From Levilactobacillus acidifarinae DSM 19394 = JCM 15949 (lineage in GTDB: Bacteria > Bacillota > Bacilli > Lactobacillales > Lactobacillaceae), in NCBI RefSeq assembly GCF_001434835.1, contig NZ_AZDV01000005.1:329178-393177 (forward strand): 64,000 bases of DNA, given 5' to 3'. The notes under the pieces were generated by a model. The model saw only the letters and a list, made by a program, of their open reading frames with translations, searched no databases and was not told the origin of the DNA. The translations under genes were made by a program, and so were the position numbers. Positions 1 through 64,000 of this stretch are shown in pieces; the first letter of the stretch is position 1; each line of letters starts with the position of its first letter.

Positions 1-10
1 GAGATAGTCG

Positions 11-40
11 TTGAAGCCGTGTGCTTCAGCGGCTTTTTTT
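11..40 (+). terminator. Terminator of the gene left of the window
   Basis: AAGCCG (14-19) can pair with CGGCTT (30-35), followed by a run of T. It ends a transcript entering from upstream of the window. Confidence 0.7.
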
Positions 41-62
41 GTAGGAAAGGATCTGAACAACG

Positions 63-407
63 ATGGCGCCTAAAAAAATAGCAACCTGGGAATGGGTGGT
101 GGCGGTTCTCATTCTGAGCGGCCCCTGGTGGTTGATTGGCGAAGGAATCGTGGGCTTCTTGACCGCCGATCCGAATCATCCGGACGTAGTGGTGCTTTTA
201 GGAAGTCTTCCGTTAGCGCTATTTAGTCTCGTGGCGGTCCTTAGTTATCGGACCATGTGGAAACGCGCCACCCGACAGGTCCAACCACAGTCTCGCCGCC
301 GATTATGGCGGATTTATTGGGGTAATTTTATCCTAGGCGTGGGACTGACGTGGTTGATGAGTGATATTCCGGATTGGTTGTTACGCTTCATTGGGTATCA
401 ACATTAG
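63..407 (+). CDS. Small membrane protein, tandem paralog 1
   Basis: Unrecognised 114-residue protein with three predicted membrane segments (about residues 11-32, 41-62 and 88-106) and a basic stretch at about 66-85. ATG start with an AGGAAAGGA-type site upstream. It is clearly related to the protein at 663-983: both have a W-x-W or EW start, an HPD motif after the first segment, a V-LG-L hydrophobic stretch and a closing P-[DE]-WLLR motif. No function can be inferred; the pair and the remnant between them look like a local duplication series. Confidence 0.75.
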   Translation: MAPKKIATWEWVVAVLILSGPWWLIGEGIVGFLTADPNHPDVVVLLGSLPLALFSLVAVLSYRTMWKRATRQVQPQSRRRLWRIYWGNFILGVGLTWLMSDIPDWLLRFIGYQH

Positions 408-431
408 GCAAGGAGACGGTTAAGTATGTAG

Positions 432-640
432 CAATGGGCTAGGTTTGGGGAAATCGACAGTTACCTTCTGTTGGCCAGCGGTCCCCTTGGGCTCATCGGT
501 GAAGGGGCGTTGGCACCTTGGTCTTACTCGGGCTTCCGGTGTGGTTGATATTCTTGGGCGTCTTGCCCATTTTTTAAGCAATACTTGGCAGAAATTGCCG
601 TCAACGGGACTTGATGCCTCAGCTTTGGTATGCTGAAGCC
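432..640 (+). pseudogene. Decayed third copy of the small membrane protein
   Basis: Read in the frame starting near 437, this stretch gives SGPLGLIGEG, matching SGPWWLIGEG of the upstream paralog. A stop follows at about 552, and a shifted frame continues with the hydrophobic run LGLPVWLIFLGVLPIF. No intact start or reading frame remains. It sits exactly between the two intact paralogs, so a degenerate middle copy is the simplest reading. Confidence 0.55.
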
Positions 641-662
641 ATAAACGAGGGGGAACGTTGAC

Positions 663-983
663 GTGAAAAAATGGCAAATCTGCTTAGAATGGGCCTTAAA
701 CGTGGGCGCGATTAGTTTACCGTTGCTGATTTTGGGCAGTGGTCTGCGGGGCATTATCACCCAAAGCCCGCTTCATCCGGATGCTGCGGTGGTCCTAGGG
801 GGCTTGGGCTTGGCCATCATCAGTTTAGGCGGACTGCTGGTTTACGGAACTCGGCCAATGCGGCGGGACCAACGCTGGTTGCGGTGGGGGTATGGGGGCC
901 TATTCGTCGTTGGCGTGGGGTTAGGCGGCCTAGCGCTCAATCCACCGGAATGGTTGTTGCGTTGGCTCATTCCGGGATATTAA
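663..983 (+). CDS. Small membrane protein, tandem paralog 2
   Basis: Unrecognised 106-residue protein, GTG start preceded by GAGGGGGAA. Three hydrophobic segments (about 10-30, 40-60, 78-93). It shares the HPD motif and the C-terminal PEWLLRW with the protein at 63-407 (PDWLLRF). Probably an integral membrane protein; function unknown. Confidence 0.75.
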   Translation: MKKWQICLEWALNVGAISLPLLILGSGLRGIITQSPLHPDAAVVLGGLGLAIISLGGLLVYGTRPMRRDQRWLRWGYGGLFVVGVGLGGLALNPPEWLLRWLIPGY

Positions 984-1083
984 TCAATTAATCATAAATT
1001 TCGTTAAATTAATTCTTTAGCCTGTTCACCATCTCTTCCTTCCGGTATACTCAATGGGCAGAAAGTTTTAGGGGAGGAACGAG

Positions 1084-1800
1084 ATGAAACGCATTCGCGA
1101 AAATGGGATTGATGGGGTCTTGGGGCTCATCATGTTTTATGGGCTAGGTGTGGTCTGCCTGATTATGTGGGTCGTCACCCGGTTTCAGCAGGGGTGGTTG
1201 ATCGCCACCGTGATTTACCTAGTCATGGGCAGCTTCTTTTTACATACGACGTTGGTGGGCAAGGAACTGATCTGGGATCGCGTCCTGCGCGACGTTTCGC
1301 TGACCAAAGAGACCCGGGCGTTGGACGTTGGTTGTGGTCATGGGTTGGTGATGTTTAAGATTGCCCAGCGGTTGCCCTTAGGCGGCCACGTGACGGGCAT
1401 CGATATTTGGCGTCAACGGGACCAGACCCATAATTCCCAGGCAGCGGTGGAGCGCCGCTTGGCGGTTTCTCAGCTGACCCAGGAAGCAGCGGTCCAGACC
1501 GCCGACATGCGGCAATTGCCGTTTGCGCCCCAGACGTTTAATCTGGTGGTGTCTAGTCTGGCGATTCACAACGTTAAACCCAAGGCCGGTCGCTTACAAA
1601 GCCTCCAGGAATTGAGCCGGGTGCTGCGTCCCGGGGGGCAAGTCGTGTTGGTCGATCTCGGGTTTTCCTGTCAGGAATACAAAAAGGCGCTCCAACAGTT
1701 AGGCTTTACGGACATTCACGTGACGGGCAACGGGTTAAACGGCTGGTGGGGTGGCCCTTGGATGCCGACCCTGACGTTACGCGCGACTAAACTAAAATAA
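1084..1800 (+). CDS. Membrane-anchored class I SAM-dependent methyltransferase
   Basis: A 238-residue protein with two N-terminal membrane segments (about 13-31 and 36-55) and a class I methyltransferase domain. Motif I is LDVGCGHG (about 81-88) followed by GxVTGIDIW; the motif at about 155-162 is VVSSLAIH, and the later ELSRVLRPGGQ motif is typical of the Methyltransf_11 group. The acceptor substrate is unknown; the membrane anchor suggests a lipid or quinone-like substrate, which is inference only. AGGGGAGG lies just upstream of the ATG and a TATACT -10-like box sits at 1046-1051. Confidence 0.85.
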   Translation: MKRIRENGIDGVLGLIMFYGLGVVCLIMWVVTRFQQGWLIATVIYLVMGSFFLHTTLVGKELIWDRVLRDVSLTKETRALDVGCGHGLVMFKIAQRLPLGGHVTGIDIWRQRDQTHNSQAAVERRLAVSQLTQEAAVQTADMRQLPFAPQTFNLVVSSLAIHNVKPKAGRLQSLQELSRVLRPGGQVVLVDLGFSCQEYKKALQQLGFTDIHVTGNGLNGWWGGPWMPTLTLRATKLK

Positions 1801-1816
1801 CCGAACATACATGGGG

Positions 1817-1844
1817 AACCCGCGCTGATTGCTGCGGGCTCTTT
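1817..1844 (+). terminator. Weak hairpin terminator after the methyltransferase
   Basis: CCCGC (1819-1823) pairs with GCGGG (1834-1838), followed by a CTTTGCGTTT tract. Confidence 0.45.
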
Positions 1845-1930
1845 GCGTTTCCGGGAAAATCACGCATTCCCACGGCCACGGAGTCTATGGTACGATGAAA
1901 GCGTACCCATCATTCAAGGAGGTTCTTCCG

Positions 1931-2863
1931 ATGTCCACTAAAATTATTCTCGACTGTGATCCCGGTCACGACGACGCGCTCGCCATGATGTTGGCGCTGG
2001 CCAATCCCGAAATTGACCTGTTGGCCGTCACCACGTCGGCCGGTAACCAAACGCCCGAAAAGACCTTACATAATGCCATGCGACTCTTAACGTTGATGCA
2101 CCACCAAGAGATTCCCGTGGCGGGGGGCAACCGCACGCCGCTGTTAAAACCACTGGAGACCGCAGGCAACGTCCACGGCAAGAGTGGCCTCGACGGGGCT
2201 GAGCTGCCCGAACCGGACTTCGCCGTTCAACCGCTGACTGCCATCGAACTGATCGCCCAAACGTTACGGGCCAGTGCCGACCCGATTACCCTGGTCGTGA
2301 CGGGGCCGATGACCAACATCGCCCTGTTCTTGCGGGTCTATCCAGAATTAAAGGCTAAGATTACGCAAATCGTCTTCATGGGTGGCGCCATGGGACTGGG
2401 GAATTGGACGCCGTCGGTCGAATTTAACATTTACGTCGATCCTGAGGCGGCGAAAATCGTGCTTAACGCCGGGATTCCCCTGGTGATGGCGCCGTTAAAC
2501 GTGACCCACAAGGCCCAAATCATGAAACCCGAAATCGAGGTCATCGGCCACATCAACAATCCCGTGGCCCACGCCTTTACCGGACTGTTGAACTTCTTTG
2601 AGCTTTACCACGAAAATCCTAAATGGGGATTTCAGGGGGCACCGCTACACGATCCCTGCACGATTGCCTGGTTGATCCATCCCGAATGGTTCCAGACCGA
2701 AAAGATGGCCGTCGACGTGGAAACGACCGGCGAATTGACCCGGGGCGAAACGGTCTGCGATTACTACGAACTGACCGGTAAGCCTAAAAATACGGAAGTC
2801 CTCTTGAACCTAAACCGTGAGGCCTTCATTCAACTGATTGCGGACTCGTTGAAGACGTTTTAG
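1931..2863 (+). CDS. Inosine/uridine-preferring nucleoside hydrolase
   Basis: Nucleoside hydrolases cleave ribonucleosides to base and ribose in the cytoplasm for purine/pyrimidine salvage. The 310-residue product begins [16 protein letters not shown], containing the family signature DxDPGxDD that binds calcium and ribose. TGPMTNIA and the GGA block ([10 protein letters not shown], then [11 protein letters not shown]) follow, and HDPC near 240 supplies the distal acid. I place the start at the ATG at 1931 because AAGGAGG lies 7-12 bases upstream; an upstream in-frame extension to 1829 has no such site. Base specificity (RihA/B/C or IunH type) cannot be told. Confidence 0.92.
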
Positions 2864-2926
2864 GGCAATACCGGCGTAGGGCGTCACCGCTGTTTTCTAG
2901 TAAGTTTAACTCAATTAGAGTAGCTA

Positions 2927-2959
2927 AAAAGCGCGTAACCATAACGGTTACGCGCTTTT
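2927..2959. terminator. Bidirectional terminator between convergent genes
   Basis: A perfect 14-bp stem: AAAAGCGCGTAACC (2927-2940) pairs with GGTTACGCGCTTTT (2946-2959). The A and T flanks serve both the nucleoside hydrolase and the minus-strand arylsulfotransferase-like gene. Confidence 0.9.
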
Positions 2960-2979
2960 CTAATGGAGAAACTGAACGC

Positions 2980-4701
2980 TTATTTTGTCGCATCAAATTG
3001 GTAATTCCCGTTGTAGAACGGTACCCGGTAAGCCCGGTAGGCGTAGGCTTTAGAACCGGCGTTTTTCAGCGTGACGTTGAAGACTTGTTGACCGGACTTG
3101 GTGACTTCGATGACGTTACTTTCTTGGCCGCCATTCTTGAACCCAAAGTCAATCAAGACGTTGCCGTTGCTTTGCTTTTCGGCGTACCCGATGACCGGCG
3201 TGAAGTTGGTCTTACCCAACGACTTTCCGTAGGCCCAGGTTTGTTTGATGGTCATGTTCTTGGTATCCACGTGGTACTGAACGGCCTGCGAGTACTTACC
3301 CGAAGTCTTCTTGTTCCCGTTGGTGACGGCAATGTTGTTGTCGTAGAGCATGAAGTCTTCGCTGGAGGCCTTGGCCCCGTTCCCGTTGTTCAACAGGTAC
3401 AACCCGTGTTGGCCCCCGGTGATGGTGGTGCCCTTAGTTGGCTTCAACAGGTATTGCCGGTAGGCTTTCGGCCAGGTTGAAGCCTTCTTGCCACTGTAGA
3501 TCCACTTGATGTGGTTGGTCTTGTAATCCAGCTTCATGATCATGTCTTGATTACGGCTGGAAATCACGATACTCTTGTCGTTTTTGTCGTAATCGACGGC
3601 GTTTTGATGGAGCCAATCGACCTTACCGTCGCCGCCCTTTTTGTAGGTGGACCACATCGACTTAGGTAGGAGTTTCTTCATATCAATGACCTTGACGATT
3701 TTACCAGTGTTGTGGTCGACTTCGATCATGGTGTCTTCCTTGTATTTTGACCCGTCGGACACGGTGGCTAAGAAGTTATGGTTCGGCAGTTCGACCAGGT
3801 CGTGGTGAATGACCGTAGTTTCGGTGTTGGCCTTGGCTTCCTTCTTGCTGACGCTGGAGGAGTCCGAGCTACTGGTCTTGTTGGCGAACCCGTATTCTTT
3901 GTACACGCGGCCCAGGTAGTCGGTTTCGATCAGGTCGTTGTAGACGTCGGAATCGACGTTTTTCTTGGACAGAATCATGATGTGGCCGTTGGACCACTGT
4001 TCGATGGTGTGTTGGGAATAGTTGGTATCGTACCAGCGGACGTTCCCGTCGGCGTCGATGGCCAGCGGTTGCTTGGTGGTCCGGTTAAGAATGGTCAGTT
4101 TGTTTTTACCGATGCTCATTTTCGATTTATCGTTTTTGGTGACCGTTAGTGTGGCGTCCTTGATGTATTTGGGCAGGGCGCCGGTCTTCATGGACAGGGT
4201 CTTAGTTTGCGTTTCCCCGTTCTTATTAGTGGTCGTAATCTTGACCGTGTTGGTGGTGTCGGCGTACAGCCCGACGACCGGCACTTGGTGGGACTTGGTG
4301 TAGCCGCCCTTGACCGTGTTGGTGATCGAAGTGTGATCGGTCTTACCCACGACCGTGTAGCTGACCTTCTCGGCGTCACTGGTGGTAAACGTGACTAACG
4401 CGGACAACGGGGAGGAGCCGTAGGGGTTAACCTTGACGTACGGGCTATCCAGCGTGTACTTGGTATTTTCGGCGGCGGCCTTATAGGTTGCCGTCAACTT
4501 TTTTTGCGCGTCTTGGCGGGTGGTAATCACCTTGACGTCGAGATTTTTCTTGATCTGGGCCGTCGTTAACGAGGTCTTGTTGTCCTTGATCCCGTAAGTT
4601 TTAGCTGCCTCGGATTTAGCAGAACAGCCGGCCAGACCGACCGTGACCAGGGCGAGTGAGGCGATGACGAGTCGTCGCCAACGCCGGTGAGTAGTTTGCA
4701 A
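2980..4701 (-). CDS. Arylsulfotransferase (ASST)-family lipoprotein
   Basis: About 573 residues. The N-terminus is a lipoprotein signal: a basic start, a hydrophobic core and the lipobox LAGC. The C-terminal two thirds resemble the bacterial arylsulfotransferase propeller family: repeated D-x-[DG]-G-x-[IV]-x-W elements (AIDADGNVRWYD, the H-D-x-VELPNHNFLA strip, the WLHQNAVDYD and SGKKASTWP strips, GGQHGLYLL). A Ser/Lys-rich insert lies near 300. In lactobacilli the substrate is unknown; extracellular and membrane-anchored by inference. The start is ambiguous. AAGGAG abuts the ATG at 4710 with no spacing, while a TTG at 4701 is 9 bases downstream of it, so I prefer TTG. A GTG at 4758 lies inside the hairpin described separately. 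Confidence 0.8.
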   Translation of the reverse strand: MQTTHRRWRRLVIASLALVTVGLAGCSAKSEAAKTYGIKDNKTSLTTAQIKKNLDVKVITTRQDAQKKLTATYKAAAENTKYTLDSPYVKVNPYGSSPLSALVTFTTSDAEKVSYTVVGKTDHTSITNTVKGGYTKSHQVPVVGLYADTTNTVKITTTNKNGETQTKTLSMKTGALPKYIKDATLTVTKNDKSKMSIGKNKLTILNRTTKQPLAIDADGNVRWYDTNYSQHTIEQWSNGHIMILSKKNVDSDVYNDLIETDYLGRVYKEYGFANKTSSSDSSSVSKKEAKANTETTVIHHDLVELPNHNFLATVSDGSKYKEDTMIEVDHNTGKIVKVIDMKKLLPKSMWSTYKKGGDGKVDWLHQNAVDYDKNDKSIVISSRNQDMIMKLDYKTNHIKWIYSGKKASTWPKAYRQYLLKPTKGTTITGGQHGLYLLNNGNGAKASSEDFMLYDNNIAVTNGNKKTSGKYSQAVQYHVDTKNMTIKQTWAYGKSLGKTNFTPVIGYAEKQSNGNVLIDFGFKNGGQESNVIEVTKSGQQVFNVTLKNAGSKAYAYRAYRVPFYNGNYQFDATK

Positions 4702-4727
4702 ATGAGCCATCTCCTTATAAAATCGCC

Positions 4728-4767
4728 ATAAAAATGGGGGACTGGTGGCGTGAGCCACTTATCCCCC
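4728..4767 (-). promoter_or_regulatory. Leader hairpin with T tract, possible attenuator
   Basis: On the minus strand, GGGGG pairs with CCCCC (4763-4767 with 4736-4740) and an inner GTGGC/GCCAC stem stacks inside. It is followed directly by ATTTTTA. This looks like an intrinsic terminator placed about 30 bases before the ASST-like gene. Confidence 0.5.
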
Positions 4768-5067
4768 AAGATATGTAACACTTCCAATATATCACGGCTA
4801 TAAATCAGTAACGTTACAGAATTCTGATGAATTTCCGAAAAAAATGTGACGAAGTTGTGAAGTTCGGTTGGTGACCTGCTAAACCGTGACCCTTTAATTG
4901 ATTTTTCTAAAGTAATTTTCTAAGAGAATCATATTTTTCCCTTAACAAGCCATCAGGACCCTTGGACGGTTGCGTGCTATAACTAAGGAACACGATAATG
5001 ACGTAGGTCACCGGTAGCTTGAGGGCACAAACGTCCTAAGAAGCGCCGGGGAAAGGAAGGCATCCCG

Positions 5068-6547
5068 ATGTCCAAAATTACACTAAAACTCACACAACAA
5101 TTAAAGCAGGCGTCAAACCGAAAATTGATAAAAGATACCACCCTGGAACGGTGGTTTACGGGTGGCGAGTTAGCCGCCGACGTTGACCAATTGACCGACC
5201 ATTTACGTGGCTTAAAAGTGGGTCACGGGGACGTGGTCCTGGTTTGTCTTCCCAATACGGCGGTTTATCCGGTCTTAGCCCAAGCTATTTGGGAGGTGGG
5301 GGCGGTGATGCATCCGGTTGCTGCCACGTTGCCAGCCGTCAAGCTGCAAAGCCTCTTAGGGGCCCACGACTACGTGGCGAGCGTGGTGGCACCGGGATTA
5401 GTGGACGCCGTGACAGTGGCCCGGCAGACGACGGTGGCGAAGCTCCAACTAAATACCGCCCCGGAATTGAGCCTGATTCGGGACCTCAACGTCACGAGCC
5501 ACGCCGCGGCCACGCCGACCGACGAAGACCTGGCGCTGATTCTCAACTCGGTGGGGGCCGCTGGTCAGCTTAAATGGGTGGGCCTGACCCACAACCACTT
5601 ACGGCACGGTGCGGAAGATACCCTTATCAGTCAGCGCCTGACGCCCCACGACACGACGATGATTGTATTGCCGCTGTCGGGGGTCAACGCGCAGGTGACG
5701 TCGGTCTTAGCGACGCGGTTATCCGGTGGGAGACTGGTGATTACCCCTAAGTTTTCGGTTCATCGTTTCTGGCCCCAAGTGCACGCCAATCACGTGACCT
5801 GGATCTCCGTGACGCCAGCGCTCTTAGACCGACTTTTACTGGATCCGGCGGCACGTGCAAGTTACCCCGGTCGGACGAATTTACGCTTTGTCCGGTGTTC
5901 GACTTCACTTGCCGGCGACAAATTGATGCAGTTTGAACAGCGTTACCAAACGCGGGTTTTAACGGGGTACGGGTTGGCCGAAACGGCGAATCAGGGAACG
6001 CTTAACCCGTTTGCCGCACCGAAGATCGGGTCGGCTGGTAAGCCGGTGGGGACTGACGTGGCCATTTGGATCGACGGCCACGTGACCCGTGCTAGCCGAG
6101 TCGGCGGTGAGATTGCCGTGCGGGGCGATCACGTGATCCAACGTTATCTGGAGCCACAGCCGGAGGCCTTTTACCACGGCTGGTTGCTGACCGGTGACCG
6201 TGGATATTTCGATGAAGACGGGTACTTATTTATTAATGGCCCAAAAAAGGCTATGATGAATAGAGGTGGTGAAGGGATCGCTCCGACACACGTGAACAAC
6301 GCGTTAGGCTAATTACTGTTCGTCAAGAATCCTTGGTGATACGGTTGTCGAACGACCCGGATGGTGAAGCGAAAATTGTGACGGTAATTAGCTATTCCGA
6401 AAACCCAACCAACAACGGGCAGCTTTAGTGCCGGCTGAACGGTTGCAAGGCAGCTTATTCGGTCACGATTATCCGCGCAACACCACCGAAAAAGGCGACC
6501 GGCCCCAATTAAAGCGACAATTGATCGCCCAACGGAGCGTCGGCTAA
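5068..6547 (+). pseudogene. AMP-binding acyl-CoA synthetase, frameshifted near the C-terminus
   Basis: The first 414 codons form an ANL-superfamily adenylating enzyme. The A5-like motif GYGLAETA is present, as is the A7/A8 region TGDRGYFDEDGYLFINGPKK followed by MMNRGGEGIAP. The frame stops at 6312, before the roughly 90-residue lid domain. The missing part is visible downstream in other frames: DPDGEAKIVTVISYSENP at about 6360-6410, and then from 6425 to the TAA at 6547 a frame containing PRNTTEKGDRPQLKRQL. The latter resembles the A10 PRTxxGK catalytic-lysine motif, with E for the usual G. The gene therefore carries at least two frame disruptions. The original substrate is unknown. AGGAAGG precedes the ATG at 5068. 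Confidence 0.75.
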
Positions 6548-6570
6548 TTTGACTAAAGGATCGTGACGAC

Positions 6571-7698
6571 ATGACGCGAGTAGTAATTGCGGCGGATTCA
6601 TTTAAGGGTAGTGCCACTTCTACGGAAGTGAACCAATATTTGGCAGCGGGGGTTAAACAAGCGGCCCCGGACGCAACGGTTCAGACGGCGGCCATTGCCG
6701 ACGGCGGTGCGGGCACCGTTAAGGCAGTCATTGACGCGGTGGGCGGTCAACTGCTGACCACCTCGGTGTTGGGACCACTGGGCAAGAACGTGGACGCGCA
6801 ATGGGGGATGCTCGACGACCAGACGGCCATTATCGAGGTGGCCGCGGCCGTGGGGCTGACCTTAGTGGGGGACACGTTAGTCCCGGTTTCATCTAGTACT
6901 TACGGTGTCGGTGAATTGATCAGCGCCGCCTTAGACCACGGCGCCACCACGATCTACGTGGGCTTGGGCGACAGTGCCTCCACGGACGGCGGCGCGGGAA
7001 TGTTGGTCGCTTTAGGGGCGGGCCTCATCGACAATAACCAACAAAAACTCGACTTGGGCGGTGGTAGTCTGATGCGGTTAGGCCACGTCAGCTTCCGGGG
7101 CCTCGACGAACGCTTAAAACACACTACCCTGATTGGACTGACCGACGTATCCAACCCGTTAACGGGGCCGGAAGGGGCCGCCGCGGTCTTCGGCCCGCAG
7201 AAGGGCGCGCAACACGAAATGATTGCTCGCTTGAACCAAGGATTGGCCCGGTTACGGACCTTCGTGCCGATGCCGGATGGGTTAGCGGCGAGTCGCCAAG
7301 CGGGTGCCGGGGCCGCCGGGGGCACTGGCTTTGGGCTGTTGGCTCTGGGTGGCCAGCTGAAATCCGGTGCCCAGACGGTTCAAGTGCTGACCAAGCTCGA
7401 TGAGCAATTGGCGACGGCCGACTTCGTGATTACCGGTGAAGGTCGGGTCGATAGCCAATCGTTGAGTGGGAAGGCCCCCATTGCGGTGGCGAACCTGGCC
7501 CAAGCGCGCCAGTTGCCGGTGGCCTTAGTTGCCGGTAGCGTGCAGGGCGACGTGGCCCCGATTCAGGCCACGGGCGTGACCGATGTCATCGTCTCGACGC
7601 CGGAGGGCATGACCGTGACCGATGCCATGGCGCAAACGCCCAATCTGTTAGCGCAGGCGGGGGCTAAGGCCATGTTGACTTACTTAGCAGAACACTAA
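6571..7698 (+). CDS. Glycerate kinase (GarK/GlxK family)
   Basis: Phosphorylates D-glycerate with ATP in the cytoplasm, feeding glycolysis. The 375-residue length is normal for the family. It begins MTRVVIAADSFKGS, the family's conserved DSFKGS signature, followed by ADGGAGT, the GLGDSASTDGGAGM block near 130-143, LTGPEGAAAVFGPQKGA and the FVITGEGRVDSQSLSGKAP block, all typical of the fold. ATG start; the upstream purine-rich AAAGGATCGTGA is a modest ribosome site. It follows the acyl-CoA synthetase pseudogene by 23 bases and could have been its operon partner. Confidence 0.93.
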   Translation: MTRVVIAADSFKGSATSTEVNQYLAAGVKQAAPDATVQTAAIADGGAGTVKAVIDAVGGQLLTTSVLGPLGKNVDAQWGMLDDQTAIIEVAAAVGLTLVGDTLVPVSSSTYGVGELISAALDHGATTIYVGLGDSASTDGGAGMLVALGAGLIDNNQQKLDLGGGSLMRLGHVSFRGLDERLKHTTLIGLTDVSNPLTGPEGAAAVFGPQKGAQHEMIARLNQGLARLRTFVPMPDGLAASRQAGAGAAGGTGFGLLALGGQLKSGAQTVQVLTKLDEQLATADFVITGEGRVDSQSLSGKAPIAVANLAQARQLPVALVAGSVQGDVAPIQATGVTDVIVSTPEGMTVTDAMAQTPNLLAQAGAKAMLTYLAEH

Positions 7699-7710
7699 TT
7701 TAAGACAATT

Positions 7711-7745
7711 AAGGGCGACCCAGTTTAATTGGGGTCGCCCTTTAT
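7711..7745 (+). terminator. Terminator of glycerate kinase
   Basis: GGGCGACCC (7713-7721) pairs with GGGTCGCCC (7732-7740), followed by TTT. Confidence 0.85.
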
Positions 7746-7944
7746 GGAATAAATTTACATTGAAATGCAACAAACGTTGTATTTTTTGAATTTATCTGAA
7801 TTTGATCACTAACAAAAAATAGAAATGATTCTTTGCAGACACTGCGAAAAAGGACGCCATAAGTAAACTACACCCGACTAATCATAAAGATTGATCATTT
7901 AAATTACTGTAATTCCAGAGTTTTAGGCATTAGTTTCTACCCAA

Positions 7945-8739
7945 TCACATATTTTTAAGCAAATCGGTGAATTGTTCCGTGAAAACACGTACTTTAGCTA
8001 CTAAAGCATCTTTATCATTTTGTTCGGCAAGGCGACTATTTCTGATATCAGAAGCCATAGCGTCTAAGCTAGATTTTTGAGTCGCTGTTCCTGGAAGACG
8101 ATTCTTCAATAGATCGTAGATATTCATCAAAACGTTTCTATCTTTTTCTGCTCCCTGAAGATCATTGCTACCATAGTCACCGATACTATCTCCGTAAAAT
8201 GAAAACAGATTCGTAGCCAAACTTGGATAATCTACTAATCGACTGAACGTGTCCCCGTTAATTTGGTCTTGAAGATTTGGGGTCCCATGCATAATCATCT
8301 TTCTAACTAAACTTATATCATTGAGAACTGCATTTTTAGTTTTAGAACTATTATTTTTAATTTTGGTGTTTCCTGTAACTTTAGCAGCAGGGGCTTTGCC
8401 AGCCATTAAATATTTACTGTAGATCCACCCCTTCTTTTTGCCAGCCGTAATATAAGTCAATGAGACCTTTTTACCATGTTTTTTAACGATGGCTTGCTTA
8501 GTCGCATGCCAATTGGTATGTGGATACGACTTCATATGATAACGTTTCTTTGTCAGCTTGTCTGAGCTGTAGATGTTTCCTTTTTGACCGTGATAGATTG
8601 CCTTAGCAATTTTAGTAACGGAGAGAACACGTACTTTTTTCGTTGAAGCACTGGCCGTTGTAGAGACTAACAAAGGACTTGCTACACCTGACAAGGTTAA
8701 CCCAAGGCTTGCGAGTGCCGCGTAACGTTTAAAATTCAA
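7945..8739 (-). CDS. Secreted protein with an SH3/GW-like N-terminal repeat
   Basis: 264 residues, TTG start with AAAGGAGCG upstream. A signal peptide (about 1-32, ending near ASA) is followed by a basic domain of about 75 residues. Its pattern resembles lactobacillar surface GW/SH3-like repeats: YHGxKGNIYSSDKLTKKRYHMKSYP, then KKGWIYSKYL. The C-terminal 120 residues are mostly helical with no recognised family. Codon use is clearly AT-richer than in neighbours, and the 200-base flanks are AT-rich too, which suggests a different origin. Role unknown; extracellular or wall-associated. Confidence 0.75.
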   Translation of the reverse strand: MNFKRYAALASLGLTLSGVASPLLVSTTASASTKKVRVLSVTKIAKAIYHGQKGNIYSSDKLTKKRYHMKSYPHTNWHATKQAIVKKHGKKVSLTYITAGKKKGWIYSKYLMAGKAPAAKVTGNTKIKNNSSKTKNAVLNDISLVRKMIMHGTPNLQDQINGDTFSRLVDYPSLATNLFSFYGDSIGDYGSNDLQGAEKDRNVLMNIYDLLKNRLPGTATQKSSLDAMASDIRNSRLAEQNDKDALVAKVRVFTEQFTDLLKNM

Positions 8740-8921
8740 CAGAATCGCTCCTTTAGAATATAATTACGGTACAGACCAATCATACTCAGGGCAAAGCACT
8801 TGGGACAAGAGGTTAGCTCATTTAAATATTTATAATATGTTGTTATCTTGAATTGCCGTGGATTCACGTAATTTTAAAAATTACCAATTTGTTGTATTTC
8901 AGTTAAAGATTTGGCGGATAA

Positions 8922-8960
8922 AAATAACCCGGGAAATCACAACGATTTCCCGGGTTATTT
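8922..8960 (-). terminator. Terminator of the NlpC/P60 gene
   Basis: A perfect 17-bp inverted repeat: AAATAACCCGGGAAATC (8922-8938) with GATTTCCCGGGTTATTT (8944-8960). On the minus strand a TTTTTA tract follows. Confidence 0.9.
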
Positions 8961-8971
8961 ACGGTTAAATT

Positions 8972-10018
8972 TTAATTGAAGACGCGGGCGATTCCCGCAA
9001 CGTCAGACCGTTGACCGTTCTTGATCGGTTGGACCATGATCCGTGGTGGCCAGCTCTCGATGACTCGGTTGTGTCCCAAGTAGAGGGCCACGTGCCAAAT
9101 CGTTCGGGTGCCAGGTTGGTAATAGAAGACTAAGTCGCCGCGTTGCCGGTTTTGGTAAGCGACGTGCTTAAATTTCTTGCTGGCCCAGAGGTTCCGGGAG
9201 TTCCATTCGTTGCCCGGATAGGCGTGGTGAATTGAACTGATGGGAGCCGGGTTGATGCCACCGGCGTATAACGCCTGCATGACTAAGCCCGAGCAGTCGG
9301 TGCCGTAGACGGGTTTGGATGAAGAGCCGACCAGGTACGGGTTGCCCTTGTACTTGTAAGCCTGCTTGATCATGGCTTCGATGTGCGCGGAACGACCGTT
9401 CCAGGCGTGGGCGCCGAGTGGGGCAACGTAGCTATCGATGCTCTTAAAGCTCGACTTGGAGAAGCCCAGCTTGACCCAGGTCTTTTCGTTGACGTTCCCC
9501 GTAACCTTTAGGCCGTGTTTGCGTTGGAAGGCCTTAACGGCATTGTAGGTGGCCTGGTTGTACTTGTTATACCCGTTGGCCGTACCTAAGCGCCGCATGA
9601 TCTTCCAGGTCTTGAGGCCTTCGTAGTTGCGCTTGACGGTGTAGCCGACCTTGCCGTAAGGCTTGATCTGGTGGTAGTTGACCTGGTAGTAACGTTTCGG
9701 GTTTTGGTAGCCGGCCGTTTTGGCGACGAACGCCTTGTTGGCCGTGACGTACTTACCGGTGTTGGTCTTTAAGACCGGGGCCTTACCCTTGGGCGTAACC
9801 ACCTTAGAAATCTTGGCGTAATGGTCCGCCTTGATGGTCTGCGCCTTTTGGGTCCGCGCGGCGTTTTTGTAGTAAACGACCGTCTTTTTGGTGCGGATGA
9901 TTTGGGGGTTAGTGGTGTAGTAGTCGCTCTTAGCGGCCGCGGGGGTAGCGATGAGGCTTAGCCCGAAGACGGCGGTCAAGGCGAGACTAGCGGCCCCGAT
10001 AACTGACTTATGTAACAC
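8972..10018 (-). CDS. Secreted NlpC/P60 peptidoglycan endopeptidase with PG-binding domain
   Basis: 348 residues: signal peptide (1-29), an N-terminal SH3-like region (about 33-105), a PG_binding_1-type domain (about 140-187, with AVKAFQRKHGLKVTGNVNEKTW) and an NlpC/P60 domain (about 208-348). The catalytic cysteine is C242 in the TDCSGLV motif and the histidine is H309 in WHVALYLG. The family hydrolyses the D-gamma-glutamyl bond of wall stem peptides. It starts 25 bases after the C39-like gene and shares its promoter, so the two are probably one operon. Confidence 0.92.
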   Translation of the reverse strand: MLHKSVIGAASLALTAVFGLSLIATPAAAKSDYYTTNPQIIRTKKTVVYYKNAARTQKAQTIKADHYAKISKVVTPKGKAPVLKTNTGKYVTANKAFVAKTAGYQNPKRYYQVNYHQIKPYGKVGYTVKRNYEGLKTWKIMRRLGTANGYNKYNQATYNAVKAFQRKHGLKVTGNVNEKTWVKLGFSKSSFKSIDSYVAPLGAHAWNGRSAHIEAMIKQAYKYKGNPYLVGSSSKPVYGTDCSGLVMQALYAGGINPAPISSIHHAYPGNEWNSRNLWASKKFKHVAYQNRQRGDLVFYYQPGTRTIWHVALYLGHNRVIESWPPRIMVQPIKNGQRSDVAGIARVFN

Positions 10019-10043
10019 GTGAATTCCTCCTCCGAAAAATAGA

Positions 10044-10892
10044 TTAATAACTTAATGCCCGGTAGGCATCGTGTTGCCGATGATTAGCCAGACCAACCTG
10101 CGTCATGCTGGTCTTTTTGTGAGTCCAGGGGTCGTTGTAGTAAGCCCGGGTGGCACTATAGCCGGAAAGGGTGATGGCGTGGTTGACGAAACCATCCACC
10201 CCGGCGACCCAGACGACCACGGGGTGGCCCTGATCGATTTTGGCCTTGAGTTGCTTAAACGACGCGCCGGTCAGATCCTGGGCACTCCCCACGTGGTGTT
10301 GCACGAGTTTCAGTAACGCCTTGGGATAGATCCACCAGCCGGACTTCGAATAGGGACTGCCCACAAAGCCCTTGTTTCCGTCATGGGTCTTGGTCTTGGG
10401 CATTTCCTTGGCCAGGCTCATTTTGGTGACTTTAGCGCCAGCGTACTTGAGCATCATGGTAGTGGCGGTGATTTCACACCCGGTCGGCAATTGGGGCCGT
10501 TGGGCAATTAATGGAACGTTTAATTGGTGGCGACTTTTAACGGTGCCGTTGCGATGGATCCACCCCGTTTGGGTGTGATTGTATGTAAATTTGAGCCAGA
10601 GGCCGTCGTTGAGCCGCTCCTCACGGGTGATGTGGACCATTTTGCGAGCGTACTGCCGGCCTGTGGCGATGGGGATCAGGTTCTTCGCACTGGTCTTCGC
10701 CCCACCCGTGGCGTAGACCTGGTAGTTGTGCGTCAAATTCGACCCGATCTGGGTGTAATAGTTGACCGTGGTCTTCGCCAGAATGGGCTGGTAGGGGGCA
10801 GTGGCGGCCTGAGCGCTGATAGCAAAGGTCAAACCGCCAATCACGGCCAGTAGACCACTCAGGAAACCACGATAGAGTCGGTGATGCGACAT
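10044..10892 (-). CDS. Secreted C39-like cysteine peptidase
   Basis: 282 residues with a signal peptide (about 1-29), an SH3-like segment (about 40-115) and a Peptidase_C39_2 domain. The cysteine is C139 in PTGCEITATTMML, the histidine is H238 in FVNHAITLSGY, and the aspartate is D254 in YYNDPW, giving a full C-H-D triad. The family includes wall-associated peptidases of lactobacilli; the substrate is not established. AGGAGG precedes the ATG. First gene of a two-gene operon with the NlpC/P60 protein. Confidence 0.88.
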   Translation of the reverse strand: MSHHRLYRGFLSGLLAVIGGLTFAISAQAATAPYQPILAKTTVNYYTQIGSNLTHNYQVYATGGAKTSAKNLIPIATGRQYARKMVHITREERLNDGLWLKFTYNHTQTGWIHRNGTVKSRHQLNVPLIAQRPQLPTGCEITATTMMLKYAGAKVTKMSLAKEMPKTKTHDGNKGFVGSPYSKSGWWIYPKALLKLVQHHVGSAQDLTGASFKQLKAKIDQGHPVVVWVAGVDGFVNHAITLSGYSATRAYYNDPWTHKKTSMTQVGLANHRQHDAYRALSY

Positions 10893-10931
10893 AGGAATCC
10901 TCCTTTATTAAAATGATGGTTTAACTTCATC

Positions 10932-10960
10932 ATTATAGGGCTAAACGGTTCAAACAACAA
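10932..10960 (-). promoter_or_regulatory. Promoter of the C39-like/NlpC operon
   Basis: On the minus strand TTGTTG (10960-10955) and TATAAT (10937-10932) are separated by 17 bases, giving a transcript start near 10925 and a leader of about 30 bases. Confidence 0.75.
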
Positions 10961-11019
10961 TGCGGCTGACAACGAGATTGGCCGTTAAGCCAACGCAAAA
11001 ATTACGAGAGTGGGACAAA

Positions 11020-11188
11020 AGGCGATTAGCTGGCGAGCATGAACGACGGTTCGTAAGGCGGATAATCCCGAACTTGGATTATCTGACTTACGGGGTTAAG
11101 CGGAACCAACTGCCCTTTGGCGCACGTTTCGGCACCAGCTATTCGGAGACACAAAGGGTCTGGGACTTTTATCCCAGACCCTTAATTT
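11020..11188 (+). ncRNA. Structured intergenic element, possible small RNA
   Basis: TAGCTGG (11027-11033) pairs with CCAGCTA (11135-11141), enclosing several hairpins: GAACgacgGTTC (11041-11052), GTAAG..GGATAATCC with GGATTATC..CTTAC (11053-11091), and GGTT..AACC (11094-11107). A strong stem GGGTCTGGGA/TCCCAGACCC follows (11157-11181). I do not recognise the family. An open frame across it is not credible as protein. The final stem may also terminate the nicotinamidase gene. Strand and transcription are inferred. Confidence 0.45.
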
Positions 11189-11215
11189 TAAGCTCTTAGA
11201 AAAATTAATGATGGA

Positions 11216-11770
11216 TTAAACGATTTGGGCACCCAACGCCGTTTTAAAGTGGCGGAGAGCCCAGTCGTGACCAGCCGCATCGAAGCTGGCTACGCCGTTT
11301 TGGTGAATCACCAGCTGATAACCCAGGTTATACGCATCGACGGCGGTGTGCAACACACAGATGTCGGTGCAGACGCCAACGAGATGAAGGGTGGTCACGT
11401 GGCGTTCGCGTAAGCGTAGATCGAGGTCGGTGCCGGCAAAGCTGCTATACCGGGTCTTGTCGAATTGCCACACGTTGGAAGCCGCTTGGTGTTGGTCATA
11501 CCAGTCCTTTAAGGGGCCGTATAATTCTCGCCCCCAAGTTCCGCGGACGTTATGCGGCGGGAAGAGCTGACTTTCGGGATGGTAGGGGTCGTGCGGCGTG
11601 TGGACGTCGGTCGGCAGTAGGACCCAATCCCCACGAGCCGCCATGGTCTCGGCGAGCTTGACGATGGTGGGCGCGAGGACTTGGCCCGGTTGCCCACAGG
11701 TTAAGGCCCCCTTATCCGCGACGAAATCGTTGGTGTAATCGATAATCAGTAAGGCTTGATCGGTTGCCAT
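11216..11770 (-). CDS. pncA: Nicotinamidase / isochorismatase-like cysteine hydrolase
   Basis: Converts nicotinamide to nicotinate for NAD salvage in the cytoplasm. The 184-residue product has the full catalytic set of the family: D11 in LIIDYTNDF, K105 in FDKTRYSSF and C138 in GVCTDICVLHTA. It also has a metal-ligand segment PTDVHTPHDPYHPES near 53-67. The cis-peptide-containing GVxTDxCV block is complete. AAGGAGG lies upstream of the ATG. It stands alone on the minus strand, divergent from the PadR operon. Confidence 0.92.
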   Translation of the reverse strand: MATDQALLIIDYTNDFVADKGALTCGQPGQVLAPTIVKLAETMAARGDWVLLPTDVHTPHDPYHPESQLFPPHNVRGTWGRELYGPLKDWYDQHQAASNVWQFDKTRYSSFAGTDLDLRLRERHVTTLHLVGVCTDICVLHTAVDAYNLGYQLVIHQNGVASFDAAGHDWALRHFKTALGAQIV

Positions 11771-11860
11771 TGGAAAACCTCCTTCTCAATTGGGTTTAGT
11801 ATGCGGGGGTGGCCCCGCCCTGTCAACGAGTCGGCTCATCAATTTATTTATAAACGCCAG

Positions 11861-11924
11861 TTGACAGTGGCCTATTTACCACGCTATACTGTTGATGAAT
11901 TGATATTATACGTCATATAGTATA
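11861..11924 (+). promoter_or_regulatory. Promoter and candidate PadR operator
   Basis: TTGACA (11861-11866) and TATACT (11885-11890), with 18 bases between, form a near-consensus promoter. Just past the expected start point, TATAC (11907-11911) and GTATA (11920-11924) form a perfect inverted repeat with an 8-base gap, suited to a PadR dimer and to autoregulation. Confidence 0.75.
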
Positions 11925-11939
11925 GGGGGCCACGAAATT

Positions 11940-12260
11940 ATGGCGATTCAAGTACCCACGGAACTCCTGGACGGTTGTGTCTTGGGGGTGTTAACGCGCC
12001 AGGATTTTTACGGCTACGCGTTGACGCAGGAGGTCCGGCAACGGTTACCAATTTCCGAATCAACTTTATATCCAGTTTTACGGCGGTTAAAAAAGAACGG
12101 TTGGTTGACGACCTATGATGAACCCTTTCAGGGGCGCAACCGCCGGTATTACCGTTTGACGCGGACGGGCCAGATTCAGCTGACCGTGATTCGTGAGGAG
12201 TGGGGCGACTTTAGTCAGGCCGTCACGACTTTGTTAGAGGGGGATCAAGCAGATGACTGA
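11940..12260 (+). CDS. PadR-family transcriptional regulator
   Basis: 106 residues, winged-helix PadR regulator. The N-terminal VPTELLDGCVLGVLTRQDFYGYALTQEV and the later SESTLYPVLRRLKKNGWL block are typical of the family. It lies downstream of a near-consensus promoter and an inverted repeat, and overlaps the next gene by 8 bases. PadR/DUF1700/DUF4097 trios are common in Firmicutes and usually respond to envelope or toxic-compound stress; the local signal is unknown. Confidence 0.92.
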   Translation: MAIQVPTELLDGCVLGVLTRQDFYGYALTQEVRQRLPISESTLYPVLRRLKKNGWLTTYDEPFQGRNRRYYRLTRTGQIQLTVIREEWGDFSQAVTTLLEGDQADD

Positions 12261-12876
12261 ATACATTCAGGCGCTTCAAAAGCTACTTTTACAGCTGACG
12301 ACCGCCGAACAACAAGACGTGGTTGAGTATTACCGCGAATATTTGCAGGAAGCAAACATCACCACCTACGAGGCGGCCGTGGCCGAATTGGGGACGCCGC
12401 AAACGGTGGCGCGCAAGGTTTTGGCCGATTACTCGATTAAGATGACGGAACAACCCGCAGGTCGTCAATCGGCGCCGGCCGGGACTAAGGCCAACGTCAA
12501 GATGATCTGGTTGGTGATTTTGGCCCTGTTGTCCACGCCCGTGACCATTCCACTGATCTTAGTGGTCGGCGCGTTGGTCGTGGCTGCCGGGAGCGTGGTA
12601 TTTGCCGGCGTGGTCACCGTCTTGGCCTTACTGGTCGCCGGTTTCTTGGGCGGGGTAACGGGCGTGGTGGTGGGCCTCATGGCGTTATTTACCGCGCCGT
12701 GGACCGGACTATTTTACCTGGGCTTAGGGCTGATTGCGTTAGGCATTAGCTGGCTGGTCATGGTCGTGGTCGTGCGCCTGGTTCAGTGGTTAATTCAAGT
12801 GCTTGCAGAAATGGCTAAATGGGCCTATCGCCGGTGGGTCACGGACCGCACAGATAAACGGGGGGATCACGCATGA
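12253..12876 (+). CDS. DUF1700 (HAAS-domain) membrane protein
   Basis: 207 residues. The N-terminal 70 residues are the helical HAAS-type region (EYIQALQKLL...DVVEYYREYLQEA...ELGTPQTVARKVLADY), and four hydrophobic segments follow (about 77-100, 105-130, 135-160, 163-185). It overlaps both neighbours (8 and 4 bases), so translation is coupled. In known trios this protein sits between the PadR regulator and the DUF4097 protein and is thought to sense or transmit envelope state; that role is inferred. Confidence 0.88.
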   Translation: MTEYIQALQKLLLQLTTAEQQDVVEYYREYLQEANITTYEAAVAELGTPQTVARKVLADYSIKMTEQPAGRQSAPAGTKANVKMIWLVILALLSTPVTIPLILVVGALVVAAGSVVFAGVVTVLALLVAGFLGGVTGVVVGLMALFTAPWTGLFYLGLGLIALGISWLVMVVVVRLVQWLIQVLAEMAKWAYRRWVTDRTDKRGDHA

Positions 12877-13832
12877 AACGGTGGAACATTGCAAGTTTAG
12901 TGGTCATCGTAGTAGGGATTATTTTAGTTATCTTCAGTGTGGGGCATCACGGGGCTAAGGCGCTGACCTGGAATGCGGGGGGCTTTCAGGTCGATAAACG
13001 CGAACGGACCGTGGTGCATCCGGGTGACTACGACAAGTTGGTGGTCAACACCAAATTACCGGTCACGGTCAAACCGGGTAACGTGAATCAAATCACAATT
13101 CAACAACAAAGTCTTAACCGGAAGAAGCACCCGGTCACGGCCAAAGTGGCCAACCATACTCTGACCGTTGCGGGGGGCGATAACCGGCAAAATAGTTTCC
13201 GAATTCACGGTCTTTCCGTGGGTTGGGACGACGAGGCTTACGATAGTAACGGGAAAATCACCATTGTGGTGCCCAAGACCACCACGGTGAAGACGGTGAC
13301 GCTCCAACGTAACTGGATCGTGCGGTTAGAAAATCTGACGGTGAAAAACGTTACGGGGTCGCACGGCGGGAGCTTTCAAGCCAAGAACGTCACGTTTACC
13401 CAACCTCTGGATTTAAGTCGCGGGGACGCGGATATTTTCTTAACGAACGTGACGACGCCACGGGTGACGGCTAAGACCGGGGATGGCGACATCACGATCA
13501 AGCAGAGCCACTTTAAGCAAGCCAATAACGTTTTTCACACGGCGGATGGGGACGTCAGTGTGAAAAATACACACTTGGGGAGTGCGGACGTGACCAGTAA
13601 CGACGGGGACCTGCATATTGGGCATAATCAAGTGACCCAACGCGTCAAGGCGCACACCGACGACGGGGACGCTTACGGGATCGTGAGTGACACGGCCGGG
13701 GTGTCCGTGCAGACGAATGATGGCGATATTCAGTTGATGGGGCGGAGCCGCAAGAGTGGCACGCACCTGCGCCCTAACGCCAAGGTCCAGTACGCCTTTA
13801 GCACCGACGATGGCGACATTACCGTGCGTTAA
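12873..13832 (+). CDS. DUF4097-family beta-strand repeat protein
   Basis: 319 residues: one N-terminal membrane segment (about 6-24), then an exported repeat domain. The second half has recurrent DGD signatures, at least six (GDADIF, GDGDITIK, ADGDVSVK, NDGDLHIG, DDGDAYG, NDGDIQLM, DDGDITVR), each ending one turn of a beta-solenoid. This is the DUF4097 (adhesin-like) fold. Last gene of the PadR operon; no clear terminator follows before the repeat element. Function unproven. Confidence 0.88.
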   Translation: MKRWNIASLVVIVVGIILVIFSVGHHGAKALTWNAGGFQVDKRERTVVHPGDYDKLVVNTKLPVTVKPGNVNQITIQQQSLNRKKHPVTAKVANHTLTVAGGDNRQNSFRIHGLSVGWDDEAYDSNGKITIVVPKTTTVKTVTLQRNWIVRLENLTVKNVTGSHGGSFQAKNVTFTQPLDLSRGDADIFLTNVTTPRVTAKTGDGDITIKQSHFKQANNVFHTADGDVSVKNTHLGSADVTSNDGDLHIGHNQVTQRVKAHTDDGDAYGIVSDTAGVSVQTNDGDIQLMGRSRKSGTHLRPNAKVQYAFSTDDGDITVR

Positions 13833-13903
13833 GCCGGCCAGGACTTGACGGTGATGGTAGAATAAAGGGACTTATCGGAGTATTGACTAAGATAAAACTG
13901 GTC

Positions 13904-14061
13904 GCCTTGCGGCGCTCAGGGGCTGGAACGCCTGCGGGCACGATTTGAAGCCCCGTAAAACCCACGGGTCTTCAAACTCGACCTTATGGTAAGCTGACAA
14001 AGAACGTCGACTAACCATAATTTCGCGGGCTGAGCCCCTGAGCCCCTGAGCGCCTCCAGGC
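13904..14061 (+). repeat. Structured intergenic repeat, copy A
   Basis: A 14-bp perfect closing stem, GGCGCTCAGGGGCT (13911-13924) with AGCCCCTGAGCGCC (14041-14054), is extended by GCCT/AGGC. It encloses hairpin 1 (TTTGAAG 13944-13950 with CTTCAAA 13970-13976, and CCCGT/ACGGG inside) and hairpin 2 (TTATGGT 13984-13990 with ACCATAA 14014-14020, then further pairs). The block GGCTGGAACG...CGGGCACG is shared with the other copies. No T tract follows, so it is not a plain terminator. The rest of the 413-base gap before Dus shows nothing clear. Confidence 0.8.
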
Positions 14062-14245
14062 TGAAGTAAGTGGTGACCACGACGAAATCGTTAATGAATT
14101 TAAGCGTGGTAAGGCTTTCCAGTTGCTCAGTGAAATCTTACGATAAGGTGAGTTCTATTTTAATCATATTACGTGTAACTCTTGTGCCGCAGTAGCCAGC
14201 ACCGTGGCACGGACTATCTTATAATTAAACAAGGAGATTTTTATC

Positions 14246-15244
14246 GTGTCTGATGTAACCAACTACTGGCAAACCATTGCCGCACACGCCAAGGCCCAGA
14301 ACCGGCCGTTCTTTTCGTTGGCGCCCATGGAAGCCGTCACCAACGCTATTTTCCGCCGGGTCGTTGCGAAAGCGGCCGCGCCCGACGTCTTTTTTACCGA
14401 ATTTACCAACGCCATTAGTGTGACCCATCCCAAGGCCAAGTTTACGGTCCAAGGCCGGCTCTACGTGGCGCCGGAAGAGGCCCACATGCCGGTGGTTCAG
14501 CTCTGGGGTAACCAACCGGCAGCCTTCGAAGCGGCCGCGGCCGACGTGAAGACCCGGGGTTACCAGGCCATCGACTTGAACATGGGGTGCCCGGACTCTA
14601 CGGTCATTAAAAACCACGGGGGCAGCGACTTAATTCGTAATCCCGAAGACGCAGCGGCCGTGATTGCGGCAGCTAAGACGGCGGGCTTACCGGTCAGTGT
14701 CAAGACGCGACTGGGCTACAGCCGGTTAGACGAATGGCCGGACTGGTTGCGTTTCTTGTTGGAACAGGACATTCCGTTATTAACGGTGCACCTGCGGACT
14801 AAGAAGGAAATGAGTCGGGTCGGCGCCCACTACGAATTGATCGACGATATTGTGAAGCTTCGCGATGAGGTTGCCCCCGACACGCTGCTCCAACTCAACG
14901 GTGACATCGATAACTACCAGGACGGGTGCGCCTTAGCAGCCGCTCATCCCGGGGTCGATGGGATCATGATTGGCCGCGGGATCTTTACCAGCCCGTTTGC
15001 CTTTGAACCCACGCCGCGAGAGCACAGCGTCAAGGAGTTGCTGGGTCTCTTGAACTATCAATTAGACTTATACGATGATTTTGCGGAGCGGTTCGACACG
15101 CAACGGTTTGCCTCGCTGAAGCGGTTCTTTAAAATCTACGTGCGTAACCAACCGCACGCCGCGGAGCTGCGGAACGCGATGATGGAAACCCACAGTACCG
15201 ACGAAGTACGGCAACTGTTGGCGGACTCACCATTAACTAAATGA
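14246..15244 (+). CDS. tRNA-dihydrouridine synthase
   Basis: Reduces specific uridines in the tRNA D-loop using FMN and NADPH. 332 residues, the usual length. It has LAPMEAVTNAIFRRV (family form APMxGVT), TEFTNAISV, the catalytic cysteine C115 in NMGCPDSTVIKNHGGSDLI, SVKTRLGY, a histidine in TVHLRTKKEM, and LNGDI followed by GIMIGRGIFTSPFAF. GTG start with AAGGAG at 14231. The change of the usual G to A in the first motif is mild. Which D-loop position it modifies cannot be read. Confidence 0.93.
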   Translation: MSDVTNYWQTIAAHAKAQNRPFFSLAPMEAVTNAIFRRVVAKAAAPDVFFTEFTNAISVTHPKAKFTVQGRLYVAPEEAHMPVVQLWGNQPAAFEAAAADVKTRGYQAIDLNMGCPDSTVIKNHGGSDLIRNPEDAAAVIAAAKTAGLPVSVKTRLGYSRLDEWPDWLRFLLEQDIPLLTVHLRTKKEMSRVGAHYELIDDIVKLRDEVAPDTLLQLNGDIDNYQDGCALAAAHPGVDGIMIGRGIFTSPFAFEPTPREHSVKELLGLLNYQLDLYDDFAERFDTQRFASLKRFFKIYVRNQPHAAELRNAMMETHSTDEVRQLLADSPLTK

Positions 15245-15253
15245 ATTTAGCTC

Positions 15254-15282
15254 AACGCCGGTCAATCTGATCGGCGTTTTTT
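15254..15282 (+). terminator. Terminator of Dus
   Basis: AACGCCG (15254-15260) with CGGCGTT, followed by six T. The next 300 bases hold only the promoter at 15469. Confidence 0.85.
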
Positions 15283-15468
15283 CGTGGTCTGAATGTGTAT
15301 TTTTTGTAACAAGCAAAATTAACAACCCTATCAGCCAAAAGTGGTAAATTAGACTGGCAAGCAAGCTTTTGACCACTAGATTCTGGAAACTTAAACCGAA
15401 CCAAAACGCGACAGGTCGGGATTAGCGACATGTAAGCGATTTTTATCAATAAGCTAGGTAATATAGGA

Positions 15469-15497
15469 TTGATAAATTATTTGAGTTCAGGTATGAT
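15469..15497 (+). promoter_or_regulatory. Promoter of the flavodoxin/GNAT pair
   Basis: TTGATA (15469-15474) and TATGAT (15492-15497), exactly 17 bases apart. Confidence 0.8.
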
Positions 15498-15584
15498 AGC
15501 TAAGGATTTTTTTCTGATCCGAAATTACCCCGACCGGCCCACTAATAACCGGGTCGTAACTTAGATTGAGGAGAACAGTGTTTT

Positions 15585-16037
15585 ATGACGCCTACAATTC
15601 AGATTATCTTCGCCAGTCTCTCTGGCCGCAACCAAGCTATCGCGATGCATTTACAGGCCCATTTGGCGGCGCACGCGCAGACCGTGGTGACGGAGATCTC
15701 TCAAGCCGACGCCTATGCTGCGCCCCAAGCGGATGCGGTGATTTTGGTCAGTTACACCTACCACGACGGTGAGTTACCGGACGAAGCCCAGGACTTTTAC
15801 GAAGATTTAGCCGCGGTGGACCTGCAGGGGACCTATTTTGCGGTCTGCGGCTCAAGCTCGACGCAACACGTCCATTACGGTCGCGCCGTGGACCGGTTGG
15901 CCCAACGACTGACCGAACAAGGTGGGATGGCCGTGGCCCCGGTCTTAAAGATCGACGGAGACCCCAGCGAGGCCGACCGGCAACGGTTGGACGCTCTCGC
16001 CGCGCAAGTTTTAACTACTCTAGACTCAGGAAATTAA
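15585..16037 (+). CDS. Flavodoxin
   Basis: 150-residue FMN electron-transfer protein. The phosphate loop is in IIFASLSGRNQAIA (about residues 7-20; form [ST]x[ST]G). VSYTYHDGELP and the CGSSSTQHVHYGRAVD segment supply the two loops around the isoalloxazine. Size and fold order match short-chain flavodoxins. AGGAG-type site (GAGGAGAA) before the ATG. It is followed 18 bases later by the GNAT gene, so likely cotranscribed. The partner reductase is not in the window. Confidence 0.9.
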   Translation: MTPTIQIIFASLSGRNQAIAMHLQAHLAAHAQTVVTEISQADAYAAPQADAVILVSYTYHDGELPDEAQDFYEDLAAVDLQGTYFAVCGSSSTQHVHYGRAVDRLAQRLTEQGGMAVAPVLKIDGDPSEADRQRLDALAAQVLTTLDSGN

Positions 16038-16055
16038 AGATGAGGTGAAGTCAGC

Positions 16056-16622
16056 ATGTATTTACGGAAAGCAAAAGCAGACGAATTGGATTTAGTATGT
16101 GACATTATCGAAGACGGCAAAAAACAATTGGCCGATGCCGGGATTGATCAATGGCAGGATAATTATCCGAACCGCGATACCATCCAAACGGATATCGATT
16201 TAGGTCGTGCCACGATTTTTAACAGTGACGACCACGAAACCTTAGGCGTCGCCGCGGTGGTTCAAGCCCCCGACAATTCCTATGACACGTTAATCGGGGA
16301 CTGGTTGAAGGATACGGAGAAGTACGTCACGGTACACCGGGTTGCCATTTTCTCGCACCATCAAGGGAAGGGTTACGCGTCTAAGCTATTCCAAGAACTC
16401 TTCACGTACATCGCCGAACATCACCCAGAGGTTGAAAGCATTCGGATCGATACGCACCGGGACAACACCAAGATGCAACACCTGATCGAAAAGTTCGGGT
16501 TCACGAAGGTGGGGCGGATCGTCGGTGTTTACCAACCAACGGACGAATGTTACGTTTACGAAAAGTTGATTAAAAACACGCAAGTGGGCACCGATACGGC
16601 TCATACGCCGCACGTGGCCTAA
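16056..16622 (+). CDS. GNAT-family N-acetyltransferase
   Basis: 188 residues. Acetyl-CoA binding motif A is VHRVAIFSHHQGKGYASKLF (about 91-110, form Q/RxxGxG/A), and motif B lies in IRIDTHRDNTKMQHLIEKFGF. An acidic N-terminal helix and the IDQWQDNYPN segment resemble a common lactobacillar GNAT subgroup. The substrate is unknown; cytoplasmic. GAGGTGA precedes the ATG. Second gene after the flavodoxin. Confidence 0.9.
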   Translation: MYLRKAKADELDLVCDIIEDGKKQLADAGIDQWQDNYPNRDTIQTDIDLGRATIFNSDDHETLGVAAVVQAPDNSYDTLIGDWLKDTEKYVTVHRVAIFSHHQGKGYASKLFQELFTYIAEHHPEVESIRIDTHRDNTKMQHLIEKFGFTKVGRIVGVYQPTDECYVYEKLIKNTQVGTDTAHTPHVA

Positions 16623-16628
16623 CGATTG

Positions 16629-16679
16629 AAAAAGTTGCTTGTGCGTGATATTTGTCGGCGCAGTCCGGGCAACTTTTTT
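16629..16679 (+). terminator. Terminator of the GNAT gene
   Basis: AAAAAGTTGC (16629-16638) with GCAACTTTTT (16669-16678). Confidence 0.8.
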
Positions 16680-16728
16680 AGGTTCGCGAAAACAGCAAAA
16701 TTTAAACCATTAAAAATCTTTTATCATG

Positions 16729-16770
16729 ACGGGTCGTTACCGCGAAATCGCGGTGGACGGCCCGTTTTTT
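16729..16770 (+). terminator. Second, tandem terminator
   Basis: ACGGG/CCCGT with inner CCGCG/CGCGG, ending in six T. It insulates the following leader from readthrough. Confidence 0.85.
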
Positions 16771-16782
16771 CGTGAGCGGCAT

Positions 16783-16811
16783 TTGAACGGTCCGGGGGCT
16801 TGCGCGATAAT
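16783..16811 (+). promoter_or_regulatory. Promoter of the amino-acid permease leader
   Basis: TTGAAC (16783-16788) and GATAAT (16806-16811), with exactly 17 bases between. The expected start is near 16818, leaving a leader of about 345 bases. Confidence 0.75.
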
Positions 16812-16815
16812 ATAG

Positions 16816-17150
16816 ATTATGTCACGGGGATTAACCCTTGCGTTTAAACGCATAACCGGGTAACCTATGACATAATCTTATTGTTTTATCATAATTGGTG
16901 CGCGGCAGATTTCAACGGCGACTAACTGAGAGTCGTCGCTAGCCTGGCAGCAGATCGGTACAACCCCCAATTAGCTAGAGCAAAAAGACATTATGCGTGG
17001 TGCGGGTTCGGTCAGACAACGGGACCTGCTCTCGCTGAGGAGGTAGGGCATCGGCGCCTAACCGCTCGGCGGCATGTCGCGTCAGTTTTTTAACTGACGA
17101 ACGTGCGTCACGCTTCCCATTGACAATTGAATAGCTGACATCGTCAGTAG
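16816..17150 (+). other. Long structured mRNA leader of unknown class
   Basis: No gene fits here. The transcript would begin with a long hairpin, GATTATGTCA with TGACATAATC (about 16815-16876), that has TGCGTTTAAACGCA at its tip. Then come CGGCGACT/AGTCGTCG, CTAGC/GCTAG, and CAGTT(tttt)AACTG near 17081-17098. I find no T-box sequence and no lysine-riboswitch signature. A regulatory leader is inferred from length and structure only. Confidence 0.45.
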
Positions 17151-17165
17151 AAAGAAGGAATTAGA

Positions 17166-18530
17166 TTGCAGAGAAGACTAAGCTCTCGCCAAATGCAGAT
17201 GATTGCATTGGGCGGAACCATCGGCGTCGGATTATTTATGGGGTCTGGTTCCACAATCAAGTGGACGGGTCCTTCCGTCCTCATCGCTTACATTATTTCT
17301 GGTGTATTTCTGTACTTAATCATGCGGGCCTTAGGGGAAATGTTGTACGTCCACCCGACAACCGGGTCGTTTGCAACGTTTGCCTCCGAATACATGCATC
17401 CCGTTTTCGGGTACCTGACCGCTTGGAGCAACGTGTTTCAGTTCATCGTCGTTGGAATGAGTGAAATGATCGCGTTGGGCGGTTACTTTCGGTTCTGGTG
17501 GCCAAACCTGCCAGACTGGATTCCCGGGTTAGTGGCGATTACCTTCCTGTGTATCGCCAACTTGATTTCCGTGAAGATGTTCGGGGAACTTGAATTCTGG
17601 TTTGCCCTGATCAAGGTGGTTACCATCGTCTTGATGATCATCGCCGGACTAGGAGTCATCCTCTTTGGGTTCGGGAACGGGGGTCACGCGGTCGGCATCA
17701 GTAACCTCTGGAGTCACGGTGGGTTCTTTACCGGGGGCGCCAAGGGCTTCATTTACGCGTTAGCCATCGTGTTGGCGTCTTACCAGGGAATTGAGTTGAT
17801 TGGGGTCACGGCCGGTGAAGCGGAGAATCCGCAACACACGCTGGTCGCCGCCATCCAATCAACGGTTGCCCGAATCTTGATCTTCTACGTCGGCGCGATC
17901 TTCGTGATCGTCAGCATCTACCCGTGGAACCAATTGAACCAGATTGGTTCGCCGTTCGTGCAGACCTTTGCTAAAATTGGCATCACCGCCGCCGCTTCGA
18001 TCATCAACTTCGTGGTGATCACCGCCGCACTGTCCGGGTCCAACTCCGGTATCTACAGTGCCAGTCGGATGACCTTCACATTGGCCGAGAATCACCAATT
18101 ACCGCGGAAGATGACCCTACTGAACCGCCACGGGGTCCCATTTTACTCCGTGCTCGCCATTTCGTTAGGAATCGCGATTGGAATTGTGCTGAACGTGGTC
18201 TTGCCGATGTTCTTCAAGGACGCCAGCCAGATTTTCGTGATGGTTTACAGTTCCAGTGTTCTTCCAGGAATGGTGCCGTGGGTTGTAATTCTGATCAGTG
18301 AGATCGAATTCCGCAAACAAAATCAACAGCACATGGCGGAGCACCCGTTTAAGATGCCGCTATCGCCGTGGTCTAACTACGTCACGTTAGCGTTTCTCGC
18401 CATTACGTTGCTGTTCATGTTCATGAACCCCGAAACGCGAATCTCCATTCTCGTCGGGGTGGTCTTCTTGATCGTGATGACCATCGTCTACTTCAAGAAG
18501 TACCAACCGCGTGAAGCGGCGAAGAAATAA
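17166..18530 (+). CDS. Amino-acid permease (APC superfamily, AAT type)
   Basis: 454 residues with about 12 membrane segments. The N-terminal [26 protein letters not shown] is the hallmark of the AAT family, which imports amino acids with protons; GTIGVGLF lines the substrate site. [10 protein letters not shown] and the [11 protein letters not shown] loop are also typical. TTG start with AAGAAGGAA 8 bases upstream. The substrate is not readable from sequence. The long leader upstream implies control by RNA structure. The next gene follows closely. Confidence 0.92.
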
Positions 18531-18543
18531 GGGGGACTGCAAC

Positions 18544-19206
18544 GTGAGTCGTCCAGGAAAATTTGCAAAGTCCAGTCGGGTAAAGCAGTTGCGGCAGTTC
18601 AACCGGCGTAAACAACAGCAAGCGGGGGCCACTATCGCTTGGAATCGGGTGACCGACTTCATGCTGGGACGCTACCAACTGACTCAGGGACGGAAATTAC
18701 CGGCAACCGTGGCCGCGACCATTCAACGCTTCTTCAGCGAATGGCTAGCAACGGCTCAAGCCGCTGGCGTTCAACAGGTCCAATGGTCGGTTACGGCCTT
18801 CACCACGGCCACGCTCAAACGAATTGGCAATCAGGTGCCGTGGCAGTTTTACGCGGTGCTGGTAACGCAGTTTGGCGCCTGGCAACGGTTTATCCGGCGT
18901 GAAGGCCCGGTACTGCCGATCGAACCCCGGCGGCAAATCGTGGCGTTGTGCGAGCCAGCGGCCGTGCAGCAGCTCGTGGCCCGGCAATTAGCGGTTAACC
19001 TATTGGCCGTTACCGCCACACCGGTGACGGCGGAGCAGGAAACCCAGCTAGTTCATAGCCTGCTAGATGGTGACCAGGTGAACTGGACAGCCGTCAGCGC
19101 GTTATTTACCCCGCTAGGCTTCCAAAACACCGCCGAAAAACGGAGCGACACTTATCAGTGGCTCAACGATTTACAAACGTTAACCGTGAGCGACTTCCAC
19201 CACTAA
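18544..19206 (+). CDS. Hypothetical cytoplasmic protein
   Basis: About 220 residues with no family I recognise. GTG start at 18544 chosen because GGGGGA lies just upstream; an in-frame extension would overlap the permease. The N-terminus is very basic (about 30 residues rich in R, K and Q), and the remainder is mixed helical with many Q, A, V and T. No signal peptide or membrane segment. It is 13 bases behind the permease and shares its terminator, so cotranscription is likely. Confidence 0.7.
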   Translation: MSRPGKFAKSSRVKQLRQFNRRKQQQAGATIAWNRVTDFMLGRYQLTQGRKLPATVAATIQRFFSEWLATAQAAGVQQVQWSVTAFTTATLKRIGNQVPWQFYAVLVTQFGAWQRFIRREGPVLPIEPRRQIVALCEPAAVQQLVARQLAVNLLAVTATPVTAEQETQLVHSLLDGDQVNWTAVSALFTPLGFQNTAEKRSDTYQWLNDLQTLTVSDFHH

Positions 19207-19218
19207 ATCCCTAGATAC

Positions 19219-19248
19219 GAAAGGTCAGCTAATCGCTGGCCTTTTTTT
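19219..19248 (+). terminator. Terminator of the permease operon
   Basis: AAAGGTCAGC with GCTGGCCTTT, then a T tract. Confidence 0.85.
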
Positions 19249-19413
19249 GTGGGGCCGACTACTATCTAAAGTGAATCACCGGTTCAGGTGAAACTTTTGG
19301 AATAAGTTAGTTTTTGATTATGCTTTGGAAGATTTTACGACAGATTAATAATTTACGTGCAAACGCGCAAATCATGAGATCTGAACTTCATTTAAATTAT
19401 AGGAGTTGAGATT

Positions 19414-20040
19414 ATGAAGCGCACATTACGTGTTAGCTTGTTTAGTGGTATTGCGGCGTTGCTATTAGGTGTCGGTGTCGCGGTTCCCGCTTCTGCGGCA
19501 ACCACAACGACTGGGACAACCCAATCAACAACGAACGCAACAACTGATTTTACGCCATCAACGCAACCTTTGAATCTGGATTCGGCGCCTAACATTACCT
19601 TCGCGGCAACGACGGTTCCTGATACTAAGGCTAACGGTAGCTACGAACCAACTACTGTTGATAATCCAGTCGAAGTTTCTAATCCTGGGTTAGCTAGTGG
19701 CTGGAACGTCAAGGTCGCAAACTCAGAATTTAAGAATTCCGATACCACGGCAACGGCCGGTGACGGGACTGTGCTGGGTGGCGCGGTTTTGACGTTACCT
19801 GCTGGTTTAGCTTCAGCGGCGAACGAAGGTAACCCTTCCGTAGGTCCAACTGGGTCTTCGGTTAAGTTGGATGGTTCCGGGACTAGCCAAGAAGTCTTGA
19901 GTGCCGGTGCTAACGACGGTTTAGGTGTTTGGGATGCAACCTACGCACCTGCCGACGTTAACTTAGCGGTACCAGCTGGGCAAGAACCAGGGAACTATAC
20001 GTCAACGTTGACTTGGACGTTGGGCAACACGGTTCAATAA
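19414..20040 (+). CDS. Small WxL-domain surface protein
   Basis: 208 residues: signal peptide (about 1-29, ending ASA), a Thr/Ser-rich stretch, then a WxL domain. The distal motif is LTWTLGNTV at the C-terminus; the proximal motif is degenerate (SGWNVKV). WxL domains bind peptidoglycan non-covalently and assemble with DUF916 proteins. AGGAG 9 bases before the ATG. It has its own strong terminator, so it can be expressed more highly than the rest of the locus. Extracellular. Confidence 0.9.
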   Translation: MKRTLRVSLFSGIAALLLGVGVAVPASAATTTTGTTQSTTNATTDFTPSTQPLNLDSAPNITFAATTVPDTKANGSYEPTTVDNPVEVSNPGLASGWNVKVANSEFKNSDTTATAGDGTVLGGAVLTLPAGLASAANEGNPSVGPTGSSVKLDGSGTSQEVLSAGANDGLGVWDATYAPADVNLAVPAGQEPGNYTSTLTWTLGNTVQ

Positions 20041-20085
20041 AATCGCGCACCAACATCGAGGTTATCTAGATGAACCGGCGATGCG

Positions 20086-20121
20086 AAAGGCCGGTACCAT
20101 GACTCATGGTACCGGCTTTTT
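20086..20121 (+). terminator. Terminator after the small WxL gene
   Basis: GCCGGTACCATGA (20090-20102) with TCATGGTACCGGC, then TTTTT. Confidence 0.9.
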
Positions 20122-20302
20122 GGGACCAAATAATCATTATTCCCATTAATGATGAACTGATGTGACGAAACTCGGGTGACCGAGCATGGGCACGATCAGC
20201 GTGTGGTCGCTGGACCGATGACGTGCTGATTGGTGGGCAAATCCGGCAACGCTTCCTTTCGGGAGTTCATCAGGACGGGAATCGGAAAATGGAGGCAGCA
20301 AC

Positions 20303-21355
20303 ATGAGAAAGCTTTTGAAATGGGTCGTCATTTTAGGTGGCTTACTCTGGGGCAGTCTGCAAGGCGTCCCAAGCGCACACGCCGCTAAAATCAACCCCGC
20401 GGTTGCCGGGGCGGGTTACACGGTACAGATGGTCAAACCCCGTAACCAGATGAATACGGCTTTGGGGTATTTTAACCTCAAGGTCCAACCGGGTGAGCAA
20501 CAGCGATTAGTTGTGATTCTTCATAACTTGCAGGCTCAGCCGCAGAAGCTGACGTTATCCGTGAACCAGGCTTACACTAACGCCGACGGGGTGATCGACT
20601 ATGATTTAGCCACCAAGAAACCGGACCCAACGTTACAGGTTCCGTTGAAGCAACTCTTTAAGACCCCGCAACGGTCCATTACGTTACCGGCCAACGGCAC
20701 CGAACGGGTCGGGTTATCCTACGAAGTTCCGGCCGATCCCTTTAAGGGCACCACGCTGGGTGCGGTCTACGTGTCCCAGACTAAGCCGGGAAAGAAGTAC
20801 GGTAAAGGAAAAATTACCTTGCAAAACCTCTACGCCTACGCCATCAGTATTGAAATGCGGGAAAGCTTGAAGGCAATTCAACCGACCATGCTGATGCATC
20901 ACGTAGGGATCGGGCAAGTTGACCGGCAAAATATGGTCACGGCTAACTTGCAAAATTCTAAGCCAGCCGTTATGGAAAAGTTACGAACACAGGCGGCCGT
21001 TACCAAGCGGGGCTCTGCGACGGTCCTGATTCACCAGACCAAGCAGAATATGGCCATGGCCCCGAACAGCAACTTTAATTATCAGATTCCGTGGGGCAAG
21101 ACCACGTTAAAGCCGGGCCAGTACACGTTACATCTCAGCGCTCAGGCGACGAAGGGGTCGTGGCACTTTACCAAGAACTTCACGGTCACCCAGAAGCAAC
21201 TGAATCACTTAGCTAACCTGGCCAAACAACCACGACCAAATTACTGGTTATACATCTTATTAGCCATCGTGATTGCCTTGTTGTTGGCGTTGGTAGGCTA
21301 TCTGATTTACAAGAATCACAAGAATAAGCAAGCGTTACAAGCTCAGCAAAAGTAA
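20303..21355 (+). CDS. DUF916/DUF3324 (CscA-type) WxL-partner protein
   Basis: 350 residues: signal peptide (about 1-28), a DUF916-like beta domain beginning with the NPAVAGAGYTVQMVKPRNQ region (GYFNLKVQPGEQQRLVV), a second beta domain (DUF3324-like, about 185-300), a C-terminal membrane helix (about 312-333) and a basic tail. In WxL loci this protein anchors WxL proteins and links them to peptidoglycan. GGAGG site before the ATG. Terminal-anchored architecture is complete. Confidence 0.9.
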   Translation: MRKLLKWVVILGGLLWGSLQGVPSAHAAKINPAVAGAGYTVQMVKPRNQMNTALGYFNLKVQPGEQQRLVVILHNLQAQPQKLTLSVNQAYTNADGVIDYDLATKKPDPTLQVPLKQLFKTPQRSITLPANGTERVGLSYEVPADPFKGTTLGAVYVSQTKPGKKYGKGKITLQNLYAYAISIEMRESLKAIQPTMLMHHVGIGQVDRQNMVTANLQNSKPAVMEKLRTQAAVTKRGSATVLIHQTKQNMAMAPNSNFNYQIPWGKTTLKPGQYTLHLSAQATKGSWHFTKNFTVTQKQLNHLANLAKQPRPNYWLYILLAIVIALLLALVGYLIYKNHKNKQALQAQQK

Positions 21356-21405
21356 CCGCAGGAATGGTTAGCAACAAGTTGATTGAATGAACAGGGGGCA
21401 GTCAT

Positions 21406-23148
21406 TTGCTCAAACGCTGGTTAAGTGTTGGTGTTGTCATGTTAATCATGGGTCTGACTAGTGGTGTGACTGCACATGCCGACAGTGCTGAAGATCACGC
21501 ACTAGCCACGGCCCCGGCTGGAATGACGTTGACGGGGGACGACGCATCCTTGACCACGTCCGACCAAGCGGCCAATCAGGCGGGATTTGTGCCAATCCGG
21601 CACGGTCAAGCCGTGGCCCTGACCACGGGCGAGGCTCAAGCCGGTGCGGTCTGGTCGACGAACACCCACGCCTTTCATTTGACGCAAAATCAAACCATTG
21701 CGGCGTGGGTCTACCTCGGGTGTGGTCAGCAAGCCAGTGACGGACTGGCCTTTGTTCTGCAGAACGATTCACGGATGGTCAACGCCACACCGCAATTTGG
21801 CGCAACGCCCATCGGGGAAACCCTGGGTGTTTGGGGCATCGATGCCGATCCGTTTCCGGCTACCGCGACGGCGCTTAGTCGCACGGCGATTCAAAATAGC
21901 TGGGCACTGGCGTTATCGACCGGACGGCACACGCAGGCCAACGCGACCGCCCCGGGCCAAGCCAACTCGTTTGACTTAGGTGCAACGACGCCCTACCTGG
22001 CGGCCGGTTATCCGGGCAGTGGCACGACCTATCAACGCCACAAGGTTTCCGGCACGCTTGGCGGCTTGCTAACACCGAACCGTTACTACTATAGTTTGGC
22101 GTTACAGGGACGCTTAGCGGTTCCCAACTTGGCTAACGGTCAGTGGCACCACGTCACGTTGCGGTGGCGAGCAGCTACGCACACGATGACGGTGATCGTC
22201 AACGACCGTCAGGCCACAACGAATGCGGCCGAGTCCGGGACTCGGCGGACTGTTAACGTTGACTTAAATCGGGTTGATCCCAACCATACGGGGTATGCGC
22301 GTTGGGGACTGACGGCGGCGACCAGTACGGGAGTTACCGCGCCCACTCTGGCCGTTTTGACGCAGAGTCCGCGTCAACCGAAGCAGGTGACCTCGGCGGT
22401 TAAACCGCAGTCGAAGCCTAAAATGACCACCCGTGCGACCAACGCCCACGCTGCCGTAACCGTGACGAGTCACCGGTCCGTTCAAGTACCGAGCACGCAC
22501 CCCACGACCGTCACGGGTCGGGTGACGCCGACAGGGACGGCGTCGGCCCGGCCGACCGTGCAGGTCACGTTGAACGGCCAGCGGTTAGCGACGACTAAGC
22601 CGCAACCCAACGGAAAGTTTGCCGTGACGATTGATGCGGCTCAGTTGCGGCCCGGAACCGATCGAGTCAAGTTAGTGGCTCAGACGGCGACTCGCCGGAC
22701 CGAACCAACGACCGTCGCCTTACACGTTGCGGGAAAGTTAACGTTTGCGGCCTTATCGACGGCGCCGGGGTTTCAAAAGATGCCGGTGGCGACCAAGAAC
22801 GAACTGGTTACGCGGCAACCCGGCTGGCAGATTGTGGTGCAAGATACCCGGGGAACCGGGAGTCGATGGACGTTATCGGCGCAGTCCGGGACGTTTGTGA
22901 ACGAGACAACCGGGCGGCCGATGGCGGGCGCACCGGTCTACGTGACGGATGGCACGATGACGCCGTTGAGTCGGGTGCCGACGACCATCATGACGCACAC
23001 CACCAACGATGCTCAGGCCGATGGGAAGACTAACGTGCTGGCCCAGTGGTCGGCGAAGACGGGAATTTTACTACACGCCCAGCCCGGGACAGCGGCTGGG
23101 CGGTACCACGGCACGATTACCTGGACGTTAAATAATGCACCGGAATAA
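21406..23148 (+). CDS. L-type lectin-like WxL surface protein 1
   Basis: 580 residues: signal peptide, an L-type lectin-like domain (about 27-310, with DGLAFVLQND, GETLGVWG and a WHHVTLRW strand), a linker rich in T/K/P, an Ig-like repeat (about 355-440) and a C-terminal WxL domain. Both motifs are intact: RWTLSAQ and ITWTLNNAP. TTG start with GGGGGCAG upstream. It is a CscC-type partner of the DUF916 protein, displayed on the wall and probably glycan-binding by inference. Paralogous over its whole length to the next gene. Confidence 0.88.
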   Translation: MLKRWLSVGVVMLIMGLTSGVTAHADSAEDHALATAPAGMTLTGDDASLTTSDQAANQAGFVPIRHGQAVALTTGEAQAGAVWSTNTHAFHLTQNQTIAAWVYLGCGQQASDGLAFVLQNDSRMVNATPQFGATPIGETLGVWGIDADPFPATATALSRTAIQNSWALALSTGRHTQANATAPGQANSFDLGATTPYLAAGYPGSGTTYQRHKVSGTLGGLLTPNRYYYSLALQGRLAVPNLANGQWHHVTLRWRAATHTMTVIVNDRQATTNAAESGTRRTVNVDLNRVDPNHTGYARWGLTAATSTGVTAPTLAVLTQSPRQPKQVTSAVKPQSKPKMTTRATNAHAAVTVTSHRSVQVPSTHPTTVTGRVTPTGTASARPTVQVTLNGQRLATTKPQPNGKFAVTIDAAQLRPGTDRVKLVAQTATRRTEPTTVALHVAGKLTFAALSTAPGFQKMPVATKNELVTRQPGWQIVVQDTRGTGSRWTLSAQSGTFVNETTGRPMAGAPVYVTDGTMTPLSRVPTTIMTHTTNDAQADGKTNVLAQWSAKTGILLHAQPGTAAGRYHGTITWTLNNAPE

Positions 23149-23404
23149 CCAGGTGCGCGAAAAATGGTCTTAAATATTGATTTTAATTGCGTTAAGTCCG
23201 TAATTAAACTTGAACGCGCTATGATAAGAATTGTGATTAGTTTACATGATCGGCGGTTGCCATTTGGAAATCGTCGCACAAGCCGGTTAATCGACCAATT
23301 GGCCGGTTTGGCGGGCAACAGATGTTAAGTATGATAATTAACCCGGACACTGCCGTGAGCAACGGAACGCTTCGGGCGGATTGATGAAGAAGGGGGAATT
23401 AGAA

Positions 23405-25534
23405 ATGCTGAAACGGTGGTTATGCGTTGGCTTAGCAGCCATTATGGTGGGACTCGCTGGTGGCAGCCAGGCCCACGCCGATACCGACTTTGATCAGGCC
23501 TTAGCGACGGCCCCGCAAGGTATTTCGTTGAATAAAGCTAATTCGATCATCGCCTTGGGAACGGCTCCCATGAGCACGGCGTCGGTGGATGACGTGACCA
23601 ATCCGGATTCACCGGGGACCCAGGCGGTCGTCGTCAATACCGCCCCGTATCAATTTGGGACGGCGTGGTCGACGGATGAGAATTCCATTGACCTGACTCA
23701 CAATCAAAGCATTGGATTCTGGTTTTACTTTGGGAATCAGGGCATTAATGCTGGTGACGGCATGGCCTTTGTTCTCCAGAACGATCCGAAAGGGATTGCC
23801 GCAACGCCACAGTTTACGGACCGACCAATCGGTGAAACGTTGGGGGTTTGGGCCGTGGATACGGATCCCGATCAAGCCTACGTCAGTTCCTTTGCCAAGA
23901 CGGCGATTCAAAATAGCTGGGCTTTGGAATTCGATACGCACTACAATGGCTTGTCCGGTAAGAGTGCTTTAGGAACGGCGAACGCCTTTGATATTGGTGA
24001 TCCGGCCGTGCATATTGCCTCGAACTATCCGGGCAGCGGGGATACCTACGTCAAGCGGACCGTTTCCGGTGGGTTGCTGGGCAAGGATCACTACTATTAC
24101 AGCATGACTCATAACGGGGTCATCTCGGATAGTAGCCAGCCCAACTTCCTGTCAAATGGGCAGTGGCACCACATGACCTTGAAGTGGGATGCCTCGGCGA
24201 AGACCATGACTTATACCTTTAACGACCGGAACCCGAAGACGGGAGTCGCCCAAAGTGGGACTAGCCAGACTGTCCCAATCGACCTCAGTAAGATCGACCC
24301 CGACAACACGGGGCACGCACGGTGGGGCTTTACTGGGACCACGGGTCAGGACTACGAAAATAACCTGATTGTACTGGATAACACGCCGGGCCTGGTAGAC
24401 GGGACCGCGGACGCCAGTATGCAGGATCTGACCCACAATCACGCTATTACCAAGGACAGCCAGATTGTTAGTGGCGACCAGGTCGAGTTGGACTATAAGT
24501 TACATTACAATGGCGGGCGACAATCTTGGTCGAACATCAATAGTCGGTTGAATCTGCCGAAGGGGATTACCTATAAATCGGCCGAAATCGATTACGCTAA
24601 GGGGTCGAAGCAGACCTTAAACGTTAGTGATATGAGCAATAACAAGTTGACCATGACGTTGGCCCAGTCACTAGACAGTCAGAATAATGAAGCGACGGTC
24701 AAGTTACTCGGTCAGGCGAACGACGTGCCGGAAACGGTCTATAATCCCGCGTTATCGAGTACCTTCTCGTCTAACGCGTTGGTAACCAACGCTGATACAC
24801 CATCGTTTGCGATCAACCCCAACGTTGACTTGGATTTGAAAGTCACGTCGGGTAATCCGGTGACCTTAAAGACCAAGGAAGACACGACCGTTACGGGGAA
24901 CGTGGCCATAACCACGACGGCCAGCACCAAGCCGACCGTTAACGTGCAAGGCAAGCTGAACGGTCAGGCGCTACCGGATACGCCGGTTGCCAGCGATGGC
25001 ACCTTTAAGTTGAACCTGACGGCGGATCAACTGCAAATGGGGACGAATACGTTAAAGTTGACAGCGACGACGCCCCACGGTGATACGTCTAAGACGGTGA
25101 CGGTCTTGATTACCGTGGTGGGCACCCTGGAATTTGGGGACGTTGACGGGACCAGTAGTTTTGTCACGAGTACCTTGACGGGGACCCAGCAGCTGGTTTC
25201 GCGGAACAAAGATTGGGGTATCGAGGTCAAAGATACCCGGGGAACCGGGCAGCAATGGTCGTTAAGTGCCCAGAGCACGTCCTTTACCGACAATTCGGGC
25301 CACACCCTAAGTGGCGGACCGGTGTACGTCGGAAGCTACGGCACGCAGCCACTCAATGGTCACGCCGTGCAGATCATGACGCACACGACCAACGACAGTA
25401 CCGACGATGGTCAGGTGAACGTGGCCAATGACTGGGGAGACCGTAGCGGGGTTTTGCTGGACGTTGGTGGTGACACGTTATCCGGGACGTACCACGGCAC
25501 GATTACCTGGACGTTAGCCAACGCGCCGAGCTGA
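23405..25534 (+). CDS. L-type lectin-like WxL surface protein 2
   Basis: About 709 residues: signal peptide, L-type lectin domain (DGMAFVLQND, GETLGVWA, WHHMTLKW), an added DUF11-like beta domain (about 335-450) absent from paralog 1, an Ig-like domain, and a WxL domain with QWSLSAQ and ITWTLANAP. I start at the ATG at 23405, 7 bases after AGGGGGAA, rather than at the TTG at 23381. The two proteins look like a duplication followed by domain gain or loss. Confidence 0.88.
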   Translation: MLKRWLCVGLAAIMVGLAGGSQAHADTDFDQALATAPQGISLNKANSIIALGTAPMSTASVDDVTNPDSPGTQAVVVNTAPYQFGTAWSTDENSIDLTHNQSIGFWFYFGNQGINAGDGMAFVLQNDPKGIAATPQFTDRPIGETLGVWAVDTDPDQAYVSSFAKTAIQNSWALEFDTHYNGLSGKSALGTANAFDIGDPAVHIASNYPGSGDTYVKRTVSGGLLGKDHYYYSMTHNGVISDSSQPNFLSNGQWHHMTLKWDASAKTMTYTFNDRNPKTGVAQSGTSQTVPIDLSKIDPDNTGHARWGFTGTTGQDYENNLIVLDNTPGLVDGTADASMQDLTHNHAITKDSQIVSGDQVELDYKLHYNGGRQSWSNINSRLNLPKGITYKSAEIDYAKGSKQTLNVSDMSNNKLTMTLAQSLDSQNNEATVKLLGQANDVPETVYNPALSSTFSSNALVTNADTPSFAINPNVDLDLKVTSGNPVTLKTKEDTTVTGNVAITTTASTKPTVNVQGKLNGQALPDTPVASDGTFKLNLTADQLQMGTNTLKLTATTPHGDTSKTVTVLITVVGTLEFGDVDGTSSFVTSTLTGTQQLVSRNKDWGIEVKDTRGTGQQWSLSAQSTSFTDNSGHTLSGGPVYVGSYGTQPLNGHAVQIMTHTTNDSTDDGQVNVANDWGDRSGVLLDVGGDTLSGTYHGTITWTLANAPS

Positions 25535-25608
25535 GTCGTTTAAATTTGAGAAGCGTAACTGACTAAAATAAACGTTCCGTACCCGGTAGTGACTGAGTAG
25601 GGAATATT

Positions 25609-25642
25609 AAAAGAGCCTGGAATGATCTCCAGACTCTTTTTT
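25609..25642 (+). terminator. Terminator of the WxL locus
   Basis: AAAAGAGcCTGGA with TCCAGaCTCTTTTTT. Confidence 0.9.
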
Positions 25643-25683
25643 AGGTTCATTAGTTAGAAAAATCAGTAATTTAGGAAGCTAAC

Positions 25684-26919
25684 TTAGGATAACAGCCGGG
25701 TAACCATCCGTTCATAGATGTCGATAAACCGGTGATACATGTCGAGGTCGACGTATTCGTTGACCTGGTGCGCGGTGATGTTGCCGGGTCCAAAGACGAC
25801 CACATCGATGTCGGGATTGCTGGCGAGGAAGGACGAGGCGTCGGTCCCCCCGGGAACCCCAACCATTGGCAGAGCTTGTTCCAAAACGGCCTTGCCAATC
25901 GTGTTGGCGGCCTCGATCAGCGGGGTGTCTTCGGCGGTGTGCATCGGCCGAAAGTCGCTAATCATTTCAAACGATAATTCGGCGCCCCCGGCGTTGAGCT
26001 CCGCGATGATGGCCTGAATGGCCGCCGTGATCTTGGCGTTGGGCAGTTCGGGGATGGTCCGAATCTTGACGGACATGTCGGCGCTGGCCGGGACCGTATT
26101 GACCTGTTCGCCGCCCTTAATCATGGTCACCACGGGGGTGACGGGACCGAGGACTGGGTTATGGTAAGTCTTAATGGAATCGAAGTAGGCTTTTTCACGT
26201 TCGTAAAAGGCCATGAGGGCGTCGATGGCGTTCTTGCCGATTTCGGGCATGGAACTGTGGGCGGCGACCCCCTTGGAATGAATCGTGAAGGTCAAAGAGC
26301 CCTTGTGTGCTAATTCAATAAAGTGTTGTTCGCGGGTGTGATTGACGGCGGCGAGTTTAGTGGCCGCATCGCCATCGATGGCTAACATTTGTTGAAGCTC
26401 GGGTTTTTGCAGTAGGCGTTTGTCGGCCCCACTGGGTTCGCCGACGATGAGAGCGGTGAGGTCCTGCGCGTAACCGGCGTCGGCGAGCTGCCGGGCCCCG
26501 TATTGACCGTATTCTTCACCCACGGTGGCCATGAACCGGAACGTCCCGTGAAGCGGGACGCCGGCTTCCTTGAGCCGAATCATGGCCCAAGCTCCGGCCA
26601 TGAGACCGGACTTCATGTCGGAAGTGCCCCGACCATACATGTTATCGTCGTCGATGGTGCCAGACAGGGCGTCAACGCGCCACTTGGTGGCATCACCCAG
26701 GGCGACCACGTCTTCGTGACCGTCAAAACCGATGACGGGGCCTTGGCCGTCACCAATCTCGGCAACTAAGCTGATCCGATCGGGCTTGTAGGCCAGTTGT
26801 TTGCAGGTAATTCCGTGTTGTTCAAAAAGTTTAACTAAGTAGTCGGCGACTAATTTTTCCGTGCCGTTAACGGTGTTGAGCTTCACCACATCTTGAAGTG
26901 TTTGCACGACTTCATCCAT
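25684..26919 (-). CDS. M20 family deacylase (ArgE/DapE type)
   Basis: 411 residues. Cytoplasmic zinc hydrolase of the ArgE/DapE/ACY1 family, removing acyl groups from amino acids. Metal ligands and catalytic residues are visible: GFDGHEDVV (H, near 65; the family norm is GHxDV), GRGTSDMKSGLMA (D), and TVGEEYGQYGA (catalytic E). The dimerisation domain spans about 190-300. The start at 26919 has GAGGTGG upstream; an in-frame extension to 27015 has none. Annotated as succinyl-diaminopimelate desuccinylase in many lactobacilli, but the true substrate is uncertain. It is alone on this strand. Confidence 0.88.
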   Translation of the reverse strand: MDEVVQTLQDVVKLNTVNGTEKLVADYLVKLFEQHGITCKQLAYKPDRISLVAEIGDGQGPVIGFDGHEDVVALGDATKWRVDALSGTIDDDNMYGRGTSDMKSGLMAGAWAMIRLKEAGVPLHGTFRFMATVGEEYGQYGARQLADAGYAQDLTALIVGEPSGADKRLLQKPELQQMLAIDGDAATKLAAVNHTREQHFIELAHKGSLTFTIHSKGVAAHSSMPEIGKNAIDALMAFYEREKAYFDSIKTYHNPVLGPVTPVVTMIKGGEQVNTVPASADMSVKIRTIPELPNAKITAAIQAIIAELNAGGAELSFEMISDFRPMHTAEDTPLIEAANTIGKAVLEQALPMVGVPGGTDASSFLASNPDIDVVVFGPGNITAHQVNEYVDLDMYHRFIDIYERMVTRLLS

Positions 26920-27302
26920 AATTGTCCACCTCGTTTGGTTTATCAGCTCAGTTCGGGGCTGGCCCCCGGATGAACCGCTTACCTTGATTACAGCACTTTT
27001 TAATGAGGGGGTCAAGAATTGACACGGGGGTTAATCATTCCCTGACTGGTTTAAAGGCGGCACGACTTTGGCGGAAGTCGTTTTGGTAGGTAATTAGCGG
27101 AGAAAACGTATAATTGTAGGTGATTACCGCCGTTGGTAAGAAAATTATCAATCGGAAATCGAACAAACGTTCTGCAAAAGTGATAGACTTAAAGAACCAC
27201 TTTTTTAAAATTGTTGAGTATAATCAGTTCCTTTTACAGGGGAAATCGATTGTGGTAAAGTATTACTTGTAATTTATAAAGTTACTTGTCAGGAGGCTCT
27301 CA
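26920..27302. other. Divergent control region, little visible
   Basis: This gap between divergent genes contains an orphan hairpin ACGACTT/AAGTCGT followed by TTT (27062-27084). There are TATAAT boxes at 27109-27114 and 27219-27224 on the plus strand without good -35 partners. The region from 27170 to 27300 is AT-rich. AGGAGG precedes the ABC gene. Confidence 0.4.
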
Positions 27303-28250
27303 ATGATAACGTTTGAACACGTGCAAAAACAGTATACCGATAAGCTGGCCTTAGACGACCTGAATCTCACCATCCCCACCGGAGAGTTCTTCGTGCTGGT
27401 GGGCCCCAGTGGGAGTGGCAAAACCACGACGTTAAAGATGATCAATCGGCTGATCGAACCCACGGCCGGTGTCATTAAGGTCGATGGTAAACCGCTGCAG
27501 GACTATGATTTGCGGGCTATGCGGTTACGGATGGGCTACGTTTTGCAAAATATCGCCCTGTTTCCTAACCTGAACATTCAAGAAAACATCGCGATTCAAC
27601 CGGAATCTCTTGGCTGGTCGCGCAAACAGCGCCTGGAACGGGCCCGAGCGTTACTGACCCAGGTGGGGTTAGCGCCCGACCAGTACGCGACCAAGCTGCC
27701 CCACGAGCTTTCCGGGGGCGAACAGCAACGGGTCGGTATCGTGCGGGCCTTAGCCACCAAACCCAACGTGGTGTTAATGGACGAACCGTTCAGTGCGCTG
27801 GACCCGTTGTCGCGTAAGCAACTGCAGGATTTAGTCTTGCGGCTCCACCAGGAACTGCAGATGACCTTCGTGTTCGTGACCCACGACATGGGGGAGGCGT
27901 TGCGCTTGGGGCAAACCATTGCGGTGATGCGTAACGGTCATATTCAACAAATCGGGACGGGGACGGATATCATGCAACACCCGGCCAACGATTTCGTGCG
28001 CGGCTTTTTTGAAAATCAGAAAACGCCGCGGGTCGAAACGGTGCAGAACTTAGTTTCCCAAGGGTACGGGACGAGCACCACGGCGGCGGCCAGCCTGCAG
28101 GCCACGGCCACGGTCAGTGCGTTAGCGCAAGCCTTACAGGGACAATCGCCGGTGGTCGTGGCGACGGCTCAGGGACAAGTCGCCCTGAGTACGGCGGACT
28201 TACTGGGCTATTTAGCCGCAAAGGAGGCGACGAGTCGTGCAACAGATTAA
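27303..28250 (+). CDS. ABC importer ATPase (OpuCA/EgtV-like)
   Basis: 315 residues. Walker A is GPSGSGKTT (34-42), the signature is LSGGEQQRVG, Walker B is NVVLMDEPFSALD, and the H-loop lies in FVFVTHDMGEA. This is the ATPase of a compatible-solute-type (OTCN) importer. A C-terminal segment of about 80 residues is short for the CBS pair usual in OpuCA. The stop overlaps the start of the fused permease gene by 14 bases, showing translational coupling. Substrate: see the next gene. Confidence 0.9.
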   Translation: MITFEHVQKQYTDKLALDDLNLTIPTGEFFVLVGPSGSGKTTTLKMINRLIEPTAGVIKVDGKPLQDYDLRAMRLRMGYVLQNIALFPNLNIQENIAIQPESLGWSRKQRLERARALLTQVGLAPDQYATKLPHELSGGEQQRVGIVRALATKPNVVLMDEPFSALDPLSRKQLQDLVLRLHQELQMTFVFVTHDMGEALRLGQTIAVMRNGHIQQIGTGTDIMQHPANDFVRGFFENQKTPRVETVQNLVSQGYGTSTTAAASLQATATVSALAQALQGQSPVVVATAQGQVALSTADLLGYLAAKEATSRATD

Positions 28251-29763
28251 CCACATCCTGCAAACGCAGGGCGGTGAGATTGTCCAGTCGATCGGCCAAC
28301 ATATCGGCTTGTCGCTGATTTCGTTACTGATTGCCGCTATTATTGCGATTCCGTTGGCCATCGTCTTGATGCCCCATAAACGGGCGGCCAACGTGGCGCT
28401 ACAGGTCACCAGTATTCTCCAGACGATTCCTAGTCTGGCGTTGCTGGGAATCCTGATTCCCCTCGTGGGGATTGGGACCGTGCCATCGATCATCGCGTTG
28501 GTGATTTACGCGGTGATGCCGATTTTTCAAAATACTTATTCGGGATTGACCACCATCGACCCCGACCTCGAAGAAGCCGCCGAAGCCTTTGGGTTGTCGC
28601 GGCAAAAGAAACTGGTCCGAGTCGAACTGCCGTTGGCCATGCCGATGATTATTTCCGGGATTCGAATCGCCATGGTGATGATCATTGGGACCGCCACGCT
28701 GGCCGCTTTGATTGGCGCCGGGGGCTTAGGGACCTACATTCTATTAGGGATTGAAACCAACAATAACGCGTTACTGATTATCGGGGCCGTCTTGTCGGCA
28801 GCCCTGGCGCTGCTCTTTGGGGCGGCCATCGATTGGCTGGGGAAGCTGTCGTTCAAGCGCGCCGGCATCGTTTTAGGGGTCGCCGTAGTTTTAATTGGTG
28901 GCGTTGCGGGGTACCAGAAACTAGTTCGACCGCAAACCACGATCACCGTGGCCGGTAAACTGGGCGGCGAACCCGAAATCCTGATCAACATGTACAAGGA
29001 TTTAATCGAGCAGGATCACCCCAACATTAAGGTCCAGACTAAGCCAAATTTCGGGGCCACGACCTTCCTGTTTAAGGCCCTCCAATCCGGGTCGATCGAT
29101 ATCTACCCCGAGTTCACGGGGACCGTCTTGGAGTCGTTGGTCAAGGGCCAGTCGAGTGCCAATCACAACCCGCAGGTGACTTACCGGCGGGCTGCCAAAG
29201 CGTTAAAGACTCAGTATCAGATGACGTATTTAAAGCCCATGGCCTATCAAAACGGATACGCGATTGCCGTGACGCGCCAGTTTGCTCAGCAGTATCATTT
29301 GAAGAAAATTAGTGATTTACAGCGAGTTGCCGGCAAAGTCCACGCCGGGTTCGACCCGGACTTTTACCAACAGAGCGCTGGTTATCCGGGCTTGCGCAAG
29401 GCGTATGACTTTAAGTTTGGCACCATCAAGACTATGGAGCCGTCGATTCGTTACCAGGCCATCGCGAACAAGCGCGTTAATCTGGTTGACGGCTACACCA
29501 CTGATCCGGAACTAAAAGAGTATCACTTGGTCGTCTTAAAGGACGACCGGCACTTCTTCCCACCGTATCAGGGCGCGCCGTTGATGACCGAGAAGTTTGC
29601 CACGGCGCATCCCGAGGTCCGCGAGTCGTTAAACAAGTTGGCGGGGAAAGTCACGACCGCCGACATGCGGAAACTTAATTATTTGGTGACGGTCAAGCAC
29701 GAAAAGGCTGCCACGGTGGCCCGGCAGTATCTGCAACAAAAGGGGCTATTGTCCAAAAATTAA
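28237..29763 (+). CDS. Fused ABC permease/substrate-binding protein (OpuC or EgtU type)
   Basis: 508 residues: about six membrane segments of a MetI-type permease (1-220, with the EAA loop EEAAEAFGLSRQKKLVRVELPLAMPM), then an extracellular type II binding domain of the OpuAC group (about 230-508, starting ITVAGKLGGEPEILINMYKDL). Fusions of this shape import glycine betaine, carnitine or choline; a related group (EgtU) takes up ergothioneine. I cannot decide between them because the binding-pocket residues need alignment. The last gene of a two-gene unit. Confidence 0.88.
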   Translation: MQQINHILQTQGGEIVQSIGQHIGLSLISLLIAAIIAIPLAIVLMPHKRAANVALQVTSILQTIPSLALLGILIPLVGIGTVPSIIALVIYAVMPIFQNTYSGLTTIDPDLEEAAEAFGLSRQKKLVRVELPLAMPMIISGIRIAMVMIIGTATLAALIGAGGLGTYILLGIETNNNALLIIGAVLSAALALLFGAAIDWLGKLSFKRAGIVLGVAVVLIGGVAGYQKLVRPQTTITVAGKLGGEPEILINMYKDLIEQDHPNIKVQTKPNFGATTFLFKALQSGSIDIYPEFTGTVLESLVKGQSSANHNPQVTYRRAAKALKTQYQMTYLKPMAYQNGYAIAVTRQFAQQYHLKKISDLQRVAGKVHAGFDPDFYQQSAGYPGLRKAYDFKFGTIKTMEPSIRYQAIANKRVNLVDGYTTDPELKEYHLVVLKDDRHFFPPYQGAPLMTEKFATAHPEVRESLNKLAGKVTTADMRKLNYLVTVKHEKAATVARQYLQQKGLLSKN

Positions 29764-29773
29764 CCAGGTACGC

Positions 29774-30098
29774 TTGACAATTCTGTGAATCACGCTTAAG
29801 ATTACCCTTAATTTCTAATGCATTTGTCATAAACAGCTAGGAGAAGAGTAGTGGTGCCTGGACCGTCACAGAGAACCCGGGTCGGTGGAAGCGGGTCGAT
29901 CGCGGCACCATGAAGATGAACTCCCAATAGCTATCAAGCGGTCAACGCTGCTTGGTCGGTAGGAACCGTTAACTTTCCGGGTATTGCGCTGCAGTACCGT
30001 TGAGGCCCTTCGTGTGAGCGGATGGCGAATTAGGGTGGTAAAACGACGCGTTCGTCCCTAGAACTAAGTGATTAGTTCTGGGGACGGGCGCGTTTTTT
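29774..30098 (+). ncRNA. T-box leader, methionine specifier, with promoter
   Basis: Promoter: TTGACA (29774-29779), 17 bases, TAAGAT (29797-29802). Stem I starts near 29835 with the AGAGA bulge at about 29870 and the GGTGGAAG loop near 29884-29891. The specifier loop reads ATGAAGATGAA; the ATG at 29916-29918 just before AACTCC is the likely Met codon. The T-box core AGGGTGG is at 30032-30038. A strong terminator stem (ACGCG..CGTCCC..AGAACTAA and complement) runs to the T6 tract ending near 30098. It should sense uncharged tRNA-Met and control the MetE-like gene. Confidence 0.9.
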
Positions 30099-30141
30099 AT
30101 TGGCCGGCAAATGGGTTAGAAAAATAATAAGGTGTTTAGCC

Positions 30142-30169
30142 GTCGCCCTCCGGTGCTCAGGGGCTGGAG
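30142..30169 (+). repeat. Fragment of the structured repeat family, copy B
   Basis: GTGCTCAGGGGCTGGA (30153-30168) and flanking CGTCGCC match the left end of copy A. The rest of the element is missing. It lies between the T-box terminator and the MetE-like gene. Confidence 0.6.
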
Positions 30170-30307
30170 ATGGTGAGCATTGAGTTTTTACCTTGTTGAA
30201 GACTGGCAAGTACCGTGAATAACACAAGGTACGTTTCCTGAAGTCAGTAACGGGATAGCCATTTTAATCAAATCAATCGAGTTTTAAATTTTAGGAGGAA
30301 TTTTATT

Positions 30308-31435
30308 ATGACAACCACTACTCAAACTGTTTATCCTTACCGCTACGACGTTGTGGGGAGTTTATTGCGGCCCGCTGCTTTGAAAGATGCCCGGGGGAAG
30401 TTCTCCGCCGGCAAGATTGGGGCCGACGAACTCGCCGCCGTACAACACGACGAAACCAAACGCGTGGTCCAAGAACAACTGAATTTAGGTTTAAAGGCCG
30501 TGACCGACGGCGAGTTTAACCGGAGTTGGTGGCACCTGGACTTCTTGTGGGGTCTGACCGGCGTGGGGCATTACGACTACAAGCAGAGTTATAAGTTCCA
30601 CGGCAGCAAGACCCGGACCGACAACGCCGACCTGGTGGGTAAGATTGCCTTTAACCCGGATCACCCGTTCTTTAAGACGTTTAGCTACTTACAAACGCTG
30701 GTGCCGGATGACGTATTGGTCAAGCAGACCATCCCATCACCAACTATGTTGTTCCGTGACAACCGCAGTGATAATTGGTCCCAATTCTACGACAGCTGGG
30801 ACCAATACCTAGACGACCTGGCCAAGGCCTATCACGAAACCATCGAACACTTCTACGCGTTGGGATGCCGCTACCTGCAATTAGACGACACCACCTGGGC
30901 CTTTCTGATCAGTAAGCTCAACGAAACGGCTGACGACGCCACGGCCCACGCCAAGTACGTGAAGTTGGCCGAAGATGCCGTCCGGGTCATCAACCAATTG
31001 CTGGCTGGCTTACCGGAAGACCTGACCGTGACCACCCACGTTTGCCGGGGGAACTTTAAGTCGACCTACCTGTTCTCGGGGAGCTACGATGACGTGGCCG
31101 ACTACTTAGGACAACTGCACTACGACGGCTTGTTCCTGGAATACGATAGCGACCGGGCCGGAGATTTCACGCCACTCAAACGCATCTGGCACAACGACAG
31201 CCATAAGCGCATCATCTTGGGGTTAATCACGTCCAAGTTCCCCGAATTGGAAGATCCGGCGGCCATCAAGGACCGTATCCAACAAGCCAGTCAGTACGTC
31301 CCGTTAGACAACTTAGGGTTATCGACGCAGTGCGGGTTCGCCTCGACCGAAGAGGGGAACCAACTAACTGAAGACCAACAATGGGCCAAGTTGAAGCTGG
31401 TCAAGCAGATTGCGACCGACGTCTGGGGCCACTAA
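30308..31435 (+). CDS. MetE-like (YxjG/YxjH type) methyltransferase
   Basis: 375 residues, matching the short C-terminal-only MetE relatives (UROD/MetE-like fold) rather than full cobalamin-independent methionine synthase (about 750). VGSLLRP opens the barrel. Zinc ligands are expected in THVCRGNF (H and C), the downstream E of LFLEYDS and the final C of STQCGFAS. This group is thought to make methionine or salvage methylthio compounds. The Met T-box upstream supports methionine metabolism. AGGAGGAA precedes the ATG. Confidence 0.9.
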   Translation: MTTTTQTVYPYRYDVVGSLLRPAALKDARGKFSAGKIGADELAAVQHDETKRVVQEQLNLGLKAVTDGEFNRSWWHLDFLWGLTGVGHYDYKQSYKFHGSKTRTDNADLVGKIAFNPDHPFFKTFSYLQTLVPDDVLVKQTIPSPTMLFRDNRSDNWSQFYDSWDQYLDDLAKAYHETIEHFYALGCRYLQLDDTTWAFLISKLNETADDATAHAKYVKLAEDAVRVINQLLAGLPEDLTVTTHVCRGNFKSTYLFSGSYDDVADYLGQLHYDGLFLEYDSDRAGDFTPLKRIWHNDSHKRIILGLITSKFPELEDPAAIKDRIQQASQYVPLDNLGLSTQCGFASTEEGNQLTEDQQWAKLKLVKQIATDVWGH

Positions 31436-31606
31436 CCTTTACCCAATTTTTACCGAAAATTAAGCGTGACGCGACCTGCTTTTGCTAGACTGAAGATGGT
31501 TTAGTGACCAGTGAACCGACCGGAAAATGTGGGCATTCCGGTGGCAAAAAGGCTACACTGAGGTTAACAACTAGGCCGGAACTTTCCGGCGAGGAGGGAA
31601 CGCGTC

Positions 31607-32299
31607 ATGACGAAAACAACCATGGTGTTCGGGCACCGCGGGTATCCGGCGAAATTTCCGGAGAACTCGTTAGCCGGTTTTACGTACGCCGTGCAGCACC
31701 ACATTGAAGGGTTGGAGTTTGACGTGCATCTGACTAAGGACAACGTGCCGGTCATCATGCACGACGAGAAGATTAATCGCACCACCGACGGTAAGGGCTA
31801 CATTCGCGACTATACGTTGGCGGAATTACAACAGTTTAAACTGGCCAACGGCGATAGCCTGCCGACGCTTGCGGCGTTCTTGCGGGTGGTCGCTAACCAG
31901 GACGTCCATCTAAATTTGGAGTTTAAGACCGATAAGATTCAGTATCCCAACATCGAAAAAATCGTGTTGGGGATGGTCCACGCCACGCCGCTGGTCCACC
32001 CGGTGATCTATTCGTCGTTTCACCTGCCGACTTTAAAGACCTGTCAGACGTTGGCACCGGACGAAATCTATTGTTGGTTGACCGATAAGCGGGTTAAAAA
32101 CGCCGCATCCTTTGTGAAGAAAGAGGGGCTGGCGGGCCTGCACCTGAGTCACTACCAGGACGATATTCCAGTAGTCGAGCGTATCTGGACCGTCGACAGC
32201 GTCAAACAGGCCACTAAGTTGTTCAACGACCACGTGGCGGGCATCTTCACCGATGACTTCGAGACCATGATGGCGTTGAAACGGCAATTACAGGGTTAA
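31607..32299 (+). CDS. Glycerophosphodiester phosphodiesterase
   Basis: 230 residues, cytoplasmic form without signal peptide. Hydrolyses glycerophosphodiesters to glycerol-3-phosphate and an alcohol. Catalytic residues: H10-R11 in FGHRGYPA, E20 in PENS, the E and D of LEFDVHLTKD, and MHDEKINRTTDG with the second histidine. ELEFK-type NLEFKTDK strand present. GAGGAGG before the ATG. It ends at a shared bidirectional terminator. Confidence 0.93.
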   Translation: MTKTTMVFGHRGYPAKFPENSLAGFTYAVQHHIEGLEFDVHLTKDNVPVIMHDEKINRTTDGKGYIRDYTLAELQQFKLANGDSLPTLAAFLRVVANQDVHLNLEFKTDKIQYPNIEKIVLGMVHATPLVHPVIYSSFHLPTLKTCQTLAPDEIYCWLTDKRVKNAASFVKKEGLAGLHLSHYQDDIPVVERIWTVDSVKQATKLFNDHVAGIFTDDFETMMALKRQLQG

Positions 32300-32303
32300 C
32301 TAA

Positions 32304-32342
32304 AAAAATCGTCATCATCCGTTACGGACGATGACGATTTTT
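32304..32342. terminator. Bidirectional terminator
   Basis: AAAAATCGTCATCATCCGT (32304-32322) and its complement, loop of one base, ending TTTTT. It serves the phosphodiesterase and the minus-strand GtrA gene. Confidence 0.92.
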
Positions 32343-32356
32343 GCTCGACTGTGAAA

Positions 32357-32878
32357 TTAGTTAGCCGCTTTTTCAGTTTTCTTGTTAAAAATGAACCACT
32401 TGGAGAAGAAGTAGTTCCCGAAGATGGCCAAACCATGCCCAATCACCTTGGTAATCGTGGCGTGGAAGGACAACAACGAAATCCCGACGTACAGAATTAA
32501 GGCTTCCAGCACGTAGGTGAAGACCCGGGTGCCGTAGAACTTGCCCATATCACGGAAGGGGTGGGCCGAGGCGTGTTTGAAGACCAACTTCTTATCGATC
32601 CAAAACGACGCTTGCACACTGAAGACCCAAGCAATCAGGTTAGAAATTTGGTATTCCACCCCGAAAATGTTGTTGAAGAGGTAGAAAACGGAGATGTTAA
32701 CGACCACGCCAAGCGAGCCCCAGAGGAGATAGCGCTGAATTTCTTTGTGCGCTTTTTCCTCCACCGCGTCGAGTTGTTCGGCAAATTCAGCTTCCGTTTC
32801 GGTGAGTTCGGCTTCGTATTCGGACTCCGTTGCGGGGTAATGATCGTGTTGTAGGGGCGTATGATTTTCGATTTCCAT
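32357..32878 (-). CDS. GtrA-family membrane protein
   Basis: 173 residues with four membrane segments (about 49-68, 78-97, 115-135, 140-160), the GtrA fold. GtrA proteins are linked to lipid-carrier-bound sugar transfer in wall teichoic acid or polysaccharide decoration. It carries an unusual acidic N-terminal extension of about 45 residues, rich in E, that may form a helix in the cytoplasm. Alone on its strand with its own terminator. Confidence 0.9.
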   Translation of the reverse strand: MEIENHTPLQHDHYPATESEYEAELTETEAEFAEQLDAVEEKAHKEIQRYLLWGSLGVVVNISVFYLFNNIFGVEYQISNLIAWVFSVQASFWIDKKLVFKHASAHPFRDMGKFYGTRVFTYVLEALILYVGISLLSFHATITKVIGHGLAIFGNYFFSKWFIFNKKTEKAAN

Positions 32879-32969
32879 AAAATCCGCAGACCTTTCTTAG
32901 TGCAGGTAATGCCTTAATTATAGCGTTTTTAGGAGGGCCTGCAATGGTGTGGACCAGTTTTTTAGGAGG

Positions 32970-33016
32970 AAAAAAGACCAGCCCATGCCGGTGAGGGGCA
33001 CGAGCTGGTCTTTTTA
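32970..33016. terminator. Terminator of the FMN reductase gene
   Basis: AAAAAAGACCAGC with GCTGGTCTTTTT around a GC-rich loop; usable in both directions. Confidence 0.85.
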
Positions 33017-33019
33017 AGC

Positions 33020-33574
33020 TTAACCCAACACGTGGGTGAATTCGGCGCTGAGTTGCCGGACGTCAAACTTGTACGGCGCCAGTGACTTTGCGGGGTCCTT
33101 GAACTGTCCCTTATCGTCGAGTTCGGCGGCGGGCAGACTGATTTCCAGGTTGTTACTCAGGCGGTTAAATTTCAAGCCGCGTAAGACTAACGACAGGGCG
33201 AGGGCGGCTTGATACCCACCGCGACCGCCGTAAGAAACCATGCTGACTGGCTTACCGCGCCATTCGCTGTAAAGGTAGTCCAGCGCGTTTTTTAACGGTG
33301 CTGGGTAACCCCAGTTATATTGGGGGAAGAGCAACACGAAGCCCTGGTAACCCTGAATCAAGTTGCTCCAATCCTTGGTGTGTTTGAGTTCATAGTGACC
33401 ATCGCTGGGCATGTGCGTTTCGTCCAGGAGGGGCAGGTTGATTTTAGCTAAGTCGATGATGTCGACGTTTAGGTCGGCCGTTTGCAAATTTTGTTTTAAC
33501 CAAGTCGCGATACTGGGTCCGATCCGGCTAGGCCGGGTCGAGCCGATGATGATGCCAATTTTGGCGACACTCAT
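33020..33574 (-). CDS. NADPH-dependent FMN reductase family protein
   Basis: 184 residues, flavodoxin-like fold. FMN phosphate loop IGSTRPSRIGPSIATWL (about 9-25), FPQYNWGYPAPLKNALDYLY (about 83-103) and SYGGRGGYQAALAL match the FMN_red family, which reduces quinones, azo dyes or metals with NAD(P)H. AAGGAGCTGAC precedes the ATG. It is divergent from a MarR regulator 78 bases away, so the regulator probably controls it. Confidence 0.9.
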   Translation of the reverse strand: MSVAKIGIIIGSTRPSRIGPSIATWLKQNLQTADLNVDIIDLAKINLPLLDETHMPSDGHYELKHTKDWSNLIQGYQGFVLLFPQYNWGYPAPLKNALDYLYSEWRGKPVSMVSYGGRGGYQAALALSLVLRGLKFNRLSNNLEISLPAAELDDKGQFKDPAKSLAPYKFDVRQLSAEFTHVLG

Positions 33575-33608
33575 AAATTCGTCAGCTCCTTATTTGAGAA
33601 AACAATTC

Positions 33609-33652
33609 GTGCAACGTGCACATGGTAGCATGCCTCTGCTATAATCACAACT
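33609..33652 (+). promoter_or_regulatory. Promoter and operator between FMN reductase and MarR
   Basis: GTGCA-ACG-TGCAC (33609-33621) is a perfect inverted repeat overlapping the -35 TGCACA. The -10 is TATAAT (33640-33645). The expected start point falls on or just before the marR ATG at 33653. Confidence 0.7.
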
Positions 33653-34090
33653 ATGGATAACGATATTTTTGAGGCCTTATTTGAAGTGTTGACGTTCTTC
33701 CATCAACCCCAGGACGAACGGCAGCAGTTGCGCCAAGCGGGGACGGCCTTGGAGCCGGCCGCGATGCCGATCATTGTCCGCGCCGGCCAACAGCCCGGTG
33801 TCAGTGTGGGAGAACTGGCCGGCTGGATTGGCCGGAACCATTCGTCGATTAGTCGGCAGGTGGACCGGTTGATCAAAACGGGCTGGCTAACGGAAGTCGA
33901 ACGGGATGATCAACGGATTCGGCGCATCAAACTGACAGAAAAGGGTCAACGCGGGTTGATGCAATTAAAGGTCGCACGTGAAACTGAATTTAGCCAACGC
34001 ATTCAGGACTACACGCCACAACAACGGGCAGATTTATTGCGGACGTTACGGCTACTGGCCAAGACGTTACGACGACCGAAGGAAGACTGA
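33653..34090 (+). CDS. MarR-family regulator
   Basis: 145 residues, winged helix-turn-helix: VSVGELAGWIGRNHSSISRQVDRLIKTGWLTEVERDDQRIRRIKLTEKG covers recognition helix and wing (D-x-R-x-x-x-[LI]-T motif intact). Divergent from the FMN reductase. No ribosome site is visible before the ATG, and the TATAAT box is only 8 bases away, so the transcript is probably leaderless. The effector is unknown. Confidence 0.9.
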   Translation: MDNDIFEALFEVLTFFHQPQDERQQLRQAGTALEPAAMPIIVRAGQQPGVSVGELAGWIGRNHSSISRQVDRLIKTGWLTEVERDDQRIRRIKLTEKGQRGLMQLKVARETEFSQRIQDYTPQQRADLLRTLRLLAKTLRRPKED

Positions 34091-34126
34091 GACGTCATTG
34101 GAAATGATTAAGGACGATAGAATTTT

Positions 34127-34167
34127 AAAAATGGTCCCTCTGAAGAAAATTCGGAGGGCCACTTTTT
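34127..34167. terminator. Terminator between convergent genes
   Basis: GGtCCCTC with GAGGGcC, with A and T flanks on both sides. Confidence 0.75.
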
Positions 34168-34178
34168 AGGTTGATCCG

Positions 34179-34583
34179 TTATTTATAGTAATAATGATAT
34201 GAATAAGGATGGGCGTAATTTCCAAGGTTACTAATCTTTTGAAGCATAACGGTGCGGCCGTGTCGTTTAGTCCGCTTGAATAATCCGGTATTATCTGTAA
34301 AGTTCTCGCCAATCGTCCAGTAACCGTGGTATTTGTGTTTGCTAACGTAAAGCTGTGAGCCGTTCAGATAATCACCCTCTGGACCGACAAACTGTTTCTT
34401 ACCACTAAATTGACCGAATCGATATTTAGTGACTTTTAATTGGTGACCGTTGCGGTGCCAAGTTCCCCGTAATGATTTAGGGGTCGTAGTGTAGTGCCAA
34501 GCATAGGCCGTTGTGGTGTTGAAACTAATTCCCCCAAGAAAAAGCGCCATACACCCGATAATAATTAATCTAATTTTAGTCAT
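34179..34583 (-). CDS. Small secreted protein, AT-rich
   Basis: 134 residues: signal peptide (about 1-28, ending AYA), then a basic, His/Tyr/Lys-rich beta-type domain, starting SLRGTWHRNGHQLKVTKYRFGQF. This LRGTWxxNG opening occurs in many small lactobacillar secreted proteins of unknown role. AGGAGGAGATC precedes the ATG. Base composition is clearly lower in GC than the neighbours. No catalytic motif seen. Confidence 0.75.
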   Translation of the reverse strand: MTKIRLIIIGCMALFLGGISFNTTTAYAWHYTTTPKSLRGTWHRNGHQLKVTKYRFGQFSGKKQFVGPEGDYLNGSQLYVSKHKYHGYWTIGENFTDNTGLFKRTKRHGRTVMLQKISNLGNYAHPYSYHYYYK

Positions 34584-34784
34584 GTTGATCTCCTCCTAGT
34601 TTTGATTATACAGAAAGATGATCCTAGAAAGAAAATTTATATGAATTCTTTACATGATGACCACCCAGCATAATTCAAATCCTAAAATTTCATTAACCTC
34701 AGGCTATTTTTAAGGTTCAGACGGTACAACTAAGCTAAAGCAAGCGCACGGCGCCTGCTGACTGATGTAAAGGGAGGAATTTTT

Positions 34785-36206
34785 ATGTTAACCACCAAAC
34801 GAAACATCACCATTGCTTTAGCTAGTACCATCGTCTTAGGGGGCCTAGTGGCGGCGCCCCAACTGTTAAGTGACCAATCCGGTACGGGTAACCCGCCGCA
34901 AGCGCAGGCCAAGACTAAGCCGAGTGGTAAACCGGGGAGTAAACCGAGTGGCACCGCAGCGCCGGGGCAGACCAGTAGCAGTAGTGCGAAACTTTCCGGG
35001 GCCAAGACCGTGACGAGCACCAAAAGTCTGACCAACGCCACGGTTAAATCGAGCACGGCCAATCAATCGGCCGTTTACGTGAAGAAGGGCGGGCGGTTAA
35101 CCCTGACCGGTAGCCAGGTCACTAAGAGTGGCAACACGACCAGCACCGATAACAGCAATTTCTTCGGCCAAAACGCTGGGATTTTGGTCACCAAGGGTGG
35201 TAGTGCCACGATTAATAAGTTGACCGAAACCACGAATTCAATTGGATCGAACGCCATCTTCGCAACCGGTAGCAATGCCAAGGTTACCGTGAAAAATTCG
35301 ACAATTAAGACCAGTAAAAGTTCTTCGCGTGGGTTGGACGCGACCTATAAAGGTAAAATCACCGCTAGCAACGTGAACATCACCACCAAAGGCAGTCACT
35401 CCGCGGCCTTAGCGACCGATCGGGGCGGTGGGACCGTTAGCCTCAACAAGGGGACCCTGAAGACCGCCGGGGATGGCTCACCCGTCTTATATTCGACGGG
35501 GGCCATTACGGCCAACAACGTGACCGGGACCGCCACGGGGGCCGAGGCCGCCGATATCGAAGGGTCGAACAGCATTACGGTTAAGAATTCAAAGCTGACC
35601 GGCGAGAAGAATAACGGCGTCATGCTGTATCAAAGTATGTCCGGAGATTCCGAGGTTGGCACGTCGGTTTTCACCATGACCAACGGGAGTCTGACGTCTA
35701 AGGTCAAGAGTGGCTCAAAGGGGACCTCTAACCACACCGGGGCCTTATTCTACGTCACCAACACCACGGCCAAGATGAACCTGACCAACGTGAAACTCAG
35801 TAACGCGTCCAACACCTTGATTCGCTTGTCCGGCGACCGGTGGGGGACCAGCGGCAGTAACGGTGGGAAGTTGACCTTTAACGCCAAGAATCAAACCTTG
35901 AAGGGCAACATTTTGATTGCTAAGGGTAGCACTCTAAAGCTGAACTTAACGTCCGGTAGCACCCTGACCGGGGCCATCAACAGTGCTAACACGGCCGGTA
36001 AATCGACGGTGACGTTAAAGGGCAACAACCGGTGGAACGTCACCAAAAACTCACACGTGACCGCGTTGATCAGTACCAAGAGTGCCCTGAAAAACATCCA
36101 CTCTAACGGTCATAACGTGTACTATTCTAAGAGTAACAGTGCCAATAAATGGCTCAACGGTAAGACCTACAGCCTGACGGGCGGTGGCAAGCTCATTGCG
36201 GAATAG
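34785..36206 (+). CDS. Secreted beta-helix (carbohydrate-binding-like) protein
   Basis: 473 residues: signal or membrane anchor (about 8-28), a P/G/K/S linker (40-65), then a long parallel beta-helix. Short repeats such as K-x-V-x-N-S-x-[IL] and A-x-N-V-N-I-T recur about every 20-25 residues. The opening SAKLSGAKTVTSTKSLTNATVKS and VYVKKGGRLTLTGSQVTK form the first rungs. No LPxTG or WxL anchor is present, so it may stay bound by its uncleaved N-terminal helix. GGGAGG precedes the ATG. Function unknown; adhesin-like by fold. Confidence 0.78.
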   Translation: MLTTKRNITIALASTIVLGGLVAAPQLLSDQSGTGNPPQAQAKTKPSGKPGSKPSGTAAPGQTSSSSAKLSGAKTVTSTKSLTNATVKSSTANQSAVYVKKGGRLTLTGSQVTKSGNTTSTDNSNFFGQNAGILVTKGGSATINKLTETTNSIGSNAIFATGSNAKVTVKNSTIKTSKSSSRGLDATYKGKITASNVNITTKGSHSAALATDRGGGTVSLNKGTLKTAGDGSPVLYSTGAITANNVTGTATGAEAADIEGSNSITVKNSKLTGEKNNGVMLYQSMSGDSEVGTSVFTMTNGSLTSKVKSGSKGTSNHTGALFYVTNTTAKMNLTNVKLSNASNTLIRLSGDRWGTSGSNGGKLTFNAKNQTLKGNILIAKGSTLKLNLTSGSTLTGAINSANTAGKSTVTLKGNNRWNVTKNSHVTALISTKSALKNIHSNGHNVYYSKSNSANKWLNGKTYSLTGGGKLIAE

Positions 36207-36225
36207 GGCTCATTAATTGCCCATT

Positions 36226-36273
36226 AAAAAATGTTCGGTTACCCCCATCATCGGGGAATAACCGAACATTTTT
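36226..36273 (+). terminator. Terminator of the beta-helix gene
   Basis: AAAAAATGTTCGGTTA with TAACCGAACATTTTT and inner CCCC/GGGG. Confidence 0.9.
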
Positions 36274-36305
36274 GTTGTGGTGGCCGTTAGAGCGCAACCA
36301 ACAAT

Positions 36306-36352
36306 TAACCCCATTGAATCAAACTGGGATTTAGTCTGATTCAATGGGGTTA
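36306..36352. repeat. 16-bp perfect inverted repeat, no T tract
   Basis: TAACCCCATTGAATCA (36306-36321) and its exact complement (36337-36352), 15-base loop. A smaller hairpin CGTGGTA/TACCACG follows (36376-36398). The rest of the 36207-36645 gap is AT-rich with a possible TATACT box at 36610-36615. Confidence 0.7.
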
Positions 36353-36645
36353 TGGACATGATCACCGGTGAACGTCGTGGTAGTTTCCGGGTACCACGGG
36401 GTCGGTCATCAAAAAGCTTTAGTTTGTCGTCTGTTTGTTAAGCAATCTTTACGACAGATTTATCATAACAGAGAAATGGCTAAATTTGGGCGTTCTGGAC
36501 GATTTGTAATATTACAATTTTACCCGCCGGAAAAATAACCCTTGACGAACAATAAAACTATTTGTGAAGCCGTTACCAAAATCCTTGCCTTCCAGTGGGG
36601 CGAAGGGACTATACTAAACACAAGTCACAAATTGGAGGGTTATCA

Positions 36646-37494
36646 ATGTCAGTTTTAACGGATAAGTTTAGTTTAGCTAACGGAACCAACATTCCGCAAG
36701 TTGGGTTTGGCACCTGGCAGATTCCGGGCGGGCAAACCGCCTACGATGCCGTGGCCAACGCCTTGAAGACCGGTTATCGGCATATTGATACCGCGAAGGC
36801 TTACGCGAACGAATCGAGCGTGGGTAAAGCGGTAAGGGATTCCGGCCTCGATCGTAGCGACGTCTTCGTGACGACCAAGTTACCGGCCGAGACTAAGTCC
36901 TATCAAGGGGCGTTAGCCGATTTCAAGACCACGCTGAAGAATCTGGACCTGGACTACGTGGACCTGTACCTGATTCACGCGCCGTGGCCGTGGAACGAGA
37001 TTGGCAAGGACTGTGACGCCCAGAACTTGGAAGTTTGGCAGGCAATGGAAGAAATTTACGCGTCCGGTAAAGCCAAGGCCATCGGGGTTTCGAACTTTAA
37101 CGTCCATGACTTGCAAAACATCCTCCACCACGCGCAGGTAGCGCCGATGGTCGACCAGATTCAATACTACGTTGGCTACACGGAACCGAAGATCACCAAA
37201 TTTGCTCAGGACCACGACATGTTGGTGGAAGCTTATTCACCACTAGCGACCGGGGACATGTTGAACAACCCGGCCATTCGCGAAATGGCTAATAAATACC
37301 ACGTTTCGCCGGCCCAGTTGGCCTTACGGTTCTGCCTGGAAAACGGCGTCTTGCCGCTGCCAAAGGCGACCCATCAAGACCACATCGAAGCGAACGCGCA
37401 ACTGGACTTCTCAATTAGCGCTGCCGATATGGTGACGTTGAACGGGATGGCCGACACCGCGGCGAACCACTTCCACAACGGGACTCAAGGCTAA
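36646..37494 (+). CDS. Aldo/keto reductase
   Basis: 282-residue NADPH-dependent oxidoreductase on a TIM barrel. The catalytic tetrad is complete: D48 and Y53 in HIDTAKAYANE, K78 in VTTKLP, H111 in LIHAPWPW. The AKR signatures GYRHIDTA and IGVSNFNVHDLQ are present. Start at 36646 with GGAGGG upstream; the 17-residue upstream extension is not needed. It resembles the 2,5-diketo-gluconate reductase-like group, broad on small aldehydes and ketones. Confidence 0.93.
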   Translation: MSVLTDKFSLANGTNIPQVGFGTWQIPGGQTAYDAVANALKTGYRHIDTAKAYANESSVGKAVRDSGLDRSDVFVTTKLPAETKSYQGALADFKTTLKNLDLDYVDLYLIHAPWPWNEIGKDCDAQNLEVWQAMEEIYASGKAKAIGVSNFNVHDLQNILHHAQVAPMVDQIQYYVGYTEPKITKFAQDHDMLVEAYSPLATGDMLNNPAIREMANKYHVSPAQLALRFCLENGVLPLPKATHQDHIEANAQLDFSISAADMVTLNGMADTAANHFHNGTQG

Positions 37495-37504
37495 AACCTG
37501 ATTA

Positions 37505-37530
37505 AAAAAGGACGCTTAGGCGTCCTTTTT
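37505..37530. terminator. Bidirectional terminator
   Basis: AAAAAGGACGC with GCGTCCTTTTT, four-base loop. The minus-strand gene stops inside it at 37516. Confidence 0.85.
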
Positions 37531-38115
37531 GTTTACGGCAAGGTGTTGATTAAAGTGAGCCAGTTCGGCGGCGTCAACGTAGACCATCGTAAGCGATTGT
37601 GCGTGGTCCAAGGGGCCTTGACGGCGATACAGGGGGATCACCAGTAAGGTTTTAGCCGGAACGGCGGTGGTTAGCGTGCGGACTTCGCTGGTCTTGAACC
37701 GTAACGCTTGCCGGTCCAGGGTCAAGAGGTTGAGGTTGGCCGCTAAAACCTGACTGTGGGCGGTGCCGGCAGGAGCGTCGGGTTGTAGGCTAGCGACCAG
37801 TTGCCGGACGAACCGGCGTTGCCTGGCGCGCGGGGCGGCTTGGCAGATGACGCCGCCGCCTACTAAGACTAAGGCCAGAAAAGTCAGCAACAGGATCAGG
37901 GCTTGGGGTTGAGCCAAAACGAGGCTGAGCGGTAGGCCGCTGAGCCGTGTGACGTCGCCCAGGACGAAGCCAATCAGGCCTAATAAAAGTAAGGTTAAGA
38001 GAATGTAGAGATTACGATAAAGTGCAAAGCGCCGACCAAAGATGGTGCGCAATAGGGGACCTTGAGCGTGAACGTCGTGTTCAACCAGCGGCGTTAAATC
38101 GGGGGCGGGGGTCAT
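37516..38115 (-). CDS. Hypothetical membrane protein
   Basis: About 199 residues, no recognised family. Two membrane segments (about 36-54 and 68-92) near the N-terminus are followed by a soluble cytoplasmic or exterior domain, with a short basic stretch RARQRRFVRQL after the second. Start at 38115 chosen for GGAAG upstream; a longer in-frame reading to 38223 lacks a site. Downstream of the MFS gene with 140 bases and a terminator between. Confidence 0.65.
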   Translation of the reverse strand: MTPAPDLTPLVEHDVHAQGPLLRTIFGRRFALYRNLYILLTLLLLGLIGFVLGDVTRLSGLPLSLVLAQPQALILLLTFLALVLVGGGVICQAAPRARQRRFVRQLVASLQPDAPAGTAHSQVLAANLNLLTLDRQALRFKTSEVRTLTTAVPAKTLLVIPLYRRQGPLDHAQSLTMVYVDAAELAHFNQHLAVNKKDA

Positions 38116-38211
38116 TGGAATCTTCCTTTCAAACGTGAATGGGTTAACCTTAGCATATCTCGTGGTAAGACACCATGACGGCTTGAACGAGAACGACGAC
38201 GCGGGGCAACT

Positions 38212-38243
38212 TAAAACCGCCACCGAAATTTTTCCGGTGGCGG
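38212..38243 (-). terminator. Terminator of the MFS gene
   Basis: On the minus strand CCGCCACCG/CGGTGGCGG stem, followed by TTTT. Confidence 0.8.
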
Positions 38244-38253
38244 CTAGTTTGAG

Positions 38254-39462
38254 CTATTTCACTTTTTTAGTTGCCAGGTCACGTTGTCCTTGGCGTTGTT
38301 CCAAGCGTTGCAGGATGACCGCCACGCCGATTCCTAAGACCAGCATCCCAATCCCCAACCACGGGGTGTTCACCAGCTGACCTTGGGCCACGGCTTGACC
38401 GCCCAACCCGGACCCTAACATGATGCCGATGTTAAAGGCCGAGATGTTCAGCGCGGAGGCTAACGACACTTCGTTAGGCGTGTAGGCTTCCGCCAATTGA
38501 ACGATGTAGAGCTGTAAGCCGGGAACGTTCATGAAGGCAAACAAGCCCATGATGACTACGGCTAGCAATCCCCAGAAGTGCAGGTTGACGGTCAAGCGCA
38601 CCAGTAATAATGCGATGGCTAAGCCCGCAAACATCTTCATGATGGCCGGTAACGGTTGCCGGTTCGCAAACCGACCGCCTAAGGTGTTGCCAATCGCTAC
38701 GGCAACTCCGTAAAAGATCAAAATAACCACAATGGCACTGGTGGACCAGCCCATTTGCTGGTTCAGAATCGGGGTCAGGTAGGTGTAAACCGGGAACGTT
38801 GCCCCGTAACCTAAGGCCGTGATGATTAAGATTAACAGGAGTTGGGGTTGCTTTAAAATTCGCCAGATGCCCTTAACGCTGGTCGGGTTCGGTAAGGGTA
38901 GATCGTTAGGGACGACCAATAAATTAGTCACCAACCCGATCAACCCCAGGAGGATAAGGAAGACGAAGGACGCACGCCAACCCAAGGTTTGACCGATAAA
39001 GGTGCCCAGCGGAACGCCGGTCACCGTGGCCAGCGTCAGGCCGGTAAACATCACGGCAATCGCGGAAGCCCGCTTTTCGGGAGCCACCACGTCCGCGGCA
39101 ATCAACGACGCAATCGCCATGAAGATGCCGTGGGCCAAGGCGGCCAAGACCCGTCCGGCTAGTAAGATGCCGAAGGTCGGGGCCGCCGCGGCTAACAGGT
39201 TTCCTAATAAGAAGGTCACCATGATGGCAATCAAGAGTTTTTTACGGTTCCAGCGGTTGGTGACCAGGGCCAGAATCGGGGTGCCGACCGTGATGCCGGC
39301 GGCGTAAAGCGAGACGGTCGCGCCACCTTGGGCGAGGGAGATGTCGAAACTCTGGGTTAACAAGGGCAATAAGCCAACACTAATAAATTCGGTGGACCCG
39401 ATGGCAAAAGCGCTAATGGCTAATGAGAAGAGAATCCAACCTGATGAAATGGTACGCTGCAT
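38254..39462 (-). CDS. MFS exporter (DHA1 family)
   Basis: 402 residues with 12 membrane segments. The start FAIGSTEFISVGLLPLLTQSF is typical of the DHA1 group (AraJ, YdhP, PbuE); NRWNRKKLLIA is the loop-2 motif (motif A), and the GRVLAALAHGIFMA segment is motif B-like. These proteins export sugars, purines or drugs with proton exchange; substrate not known. GGAGGTC precedes the ATG. No regulator beside it; the 800-base divergent gap upstream holds two structured repeats. Confidence 0.92.
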   Translation of the reverse strand: MQRTISSGWILFSLAISAFAIGSTEFISVGLLPLLTQSFDISLAQGGATVSLYAAGITVGTPILALVTNRWNRKKLLIAIMVTFLLGNLLAAAAPTFGILLAGRVLAALAHGIFMAIASLIAADVVAPEKRASAIAVMFTGLTLATVTGVPLGTFIGQTLGWRASFVFLILLGLIGLVTNLLVVPNDLPLPNPTSVKGIWRILKQPQLLLILIITALGYGATFPVYTYLTPILNQQMGWSTSAIVVILIFYGVAVAIGNTLGGRFANRQPLPAIMKMFAGLAIALLLVRLTVNLHFWGLLAVVIMGLFAFMNVPGLQLYIVQLAEAYTPNEVSLASALNISAFNIGIMLGSGLGGQAVAQGQLVNTPWLGIGMLVLGIGVAVILQRLEQRQGQRDLATKKVK

Positions 39463-39558
39463 AATGGCGTGACCTCCTTTAAATGATTAATTGATGTTGC
39501 TTAGTATACGGGCCTGGCGTGTCGCTCACAAGACGGCACTTTAAAGTGCGCTAGGCAC

Positions 39559-39734
39559 CTGGAGGTAACCTTGAGGTGTGCACTTCCGGATCAGTCAAAA
39601 ACGGGCTGGAACGGGGTGGGCACGGATTTGAGCCCGAAAACCAGGTCTCAAATACCGACCTTTGTCTAGGTCGGCTAAAAAACGCCGGCCAAGACAAATT
39701 TCACTCCTGAGCCCATTTTTGACTGGTCCTCCAG
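39559..39734 (+). repeat. Structured intergenic repeat, copy C
   Basis: Outer stem CTGGAGG (39559-39565) with CCTCCAG (39728-39734). Closing stem AGTCAAAAACGGGCT (39593-39607) with AGCCCATTTTTGACT (39710-39724), 14 of 15 pairs. Hairpin 1: ATTTGAG (39626-39632) with CTCAAAT (39647-39653). Hairpin 2: TTTGTCT..GG.CGGC (39661-39675) with GCCGgCC.AGACAAA (39684-39698). It shares GGGCTGGAACG and GGGCACGG with the other copies. Confidence 0.8.
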
Positions 39735-39882
39735 TTGAGAGTGACTGCGTTGCCAGCGCTACTCATGTATTAGGCATTATTGAATGGTTATCATTTCGCA
39801 TGAGTTGACGGTTTGGTAACTTATAAACGGGTGATTATTGTGTTGCCACTAAAACGATTGTAATTTGATTCGCTAGTGTTCA

Positions 39883-40032
39883 GCCTGGAGGCGAGCAGGG
39901 GCTCAGCCAGCGAAATTATTCTTAGGTGGCGTTTTATGCCGCCTTAGAATAAGGTCGAGTTTTGAAACTCGTGATTTTTGCGAGGTTCAAAATCGTGCCC
40001 GCAGGCGTTCCAGCCCCTGATCGCCGGAAGGC
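39883..40032 (-). repeat. Structured intergenic repeat, copy D (inverted)
   Basis: This is the same type as copy A on the opposite strand. The closing stem GGCGAGCAGGGGCT (39890-39903) with AGCCCCTGATCGCC (40012-40025) has 13 of 14 pairs. Hairpin 2 is TTATTCTTAGGTGGC (39916-39930) with GCCGCCTTAGAATAA (39938-39952). Hairpin 1 has CTCG/CGAG where copy A has CCCGT/ACGGG, so pairing is kept with changed bases. About 150 bases separate it from copy C. Confidence 0.8.
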
Positions 40033-40111
40033 GGCCAGTTTGATTCTGATGGAATGGTATATGCTAAACCCCATAAGTAATTGTGAAGTTTTCAAGACTT
40101 TCAGGGTCAGA

Positions 40112-40153
40112 TTGTGCAGAGAGTGAACAAACCTGATAAAATAGGTTTACTCA
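40112..40153 (+). promoter_or_regulatory. Promoter with overlapping palindrome before the P-ATPase
   Basis: TGAACAAACCT (40124-40134) and AGGTTTACTCA (40143-40153) form an 11-bp inverted repeat (9 pairs) over the -10-like TAAAAT (40137-40142). TTGTGC (40112-40117) is a possible -35 with a 19-base spacer. A repressor site is inferred. Confidence 0.5.
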
Positions 40154-40255
40154 AACTAAGTAAGGGGGTGGCCGTCTTGTACCACGGTTACGAGACCTTC
40201 CGCATACCAGACCGCTAATTCACGAGTTTTAAATTTGAAAGGATGATTTTTATCT

Positions 40256-43012
40256 ATGGCAGAACAGCCGAATCAAAGTAACACCCCAATTTCCGAAACA
40301 CCCGACCCCGGACCGGCCACGCCACTGTGGCAGCGTAGCACCGCGCAACTTCAGACCGACTATGACACGGACGTCACGACCGGTCTGAGCGCAGCCGAGG
40401 CGAAAGCCCGTTTGGCGCAAAACGGACCCAACGAGCTGACCGCTAAGCCGCAGTCCAACCTGTTGCGGTTTTTAAAACAATTCAATAACAGTATTATCTA
40501 CATCTTAGCGGCCGCCGCCATCATGACGTTCTTCATGCACCACTACTCCGACTCAATCGTTATTGGGTTAGTGATCGTCGCTAACGCCTTCATCGGCTTT
40601 TTCCAGGAACGTTCCGCCGATAATGCGCTAGCGAGAATCAAGGCGTTGCTGGTGTCCGAAGCCGTCGTGATCCGGGACGGACAGAAACTCACGATGCCGT
40701 CGCGCGACGTGGTCGTCGGCGATCTCGTGCAACTGGAAGCCGGGGATACCGTCCCCGCCGACTTACGGTTAGTGGACGCGGACAATCTGAAGATTCAGGA
40801 ATCCGCGCTGACCGGGGAAACCGACTCCGTGTTGAAGGGCGAAGACCCGTTGACTGCCAGTGACCTGGCGTTAGCCGATCGGTCGAACCAAGCGTTTGCC
40901 TCGACGGCCGTGACGAACGGGTCTGGCCGGGGAATCGTGACGGTGACCGGAGCACAAACCGAAATTGGGACCATCCAGCAACACGTCGCTAAAGTGAAGG
41001 CCCAACCCACGCCGTTAATGCGGAACTTAAACCGTTTAGGCCTGGGCTTGTCACTGGCCATCCTAGTGGTGGCGGTCTTGCTGTTTGTTTTAGGGATGAT
41101 TACCCACGTCTACAGTCTCCCGACCTTGCTGATCGCCGTGATTACCATGGTGGTTGGGTCGATGCCGGAAGGCCTGCCCGCTAGTACCTCGGTGGTGCTG
41201 GCGATGGGTACCCAACAGATGACTAAGCAAAACGTCATTGTGAAGACCTTACCCGCGGTTGAAACGCTGGGGGCTGTGGACATCATCAACACCGATAAGA
41301 CCGGGACGTTGACTAAAAACGAAATGACCGTGACCGACGTGTTGACCCCCAAAGCTACCTACACGGTGACTGGGGTGGGCTACGACGCGGCCGGTCAGGT
41401 CCAAGACCAGCAGGGACAGACCGTGGCCTGGCAAGACGATGCCAACCTAGAATGGTTGGTCCAGATCGCCGGACAGACCTCCGACGCCGAATTCCACGAG
41501 GAAGACGGTCAGTGGGTCTTAACTGGGGAACCGACCGACGGGGCGTTGACCGCGTTGTATCACAAGTTGACCGGTCAAGACCCCGACCCGCAAGAAATTG
41601 ATTCGTTACCGTTTGATTCGGCGATTCGGTATTCCGCACGACTGGTCGACCACCGCAACCAGCGTTGGTTACTGGTCAAAGGGGCACCCCAAACGTTACT
41701 GCGTCTGATGCAAGATCAGGGCCAGACCGTGGATACGGCCGCCTGGCAGGACCGGTTGTCGCAACTGACCCGCCAAGGAAAACGGGTGGTAGCCTTAGGG
41801 TACCAACCCGTCCCCGCCGATGCGGACGAAGTCGACGATTTACCAATCGGTCAAAATTTGCATTTAGCCGGAATGACCGGGATCATCGACCCCCCACGTC
41901 CCGGGGTGGCCGACGACGTCAAACAATTGCGTTACGCCGGTATCAAGGTCAAGATGATTACCGGGGACGACCCGGAAACCGCCGCGGCAATTGCGGCACA
42001 GCTAAACTTGGCCGAACAACCCAAGGCGATTACCGGACCGGAATTGAACCAACTGAGCGACGCCGAACTGGTGGACAAGATCGACCAGTACACGGTGTTT
42101 GCCCGGACTACGCCGGCCGATAAACTGCGGATCGTGCAGGCCCAACAGAAACGGGGCCACGTGGTCTCGATGACCGGGGACGGCGTGAACGATGCGCCGG
42201 CGTTGAAGCAGGCCGATATCGGGGTGGCCATGGGGATTCGGGGAACCGACGTCGCCAAGGACTCCGCTGACATGGTCTTAGCCGACGACGATTTCACCTC
42301 GTTACTGGGCGCCGTACGGGAAGGCCGGCACGTCTTCGATAACATCCGCAAGACGATTCGCTTCCTGTTACCGACCAGTTTTGCCGAAGGCCTGATCGTG
42401 GTGCTAAGTATCCTGATGGACCAGACGTTACCGCTGTTCCCGACACAATTGTTGTGGATCAACATGGTCTCGGCCCTGACGATTCAGTTTGCCTTCATCT
42501 TCGAACCCGCCGAAAGTGGCATCATGAAGCGGGGTCCCCGGGACGTCACCAAGGGGATCTTGGGCAAGTACGACATCTTCGAAGTGGTCTACGTGTCGTT
42601 ACTGATCTCGGGACTGGGGATGTTTGCCTACGACCTGTTGACGAGTCAGGGGCTCAGCGCCGTGGTCGGCAGTACCATGACGTTAAACGTGATCATCTTC
42701 GGCAAGATTTTCTACCTGTTCAACCTGCAAAACGACCATCCGGTCCTCTCGAAATACTTCTTTAGAAATAAGATGAGTTTCGTGATTGTCGCCATCTTGC
42801 TGGCGTTACAAGCCATGATTATCTACTGGCCCGCCATGCAAGGCGTCTTCCACACCACCAGTGCGAACTTCACCTACGGCTGGGGCGTGCCGATTCTTGC
42901 CGGCATCGTGGTGCTTGTGGTGACCGAAATTGCCAAGGCGTTACGCCACCGGTGGCAACACTTGGTGCAGAATAAGGAACAACGCGTGACGGCCGACCGT
43001 CAGGCGGATTAA
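40256..43012 (+). CDS. Cation-transporting P-type ATPase (P2, Ca-type)
   Basis: 918 residues, ten predicted membrane helices. N-terminal cation-ATPase domain; TGET actuator loop (ALTGETDSV); M4 motif VGSMPEGLPA typical of calcium pumps; phosphorylation site D347 in NTDKTGTL; hinge MTGDGVNDAPALKQADIGVAMG. The nucleotide domain lies between about 360 and 590. The family expels Ca2+ (some members Mn2+ or Na+); the exact ion is unproved. The leading 40 residues are Pro/Thr-rich. GAAAGGATG lies before the ATG. Confidence 0.92.
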   Translation: MAEQPNQSNTPISETPDPGPATPLWQRSTAQLQTDYDTDVTTGLSAAEAKARLAQNGPNELTAKPQSNLLRFLKQFNNSIIYILAAAAIMTFFMHHYSDSIVIGLVIVANAFIGFFQERSADNALARIKALLVSEAVVIRDGQKLTMPSRDVVVGDLVQLEAGDTVPADLRLVDADNLKIQESALTGETDSVLKGEDPLTASDLALADRSNQAFASTAVTNGSGRGIVTVTGAQTEIGTIQQHVAKVKAQPTPLMRNLNRLGLGLSLAILVVAVLLFVLGMITHVYSLPTLLIAVITMVVGSMPEGLPASTSVVLAMGTQQMTKQNVIVKTLPAVETLGAVDIINTDKTGTLTKNEMTVTDVLTPKATYTVTGVGYDAAGQVQDQQGQTVAWQDDANLEWLVQIAGQTSDAEFHEEDGQWVLTGEPTDGALTALYHKLTGQDPDPQEIDSLPFDSAIRYSARLVDHRNQRWLLVKGAPQTLLRLMQDQGQTVDTAAWQDRLSQLTRQGKRVVALGYQPVPADADEVDDLPIGQNLHLAGMTGIIDPPRPGVADDVKQLRYAGIKVKMITGDDPETAAAIAAQLNLAEQPKAITGPELNQLSDAELVDKIDQYTVFARTTPADKLRIVQAQQKRGHVVSMTGDGVNDAPALKQADIGVAMGIRGTDVAKDSADMVLADDDFTSLLGAVREGRHVFDNIRKTIRFLLPTSFAEGLIVVLSILMDQTLPLFPTQLLWINMVSALTIQFAFIFEPAESGIMKRGPRDVTKGILGKYDIFEVVYVSLLISGLGMFAYDLLTSQGLSAVVGSTMTLNVIIFGKIFYLFNLQNDHPVLSKYFFRNKMSFVIVAILLALQAMIIYWPAMQGVFHTTSANFTYGWGVPILAGIVVLVVTEIAKALRHRWQHLVQNKEQRVTADRQAD

Positions 43013-43020
43013 GTCACGTA

Positions 43021-43052
43021 AAAACACGCCGCCAGTTAGGGGCGTGTTTTTT
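43021..43052 (+). terminator. Terminator of the P-type ATPase
   Basis: AAAACACGCC with GGCGTGTTTT, then more T. Confidence 0.88.
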
Positions 43053-43142
43053 ATATGAGCTTCTAAAAATTCTGTTCAGGTTAAACCACCGTACTGGCGT
43101 TGAACCGGCACGACAGAGTACACTAAAACCCGAGGTGATGAC

Positions 43143-43778
43143 ATGCAGAACTTTTTCTTCGATTTTGATAGTACCTTAGCCGATACCAAGCGGGTCGCCG
43201 TGGTGGCCACGCAACAGGCCTTCTTAACTAAGGGGTTGACGGCGCCCGCCGCCAACGTAGTGGTGAGCTACATGGGCGTGCCCATCGAGGTGTCGTTTGC
43301 CAAGATGGCGGACCGTCCGTTGACGCCCGCGGACTTAGAGCCGTTATTTCAGGAATTTCGGCGGCAGTACGCCTTAGCCGACGGGGAGATTCAGCCGTTC
43401 GATGGTATGTTAGACACGCTGGCCGCCCTGAAGACCGCCGGAAAACGGCTGTTCGTGGTCTCCAGTAAACACTCGACGCCGTTACGCCGGAACCTGGCCC
43501 AGATTGGGATGGAGACCACTTTTGAGGCGTTATGCGGGTCCGACATGGTGGCCCACTACAAGCCGGCGCCCGACGGCATCTTGAACCTACTGGACCGGTT
43601 TGAGCTAGACCCGGCGCAAAGCGTGATGATTGGCGATGCGATTTACGACATTCAAATGGGGCAAAACGCGCACGTGGCGACGGCGGGCGCGCTGTGGGGC
43701 GCAGCTGATCCCACGGCCGTAAAAAATCAACAGCCGACTTACTTACTCCGGCACCCAAAACAGCTCCTTATCATTTGA
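43143..43778 (+). CDS. HAD-superfamily phosphatase
   Basis: 211 residues, phosphoglycolate-phosphatase-like subfamily. Motif I is FFDFDSTLADT (D7 nucleophile, D9 acid), motif II is VVSSKHS, motif III K in HYKPAPDG, motif IV IGDAIYDIQMGQNA. The cap domain is four-helical (about 18-80). The substrate is not readable; cytoplasmic. GAGGTGATGAC precedes the ATG. Confidence 0.9.
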   Translation: MQNFFFDFDSTLADTKRVAVVATQQAFLTKGLTAPAANVVVSYMGVPIEVSFAKMADRPLTPADLEPLFQEFRRQYALADGEIQPFDGMLDTLAALKTAGKRLFVVSSKHSTPLRRNLAQIGMETTFEALCGSDMVAHYKPAPDGILNLLDRFELDPAQSVMIGDAIYDIQMGQNAHVATAGALWGAADPTAVKNQQPTYLLRHPKQLLII

Positions 43779-43788
43779 TAAGTGCTAA

Positions 43789-43903
43789 ATTTTAAGTTGA
43801 ATTTAAACAAAAATATAGTATGATGTGGTTACAATCATTTGGGATGCAAATTATTATTAAATTAATAAATCGTGTCCAACTGGCTTTAAATTTAACTTAA
43901 AAT
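43789..43903 (+). promoter_or_regulatory. Promoter inside a long inverted repeat
   Basis: TTTTAAGTTGAATTTAAA (43790-43807) and TTTAAATTTAACTTAAAA (43885-43902) pair at 17 of 18 positions across a 77-base interior. A promoter lies over the left arm: TTGAAT (43797-43802), 16 bases, TATGAT (43819-43824). It is the control region of the small protein at 43948. Confidence 0.6.
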
Positions 43904-43947
43904 GGTCTGACAAAGGTTGGGCCACCGTTTGAAAGGGAGTATGCCCC

Positions 43948-44145
43948 ATCAAAACCGAAGATATCCAGACGTGGACTGCCGCTGAATTAACGCGTCGCGG
44001 CCGCGATGCTAGTAAGTGGCAGTTGTTTGCAACGTCTGCTGAAAAAGACGTCTATTTGTTTCGTAATCCCATCAAGAATGAACAGATCACGGTGTATCAA
44101 CATGCCGATGGTCAACGGATTATGGGCAACGTGTGGGGTTCTTAA
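43948..44145 (+). CDS. Small conserved-looking protein with ATC start
   Basis: A 65-residue frame, IKTEDIQTWTAAEL... to ...IMGNVWGS, mixed charge, no signal or membrane segment. No ATG, GTG or TTG lies in frame before it after the stop at 43929. AAGGGAG sits 8 bases before the ATC codon, the ideal distance, so AUC initiation is inferred. It has its own promoter and terminator, supporting a real gene. A 14-codon ATG frame at 43941 in another phase is the only rival. Family not recognised. Confidence 0.55.
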   Translation: MKTEDIQTWTAAELTRRGRDASKWQLFATSAEKDVYLFRNPIKNEQITVYQHADGQRIMGNVWGS

Positions 44146-44169
44146 GACTACTGTGAAGTTAACAGTTTA

Positions 44170-44212
44170 ACGACCGATTCACCGAACTTTTCCGGCGAAT
44201 CGGTCGTTTTTA
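44170..44212 (+). terminator. Terminator after the ATC-start protein
   Basis: ACGACCGATTC(ACCG) with GAATCGGTCGT, then T5. Confidence 0.88.
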
Positions 44213-44290
44213 GATTGTACTAAAAGCTGTAATGCGGGTAAACTGATTAGGGAATATCAACGTCAGGGGAGACGTGGGAGGAAGTTGATC

Positions 44291-44530
44291 ATGAAATTAC
44301 GAACACACGTGGACCGCACGCATTATTCGCGGTGGTTTCACTTTTGGGACCAGTACAAACGACTGACCAGTTGGGAACAACTAATTGTGGTCTTAGTGGC
44401 ATTTGTTTATCATCCGTGGTGGTTACTGGTGATCATCGGCGTGGGCGCTGGTTGTGATGTCATTTGGATGCTGAGTATGGTGGTAGAAGACTGGCGGCAT
44501 CACCGAAAGGATGACTTTCGGTACCGTTAA
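44291..44530 (+). CDS. Small membrane protein, tandem paralog 1
   Basis: 79 residues. HYSRWFHFWD near the N-terminus, two hydrophobic segments (about 28-42, 43-66) and a C-terminal VVEDWRHHRKDDFRYR. Start at the ATG at 44291; GGAGGAAG upstream. Related along its length to the next gene. Function unknown; membrane-located. Confidence 0.75.
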   Translation: MKLRTHVDRTHYSRWFHFWDQYKRLTSWEQLIVVLVAFVYHPWWLLVIIGVGAGCDVIWMLSMVVEDWRHHRKDDFRYR

Positions 44531-44544
44531 AGGAGGATGACTCG

Positions 44545-44784
44545 ATGCAAACTAAGGGACGCGTTAACCGCGAACATTACTCGCGGTGGTTTCGCTTTTT
44601 CGACTGGTGTGAACAACCGGTCTCGTGGATTTTTCTGGTCGCGCTGGTGGTGATGGTCTTCGCCAACATTGGCTGGTTAGCCATCGTGGTTGAGGTCAGC
44701 TTCGGGTTTAACCTGATCTGGTTGATCTCGTTAGTGGTGGAGGACCTGATTCATAAACGCCGGGGAGATTTTCGTTATTATTAG
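44545..44784 (+). CDS. Small membrane protein, tandem paralog 2
   Basis: 79 residues. Shares HYSRWFRF, the two membrane segments and LVVEDLIHKRRGDFRYY with the upstream gene, 14 bases away, so the two are cotranscribed duplicates. AAGGAGGATGA precedes the ATG. No recognised family. Confidence 0.75.
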   Translation: MQTKGRVNREHYSRWFRFFDWCEQPVSWIFLVALVVMVFANIGWLAIVVEVSFGFNLIWLISLVVEDLIHKRRGDFRYY

Positions 44785-44876
44785 TAAGTCACCAACCTTT
44801 TTACCGAATTTTACGGAAGTGGCTGGTCAGGGTCGGTTCTGACTCCTATACTATTAAACAAAGGGGGCGGAACAGT

Positions 44877-46301
44877 TTGAATAACAAGAGTTCCGATTGT
44901 ACCGAAATTTTAGTAGGTAAGGCCGCCAGTATGGACGGTTCCACGATTGTCGCCCGTAACGAAGATGGTTACGGTCCGGTCAATCCGATTAAGGTTGTGG
45001 TGCACGCCGCAACGGATCAACAGAATGCGTCATTTACGTCGATCACCACGGGCGTCCACGTCCCGCTGCCGGATCACGCGTACCGCTACACCGGCACGCC
45101 GCAAGCTGACCAGAGTGATGGTCAGTACGAAGAAGCCGGGATCAACGAATTTAACGTGGGCATGAGCGCCACGGAAACCACGGCGACCAACGCCCGCGTT
45201 CTGGGGTACGACCCGTTAGTTAACGACGGGATCAACGAAGAGGCCATGGTCACGCTGGTCTTGCCGTACATCAAGAGTGCTAAGGAAGGGGCCCAACGTC
45301 TGGGTGCCTTACTAGAAAAGTACGGTACCGGTGAAAGCAACAGTATTTCCTTTAACGATAAAAATGAAATCTGGTACCTGGAAACGGCCGGTGGTCACCA
45401 CTGGGCCGCGATGCGGATTCCGGATGACTGCTACGCCATCGCGCCGAACCAGACGTTGATGCAAGAAATCGACTTGACCGATAGTGCCAACTTTATTGGC
45501 GCCAGCGATTTGAGTGACTTTGTGGCGCAACACCACCTGAACCCCGAACCAGGACACTTCAATTTCCGTGAAATCTTTGGGACCCACAGCGAAGCCGACG
45601 CGTACTACAACACGCCGCGGACCTGGTACGGCCAGAAGCTGTTTAATCCCGAAATTGAACAGGTGCCAACCAGTCAAGACATGCCGTTTACCCGTAAGCC
45701 GGCCAAGAAGATTGCCATCGAGGACGTGCAGTTCTTCCTGTCGTCGCACTATAACGGCACCGAGTACGACCCGTTTGGCACCTACGCTTCGGGCACGGCT
45801 AACCAACAACGGAAGTACCGGCCAATCGCCATGGACCGTAACCAGGCCTCGTCCATCCTGCAGATTCGTAACGGGGTTGATGACGCGCACGCCGCGATTC
45901 AGTGGGTGGCGTTAGGGTTCTTCGCTTACAGTCCGTACATGCCGTTCTTTACCAACATCAACGACACGCCGGAAGACTACAAGAACACCACGACCACGGT
46001 CTCGACCGACAACGTTTACTGGTTGGAAAAGACCTTATCCGTGATCATCGAACCGCACTTCCACGAGTACGTTGAAGCCATCAACGCCTACCGCGATGCT
46101 TGCCAATCCTACGCTCGTGGTCGGGTTGAAGCCACGGATAACGCCGTTGCCGATGCCACGGACGTGACCGAATTTCTGACTCAGAGCAACGCCGAGACCG
46201 CCGGAGAGATTTCCAAGCGGACGCACGCGTTATTCGACCAACTGGTCAAGCACGGGTTGAACCTGTCACTGACGGCTTGGGAAAAGGGTCAAAACCTGTA
46301 A
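44877..46301 (+). CDS. pepD: C69-family dipeptidase
   Basis: 474 residues, a cytoplasmic dipeptidase of the Ntn-hydrolase type. The nucleophile is C8 in SDCTEILVGKAASMDGSTIVARNEDG; the seven residues before it would be removed on activation. GGHHWAAMRIPDD and YEEAGINEFNVGMSATET are family signatures. TTG start with GGGGGCGGAA upstream. TATACT at 44847-44852 is a likely -10. The family cleaves a broad range of dipeptides, useful after milk or plant peptide uptake. Confidence 0.92.
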   Translation: MNNKSSDCTEILVGKAASMDGSTIVARNEDGYGPVNPIKVVVHAATDQQNASFTSITTGVHVPLPDHAYRYTGTPQADQSDGQYEEAGINEFNVGMSATETTATNARVLGYDPLVNDGINEEAMVTLVLPYIKSAKEGAQRLGALLEKYGTGESNSISFNDKNEIWYLETAGGHHWAAMRIPDDCYAIAPNQTLMQEIDLTDSANFIGASDLSDFVAQHHLNPEPGHFNFREIFGTHSEADAYYNTPRTWYGQKLFNPEIEQVPTSQDMPFTRKPAKKIAIEDVQFFLSSHYNGTEYDPFGTYASGTANQQRKYRPIAMDRNQASSILQIRNGVDDAHAAIQWVALGFFAYSPYMPFFTNINDTPEDYKNTTTTVSTDNVYWLEKTLSVIIEPHFHEYVEAINAYRDACQSYARGRVEATDNAVADATDVTEFLTQSNAETAGEISKRTHALFDQLVKHGLNLSLTAWEKGQNL

Positions 46302-46320
46302 GTTAACGATCTCATCAATT

Positions 46321-46366
46321 AAAAAAATAAGCGTTGCCCCGCAATTGTGGGACGACGCTTATTTTT
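46321..46366 (+). terminator. Terminator of the dipeptidase
   Basis: AATAAGCGT with ACGCTTATT, then T. Confidence 0.88.
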
Positions 46367-46565
46367 GCGGCTTAGTGGTCAAGCGGCAAAATTTTCTTAC
46401 TAACGTTACTGACCAAACTGGTGGGGGGTTCCGGGAGTTGGTGGGTAAACTGTAGGAAAGATGTGAACTTTTCTTTTCCATCTTTAATGATCAACAAATT
46501 TATGAGACGGGTTATTCGACGGCTACCATCAAGCTTTGAATCCCTTCTATCATGAGTGTTGAGCG

Positions 46566-46595
46566 GGTCTTCGCGTTGGTGCGAAGGCCTTTTTT
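46566..46595 (+). terminator. Orphan terminator
   Basis: GGtCTTCGC (46566-46574) with GCGAAGgCC (46581-46589), then T6. No gene of normal size ends before it. The stretch 46367-46565 holds a hairpin AAAGATG/CATCTTT (46458-46485) and a 22-codon frame starting at 46487; a small RNA is possible. Confidence 0.7.
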
Positions 46596-46673
46596 ATTAC
46601 GGAGCTTGTGAAAATTGGGATTGACGGAAGATGGTTAATCCGCTGTAATGTTAGACAGGGAGGGGAAGAGGGA

Positions 46674-46922
46674 ATGGCAAAGGAGTCGGAAAACCTAAAT
46701 TACGATCACGCAAAACGAACTGCTCAGGCCTTCGTGACGCGGCACGCTCAAACGCGAGATTTACGCGCATTACGCACGATGATCAATCATCGGTTACGGG
46801 GACGATGGCGGTGGCGCTTCGCAACGTTGCCAAACGAATCATTGGTCATGGTGATTGCCGCCTTGTTAGCCGCGGTAGTGACCGTCGTTCAGATCGTCAT
46901 GTTTTTAACACTGGATGCCTAG
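46674..46922 (+). CDS. Small membrane-anchored protein
   Basis: 82 residues. A basic, helical N-terminal part (YDHAKRTAQAFVTRHAQTRDLRALRTMINHRLRGRWRWR) is followed by one C-terminal membrane segment (about 58-78). Start at 46674 because GAGGGGAAGAGGG lies before it; a longer frame from 46608 has no site. Unrecognised family; tail-anchored topology inferred. Confidence 0.65.
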   Translation: MAKESENLNYDHAKRTAQAFVTRHAQTRDLRALRTMINHRLRGRWRWRFATLPNESLVMVIAALLAAVVTVVQIVMFLTLDA

Positions 46923-46968
46923 TGTTAGGCGTGATACTTAGCGGGTAACGGTGGCCTTATTTTAAGCC

Positions 46969-47001
46969 GGAGTTCGGACGAGTCGTCGGGACTCCTTTTT
47001 T
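46969..47001 (+). terminator. Terminator of the small membrane protein gene
   Basis: GGAGT..GACG with CGTC..ACTCC, then T6. Confidence 0.75.
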
Positions 47002-47018
47002 GTCGGGTAAGTCAGGGA

Positions 47019-48023
47019 TTATTGAGCCAACCCAAATTTCTGTAGAGCCCGTGCGGCCGCTAACACCGTGTCTTCCGGTCGGTGTTGAGTCCACCCCAGG
47101 TCGTGTTCTGCGGCTGCGGTGGTGTGGTGATATTGCCGGTCCAACATGGGCACCAGTGAGCGCATATTGGGGATGAACCGCGCGGCCAACTTGGTGCCCC
47201 AGTTAGGAAGGGCCCGTACCTTGAGGTGGCGTTCGGGGAAGTGAGCCTGGAAAAGGCGTTCCACGTCTATCATTTGCAGCGTCTGGGAGGCGGCGAGGTA
47301 ACGGTTTCCCACGGCAACGGGCTGTTCAAAGGCCAAACGGTGTAAATGCGCGAGGTCTCTGACGTCCGAAATTTCTAGCGGAACGTGGGGAATCAGGGGC
47401 ATTCCCTGCAGTAATTGTAAAATGATTCGGTTGGAGCTAACGGCCTGTGGTGAGAGGATGGGCCCAAAGATGGCTCCCGGTAAGATCGTGGTGAGTGCGA
47501 GGTCGTTGGCGCGTGCGTAGTCCCAGGCCGCCGTTTCGGCCGCAACCTTGGAGCGGCGGTAGGGGTCAAGGTCGGGATTTTTAGGGTCGGTCCAAAAGCT
47601 TTCGTCCAGCGTTGCGGTAGTATCGCGTAGTGGGGTTGAAACGGCCTGGGAACTGGTCATGACCACGCGTGAGACGTCCGCAGCCTTGGCCGCCTTGAGA
47701 ACGGTCAAGGTACCGTTTTGGGCGACGGTAACCAGTTCGTTGACACTTTGCGTGCCGTTTCCCATGGGGGAAGCCACGTGAATGACGCCGTCCGCGCCAC
47801 GAAGGTTGGCCACCCAATTGTGGTCACTCGTGAGGTCGGCTTCAAAACAGCTGAAGTGCGCTAACTGGGTCGGCGTCACGGCCGTGGCAATTTCGGCGGT
47901 CAGGGCCGGTGCCTTCTTGAGCGACCGTACGCTGGTCGCGACTTGATACCCCGCTTGTAAAAATTCGACAATGACCCATCCGGCAACAAACCCGGTGCCC
48001 CCGGTAATAATTACTTTTTTCAT
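47019..48023 (-). CDS. NAD(P)-dependent epimerase/aldehyde reductase
   Basis: 334 residues, extended short-chain dehydrogenase. Nucleotide motif IITGGTGFVAGWVI (5-18, TGxxGxxA form), VIHVASPMG strand, MTSSQAVS, and the active-site DPYRRSKVAAE (Y-x-x-x-K with Y near 161). It resembles the dihydroflavonol-reductase-like aldehyde reductase group. It is divergent from a TetR regulator with two operators between, so it is probably its regulated target. Confidence 0.9.
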   Translation of the reverse strand: MKKVIITGGTGFVAGWVIVEFLQAGYQVATSVRSLKKAPALTAEIATAVTPTQLAHFSCFEADLTSDHNWVANLRGADGVIHVASPMGNGTQSVNELVTVAQNGTLTVLKAAKAADVSRVVMTSSQAVSTPLRDTTATLDESFWTDPKNPDLDPYRRSKVAAETAAWDYARANDLALTTILPGAIFGPILSPQAVSSNRIILQLLQGMPLIPHVPLEISDVRDLAHLHRLAFEQPVAVGNRYLAASQTLQMIDVERLFQAHFPERHLKVRALPNWGTKLAARFIPNMRSLVPMLDRQYHHTTAAAEHDLGWTQHRPEDTVLAAARALQKFGLAQ

Positions 48024-48049
48024 GAAATCAGTCCTCTAATCGATTTAGT

Positions 48050-48112
48050 TAGACAAATAAAACGTAAAAGTGTCTATTTTTAATTTAGACAAATCATACT
48101 ATTTATTGTCTA
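48050..48112. promoter_or_regulatory. Two 27-bp TetR operators
   Basis: TAGACA-15-TGTCTA at 48050-48076 and again at 48086-48112, identical half-sites and spacing, 36 bp apart centre to centre. They cover the shared control region; TATAAT (48131-48136) before the tetR gene lies just beside the second one. Confidence 0.8.
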
Positions 48113-48156
48113 TTTTGTCAAAATAAATGGTATAATTAATTTCGAGGAGGTGGCTC

Positions 48157-48801
48157 ATGGACCCCAAAGAAGACTTAACAATTAGGTTAAATCACATTAT
48201 TTTAAGCCAAGGGTTTCGACAGCTTTCCATGGTGGATTTAGCCAAACAGGCCGGTGTTAGCCGGGCCAAATTATACATCTACTTTAAGAATAAGGACGAA
48301 ATTGTGGCGGCGGTCGTGGGACGGCGGTTACAATTTCTGCAGAAATATCCGGTACCGACTCAGGCAACCGCCACCACGCTGGTGCCGACCATTTTGAACG
48401 CGTTATTGCTGATGGGCTCGACCACGACGCGGTTTGAACGAGAATTGTTGGCGGTGTACCCGCAACAGTACCGAACGTTTATGCACGCCTATGAGACCTA
48501 TCACCGGCAGTTAGTGGACTTTTATCAAGACGCCCAGGCGCACCAATTGTTAGTGGCGGATTTGTCGGCGGAGTACCTACTGTTTCAAAGTCAGGTCAGT
48601 GTTCGGGGGATTTTGCAGGGCGTGCAGACGGGCCAATTAACGCTAGATCAGGGGGAACGGTACCTGCGTGAGGGGTTCACCTTCCAGCTGCGGGCGCTCC
48701 TGGTAGATTCCCAATTGGCGGTGACACCGGAGACCCGGGCGTTTGGTCGGGTGATTATTCAGGAGTATTACGATACCTATGCCCGGACTCAAGTGAAATG
48801 A
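48157..48801 (+). CDS. TetR/AcrR-family regulator
   Basis: 214 residues. N-terminal helix-turn-helix: HIILSQGFRQLSMVDLAKQAGVSRAKLYIYFKNKDEIVAAVV, the standard TetR DNA-binding segment (LYxYFxxKDE). The C-terminal ligand domain is divergent. Flanked by two perfect 27-bp inverted repeats toward the epimerase gene, so it likely represses both genes. Ligand unknown. GAGGAGGTGG precedes the ATG. Confidence 0.92.
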   Translation: MDPKEDLTIRLNHIILSQGFRQLSMVDLAKQAGVSRAKLYIYFKNKDEIVAAVVGRRLQFLQKYPVPTQATATTLVPTILNALLLMGSTTTRFERELLAVYPQQYRTFMHAYETYHRQLVDFYQDAQAHQLLVADLSAEYLLFQSQVSVRGILQGVQTGQLTLDQGERYLREGFTFQLRALLVDSQLAVTPETRAFGRVIIQEYYDTYARTQVK

Positions 48802-48811
48802 AGATTAACGC

Positions 48812-48854
48812 AAAATCGGCAATTATTCCTGGATTTGGAATAATTGCCGATTTT
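48812..48854. terminator. Bidirectional terminator
   Basis: AAAATCGGCAATTATTCC (48812-48829) and its perfect complement (48837-48854). Confidence 0.92.
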
Positions 48855-48878
48855 ATGACCCGCTAGTTATTTTTTAAT

Positions 48879-50981
48879 CTAAGCGGTCTTCTTTAAGTGT
48901 AACGTCATCGCGTTAATCGCGACAATCACGGTACTTAACGACATCACGATCGCGCCGACCATGGGATCCAGCATGAAGCCAATCGGCGCCAGAATCCCGG
49001 CGGCCAGAGGAATCGCAATCAGGTTATAGCCGGCTCCCCACCAGAGGTTTTCGGTCATCTTCCGGTTGGTTGCCCGGGCTAAACTTAAGAATTGAATCAC
49101 GTCACCGGGTTCACTGGCGACCAGAATCACGTCGGCCGCTTCAATGGCCACGTCGGTCCCGGACCCAATTGCCATGCCGATGTCCGCCCGAGCGAGGCTA
49201 GGGGCGTCGTTGACCCCGTCACCGATGAAGAGCACCTTCCCTTGGTGTTGATACTTCTGGACTAAGCGTTCCTTGTCCTCGGGTAAGAGGCGGGCTTGGA
49301 CTTGGTCGATCCCAACGGCTTGGGCGACCTTCTGAGCGGTTTCTTGGTTATCCCCGGTCAACATGACGGGGGTAATCCCGTGTTGCTTCAGGTAGGTGAC
49401 CAACGTTACGGCGGACGGTTTGATTTGATCGCCTTGGGCGACGACCCCTAAAACTTGGTCACCGCTGACCAGGTAACTCAGCGAGTTTCCTTCGGCGGCT
49501 AACGTCTTGAACTGGTCGTGGTCGTAGTCTAAGTGGTGTTGTTCCAGGTAGTTGACGGCAACGACCCCGTAAGTGGTGCCATCAATGGTCCCAAATTGCC
49601 CCATTCCGGTCACTTGATGGGGATCACTGGCGCCGGTCACGGTCAAATGAGCCCCGTTCGCGGCGGTTAAGATCCCGGTAGCCAGGGGGTGACTGGACCC
49701 ATTTTCCAGGTCGGCCATCAGCTGTAAAATCTGTTGGTCATTATACTGAGAATCTAGGCTTAAGAGGTGGTTAACCTTGAAGTGGCCTTGCGTTAAGGTC
49801 CCGGTCTTATCCATTAAAGCGAATTTCAACGTCTTGACCTGTTCGACGGCGTCTCGGTTACGAATCAGTAACCCGTTTTGGGCGGCAAGTGCCGTGCTAC
49901 GGGCAACGACTAGTGGAACGGCCAACCCTAAAGCGTGGGGGCAGGCGATCACGAAGACCGCCACGGCCACGGGCAAGGCGACCGCCAGACTAGTAATATT
50001 TAACCAAATAATGAAGGCTAAAATGCCGACGAACAACGCCGCGTAGAAGAGGTACCCTGCGACCCGGTCGGCCAAGTTTTCGGAAGCGGACTTGGCTTCT
50101 TGGGCGCTTTGAATCAGGTCCATCACCTGAGCCAGATAACCGGAATCCCCGGTCCCGGTAACGGTCGCGGTGAAGGTCCCGGTCCCGTTGACGGACCCCC
50201 CAATTACGGCATCGCCGACCGTCTTTTTAACGGCGGCCGCTTCACCGGTAACTAGGGACTCGTTCACGGCGGAGTTCCCGGTTAAAATGGTGGCGTCGGC
50301 CGGAATCTGTTCTCCGGCCCGAACAACCACTGTTTGCCCGGTTTGGAGGGTATCCAAACGAACGTCACTGACGTGTCCGGCCGCATCCTGAACGTGGGCA
50401 ACTTGCGGTAATAATTTACTTAACGCGTCGACGGCGGACCCCGCGTTCATCACGGTGTTCATTTCAATCCAATGCCCTAACAACATGATGTCGATCAACG
50501 TGGCCAGTTCCCAGAAGAAGTCGGTCACGACCGGCGTTACGTGGAAGAGGTTATTAGCGATGACCGCGTAGATGCTGTAAATGTAGGCGACACCGATCCC
50601 CATGGTGATCAACGTCATCATCGCGGGTTTCTTGGTTACCAGCTCGCCGCGCGCACCACTGAAGAATGGCCGGCCACCATAGAAGAAGAGGACCGTGCCA
50701 ATCACCGCAACGACCCAGTCACTGCCCGGAAAGGTTAGTTGAAAGGGTAAACGCATTCCCATCATGGGGGACATCAAAATAATTGGAATGGTGAGAATCA
50801 AAGATACCCAGAATTTTTGTTTAAGGTTGCCCATGTGCATCATTTGACCGTTCCCCATGTCCATGTCGCCCATGGTATGGTCCTGATGTTGGTGCGGCGT
50901 TGGGGCCGTTTGATGCATCGGCATTGGCATCCCGGCCATTTCGTGGTCGGTCATCTTCATCGTTGACTTCTTATCAGTCAT
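48879..50981 (-). CDS. copB: Copper-type P1B ATPase (CopB-like, CPH motif)
   Basis: 700 residues. A Met/His-rich N-terminus of about 50 residues (MAGMPMPMH, HQHQDH, MGDMDMGNGQMMHMG) replaces the CxxC metal domains. The transmembrane site is C347-P348-H349 (IACPHALGLA), the mark of CopB-type pumps, with D391 in MDKTGTL and GDGVNDAPSLARADIGMAIG. It exports copper (or silver). The start codon abuts or overlaps the end of copY, and both are under the cop box at 51451. Confidence 0.93.
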   Translation of the reverse strand: MTDKKSTMKMTDHEMAGMPMPMHQTAPTPHQHQDHTMGDMDMGNGQMMHMGNLKQKFWVSLILTIPIILMSPMMGMRLPFQLTFPGSDWVVAVIGTVLFFYGGRPFFSGARGELVTKKPAMMTLITMGIGVAYIYSIYAVIANNLFHVTPVVTDFFWELATLIDIMLLGHWIEMNTVMNAGSAVDALSKLLPQVAHVQDAAGHVSDVRLDTLQTGQTVVVRAGEQIPADATILTGNSAVNESLVTGEAAAVKKTVGDAVIGGSVNGTGTFTATVTGTGDSGYLAQVMDLIQSAQEAKSASENLADRVAGYLFYAALFVGILAFIIWLNITSLAVALPVAVAVFVIACPHALGLAVPLVVARSTALAAQNGLLIRNRDAVEQVKTLKFALMDKTGTLTQGHFKVNHLLSLDSQYNDQQILQLMADLENGSSHPLATGILTAANGAHLTVTGASDPHQVTGMGQFGTIDGTTYGVVAVNYLEQHHLDYDHDQFKTLAAEGNSLSYLVSGDQVLGVVAQGDQIKPSAVTLVTYLKQHGITPVMLTGDNQETAQKVAQAVGIDQVQARLLPEDKERLVQKYQHQGKVLFIGDGVNDAPSLARADIGMAIGSGTDVAIEAADVILVASEPGDVIQFLSLARATNRKMTENLWWGAGYNLIAIPLAAGILAPIGFMLDPMVGAIVMSLSTVIVAINAMTLHLKKTA

Positions 50982-51427
50982 TATGCCTCACAACTCCCTT
51001 CGCAATCGTCGGGCAAGCAATCACACGGAACGCTTGCCGGGGCGGTCGCCAACTGTTGTTCTAAATGCGTAATTAAGGTTTGCACGTCGGCGTGACTCAA
51101 CTCGAGTTGGTCCACCACGTGCGTGAGCGCCGTGCCCCGGTGCATCGCACACATCTGGTTGAGTTCGCCTAACAAAGCGGCGTCCATCGCGGCCTGCTCC
51201 TGAATTTGGGGGGTGTAGATGAACTGGCGTCCCTGTTTGGTGGTGGCCAGGGCCCCCTTCTTGACCAGACGGCCAATCAAGGTTTTAATTGTAGGGGCCT
51301 TCCAATCGTGTTGCTTCTCCAATAGGGCAATGATGGTGCGACTATCGGCTTGTTTTAAGGTCCAGACTACGCGCATCACCCGCCATTCAGCGTCGGAAAT
51401 TGTCGCGGTAACTTCGGTGGTTGCCAT
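50981..51427 (-). CDS. copY: CopY-type copper repressor
   Basis: About 148 residues. BlaI/MecI-type winged helix (ISDAEWRVMRVVWTLKQADSRTIIALL, then KTLIGRLVKKGALATTKQGRQFIY). The C-terminal metal cluster CDCLPDDCEGSC carries four cysteines as C-x-C-x4-C-x3-C; classic CopY has CxCx4CxC, so the last spacing is one residue longer and one extra residue wide. The ATG at 51427 has AGGGGTG upstream; a GTG at 51436 would sit on that site. A perfect cop box lies upstream. Confidence 0.92.
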   Translation of the reverse strand: MATTEVTATISDAEWRVMRVVWTLKQADSRTIIALLEKQHDWKAPTIKTLIGRLVKKGALATTKQGRQFIYTPQIQEQAAMDAALLGELNQMCAMHRGTALTHVVDQLELSHADVQTLITHLEQQLATAPASVPCDCLPDDCEGSCEA

Positions 51428-51450
51428 GTAACTCACACCCCTTTACTGAC

Positions 51451-51460
51451 TACAAGTGTA
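51451..51460 (-). promoter_or_regulatory. cop box (CopY operator)
   Basis: TACAAGTGTA, the TACAnnTGTA consensus, 24 bases before the copY start. Confidence 0.85.
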
Positions 51461-51645
51461 ATCTTAATTTCTGTACCTAGTCTACAACCCATTCTTGGGG
51501 GTGTCAAGCAACACGATGACGGTTATGACAAATTATTCTTTAATAGGTTAAAATTTCAGCAAGATTCAATGAATTTACGCTATCATCGGGTACACTTTGT
51601 ATAATTAGAAGGAGTTTTTGATTGATTGAAAGGAGCGTTTGACTC

Positions 51646-52911
51646 GTGAAAAGTTTAAAACGCTGGTTAGTGCGGGTCAGTCTCGGACTAGCCGTCTTGG
51701 CGGGATTCGCGCCAGCCCTCACCGCGCAAGCCGCTAGTGGGGTGACCAAGGTCCCGGCCCGAGCGGCCTACGTGATGGACGCGCAAAGCGGGCAAGTACT
51801 GTACCAACAGAATGCTAATAAACGTTACCCCATTGCTTCATTAAGTAAGCTTTTAACGGTCTATCTGACGGTTAAGGCCATTGATCAGGGGAAAATTAAG
51901 TGGACGGATCAGGTGCCCATTGATCACAACTTGATTCGGTTAAGTCACAATTCCGTTTTTTCATCGTTGCGAATGAAGAGCAGCGATCAATTTACGGTTA
52001 AGGAGCTGGTCGTGGCCGCCATGGTCGCTTCTTCGAACAGTGCGGCGTCGGCGTTGGGTAATTACGTGGCGGGCAACAATGCCGCGTTCATCCAACAAAT
52101 GAACCAGCAGTGTGCGGACTGGGGCATTAACGCCCACTTTATCAGTTCTTCGGGATTAGATAATTCCGATCTGAAGAGTTACGGTTATCGGCTTCCCGGG
52201 ACCGGGGCCAGTGAGGAAAACTTAGTTTCGGCTAAGGCCATTTCAATCGTGGCCCAACACCTCTTACAGGCCGATCCGGAAATTACCCAGATTGCCAGCA
52301 AGACCGAAGCCACGGTTAACGGGACCACGATTTATAATGAAAATAGTTGTTTACCGGGGAAGTCCCAGTATAAGAAGGAAAGTCAAATTGATGGGCTAAA
52401 GACGGGGTATACGGAGAACGCCAAACTCTGTTACACGGCCACGTTTTGGGTGAACGGTGAACGGATGATCGCAACCATCTTGGGCGGCGACACCACCTTT
52501 TCGGCGATGAATAAGCTGATTAAGCAGGTCAAACAAACCTACCAGTTACAGGCGACGGCTTTAAATAGTCGCAACGTGGTGTTAGTGAACGGTGCCTCGG
52601 TACTCGCGGCACCCAAGACGGCCCAGGTTGGGTCGTGGACGCAGGGGAACCAGACCGATACGGTGACCACCCAGTTTAAGCCCCAACTGACCACGACTGA
52701 ACTGCAGACCGGTCAGGTGCAAAGTGGCGATCCGGTGGGCGTGATGACCGTGGCGGACCAACAGACCGGTATCACCCAGCACGTGACCTACTACGCGCAA
52801 AGTGACGCCACGCTATTCACCAGTTACCAGGCCTTCCAACCGGCAGCGACCCAACCGGCAGCGTTACTGAAGACCTTAACAACGCAAACGGCGGTCTTTG
52901 ACGCGAATTAG
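51646..52911 (+). CDS. dacA: D-alanyl-D-alanine carboxypeptidase (PBP5/DacA type)
   Basis: 421 residues, a peptidase of family S11 that trims the terminal D-Ala from wall stem peptides. Signal peptide about 1-30. Active-site motifs: S65-L-S-K68, S129-S-N131, K252-T-G254. A PBP5-like C-terminal beta domain follows (about 300-390). The C-terminal amphipathic anchor is weak. GTG start, AAAGGAGCG upstream; TATAAT at 51600-51605. Confidence 0.93.
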   Translation: MKSLKRWLVRVSLGLAVLAGFAPALTAQAASGVTKVPARAAYVMDAQSGQVLYQQNANKRYPIASLSKLLTVYLTVKAIDQGKIKWTDQVPIDHNLIRLSHNSVFSSLRMKSSDQFTVKELVVAAMVASSNSAASALGNYVAGNNAAFIQQMNQQCADWGINAHFISSSGLDNSDLKSYGYRLPGTGASEENLVSAKAISIVAQHLLQADPEITQIASKTEATVNGTTIYNENSCLPGKSQYKKESQIDGLKTGYTENAKLCYTATFWVNGERMIATILGGDTTFSAMNKLIKQVKQTYQLQATALNSRNVVLVNGASVLAAPKTAQVGSWTQGNQTDTVTTQFKPQLTTTELQTGQVQSGDPVGVMTVADQQTGITQHVTYYAQSDATLFTSYQAFQPAATQPAALLKTLTTQTAVFDAN

Positions 52912-52969
52912 TCGGACTGGTACACTAATGATGCAACATTATTTGAGATAAACCTGTTATAGCGTTGAG

Positions 52970-53000
52970 AAGGGGGACCGTTGTCGCGGTCCCCCTTTTT
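52970..53000 (+). terminator. Terminator of dacA
   Basis: AAGGGGGACCG with CGGTCCCCCTTTTT. Confidence 0.92.
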
Positions 53001-53087
53001 GTCGGGTTAAAGGTAGTCGATGACCATTGACCGGTAGCGTCGTTGCGTGATAGACTGTCTCCCATTTGCGAAAAAGGGGGTGACGAG

Positions 53088-53390
53088 TTGAAGTGGTGGC
53101 AGGCACGCCAGCAAGCCTTTGCGACCCAGCTAAACGACCGAGAGTTACGTTTGGTTCGTTACATATTGATGGGGTTAGTGATCGCCAGTGTCGGTTTAGC
53201 GGCGCTACATCGAACCGAACTCAGTAGTGGCGCCGTGGGGGTGTGGATGCTAATGGTCGGTGATTATTGGGCCGTTCGGTTGGCCCAACGCCGCGTGAAT
53301 TTTTTAGTGAGCCTCTTGCTTGGTTACCTGGGCGCCTTGGTCGGGGGCCTGGGTTTATTATTGGGCCTGGGATTGATCTTTCGGTGGTAA
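53088..53390 (+). CDS. Small membrane protein
   Basis: About 100 residues with three hydrophobic segments (about 24-40, 48-62, 72-97). TTG start at 53088 with AGGGGGTGA upstream; an in-frame GTG at 53049 lacks a site. The C-terminal stretch is very rich in Leu/Gly (GALVGGLGLLLGLGLIFRW). No recognised family. Confidence 0.68.
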   Translation: MKWWQARQQAFATQLNDRELRLVRYILMGLVIASVGLAALHRTELSSGAVGVWMLMVGDYWAVRLAQRRVNFLVSLLLGYLGALVGGLGLLLGLGLIFRW

Positions 53391-53402
53391 ATCGGAGACT
53401 TC

Positions 53403-53447
53403 AAAAAGACACGGTCGGGAAATAAACCCTCCTGACCGTGTCTTTTT
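53403..53447 (+). terminator. Terminator of the small membrane protein gene
   Basis: AAAAGACACGGTC with GACCGTGTCTTTTT. The following 460 bases hold only the small peptide below and a control region. Confidence 0.88.
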
Positions 53448-53529
53448 AGGTTGCCAACCGCTGAGGCTAAAACGTGCAACCAAGGTAGCCGGTCGCACTT
53501 ATCCCGCCGGACCTATTCTGGTGCCGGAA

Positions 53530-53622
53530 TTAATGCCGAAACATGAAGATTCCTCGAACAATTTCGCCGCCAATCAACAGTAACATGACGGTCCAAGAGA
53601 CGATGGTTAACGTGCTTCCCAT
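53530..53622 (-). CDS. 30-residue membrane peptide
   Basis: MGSTLTIVSWTVMLLLIGGE... ends IVRGIFMFRH: one hydrophobic helix and a basic tail. GAGGAGG lies 9-15 bases before the ATG, which is the main reason to call it. An upstream palindrome AGCTTA/TAAGCT (53657-53671) may mark its control region. It resembles small holin-like or toxin-like peptides in size and topology; no function assigned. Confidence 0.55.
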   Translation of the reverse strand: MGSTLTIVSWTVMLLLIGGEIVRGIFMFRH

Positions 53623-53788
53623 TTGAAAGGCCTCCTCGTGAAATTAATAACTATATAAGCTTAGTTTAAGCTCAATCCCAGTTTAATGCAATAGGAACCG
53701 CTTACAAAAAAACAATTATAGTGGGTCCCGGTTGGGTATGATATGTAACTAATCCATCTGACTAATTTCGAGGGTGATTGATTGTCGG

Positions 53789-53804
53789 GCGACATGGGTG
53801 TCGC
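53789..53804. promoter_or_regulatory. Palindrome upstream of the glycosyltransferase
   Basis: GCGACA-TGGG-TGTCGC, a perfect inverted repeat about 110 bases before the gene. It could be an operator or a short hairpin in the leader. Confidence 0.4.
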
Positions 53805-53912
53805 TATAGTGAAGATAATCCGAGCTAGGCTGAGGGCCTCCACATGACGTAAAGGGGGCGTCGGATGACCTGAGCGCTAGTCCTAAAATCAGTTGGTAGG
53901 GGGAATTTTCTC

Positions 53913-54968
53913 ATGAAAAAATGGATTACGGATATCGTTCAAGAACAGACTTACGACGCCACGCGCCAGGCGAAGTTCGATATTGCCACGATTGGTCAGT
54001 CGATGGGGTATCAAGTGGTGAACCTCTTTCGCTACAACGATCTGAAAGAATCTAACCAGGCGGTGCGTTCCCGGATTGACGGCATCACGGAGGCCGTGGC
54101 GGCCGGTGATTTGTTAGTGTACCAGTATCCATCTTTGAATAGTGGGCGGTTTGAAAACTTTTTTGTAGAACGGATGCATCAACGTCACGTGAAGTTTGTG
54201 TGCCTAGTGCACGACGTCGAAACCCTGCGGGACCAGCGCCCGCCGAAGTGGATTGACGAGGTGGCCTACTTTAACAAGTGTGACGTGCTCATCGTGCACA
54301 ACCACCGCATGGCGGCCAAATTGCGGGAGATGGGTGTCACCACGCCGATGGTCTACCAATACCTATTGGACTATCTGGACGACAACCACGCCCCGGACCG
54401 CTACGTCGCGACCCCCGAGACGTTTAAGCGTGGCGTCGTGTTGGCGGGCAATCTGATGAAGTCACGCTACATTGCCCACTGGGACCACGCGACCCCGATT
54501 ACCGCGTTTGGCAACGCCAGTCCCGAAGTTGAAGAGGAATTTGAAGCCAATCCTCAAGTGGACTACCAGGGGAAGTTTTACCGTTGGGAATTAATTCAGC
54601 GGTTACCGCGGACTTTCGGGCTGGCCTGGGATGGTGACACGTCGATTTACCGTTACGACGACTATACGCGCTACAACCATCCCCACAAGGTCTCCATGTA
54701 TTTGTCTCACGGGTTACCGGTGATTGTCTGGCGGGATGCCGCCGTGGCCAAACTGATTGTGACCAACGGGTTGGGGATTGCGATCGATAGTTTGAGCGAC
54801 ATTGACGCGGCAATCCAAGAGATCAGCGACCACGAGTTGGCCCAAATGCTGAGTAACGTGAACGCGTTTGGGTACCTGATTCGGGACGGGTGGTTCACCC
54901 GGCAGGGGCTGCAGGCGGCCGAGCAGAAGATTATGTTACCGAACTTTAAAATTCCACAAGACGATTAA
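53913..54968 (+). CDS. Glycosyltransferase (Gtf3-like, GT-B)
   Basis: 351 residues, cytoplasmic. WDGDTSIYRYDDYTRYNHPHK followed by SMYLSHGLPVIVWRDAAVAKLI resembles the donor site of the Gtf3/beta-galactofuranosyl family, with G-x-D and NHPHK-x-S motifs. N-terminal Rossmann half includes YQYPSLNSGRFENFF and LVHDVETLR. Such enzymes add hexoses in surface glycans or to serine-rich adhesins; no adhesin is in the window. AGGGGGAA precedes the ATG. Confidence 0.85.
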   Translation: MKKWITDIVQEQTYDATRQAKFDIATIGQSMGYQVVNLFRYNDLKESNQAVRSRIDGITEAVAAGDLLVYQYPSLNSGRFENFFVERMHQRHVKFVCLVHDVETLRDQRPPKWIDEVAYFNKCDVLIVHNHRMAAKLREMGVTTPMVYQYLLDYLDDNHAPDRYVATPETFKRGVVLAGNLMKSRYIAHWDHATPITAFGNASPEVEEEFEANPQVDYQGKFYRWELIQRLPRTFGLAWDGDTSIYRYDDYTRYNHPHKVSMYLSHGLPVIVWRDAAVAKLIVTNGLGIAIDSLSDIDAAIQEISDHELAQMLSNVNAFGYLIRDGWFTRQGLQAAEQKIMLPNFKIPQDD

Positions 54969-54970
54969 CC

Positions 54971-55014
54971 AAAAAATCAGTTACCACCATAAAAATGGTC
55001 GTAACTGATTTTTT
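54971..55014. terminator. Bidirectional terminator
   Basis: AAAAATCAGTTAC(C)AC(CAT) with ATGGTcGTAACTGATTTTTT. Confidence 0.9.
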
Positions 55015-55068
55015 AGTCGCCGTTAAAGTGGCATTCGGGCGGTTGAGTTCCCCAATTGGTGTGAACCG

Positions 55069-55926
55069 TTAGGAATTGGTGACTTGAATCAAGGTAGCAA
55101 AAGTGGCGGTGGTCATGCCCGGTGTGATCCGTAGTCGTTCCAGGTTGTAGCGGCCCTGGCTCATCTGGGCCAGACCTTCCTGGGTGGTTAAGGCCAATTT
55201 ATACCCGGCCTGTTTCGCTAATTTACGCGTGGTGGCATCCGCTCGGCCGGCTGGGTAACACAACATTTGCGTGTTCTGGTTCAGCTTTTGGTCCAACCAT
55301 TGTTTGGACGCCACTAACTCGGTCTTCTGTTGGGCCGCGGTCAGTTCGTTTAAGTTTAAATGTTGAACCGTGTGGCTGGCGAAGTCGACGTGACCGGTCC
55401 GCTGCATGCGCGTCATCTCGGCTAATGAGAGGTGATTGGACTTATGTGTAAAGCCGGTGATGACGTTGATGGTGGCGTGCAGGTCGTAGCGCTTAAGAAC
55501 CGGTAACGCCTTGGTCAGATTGTCCTTGTAGGCGTCGTCAAGTGTGATCCAGACGACCTTTTTCTGGGGCACACTGTTGGTTTCTAAAGCCTTGATGGCC
55601 TCGGCCGTGGTCAACGTGCGGTAGTGGTGGGCCTTGAGGTAGGCCATTTCCTGCGCAAACTGGGCTTGCGGTACCCGCAACTGATTTCCCGTCGAAATAC
55701 TATGGTACATCAGGATCGGTAACTTTAATTGATGCTTGAGCTTGAGCCATTGCGGCTGCGTGACCGGCTTAGCCTTGGCCTTGGACGCGGAACTAGCCGC
55801 GGACTTGGTCACTTTAGTGGTGCGGGGAGCAACGGTCGTGCGGCGACTTTGCCGCCAGACGACGCCCCCGAAGATGGCGATGATGATGAGCAGACAGCTT
55901 CCCCAAATGAGTCCTTTGCGTTTCAT
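55069..55926 (-). CDS. Membrane-anchored polysaccharide deacetylase
   Basis: 285 residues. N-terminal membrane helix (about 5-24), a Lys/Ala/Ser linker, then a NodB-type domain (about 60-285): MYHSIS (metal-side strand), TLDDAYKDN (catalytic D with the metal D), HTVQHLNLNEL (two His ligands), YPAGRAD. Likely removes acetyl groups from wall glycan (PgdA-like) or biofilm glycan (IcaB-like); which cannot be told. Start at 55926 with GGGGGAA upstream. Confidence 0.9.
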   Translation of the reverse strand: MKRKGLIWGSCLLIIIAIFGGVVWRQSRRTTVAPRTTKVTKSAASSASKAKAKPVTQPQWLKLKHQLKLPILMYHSISTGNQLRVPQAQFAQEMAYLKAHHYRTLTTAEAIKALETNSVPQKKVVWITLDDAYKDNLTKALPVLKRYDLHATINVITGFTHKSNHLSLAEMTRMQRTGHVDFASHTVQHLNLNELTAAQQKTELVASKQWLDQKLNQNTQMLCYPAGRADATTRKLAKQAGYKLALTTQEGLAQMSQGRYNLERLRITPGMTTATFATLIQVTNS

Positions 55927-55996
55927 GATAATTCCCCCAACTTTTTCGGATAGTTCCATTATAGTATAGGGGGTTCAACTTAACCGACAATTAAAT

Positions 55997-56821
55997 TTAA
56001 TCGGCGCGCTGAGCTAGCCGTCGATAGTAATCAATTGAGTCGGGTTCGAGGTGTAACGCGGCAATCACGTCGCGGTCGGTCAATCTGGGATGGCGGCGCA
56101 GATAGTTAACTAAGTAACCTTGGTACAGGACGGTCGGGCTCAACTTGAAGTTGGTGACGGCCTCATCGGGACGAAGGTATTTGTGCAGGCCGGGGAGGGT
56201 CAGGTGCGGATCGGCGGCGGCCCGTTGTTTTAAGAACCAATCGGCACACTGAAAGCGGGATTGTAAGGGCGCCAGAAAGGCCCGAAATTGGGTTAGGAAT
56301 TGCTGCTCGGCGGCGGGCCAGGCGGTCGTATCGAGTTGGGCCGTGAAGTTGGGCTTGAGGTAGACCTGAACGGGATAGCCCTTGGTGGTCAGCAGCATGG
56401 CGGCCCGGGTATAGACGTGTAACCGGTCGTCGGCTAACCAGGTGGTCAGGTCGTCAACCCACCGGAAGTTCACCGGGCGAGTAGCGGCCTTAGGCTTACT
56501 TTTAAGGTCGAGCGTCGGGAGGTAGGGCGTCCAGTTGTGTGAGAATAGGAACTTGAAGTAGACGTTGAGGTGGGAGAGTACCTTGTTGTAGGTTTGGTTT
56601 TGAATCTCCCGACTATTAGTCAGCATGGCCAGGTACTGTTCCACGTCGGGGGTCTGGAGCTGATTCACGCGGTGGTCGGCCTGATAGGTCGGGTTAAAGT
56701 TTTCCAAATAATGGAAGAAGTCCTGCAGGGTGGTGGTATATTCGTCGCGGGTTGCCTGGGCAATGTCGCGTTTAGAGAGGTCCCGTTCGAAAGCGTCCTG
56801 ATAGGGATAAAGTATTTTCAT
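55997..56821 (-). CDS. Integrase-like protein with degenerate catalytic domain
   Basis: About 274 residues. The N-terminal SAM-like core-binding domain is clear (KRDIAQATRDEYTTTLQDFFHYL...SREIQNQTYNKVLSHLNVYFKFLF). The C-terminal half keeps the rough size of a tyrosine-recombinase catalytic domain, but I cannot find the R...HxxR...Y set in order; LHKYLRPDEAVTNFKLSP and DVIAALHLEPDSIDYYRRL are the nearest. No att site or prophage beside it. It may be a DNA-binding descendant. Start at 56821, GGAGGTCATC upstream. Confidence 0.7.
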   Translation of the reverse strand: MKILYPYQDAFERDLSKRDIAQATRDEYTTTLQDFFHYLENFNPTYQADHRVNQLQTPDVEQYLAMLTNSREIQNQTYNKVLSHLNVYFKFLFSHNWTPYLPTLDLKSKPKAATRPVNFRWVDDLTTWLADDRLHVYTRAAMLLTTKGYPVQVYLKPNFTAQLDTTAWPAAEQQFLTQFRAFLAPLQSRFQCADWFLKQRAAADPHLTLPGLHKYLRPDEAVTNFKLSPTVLYQGYLVNYLRRHPRLTDRDVIAALHLEPDSIDYYRRLAQRAD

Positions 56822-56912
56822 GTGATGACCTCCTGACAAGAGTTACTTTAACCATAACATGCGCCCCCGGTAAAGTAACCGGGGACGCACGTTTAATTCA
56901 AGTTTATTCGCG

Positions 56913-57950
56913 TTAATTGTTAACGTGTTCTTTAGCCCGCACCTGTTGGCGCAAAGCAGTTTTTTCCTCTTCGGAGATGAAGGCGCCGTTAATGGCGTTT
57001 AACGTTAACTGTTCCATTAACGACCAGCCGAGGCCGTAATGGTCGTGCAAGGCCATAAATTCGCCGGTCAAATCAACGTCGGATACCGTCCGGTCGTCGG
57101 TGTTGATGGTCACACATAATCCGGCGCTGAGAAATTCGCTCAACGGGAAGTCGTCGTAACCAGTCACGGCCTTGGTTTGAAGGTTACTAGTCAGACACAT
57201 CTCAATCGGGGCGTTGGCCGCTTTGGCCTGGGCAATAATTTTAGGATGCCCGCTCATGTGGACCCCGTGGCCAATCCGGCTGGCACCGAGGTCGAGGGCC
57301 TCGGCCACGTTACTGGCCGGACCGGCCTCCCCGGCGTGAAATGTGAAGGGTAATCCCGTGGCTAACCCGGCGGTAACGGCGGGAGTTAGGTCGTGAGTCG
57401 GGTGGTTGTATTCGTCACCAGCGAAATCAAGACCGACGACACCTTGATCGGTAAACTCGGCAGCCGTTTGAAAGACGTCAATGCATTCGGCTAACGGGCG
57501 ATCCCGCATGGCACACACGATGGCGTTTACGGGAACGCCGAATTTTTGCGTCCCGCGATGGAGACCGATCAGGACGTGATTGAGTGCTTCTTTAATGGTT
57601 AATCCCTTGGCCGTGAAGATGGCGGGCGCAAAGCGGGTTTCCATGTAAATTAAACCGTCTTTAGCGGCCGTGTGGACCATGTCGTAGCCGGCAATCTCAA
57701 GCTGTTCCGGCGTCTGCATCAGATCGGTAACCACTTGAAACCGTTTCAGATAATCAATCAAACTGACCGTTTCAATGGGCGCGGTCACAAGGTCCCGTAA
57801 GGCCGCGTCGTCAGCGGGAAGGGTGTCGCCACTGACGGCCGCCATCTGCCGGAGAGCCGGCAAGGAGATGGACCCGTCAAGGTGACAATGCAGTTCTACC
57901 TTAGGAAATTGACGAACAGTAGTTGCGGTGAATGGCGTAGCTTGAGACAT
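56913..57950 (-). CDS. add: Adenosine deaminase
   Basis: 345 residues. Zn-dependent deamination of adenosine to inosine. H21-C-H23 in ELHCHLDGS, FHAGEAG (catalytic E), RIGHGVHMSGH, CLTSNLQTKAV and NTDDRTVSD complete the family set. Start at 57950, AAGGAGGAATT upstream; a longer ATG frame to 57977 would include the ribosome site. A cre-like site lies on its promoter. Confidence 0.93.
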   Translation of the reverse strand: MSQATPFTATTVRQFPKVELHCHLDGSISLPALRQMAAVSGDTLPADDAALRDLVTAPIETVSLIDYLKRFQVVTDLMQTPEQLEIAGYDMVHTAAKDGLIYMETRFAPAIFTAKGLTIKEALNHVLIGLHRGTQKFGVPVNAIVCAMRDRPLAECIDVFQTAAEFTDQGVVGLDFAGDEYNHPTHDLTPAVTAGLATGLPFTFHAGEAGPASNVAEALDLGASRIGHGVHMSGHPKIIAQAKAANAPIEMCLTSNLQTKAVTGYDDFPLSEFLSAGLCVTINTDDRTVSDVDLTGEFMALHDHYGLGWSLMEQLTLNAINGAFISEEEKTALRQQVRAKEHVNN

Positions 57951-58041
57951 ACTGAATTCCTCCTTATTGATCCCCATTTTTTCGGGGGAGCGCTAGCGTT
58001 AAAACGTTTAACTAGGCTTAATAAAATAGGTTTCAAAATAA

Positions 58042-58067
58042 TTGATAGCGCTTCCTTTTAGTATACC
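58042..58067 (-). promoter_or_regulatory. Extended -10 and cre-like site of adenosine deaminase
   Basis: On the minus strand TGGTATACT (extended -10, near 58060-58067) is followed by AAGGAAGCGCTATCAA (58042-58056), which fits the cre pattern WTGNAANCGNWNNCW with one mismatch. It covers the expected start point, so CcpA repression is plausible. Confidence 0.55.
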
Positions 58068-58237
58068 ATTCTCCCAAAGGTTATTAACAGTTTGTTAGTT
58101 GACCGAAGACAAAGTTATTTATTGATTAAACCGGGGGATACCATTATTAGTTGACCATTAACTCAAATTACGGGAATCCCTTGCGGTTCTAAGTACGGAT
58201 GACAAATTTTACAAATTAAAAATTTAAGGTAAAACCG

Positions 58238-58354
58238 TTGTTTCGGAGCGGGAAACATTATAGAATTAGTGTGGTCATCAAAGGTGTTATTTAATGGCCC
58301 TAAAAACTAGCTGACAACGAGGGTGTGGCGCGTGCTTTTGAGCCACACTTTTTT
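58238..58354 (+). ncRNA. Short leader or small transcript before the acyltransferase
   Basis: TTGTTT (58238-58243), 17 bases, TAGAAT (58261-58266), then after about 80 bases a terminator: GTGTGGC (58323-58329) with GCCACAC (58342-58348) and T6. GTGTGG recurs at 58269-58274, so alternative pairing is imaginable. The gap 57951-58459 is otherwise AT-rich and empty. Confidence 0.45.
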
Positions 58355-58459
58355 GAAATTAAGTAGACGACAATATTAAGAGGATTAATTGAGAATGATA
58401 GTTAAGAAATACATCCACGGGGGAGTATATCTGGCTGCGGTTGAGGGGGAACAATTATT

Positions 58460-60409
58460 ATGGAACAAATGAACACGCGCTTGACGCGGTCGCTTTGGCG
58501 GAGTCAACGAACCAGAAAGAAGCGCTATATCACCGGGTTTGATGGGCTGAGAACGCTCGCGGTGATTGGCGTCATCGTGTACCATCTGGCCCCGTCTTCG
58601 ATGCAGGGTGGGTATTTAGGGGTCCCCATCTTCTTTCTGATTTCGGGATACCTGGTGACCTACCTGTTGATTCAAGAATGGGAAACGCACGGCAACGTCA
58701 ATTTCTTGAGCTTTTATAACCGGCGGGTCAAACGGCTCTATCCGGCCTTAGTAACCATGATATTAGGAACAACGGCGTATATTACGCTGTTTCAGCGAAA
58801 TCTTCTGGTCAATATCCGGGGAACGGTGCTGACTAATCTGGTGTACGTGTACAACTGGTTTGAAATTCATCACGGACAGTCTTACTTCGATCGGTTCAGC
58901 GGGGAATCACCGTTTACCCACCTGTGGACCCTGTCGATTGAAGGGCAGTTTTACCTGGTCTGGCCGGTGGTCGTGGTGGGCTTGTTGCTCCTGTTCCGTA
59001 GTCGGGTCAAAGCGGCCGCGTTACTCTTAGCGGCGGCGATTGCCTCGGCGATTGCGATGGCGTTACTTTACGACCCTAACAATTTAAACCGGGTTTATTA
59101 CGGGACCGATACCCGGATGTTTGCCATCTTGATTGGGGCGGCCATGGCCTTTATCTGGCCGGCCTATAAACTCAGCGGGAACGTTACCCGCAGCCACCGA
59201 TTGATTCTCGATGGCCTGGGATTAGTTTCGTTATTGGGAACGGTTATTTTATTCTTTAGAATGAACGGCCAAGCGGCTAGTACTTACAAGGGCGGAATGT
59301 TCTGGTTCACCATGTTAGCCGCCGTATTGGTGGCAACGGTTGCGCATCCCGGAAGCGACATGAACCGGCTACTGACCAACAAGTTCTTCAGTTACGTAGG
59401 TAAACGGAGTTATGGCATTTACCTGTACCAGTTTCCGGTGATGATTTTTTATGAATCCCGGGTGCAAAACATCGGGAATCACCCGTTACTGAACGCGTTG
59501 ATCGAAGTGGCGTTGATTATGGTGGTAACGGAAGCTAGTTACCGGCTGATCGAAAGTCCTTTGCGCCACTACCAGTACGGGCAAATGTTTAGTGACGTTC
59601 GGCGGTTGATCCGCCAGCCCGCGGCACACCGGGTGACTACGGCGCTGGGGGGAGTGGCGGTCCTGTGCTTTATGCTGACCGCTGTAGGGTTTGTTCAACA
59701 ACCGGCCGCGGCCAAGCCGACCGCGTTGCAAAAGACCATCACTAAGCGTCAAGCCGAGGCCCAAAAGCAAAATGCGGCCGCGGCAAAGAAACAAAAGGCA
59801 CTGGCGAAGGCTCAGGCCGAGTCCAAGAAGAAGCACGATAAGGCCGTGGCCTTTTCCAAGCTCTCTAAGGCTGATCAGAAGACGGCCAAGTACTACTTCT
59901 TGACCGCCGACGAACTCAGCAGTAGTAAGCAAACGCCTCTGACCGCTATCGGGGATTCCGTGTTACTAGATGACTCGGGCGATCTACAGAAGGTCTTCCC
60001 AGGTGCTGTGGTGGACGGTCAGGTTGGCCGGCAAGCATCCGCGATGCCTGGCGTGATTGCCAGCGTTAATCAACGGGGCCAGATGGCGAAAAACGTGCTG
60101 GTGAACATCGGTACGAACGGGAACATTAGCCAAGCGCAAGCCGATCAGATTGTGCAGGGCATCGGGCGCGATCATCAGATCTTCTGGGTCACCGCCCACG
60201 TTCCGACCCGTGAGTGGCAGAATCAGGTGAACACCATGATTCATAAGACGGCGAAAAAGTATTCAAACGTGCACGTGGTGGATTGGTACGCCGAAGCTAA
60301 GGGCCACTCCTCGTGGTTCGTAAGCGATCACGTTCATCCGAACGACCACGGTAATCGTTACTTCACGTCACTGATTGCCAAAACGATTAGCAAACAACTG
60401 ACTAAATAA
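58460..60409 (+). CDS. oatA: OatA-like peptidoglycan O-acetyltransferase
   Basis: 649 residues: an acyltransferase-3 membrane domain with about 11 helices (GFDGLRTLAVIGVIVYHL, THLWTLSIEGQFYLVWP, GKRSYGIYLYQFP), a Lys/Ala/Gln-rich linker (about 425-470) and an extracellular SGNH esterase-like domain with AIGDSVLLD (nucleophile S) and SDHVHPNDHG (D-H pair). Such enzymes O-acetylate wall MurNAc or GlcNAc, blocking lysozyme. GAGGGGGAA precedes the ATG. Confidence 0.9.
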   Translation: MEQMNTRLTRSLWRSQRTRKKRYITGFDGLRTLAVIGVIVYHLAPSSMQGGYLGVPIFFLISGYLVTYLLIQEWETHGNVNFLSFYNRRVKRLYPALVTMILGTTAYITLFQRNLLVNIRGTVLTNLVYVYNWFEIHHGQSYFDRFSGESPFTHLWTLSIEGQFYLVWPVVVVGLLLLFRSRVKAAALLLAAAIASAIAMALLYDPNNLNRVYYGTDTRMFAILIGAAMAFIWPAYKLSGNVTRSHRLILDGLGLVSLLGTVILFFRMNGQAASTYKGGMFWFTMLAAVLVATVAHPGSDMNRLLTNKFFSYVGKRSYGIYLYQFPVMIFYESRVQNIGNHPLLNALIEVALIMVVTEASYRLIESPLRHYQYGQMFSDVRRLIRQPAAHRVTTALGGVAVLCFMLTAVGFVQQPAAAKPTALQKTITKRQAEAQKQNAAAAKKQKALAKAQAESKKKHDKAVAFSKLSKADQKTAKYYFLTADELSSSKQTPLTAIGDSVLLDDSGDLQKVFPGAVVDGQVGRQASAMPGVIASVNQRGQMAKNVLVNIGTNGNISQAQADQIVQGIGRDHQIFWVTAHVPTREWQNQVNTMIHKTAKKYSNVHVVDWYAEAKGHSSWFVSDHVHPNDHGNRYFTSLIAKTISKQLTK

Positions 60410-60413
60410 GTGC

Positions 60414-60455
60414 AAGCCTATGGTTCCGGTAACTCGCGGAACCGTAGGCTTTTTT
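60414..60455 (+). terminator. Terminator of the acyltransferase
   Basis: AAGCCTAtGGTTCCG with CGGAACCgTAGGCTT, then T. Confidence 0.9.
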
Positions 60456-60612
60456 GTGGGGTGGGCGGTTAATCAACCAGGAGATTTGACAGTTCATTTA
60501 CTAAGGCCGGTAATCTAAAGACTCTGAGCAACCGTTTTCCAAGGAGAATGCTATACTAACTCATGAATTCAGAAATGAATTCTGTATGTCATTTTTACTG
60601 GGGGTAATGGTT

Positions 60613-61413
60613 ATGATGAAAAAAGTTGCAATGGTTGCTGCTGCGGCTGCAATGGTCTTACCATTAGGTTTGGGAGTTATCGCGCCTGCTGCTGGGACAA
60701 CAACAGCACTCGCGGCAACCAAGACCGCTGCGAAGAAGACGACCTATAATTTGAAGTCCGTTAAAACCTTGAAGAAGACGGCTTACCACGTTAAGGCGGG
60801 CAAGCCAACCTTGTTCTCTGGGGCGTTCGCGGCCGATAAGGCGAAGGTTACCTTTGCTAAGAAGGGGAACCTGAAGACGGGCACCACGTATTACGCGACT
60901 AAGAAGATCGTGGTCACCACCAAGGCGACGAAGACTGCTAAGGCCAAGACCATGACTTGCGTTTACGTTAAGACGGCCAACAATAAGGTCAAGGGTTGGG
61001 TTGCTTTAGGCAACTTAACTGCCGGTAAAGCAACTGCCAAGAAAGCAACTAAGACGGCGGCTGTAAAGAAGGCTACTGCCAAGAAGACGACCACTAAGAA
61101 GGCCGTCAAGGCGGATAAGGCAACGGGTAAGACTTACACCTTGCTGAAGGCCAAGAACCTGAAGAAGACAGCTTACCACTTTAAGGGCACCGCACCAGTT
61201 TACTTTACTGGTAAGTTTGCGGCTGACCAAGCTAAGGTAACGCTGACTAAGAAGGGCACTTTACCACAAAGCAAGACTTACTACGCAACTAAGGAAATTA
61301 CGGTAAAGCAAAATAAGAAGAACGTTAAGTACCTCTACGTCACCAACAACAAGACTAAGGGCTTTGTTCAAGCTAACAAGTTGACTGCTGGTGCGTTCAT
61401 GGCCGCTGACTAA
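60613..61413 (+). CDS. Lys/Ala-rich secreted protein with two repeats
   Basis: 266 residues: signal peptide (about 1-34), then two related units of about 90 residues. Unit 1 has NLKSVKTLKKTAYHVK...FSGAFAADKAKVTFAKKG...TYYATKKI and unit 2 has LLKAKNLKKTAYHFK...FTGKFAADQAKVTLTKKG...TYYATKEI, each ending KGW/KGF and NLTAG/KLTAG. They are joined by a (K/A/T)-rich linker. It looks like a basic wall-binding SH3/GW-type protein. Start at 60613 8 bases after GGGGG; two further ATGs flank it. Confidence 0.8.
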   Translation: MMKKVAMVAAAAAMVLPLGLGVIAPAAGTTTALAATKTAAKKTTYNLKSVKTLKKTAYHVKAGKPTLFSGAFAADKAKVTFAKKGNLKTGTTYYATKKIVVTTKATKTAKAKTMTCVYVKTANNKVKGWVALGNLTAGKATAKKATKTAAVKKATAKKTTTKKAVKADKATGKTYTLLKAKNLKKTAYHFKGTAPVYFTGKFAADQAKVTLTKKGTLPQSKTYYATKEITVKQNKKNVKYLYVTNNKTKGFVQANKLTAGAFMAAD

Positions 61414-61431
61414 TTCATCGTTAACTTACCC

Positions 61432-61465
61432 AAAAAAATGGACTGCATTAGCGGTCCATTTTTTG
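61432..61465 (+). terminator. Terminator of the Lys/Ala-rich protein gene
   Basis: AAAAAATGGAC with GTCCATTTTTT. Confidence 0.9.
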
Positions 61466-61552
61466 TGTCGTCGGTTAAGTTTAGAGGCCGGTAGCGCGGA
61501 TAAATAGTGAGCTGATTCGCCGGTAAGTACTAGGGCCTGTCTTGAAAGACTA

Positions 61553-61723
61553 AGCTGGAGGATTCAGCGCTTCCGGGCCAGTCAGCAACGGGCTGGAACG
61601 GGGTGGGCACGGCTTCAAGCCCACAAATCAGGTCTTGAAGACCGGCCTTTGTCTAGGCCGGTAAAAAAACACCGGCCAACACAAATCTCACCCCTGAGCC
61701 CATTTCTGACTGACCCTCCAGCT
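61553..61723 (+). repeat. Structured intergenic repeat, copy E
   Basis: Outer stem AGCTGGAGG (61553-61561) with CCTCCAGCT (61715-61723), perfect. Closing pairs AGTCAG/CTGACT and GGGCT/AGCCC. Hairpin 1: CTTCAAG (61613-61619) with CTTGAAG (61634-61640). Hairpin 2: TTTGT..GGCCGGT (61648-61662) with ACCGGCC..ACAAA (61671-61685). Close to copy C in sequence. The remainder of the gap to 61977 is AT-rich with nothing clear. Confidence 0.82.
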
Positions 61724-61977
61724 CACACGAGTTATAACAACAATTAAACCAAATTTTTTCAACTAAGAGGTCATGAATGACCATTTAAATCTGTGCTAAA
61801 GTTTTAAGATAGGCCCTAGCGATTTATGAAAATCCAACAGGTCATTATCCATCAACAGGGTACCCTTAAATCGGTGATATACCGGGTATGCGGGACACTT
61901 TTTTTGGATATAACAGGCCCTAAAGTATACGGAATTCTAATATTTCTAAAGGTGCGCTAAGGTTCTTGGGTTATTCC

Positions 61978-62027
61978 TTTACAAAGTGAATTTGGGCTCG
62001 CATAATGAAGGTGTGAAAGCGCTACGA
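61978..62027 (+). promoter_or_regulatory. Promoter and cre-like site of oleate hydratase
   Basis: TTTACA (61978-61983), 17 bases, CATAAT (62001-62006). TGAAAGCGCTACGA (62014-62027) resembles a catabolite site with two mismatches, just after the start point. Confidence 0.6.
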
Positions 62028-62048
62028 TCTATACGGAGGTGTTTTTTG

Positions 62049-63743
62049 ATGGTTAAGACAAAAGCAGTAATGATCGGTGCGGGGCTTGCTAACATGGCCG
62101 CGGCCGTTTACCTGATTCAAGAAGGTCACTGGCGTGGGGATCAGATCACGTTCTACGGTGCCGACATGCACGGTGCCAACGACGGGGGACCCACCACGGA
62201 CTTCACCAGTGAATATTGGAACGAAAACCACCCGATGGAAAATACGACGGGTTACGTCGCTCGGGGTGGCCGGATGCTTAATTATCGGACCTATGTTGAT
62301 CTCATGGACTTGTTGGACCGGATTCCGTCAGCCACGGAACCCGGGATGACCGCGGCCGAGGATACGCACGATTTCGATGCGCACCATCGGACCTACGATA
62401 AGGCCCGCTTGTTACAAGGTGGCAAAGGCATTATCGACGGTGGAAAGTTAGGCTTGAACAATAAGGATCGGGTTTTGTTATCGAAGTTAGTGATGATGCC
62501 CGACGACGATGAAACCAAGTTGGACAACGTTTCGATCGCGGAATATTTCAAGGATGATCCGCACATGTTCCAGACGAATTTCTGGTACATGTGGGAAACC
62601 ACCTTTGCCTTTCGGACCCAAAGTTCTGCGCAAGAACTACGGCGCTACATGCACCAAATGATTTATGAATTTACGCAAATTGAACATTTAGTCGGGGTCA
62701 ACCGGACCCGGTATAACCAATTCGAGAGTATCATGTTACCGCTGATTAAGTACCTCGAAGATCAAGGGGTCACCTTTATCGATAACCGGATCGTGACGGA
62801 TTGGGACTTCGCGGACAGTGAACTTCAAGACGACATTACGGTTACCGGCATCCACGTTAAGAACGTAGACAGCGGCGAAGAAGAAGTCGTCGCTATCGAT
62901 GACGACACGGCCGTAATCTTCACCAACGGGTCCATCACCGACTCGGCGACGATGGGTGATTACGACACGCCGGCTCCCGAAAATATGGAATACGGGATTT
63001 CCGCGGCGCTGTGGAAGAAAGCCACGGAACGCTTCTACAACTTGGGAACGCCGGATAAGTTCTTCAACGACCGGAAGAGTTCCGAATGGCTCAGCTTCAC
63101 GTTGACCACCAAGGACCACTTACTGTTGAACGAAATTACCCGGATTACGACTCAGGTGCCCGGGAACGCGTTGAATTCCTTCTTGTCCACCACGCCAATC
63201 ACGCCGTTGGGCCAAAAGGACGTCAACATGTCCATCGTGGTGCACCATCAACCCCACTTTACCACCCAGAAACCGAACGAATCGGTTATTTGGGGCTACT
63301 TCTTGTACCCACGGCGGACCGGTGAGTTCGTCCACAAGCAATACATCAAGATGACCGGGAAGGAAATGGCCCAAGAATTGATTGGGCAACTCTCCAAGGT
63401 TGACCCCGGTCCAAACAACATCAAGAACAAGGAAGCCGAGATTATGGACAGCATCATTAACAACATTCCGGTGTACATGCCATACGCTTCCGCGTTGTTC
63501 AACAACCGGGCCAAGACCGACCGGCCAGAGGTCCTGCCAGAACATTCGACCAACTTAGCCTTCACGGGTGAATTCGCCGAACAACCGTACCAGATGATCT
63601 TTACCGAACAAAGTGCCGTACGTTCCGGCGAAATTGCGGCGTACCACTTTGCCGGGGTTTCGATGGATAACTTAGTCGATACACCGCGGTATGACAAGGA
63701 CCCCAAGACGTTATTGCGGGCCACCAAGAAGATGTTTAGTTAA
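62049..63743 (+). CDS. ohyA: Oleate hydratase (MCRA family)
   Basis: 564 residues. FAD enzyme that hydrates oleate to 10-hydroxystearate, thought to detoxify fatty acids. The N-terminal MVKTKAVMIGAGLANMAAAVYL is the dinucleotide site (GxGxxxxAAA). DMHGANDGG, GGRMLNYRTYVDLMDLL and WYMWETTFAFRTQSSA are characteristic. Start at 62049 with GGAGGT at 62035; an in-frame extension to 61986 has none. It ends with the MCRA tail about HFAGVSMDNLVDTP. Confidence 0.95.
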   Translation: MVKTKAVMIGAGLANMAAAVYLIQEGHWRGDQITFYGADMHGANDGGPTTDFTSEYWNENHPMENTTGYVARGGRMLNYRTYVDLMDLLDRIPSATEPGMTAAEDTHDFDAHHRTYDKARLLQGGKGIIDGGKLGLNNKDRVLLSKLVMMPDDDETKLDNVSIAEYFKDDPHMFQTNFWYMWETTFAFRTQSSAQELRRYMHQMIYEFTQIEHLVGVNRTRYNQFESIMLPLIKYLEDQGVTFIDNRIVTDWDFADSELQDDITVTGIHVKNVDSGEEEVVAIDDDTAVIFTNGSITDSATMGDYDTPAPENMEYGISAALWKKATERFYNLGTPDKFFNDRKSSEWLSFTLTTKDHLLLNEITRITTQVPGNALNSFLSTTPITPLGQKDVNMSIVVHHQPHFTTQKPNESVIWGYFLYPRRTGEFVHKQYIKMTGKEMAQELIGQLSKVDPGPNNIKNKEAEIMDSIINNIPVYMPYASALFNNRAKTDRPEVLPEHSTNLAFTGEFAEQPYQMIFTEQSAVRSGEIAAYHFAGVSMDNLVDTPRYDKDPKTLLRATKKMFS

Positions 63744-63834
63744 TCTGTGAAGTTCAGCGGTTCTGAGCTGATGCACCAAAGCTGGGTTGCCCTCGGGCGA
63801 CGGTCAGTTCGGAACTCTGTTAACTTGTTTAACC

Positions 63835-63884
63835 AAAAAGCGCAGGTCGACGACCCATGGAAACGGTCGTGGAACTGTGCTTTT
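63835..63884 (+). terminator. Terminator of oleate hydratase
   Basis: AAAAGCGCAG with CtGTGCTTTT and inner ACGACC/GGTCGT. The last 115 bases of the window show no feature. Confidence 0.8.
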
Positions 63885-64000
63885 CTGGTGCTTTAAATAG
63901 ATTAGATTTAGCTTGGCGAGATCTCAAGTCGTCCTCACGTTTTATGTCACGAAATGACTTACTGTGCTAGGGCGTTGACGTTGTGCCGGTACGTAACCGT

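Follow-up and report, generated by a model that had tools for sequence, protein, structure and literature searches.

The window analysed here is a 64,000-nt stretch of the Levilactobacillus acidifarinae DSM 19394 genome (contig NZ_AZDV01000005.1, positions 329,178 to 393,177). It carries four copies (A, C, D and E) and one fragment (B) of a structured repeat, at the following positions:

Copy A, 13893–14067, + strand: single structured arm, type II (longer hairpin 1); cmsearch 126.6 bits, fold z −7.0
Fragment B, 30142–30168, + strand: 27-nt repeat, left end only; 89% identical to copy A
Copy C, 39576–39741, + strand: type I arm, left partner in the convergent C/D pair; cmsearch 169.2 bits, fold z −8.0
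C/D spacer, 39742–39876, no strand: 135 nt between covariance-model matches (spacers of other pairs, 15–413 nt)
Copy D, 39877–40038, − strand: type II arm, right partner in the convergent C/D pair; cmsearch 122.7 bits, fold z −6.6
Copy E, whole unit, 61530–61819, + strand: 290 nt with IS5-type terminal inverted repeats CTAGGGCCTGTCTTGAAAG...TTTTAAGATAGGCCCTAG, from a TIR pair scan
Copy E, 61563–61728, + strand: type I arm within the 290-nt unit; cmsearch 174.2 bits, fold z −7.4

Elements A, C, D and E lie where the first-pass annotation had placed them, and the covariance model recovered all four. The conserved strip GGGCTGGAACG...GGGCACG reported there is present in the sequence, as are the hairpin 2 pairings TTATGGT/ACCATAA (A), TTATTCT/AGAATAA (D) and TTTGTCT/AGACAAA (C). 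The proposed common architecture was borne out by a shared fold, as good as which none of 200 shuffles was found for A, C, D or E (z −6.6 to −8.0). Fragment B exists as a left-end piece, but gave no covariance-model match in the window scan, where the remaining rows were two reverse-strand echoes (20.5 and 15.3 bits) and one row of 8.7 bits. A search of the window against Rfam 15 gave no gathering match; three sub-threshold matches near copy A were far under their gathering scores. Elsewhere in the window, two adjoining large ORFs (21406–23148 and 23381–25534; 580 and 717 aa) have several DNA blocks in common, at 70–93% identity, and resemble tandem paralogues.

The observation of a structured repeat family is confirmed, and the family is larger than was seen at first: neither the convergent C/D arrangement, nor the IS5-like termini of E, nor the 60 model matches genome-wide had been noted. 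In the genome of the window (G000; 2.92 Mb, 30 contigs), blastn matched the A type 19 times and the E type 42 times, and the covariance model gave at least 60 matches, with 82 of 760 candidates scored. The genome G018 held at least 135 (150 of 763 candidates scored). The model, R1, detected the family in 33 of 35 Levilactobacillus genomes, that of the window included; each was scored for 82 candidates, which makes the copy counts floors. Across Lactobacillaceae it detected the family in 124 of 397 genomes, representing 15 of 40 genera. Absence outside the genus is weak evidence, because R1 was trained on one genus. Among the matches listed for a strict DNA pattern (80 of at least 113), the named genomes belonged to Levilactobacillus, Lacticaseibacillus, Schleiferilactobacillus, Companilactobacillus, Pediococcus and Limosilactobacillus.

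Plasmids of Lactiplantibacillus, Ligilactobacillus salivarius and Lev. brevis were matched by other family queries, and by the E unit none. In six plasmid regions the copies fell outside the listed genes (from a table of protein genes only), and one further Lev. brevis plasmid match fell under a gene annotated as peptidylprolyl isomerase. One family query gave no match among phage sequences, and a phage origin was rejected on that result. The elements had also been called purely intergenic, and in two genomes this was borne out: by a simple ORF caller, none of 90 copies lay inside an ORF longer than 150 aa, although two ran into the end of one, with overlaps of 5 and 43 nt.

Although Lactobacillaceae have been sequenced extensively and have uses in food, a repeat with tens to more than 100 copies per genome has no matching Rfam entry. 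No such repeat family was found in the open-access literature searched; a description in subscription journals is possible. For L. johnsonii, the part of the source at hand lists one repeat family, Lac-1, which is located within genes (PMC2267715). As far as tested, the earlier statement that the repeats belong to no named family thus stands. The family may serve as a typing marker.

A conserved fold and its covariation

The fold of each unit is Y-shaped and conserved. The arm, ≈165 nt long, is a three-way junction composed of a closing stem, hairpin 1 and hairpin 2, and the unpaired strips are conserved as well. Two alignments were used. Alignment A1, made with MAFFT and not fitted to the model, comprised 53 of 76 extracted copies (the 23 left out were L013–L019, L060, L066, L068–L070 and 11 further loci); RNAalifold found 43 pairs in it, 31 with two-sided changes. 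Alignment A2 comprised 115 matches (98 distinct sequences) fitted to R1, and all 43 modelled pairs showed changes on both sides. Its cells were paired in 95.7% of cases, compared to 70.2% after shuffling and 32–42% after sliding, and its covariation score was 0.619 vs. 0.163. Two-sided changes filled 1027 cells, against a mean of 280 in a shuffle control that ignores the relatedness of the sequences. Several pairs occur as all four Watson–Crick types, such as columns 176–225 (UA 34, CG 23, GC 22, AU 19). A2 is biased towards the structure by its fitting to R1; A1, which was unfitted, shows the same tendency. The claim that pairing is conserved while bases change is thereby substantiated.

Whether the structure is one of RNA or DNA had been left open. 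One explanation is a structured RNA, for example a small RNA or an element of a 3′ UTR, that was spread by transposition and selected as RNA. Strong covariation, low folding energy and the conservation of stems in place (described below) speak for it. The wobble pairs argue otherwise. Setting aside one constant G–U pair (columns 37–239, 83 G–U cells), the A2 cells contained 3797 Watson–Crick pairs, 29 G–U (0.7%), 75 A–C (1.9%) and 95 others. In 25 tRNAs from the same genomes, scored over 17 pairs, there were 27 G–U (6.4%) and no A–C among 425 cells; this zero is partly built in, since ARAGORN favours pairable bases, a bias to which the G–U contrast (0.7% vs. 6.4%) is less exposed. G–U is thus ≈nine-fold rarer in the repeat than in tRNAs, and also rarer than A–C. 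One-sided and two-sided changes stood at 22:1027 in A2, compared to 23:169 in the tRNAs. Covariation is present, in other words, and tolerated G–U wobble is absent.

The genomic context points the same way. Of 90 copies, 47 had their upstream gene on the same strand, a random orientation by a simple ORF caller (one weak match among 32 in the genome G034 was left out of this count). Convergent pairs of arms, moreover, would leave one arm antisense, and whole pairs flip (see below). The scarcity of wobble and the random gene orientation together favour DNA over RNA structure, and we consider selection as RNA improbable. The two strands are not symmetric, as A–C exceeds G–U ≈2.6-fold; read on the opposite strand, the structure has 1.9% G–U, and an RNA from that strand is possible. 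Covariation, usually read as the mark of RNA function, appears here to report DNA structure.

Convergent pairs and their inversion in place

Copies C and D face each other, and this arrangement is general. In G018, arms were neighbours within 600 nt in 50 cases, 48 of them convergent, with spacings in two classes, 29–53 nt (25 pairs) and 92–299 nt (23 pairs); 99 of at least 135 arms lay within 600 nt of another arm (150 of 763 candidates scored). The same set held no convergent pair 601–3000 nt apart that could enclose a gene, on which ground an autonomous form carrying a gene inside the pair was rejected. The pair spacers examined contained no gene either. Convergence was seen in 18 of 19 pairs in the G017 stretches (after dropping one ‘++’ pair that was one copy split by the edge of a stretch), in 28 of 28 pairs at the A2 loci, some of which repeat a place, and in all nine pairs at the loci from the genome of the window, C/D among these; antisense echoes below 40 bits were not counted as pairs. 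The G034 stretches held only one pair, so the frequency of paired and solo copies differs between species. By eye, the arms within a pair differ in type (I and II), and both types recur across species, which makes the arm duplication look old.

Inverted doublets of palindromic units in intergenic DNA are also a feature of REP/BIME elements. REP doublets are described as intergenic, high-copy, inverted palindromic units with a spacer, whose palindromes are kept by complementary change (PMC2817692), and the present family resembles them in each of these traits. This likeness would suit REP/BIME elements moved by a RAYT (Y1, IS200/IS605-like) transposase. However, the corresponding domain, PF01797, was not found in 12 of the 33 genus genomes that bear the element (G001, G002, G003, G007, G008, G017, G018, G020, G021, G026, G029 and G033), and was present in G011 (five) and G024 (one), both without model matches. 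This distribution does not track the family, and RAYT was rejected as the driver. The ≈165-nt arms are also four to eight times longer than REP palindromes, given as 20–40 bp (PMC3733652), and differ from REP/BIME elements in their three-way junction, two arm types and in-place inversion. We therefore regard a RAYT-driven origin as very improbable.

Inversion became apparent when two sister species, G018 and G017, were compared. Among 37 G018 loci examined, 13 convergent pairs had an orthologous place in G017; seven were in opposite and six in the same orientation. (Beside these 13, L226, with one arm, is absent in G017; L345, whose two arms point the same way, is collinear; and L346 duplicates L327.) At L334, the flanks are collinear at 94.8% and 90.3% identity, while the 399-nt element between them is reversed at 97.7%. 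Identity within the locus was compared to that of the best other copy in the G017 stretches, and three inversions are secure by this measure: L334 (97.7% in place vs. 86.4% elsewhere), L326 (96.5% vs. 84.4%) and L335 (95.9% vs. 85.2%), with reversed copies spanning 370–399 nt. At L326 and L335, the likeness of the two arms lets blastn also align the element in the forward direction, though less well (83% and 78%). Inversion is probable from the alignments at L338 (95.4% in place, 94.6% elsewhere), L324 (one arm only, 92%) and L230 (82–85% in two pieces, 77% elsewhere). L336 was rejected as an inversion of the same copy, since identity is 81% in place and 93.8% to a copy elsewhere. Clearly collinear loci were L222, L320 and L322; L327, L331 and L337 had the same orientation, in partial alignments only. 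Counting full-length loci that clearly hold the same copy, three of six are inverted.

Terminal repeats of ≈15–23 nt were seen by eye at the break points of L334, L326 and L338. Common reads are longer than these repeats, which makes it unlikely that three independent loci were all mis-assembled. Inversion at such short repeats could be the work of host replication or recombination and need no dedicated enzyme. In the second comparison, between the genome of the window and G034, six shared loci (L011, L016, L036, L038, L041 and D) had the same orientation, and only L016 is a clear pair; the evidence for inversion thus comes from one species pair. Invertons are DNA segments inverted between short inverted repeats (PMC11892184), and the family resembles them in the in-place inversion between inverted repeats at L334, L326 and L335. 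In contrast to invertons, its copies are non-coding, have structured arms and are dispersed in dozens over each genome, and the flips were seen between species.

At the site of copy A, the same intergenic place in G034 carries an arm of apparent type I, read from the opposite strand. A simple inversion was rejected here, because the two arms are only 48% identical. Copy A is perhaps one half of an ancestral pair, of which the G034 arm would be the other half.

Mobility, constraint and interpretation

Forty-nine loci of the window's genome were compared with 1.6 Mb of G034, with flanks mostly 80–94% identical. Four aligned end to end (L011, L016, L038 and L041), 21 had both flanks at one place, and 24 were unmapped. 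At 13 of the 25 mapped loci, the copy was missing in G034: at L003, L010, L021, L024, L032 and L046, a copy of 289–339 nt corresponds to 1–35 nt, and at L007, L008, L020, L028, L039, L044 and L047, gaps of 260–605 nt correspond to 45–121 nt. By eye, several insertions, L010, L024, L039 and L046 among them, follow a stop codon and precede the terminator. L024 and L032 are compatible by eye with a TA duplication, with flanks of only 73–85% identity; the flanks in this comparison are too diverged for proof of target-site duplication, and none was established for paired elements.

Copy E lies in a shell with CTAG-flanked GRGYCTGTCTTAAAA ends, a motif with 18 matches in its genome at two mismatches or fewer and none in the control. 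G034 carries an IS with CTAGGGACTGTCTGAAAA ends, in the first copy of which the two ORFs match DUF4096 and DDE_Tnp_1. This IS5-family element occurs at G034:C1:374521–375378 and 347065–347923 (L140 and L139; 858/859 nt), with CTAG-flanked ends like those of E and two overlapping transposase ORFs of 136 or 123 aa and 143 aa. An IS5 transposase may move the E shell. IS5-like ends were seen neither on A-type copies nor in the other lineages read, where the same core has other flanks. Conversely, two copies of the shell, ≈145 nt long, have no folded core (L202:774–917 in G000:C5, and G034:C1:551848–551992); they look like hairpin deletions, and the latter occupies the site of window copy C. With shells that lack the core and cores that lack the shell, the shell is one vehicle of the family rather than its definition.

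The absence of copies from mapped G034 sites, together with the IS5-type shell of E, indicates that the family behaves as mobile repeat DNA. The first-pass annotation had named a mobile MITE as the finding that would speak against its view; signs of mobility were found, but the searches run here matched no known element. Precise excision was rejected: two near-identical L. plantarum plasmids (L262 vs. L268; pAWA2013_3 and pPLAN563) differ by deletions of 279 and 160 nt at short direct repeats, the second of which takes most of one family arm.

These observations bear on a simpler explanation, in which the repeats are ordinary MITEs with palindromic interiors, moved by IS5-type or other transposases. 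Covariation would then arise by correction between hairpin arms during replication, with no functional selection, and the flips would be rare recombination between terminal repeats. E shares terminal inverted repeats with IS5-family MITEs, and its CTAG ends resemble those of the 858-nt G034 IS with its DUF4096 and DDE_Tnp_1 ORFs; the few wobble intermediates fit arm-to-arm correction, and hairpin-sized deletions between short repeats do occur. However, IS5-like ends were seen on a subset of copies only, and the unpaired strips are conserved too.

The changes in copies sitting in place are also informative. In 13 of 19 orthologous arms, those with more than 90% identity, 15 of 1094 stem positions differed, compared to 72 of 1009 unpaired positions (Fisher p = 1.5e-11). 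Seven arms shared between the window's genome and G034 gave 41 of 578 for stems and 90 of 518 for unpaired positions, with the L041 partner chosen by identity and two non-orthologous comparisons left out. Stems thus change more slowly, and settled copies are still constrained, or repaired, as structures. The changed pairs in the 13 close arms were one-sided in 13 cases and two-sided in one, which argues that change passes through mismatches, contrary to the MITE explanation. In the six arms below 90% identity, there were seven one-sided and 22 two-sided, compensated pairs, and window copy D differs from its G034 ortholog by six compensated pairs and one one-sided pair. Taken with the evidence from the ends and the unpaired strips, this makes ordinary MITEs a rather unlikely explanation.

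We consider it most probable (≈0.57) that the family is a BIME-like, invertible structured-DNA repeat, a high-copy, non-coding mobile element of Lactobacillaceae that works as folded DNA. The two arm types, convergent around a spacer, would be like the two ends of one element. A putative trans-acting recombinase or transposase might read the arms as folded single strands (or as cruciforms), move the pair and flip it at the short terminal repeats. A, E and other solo copies would be halves or derivatives, and E would in addition be carried by a shell whose ends are those of an IS5-family MITE.

Other small repeats share parts of this description. Pneumococcal BOX, RUP and SPRITE are small structured intergenic repeats with MITE features, as is the present family, and the ends of BOX resemble an IS (PMC3049150, in the part at hand). 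BOX differs in its modular boxA–boxB–boxC structure, the present family having no Rfam match, and that part of the source describes neither convergent arm pairs nor flipping in BOX, RUP or SPRITE. IS5-family MITEs differ in that here the shell occurs without the core and, in other lineages, the core without the shell.

Integron attC sites are folded single-strand recombination sites that keep their structure while their sequence varies. The likeness to the present arms would lie in that property, and the difference is that the arms of this family face each other. A stronger version of the folded-DNA reading, which we put forward tentatively and think doubtful, is that of a new class of mobile element: the facing three-way-junction arms would be the sites at which a widespread Lactobacillaceae unit, both invertible and transposable, recombines, with a putative recombinase acting on its extruded single strands, and flips may serve as genome-wide switches, at dozens of loci, of read-through from terminators or promoters. 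Should the flips prove enzymatic, a folded-DNA recombinase remains to be found, and each genome holds dozens of candidate switches.

Two further observations concern the surroundings of the arms. The left flank of the type II arms of L222, L223, L226, L228, L229 and L245 is a terminator-like hairpin followed by a common TTCCTACG-like segment, which could reflect either insertion beside terminators or a conserved outer segment. At L339:959–2967 (G018:C1:334458–336466), facing end motifs CGCCTTACCGG lie 2009 nt apart in a segment that gave no covariance-model match. Between them is a 413-aa ORF that, from its translation, resembles an MFS transporter, and may be cargo caught between two element ends.
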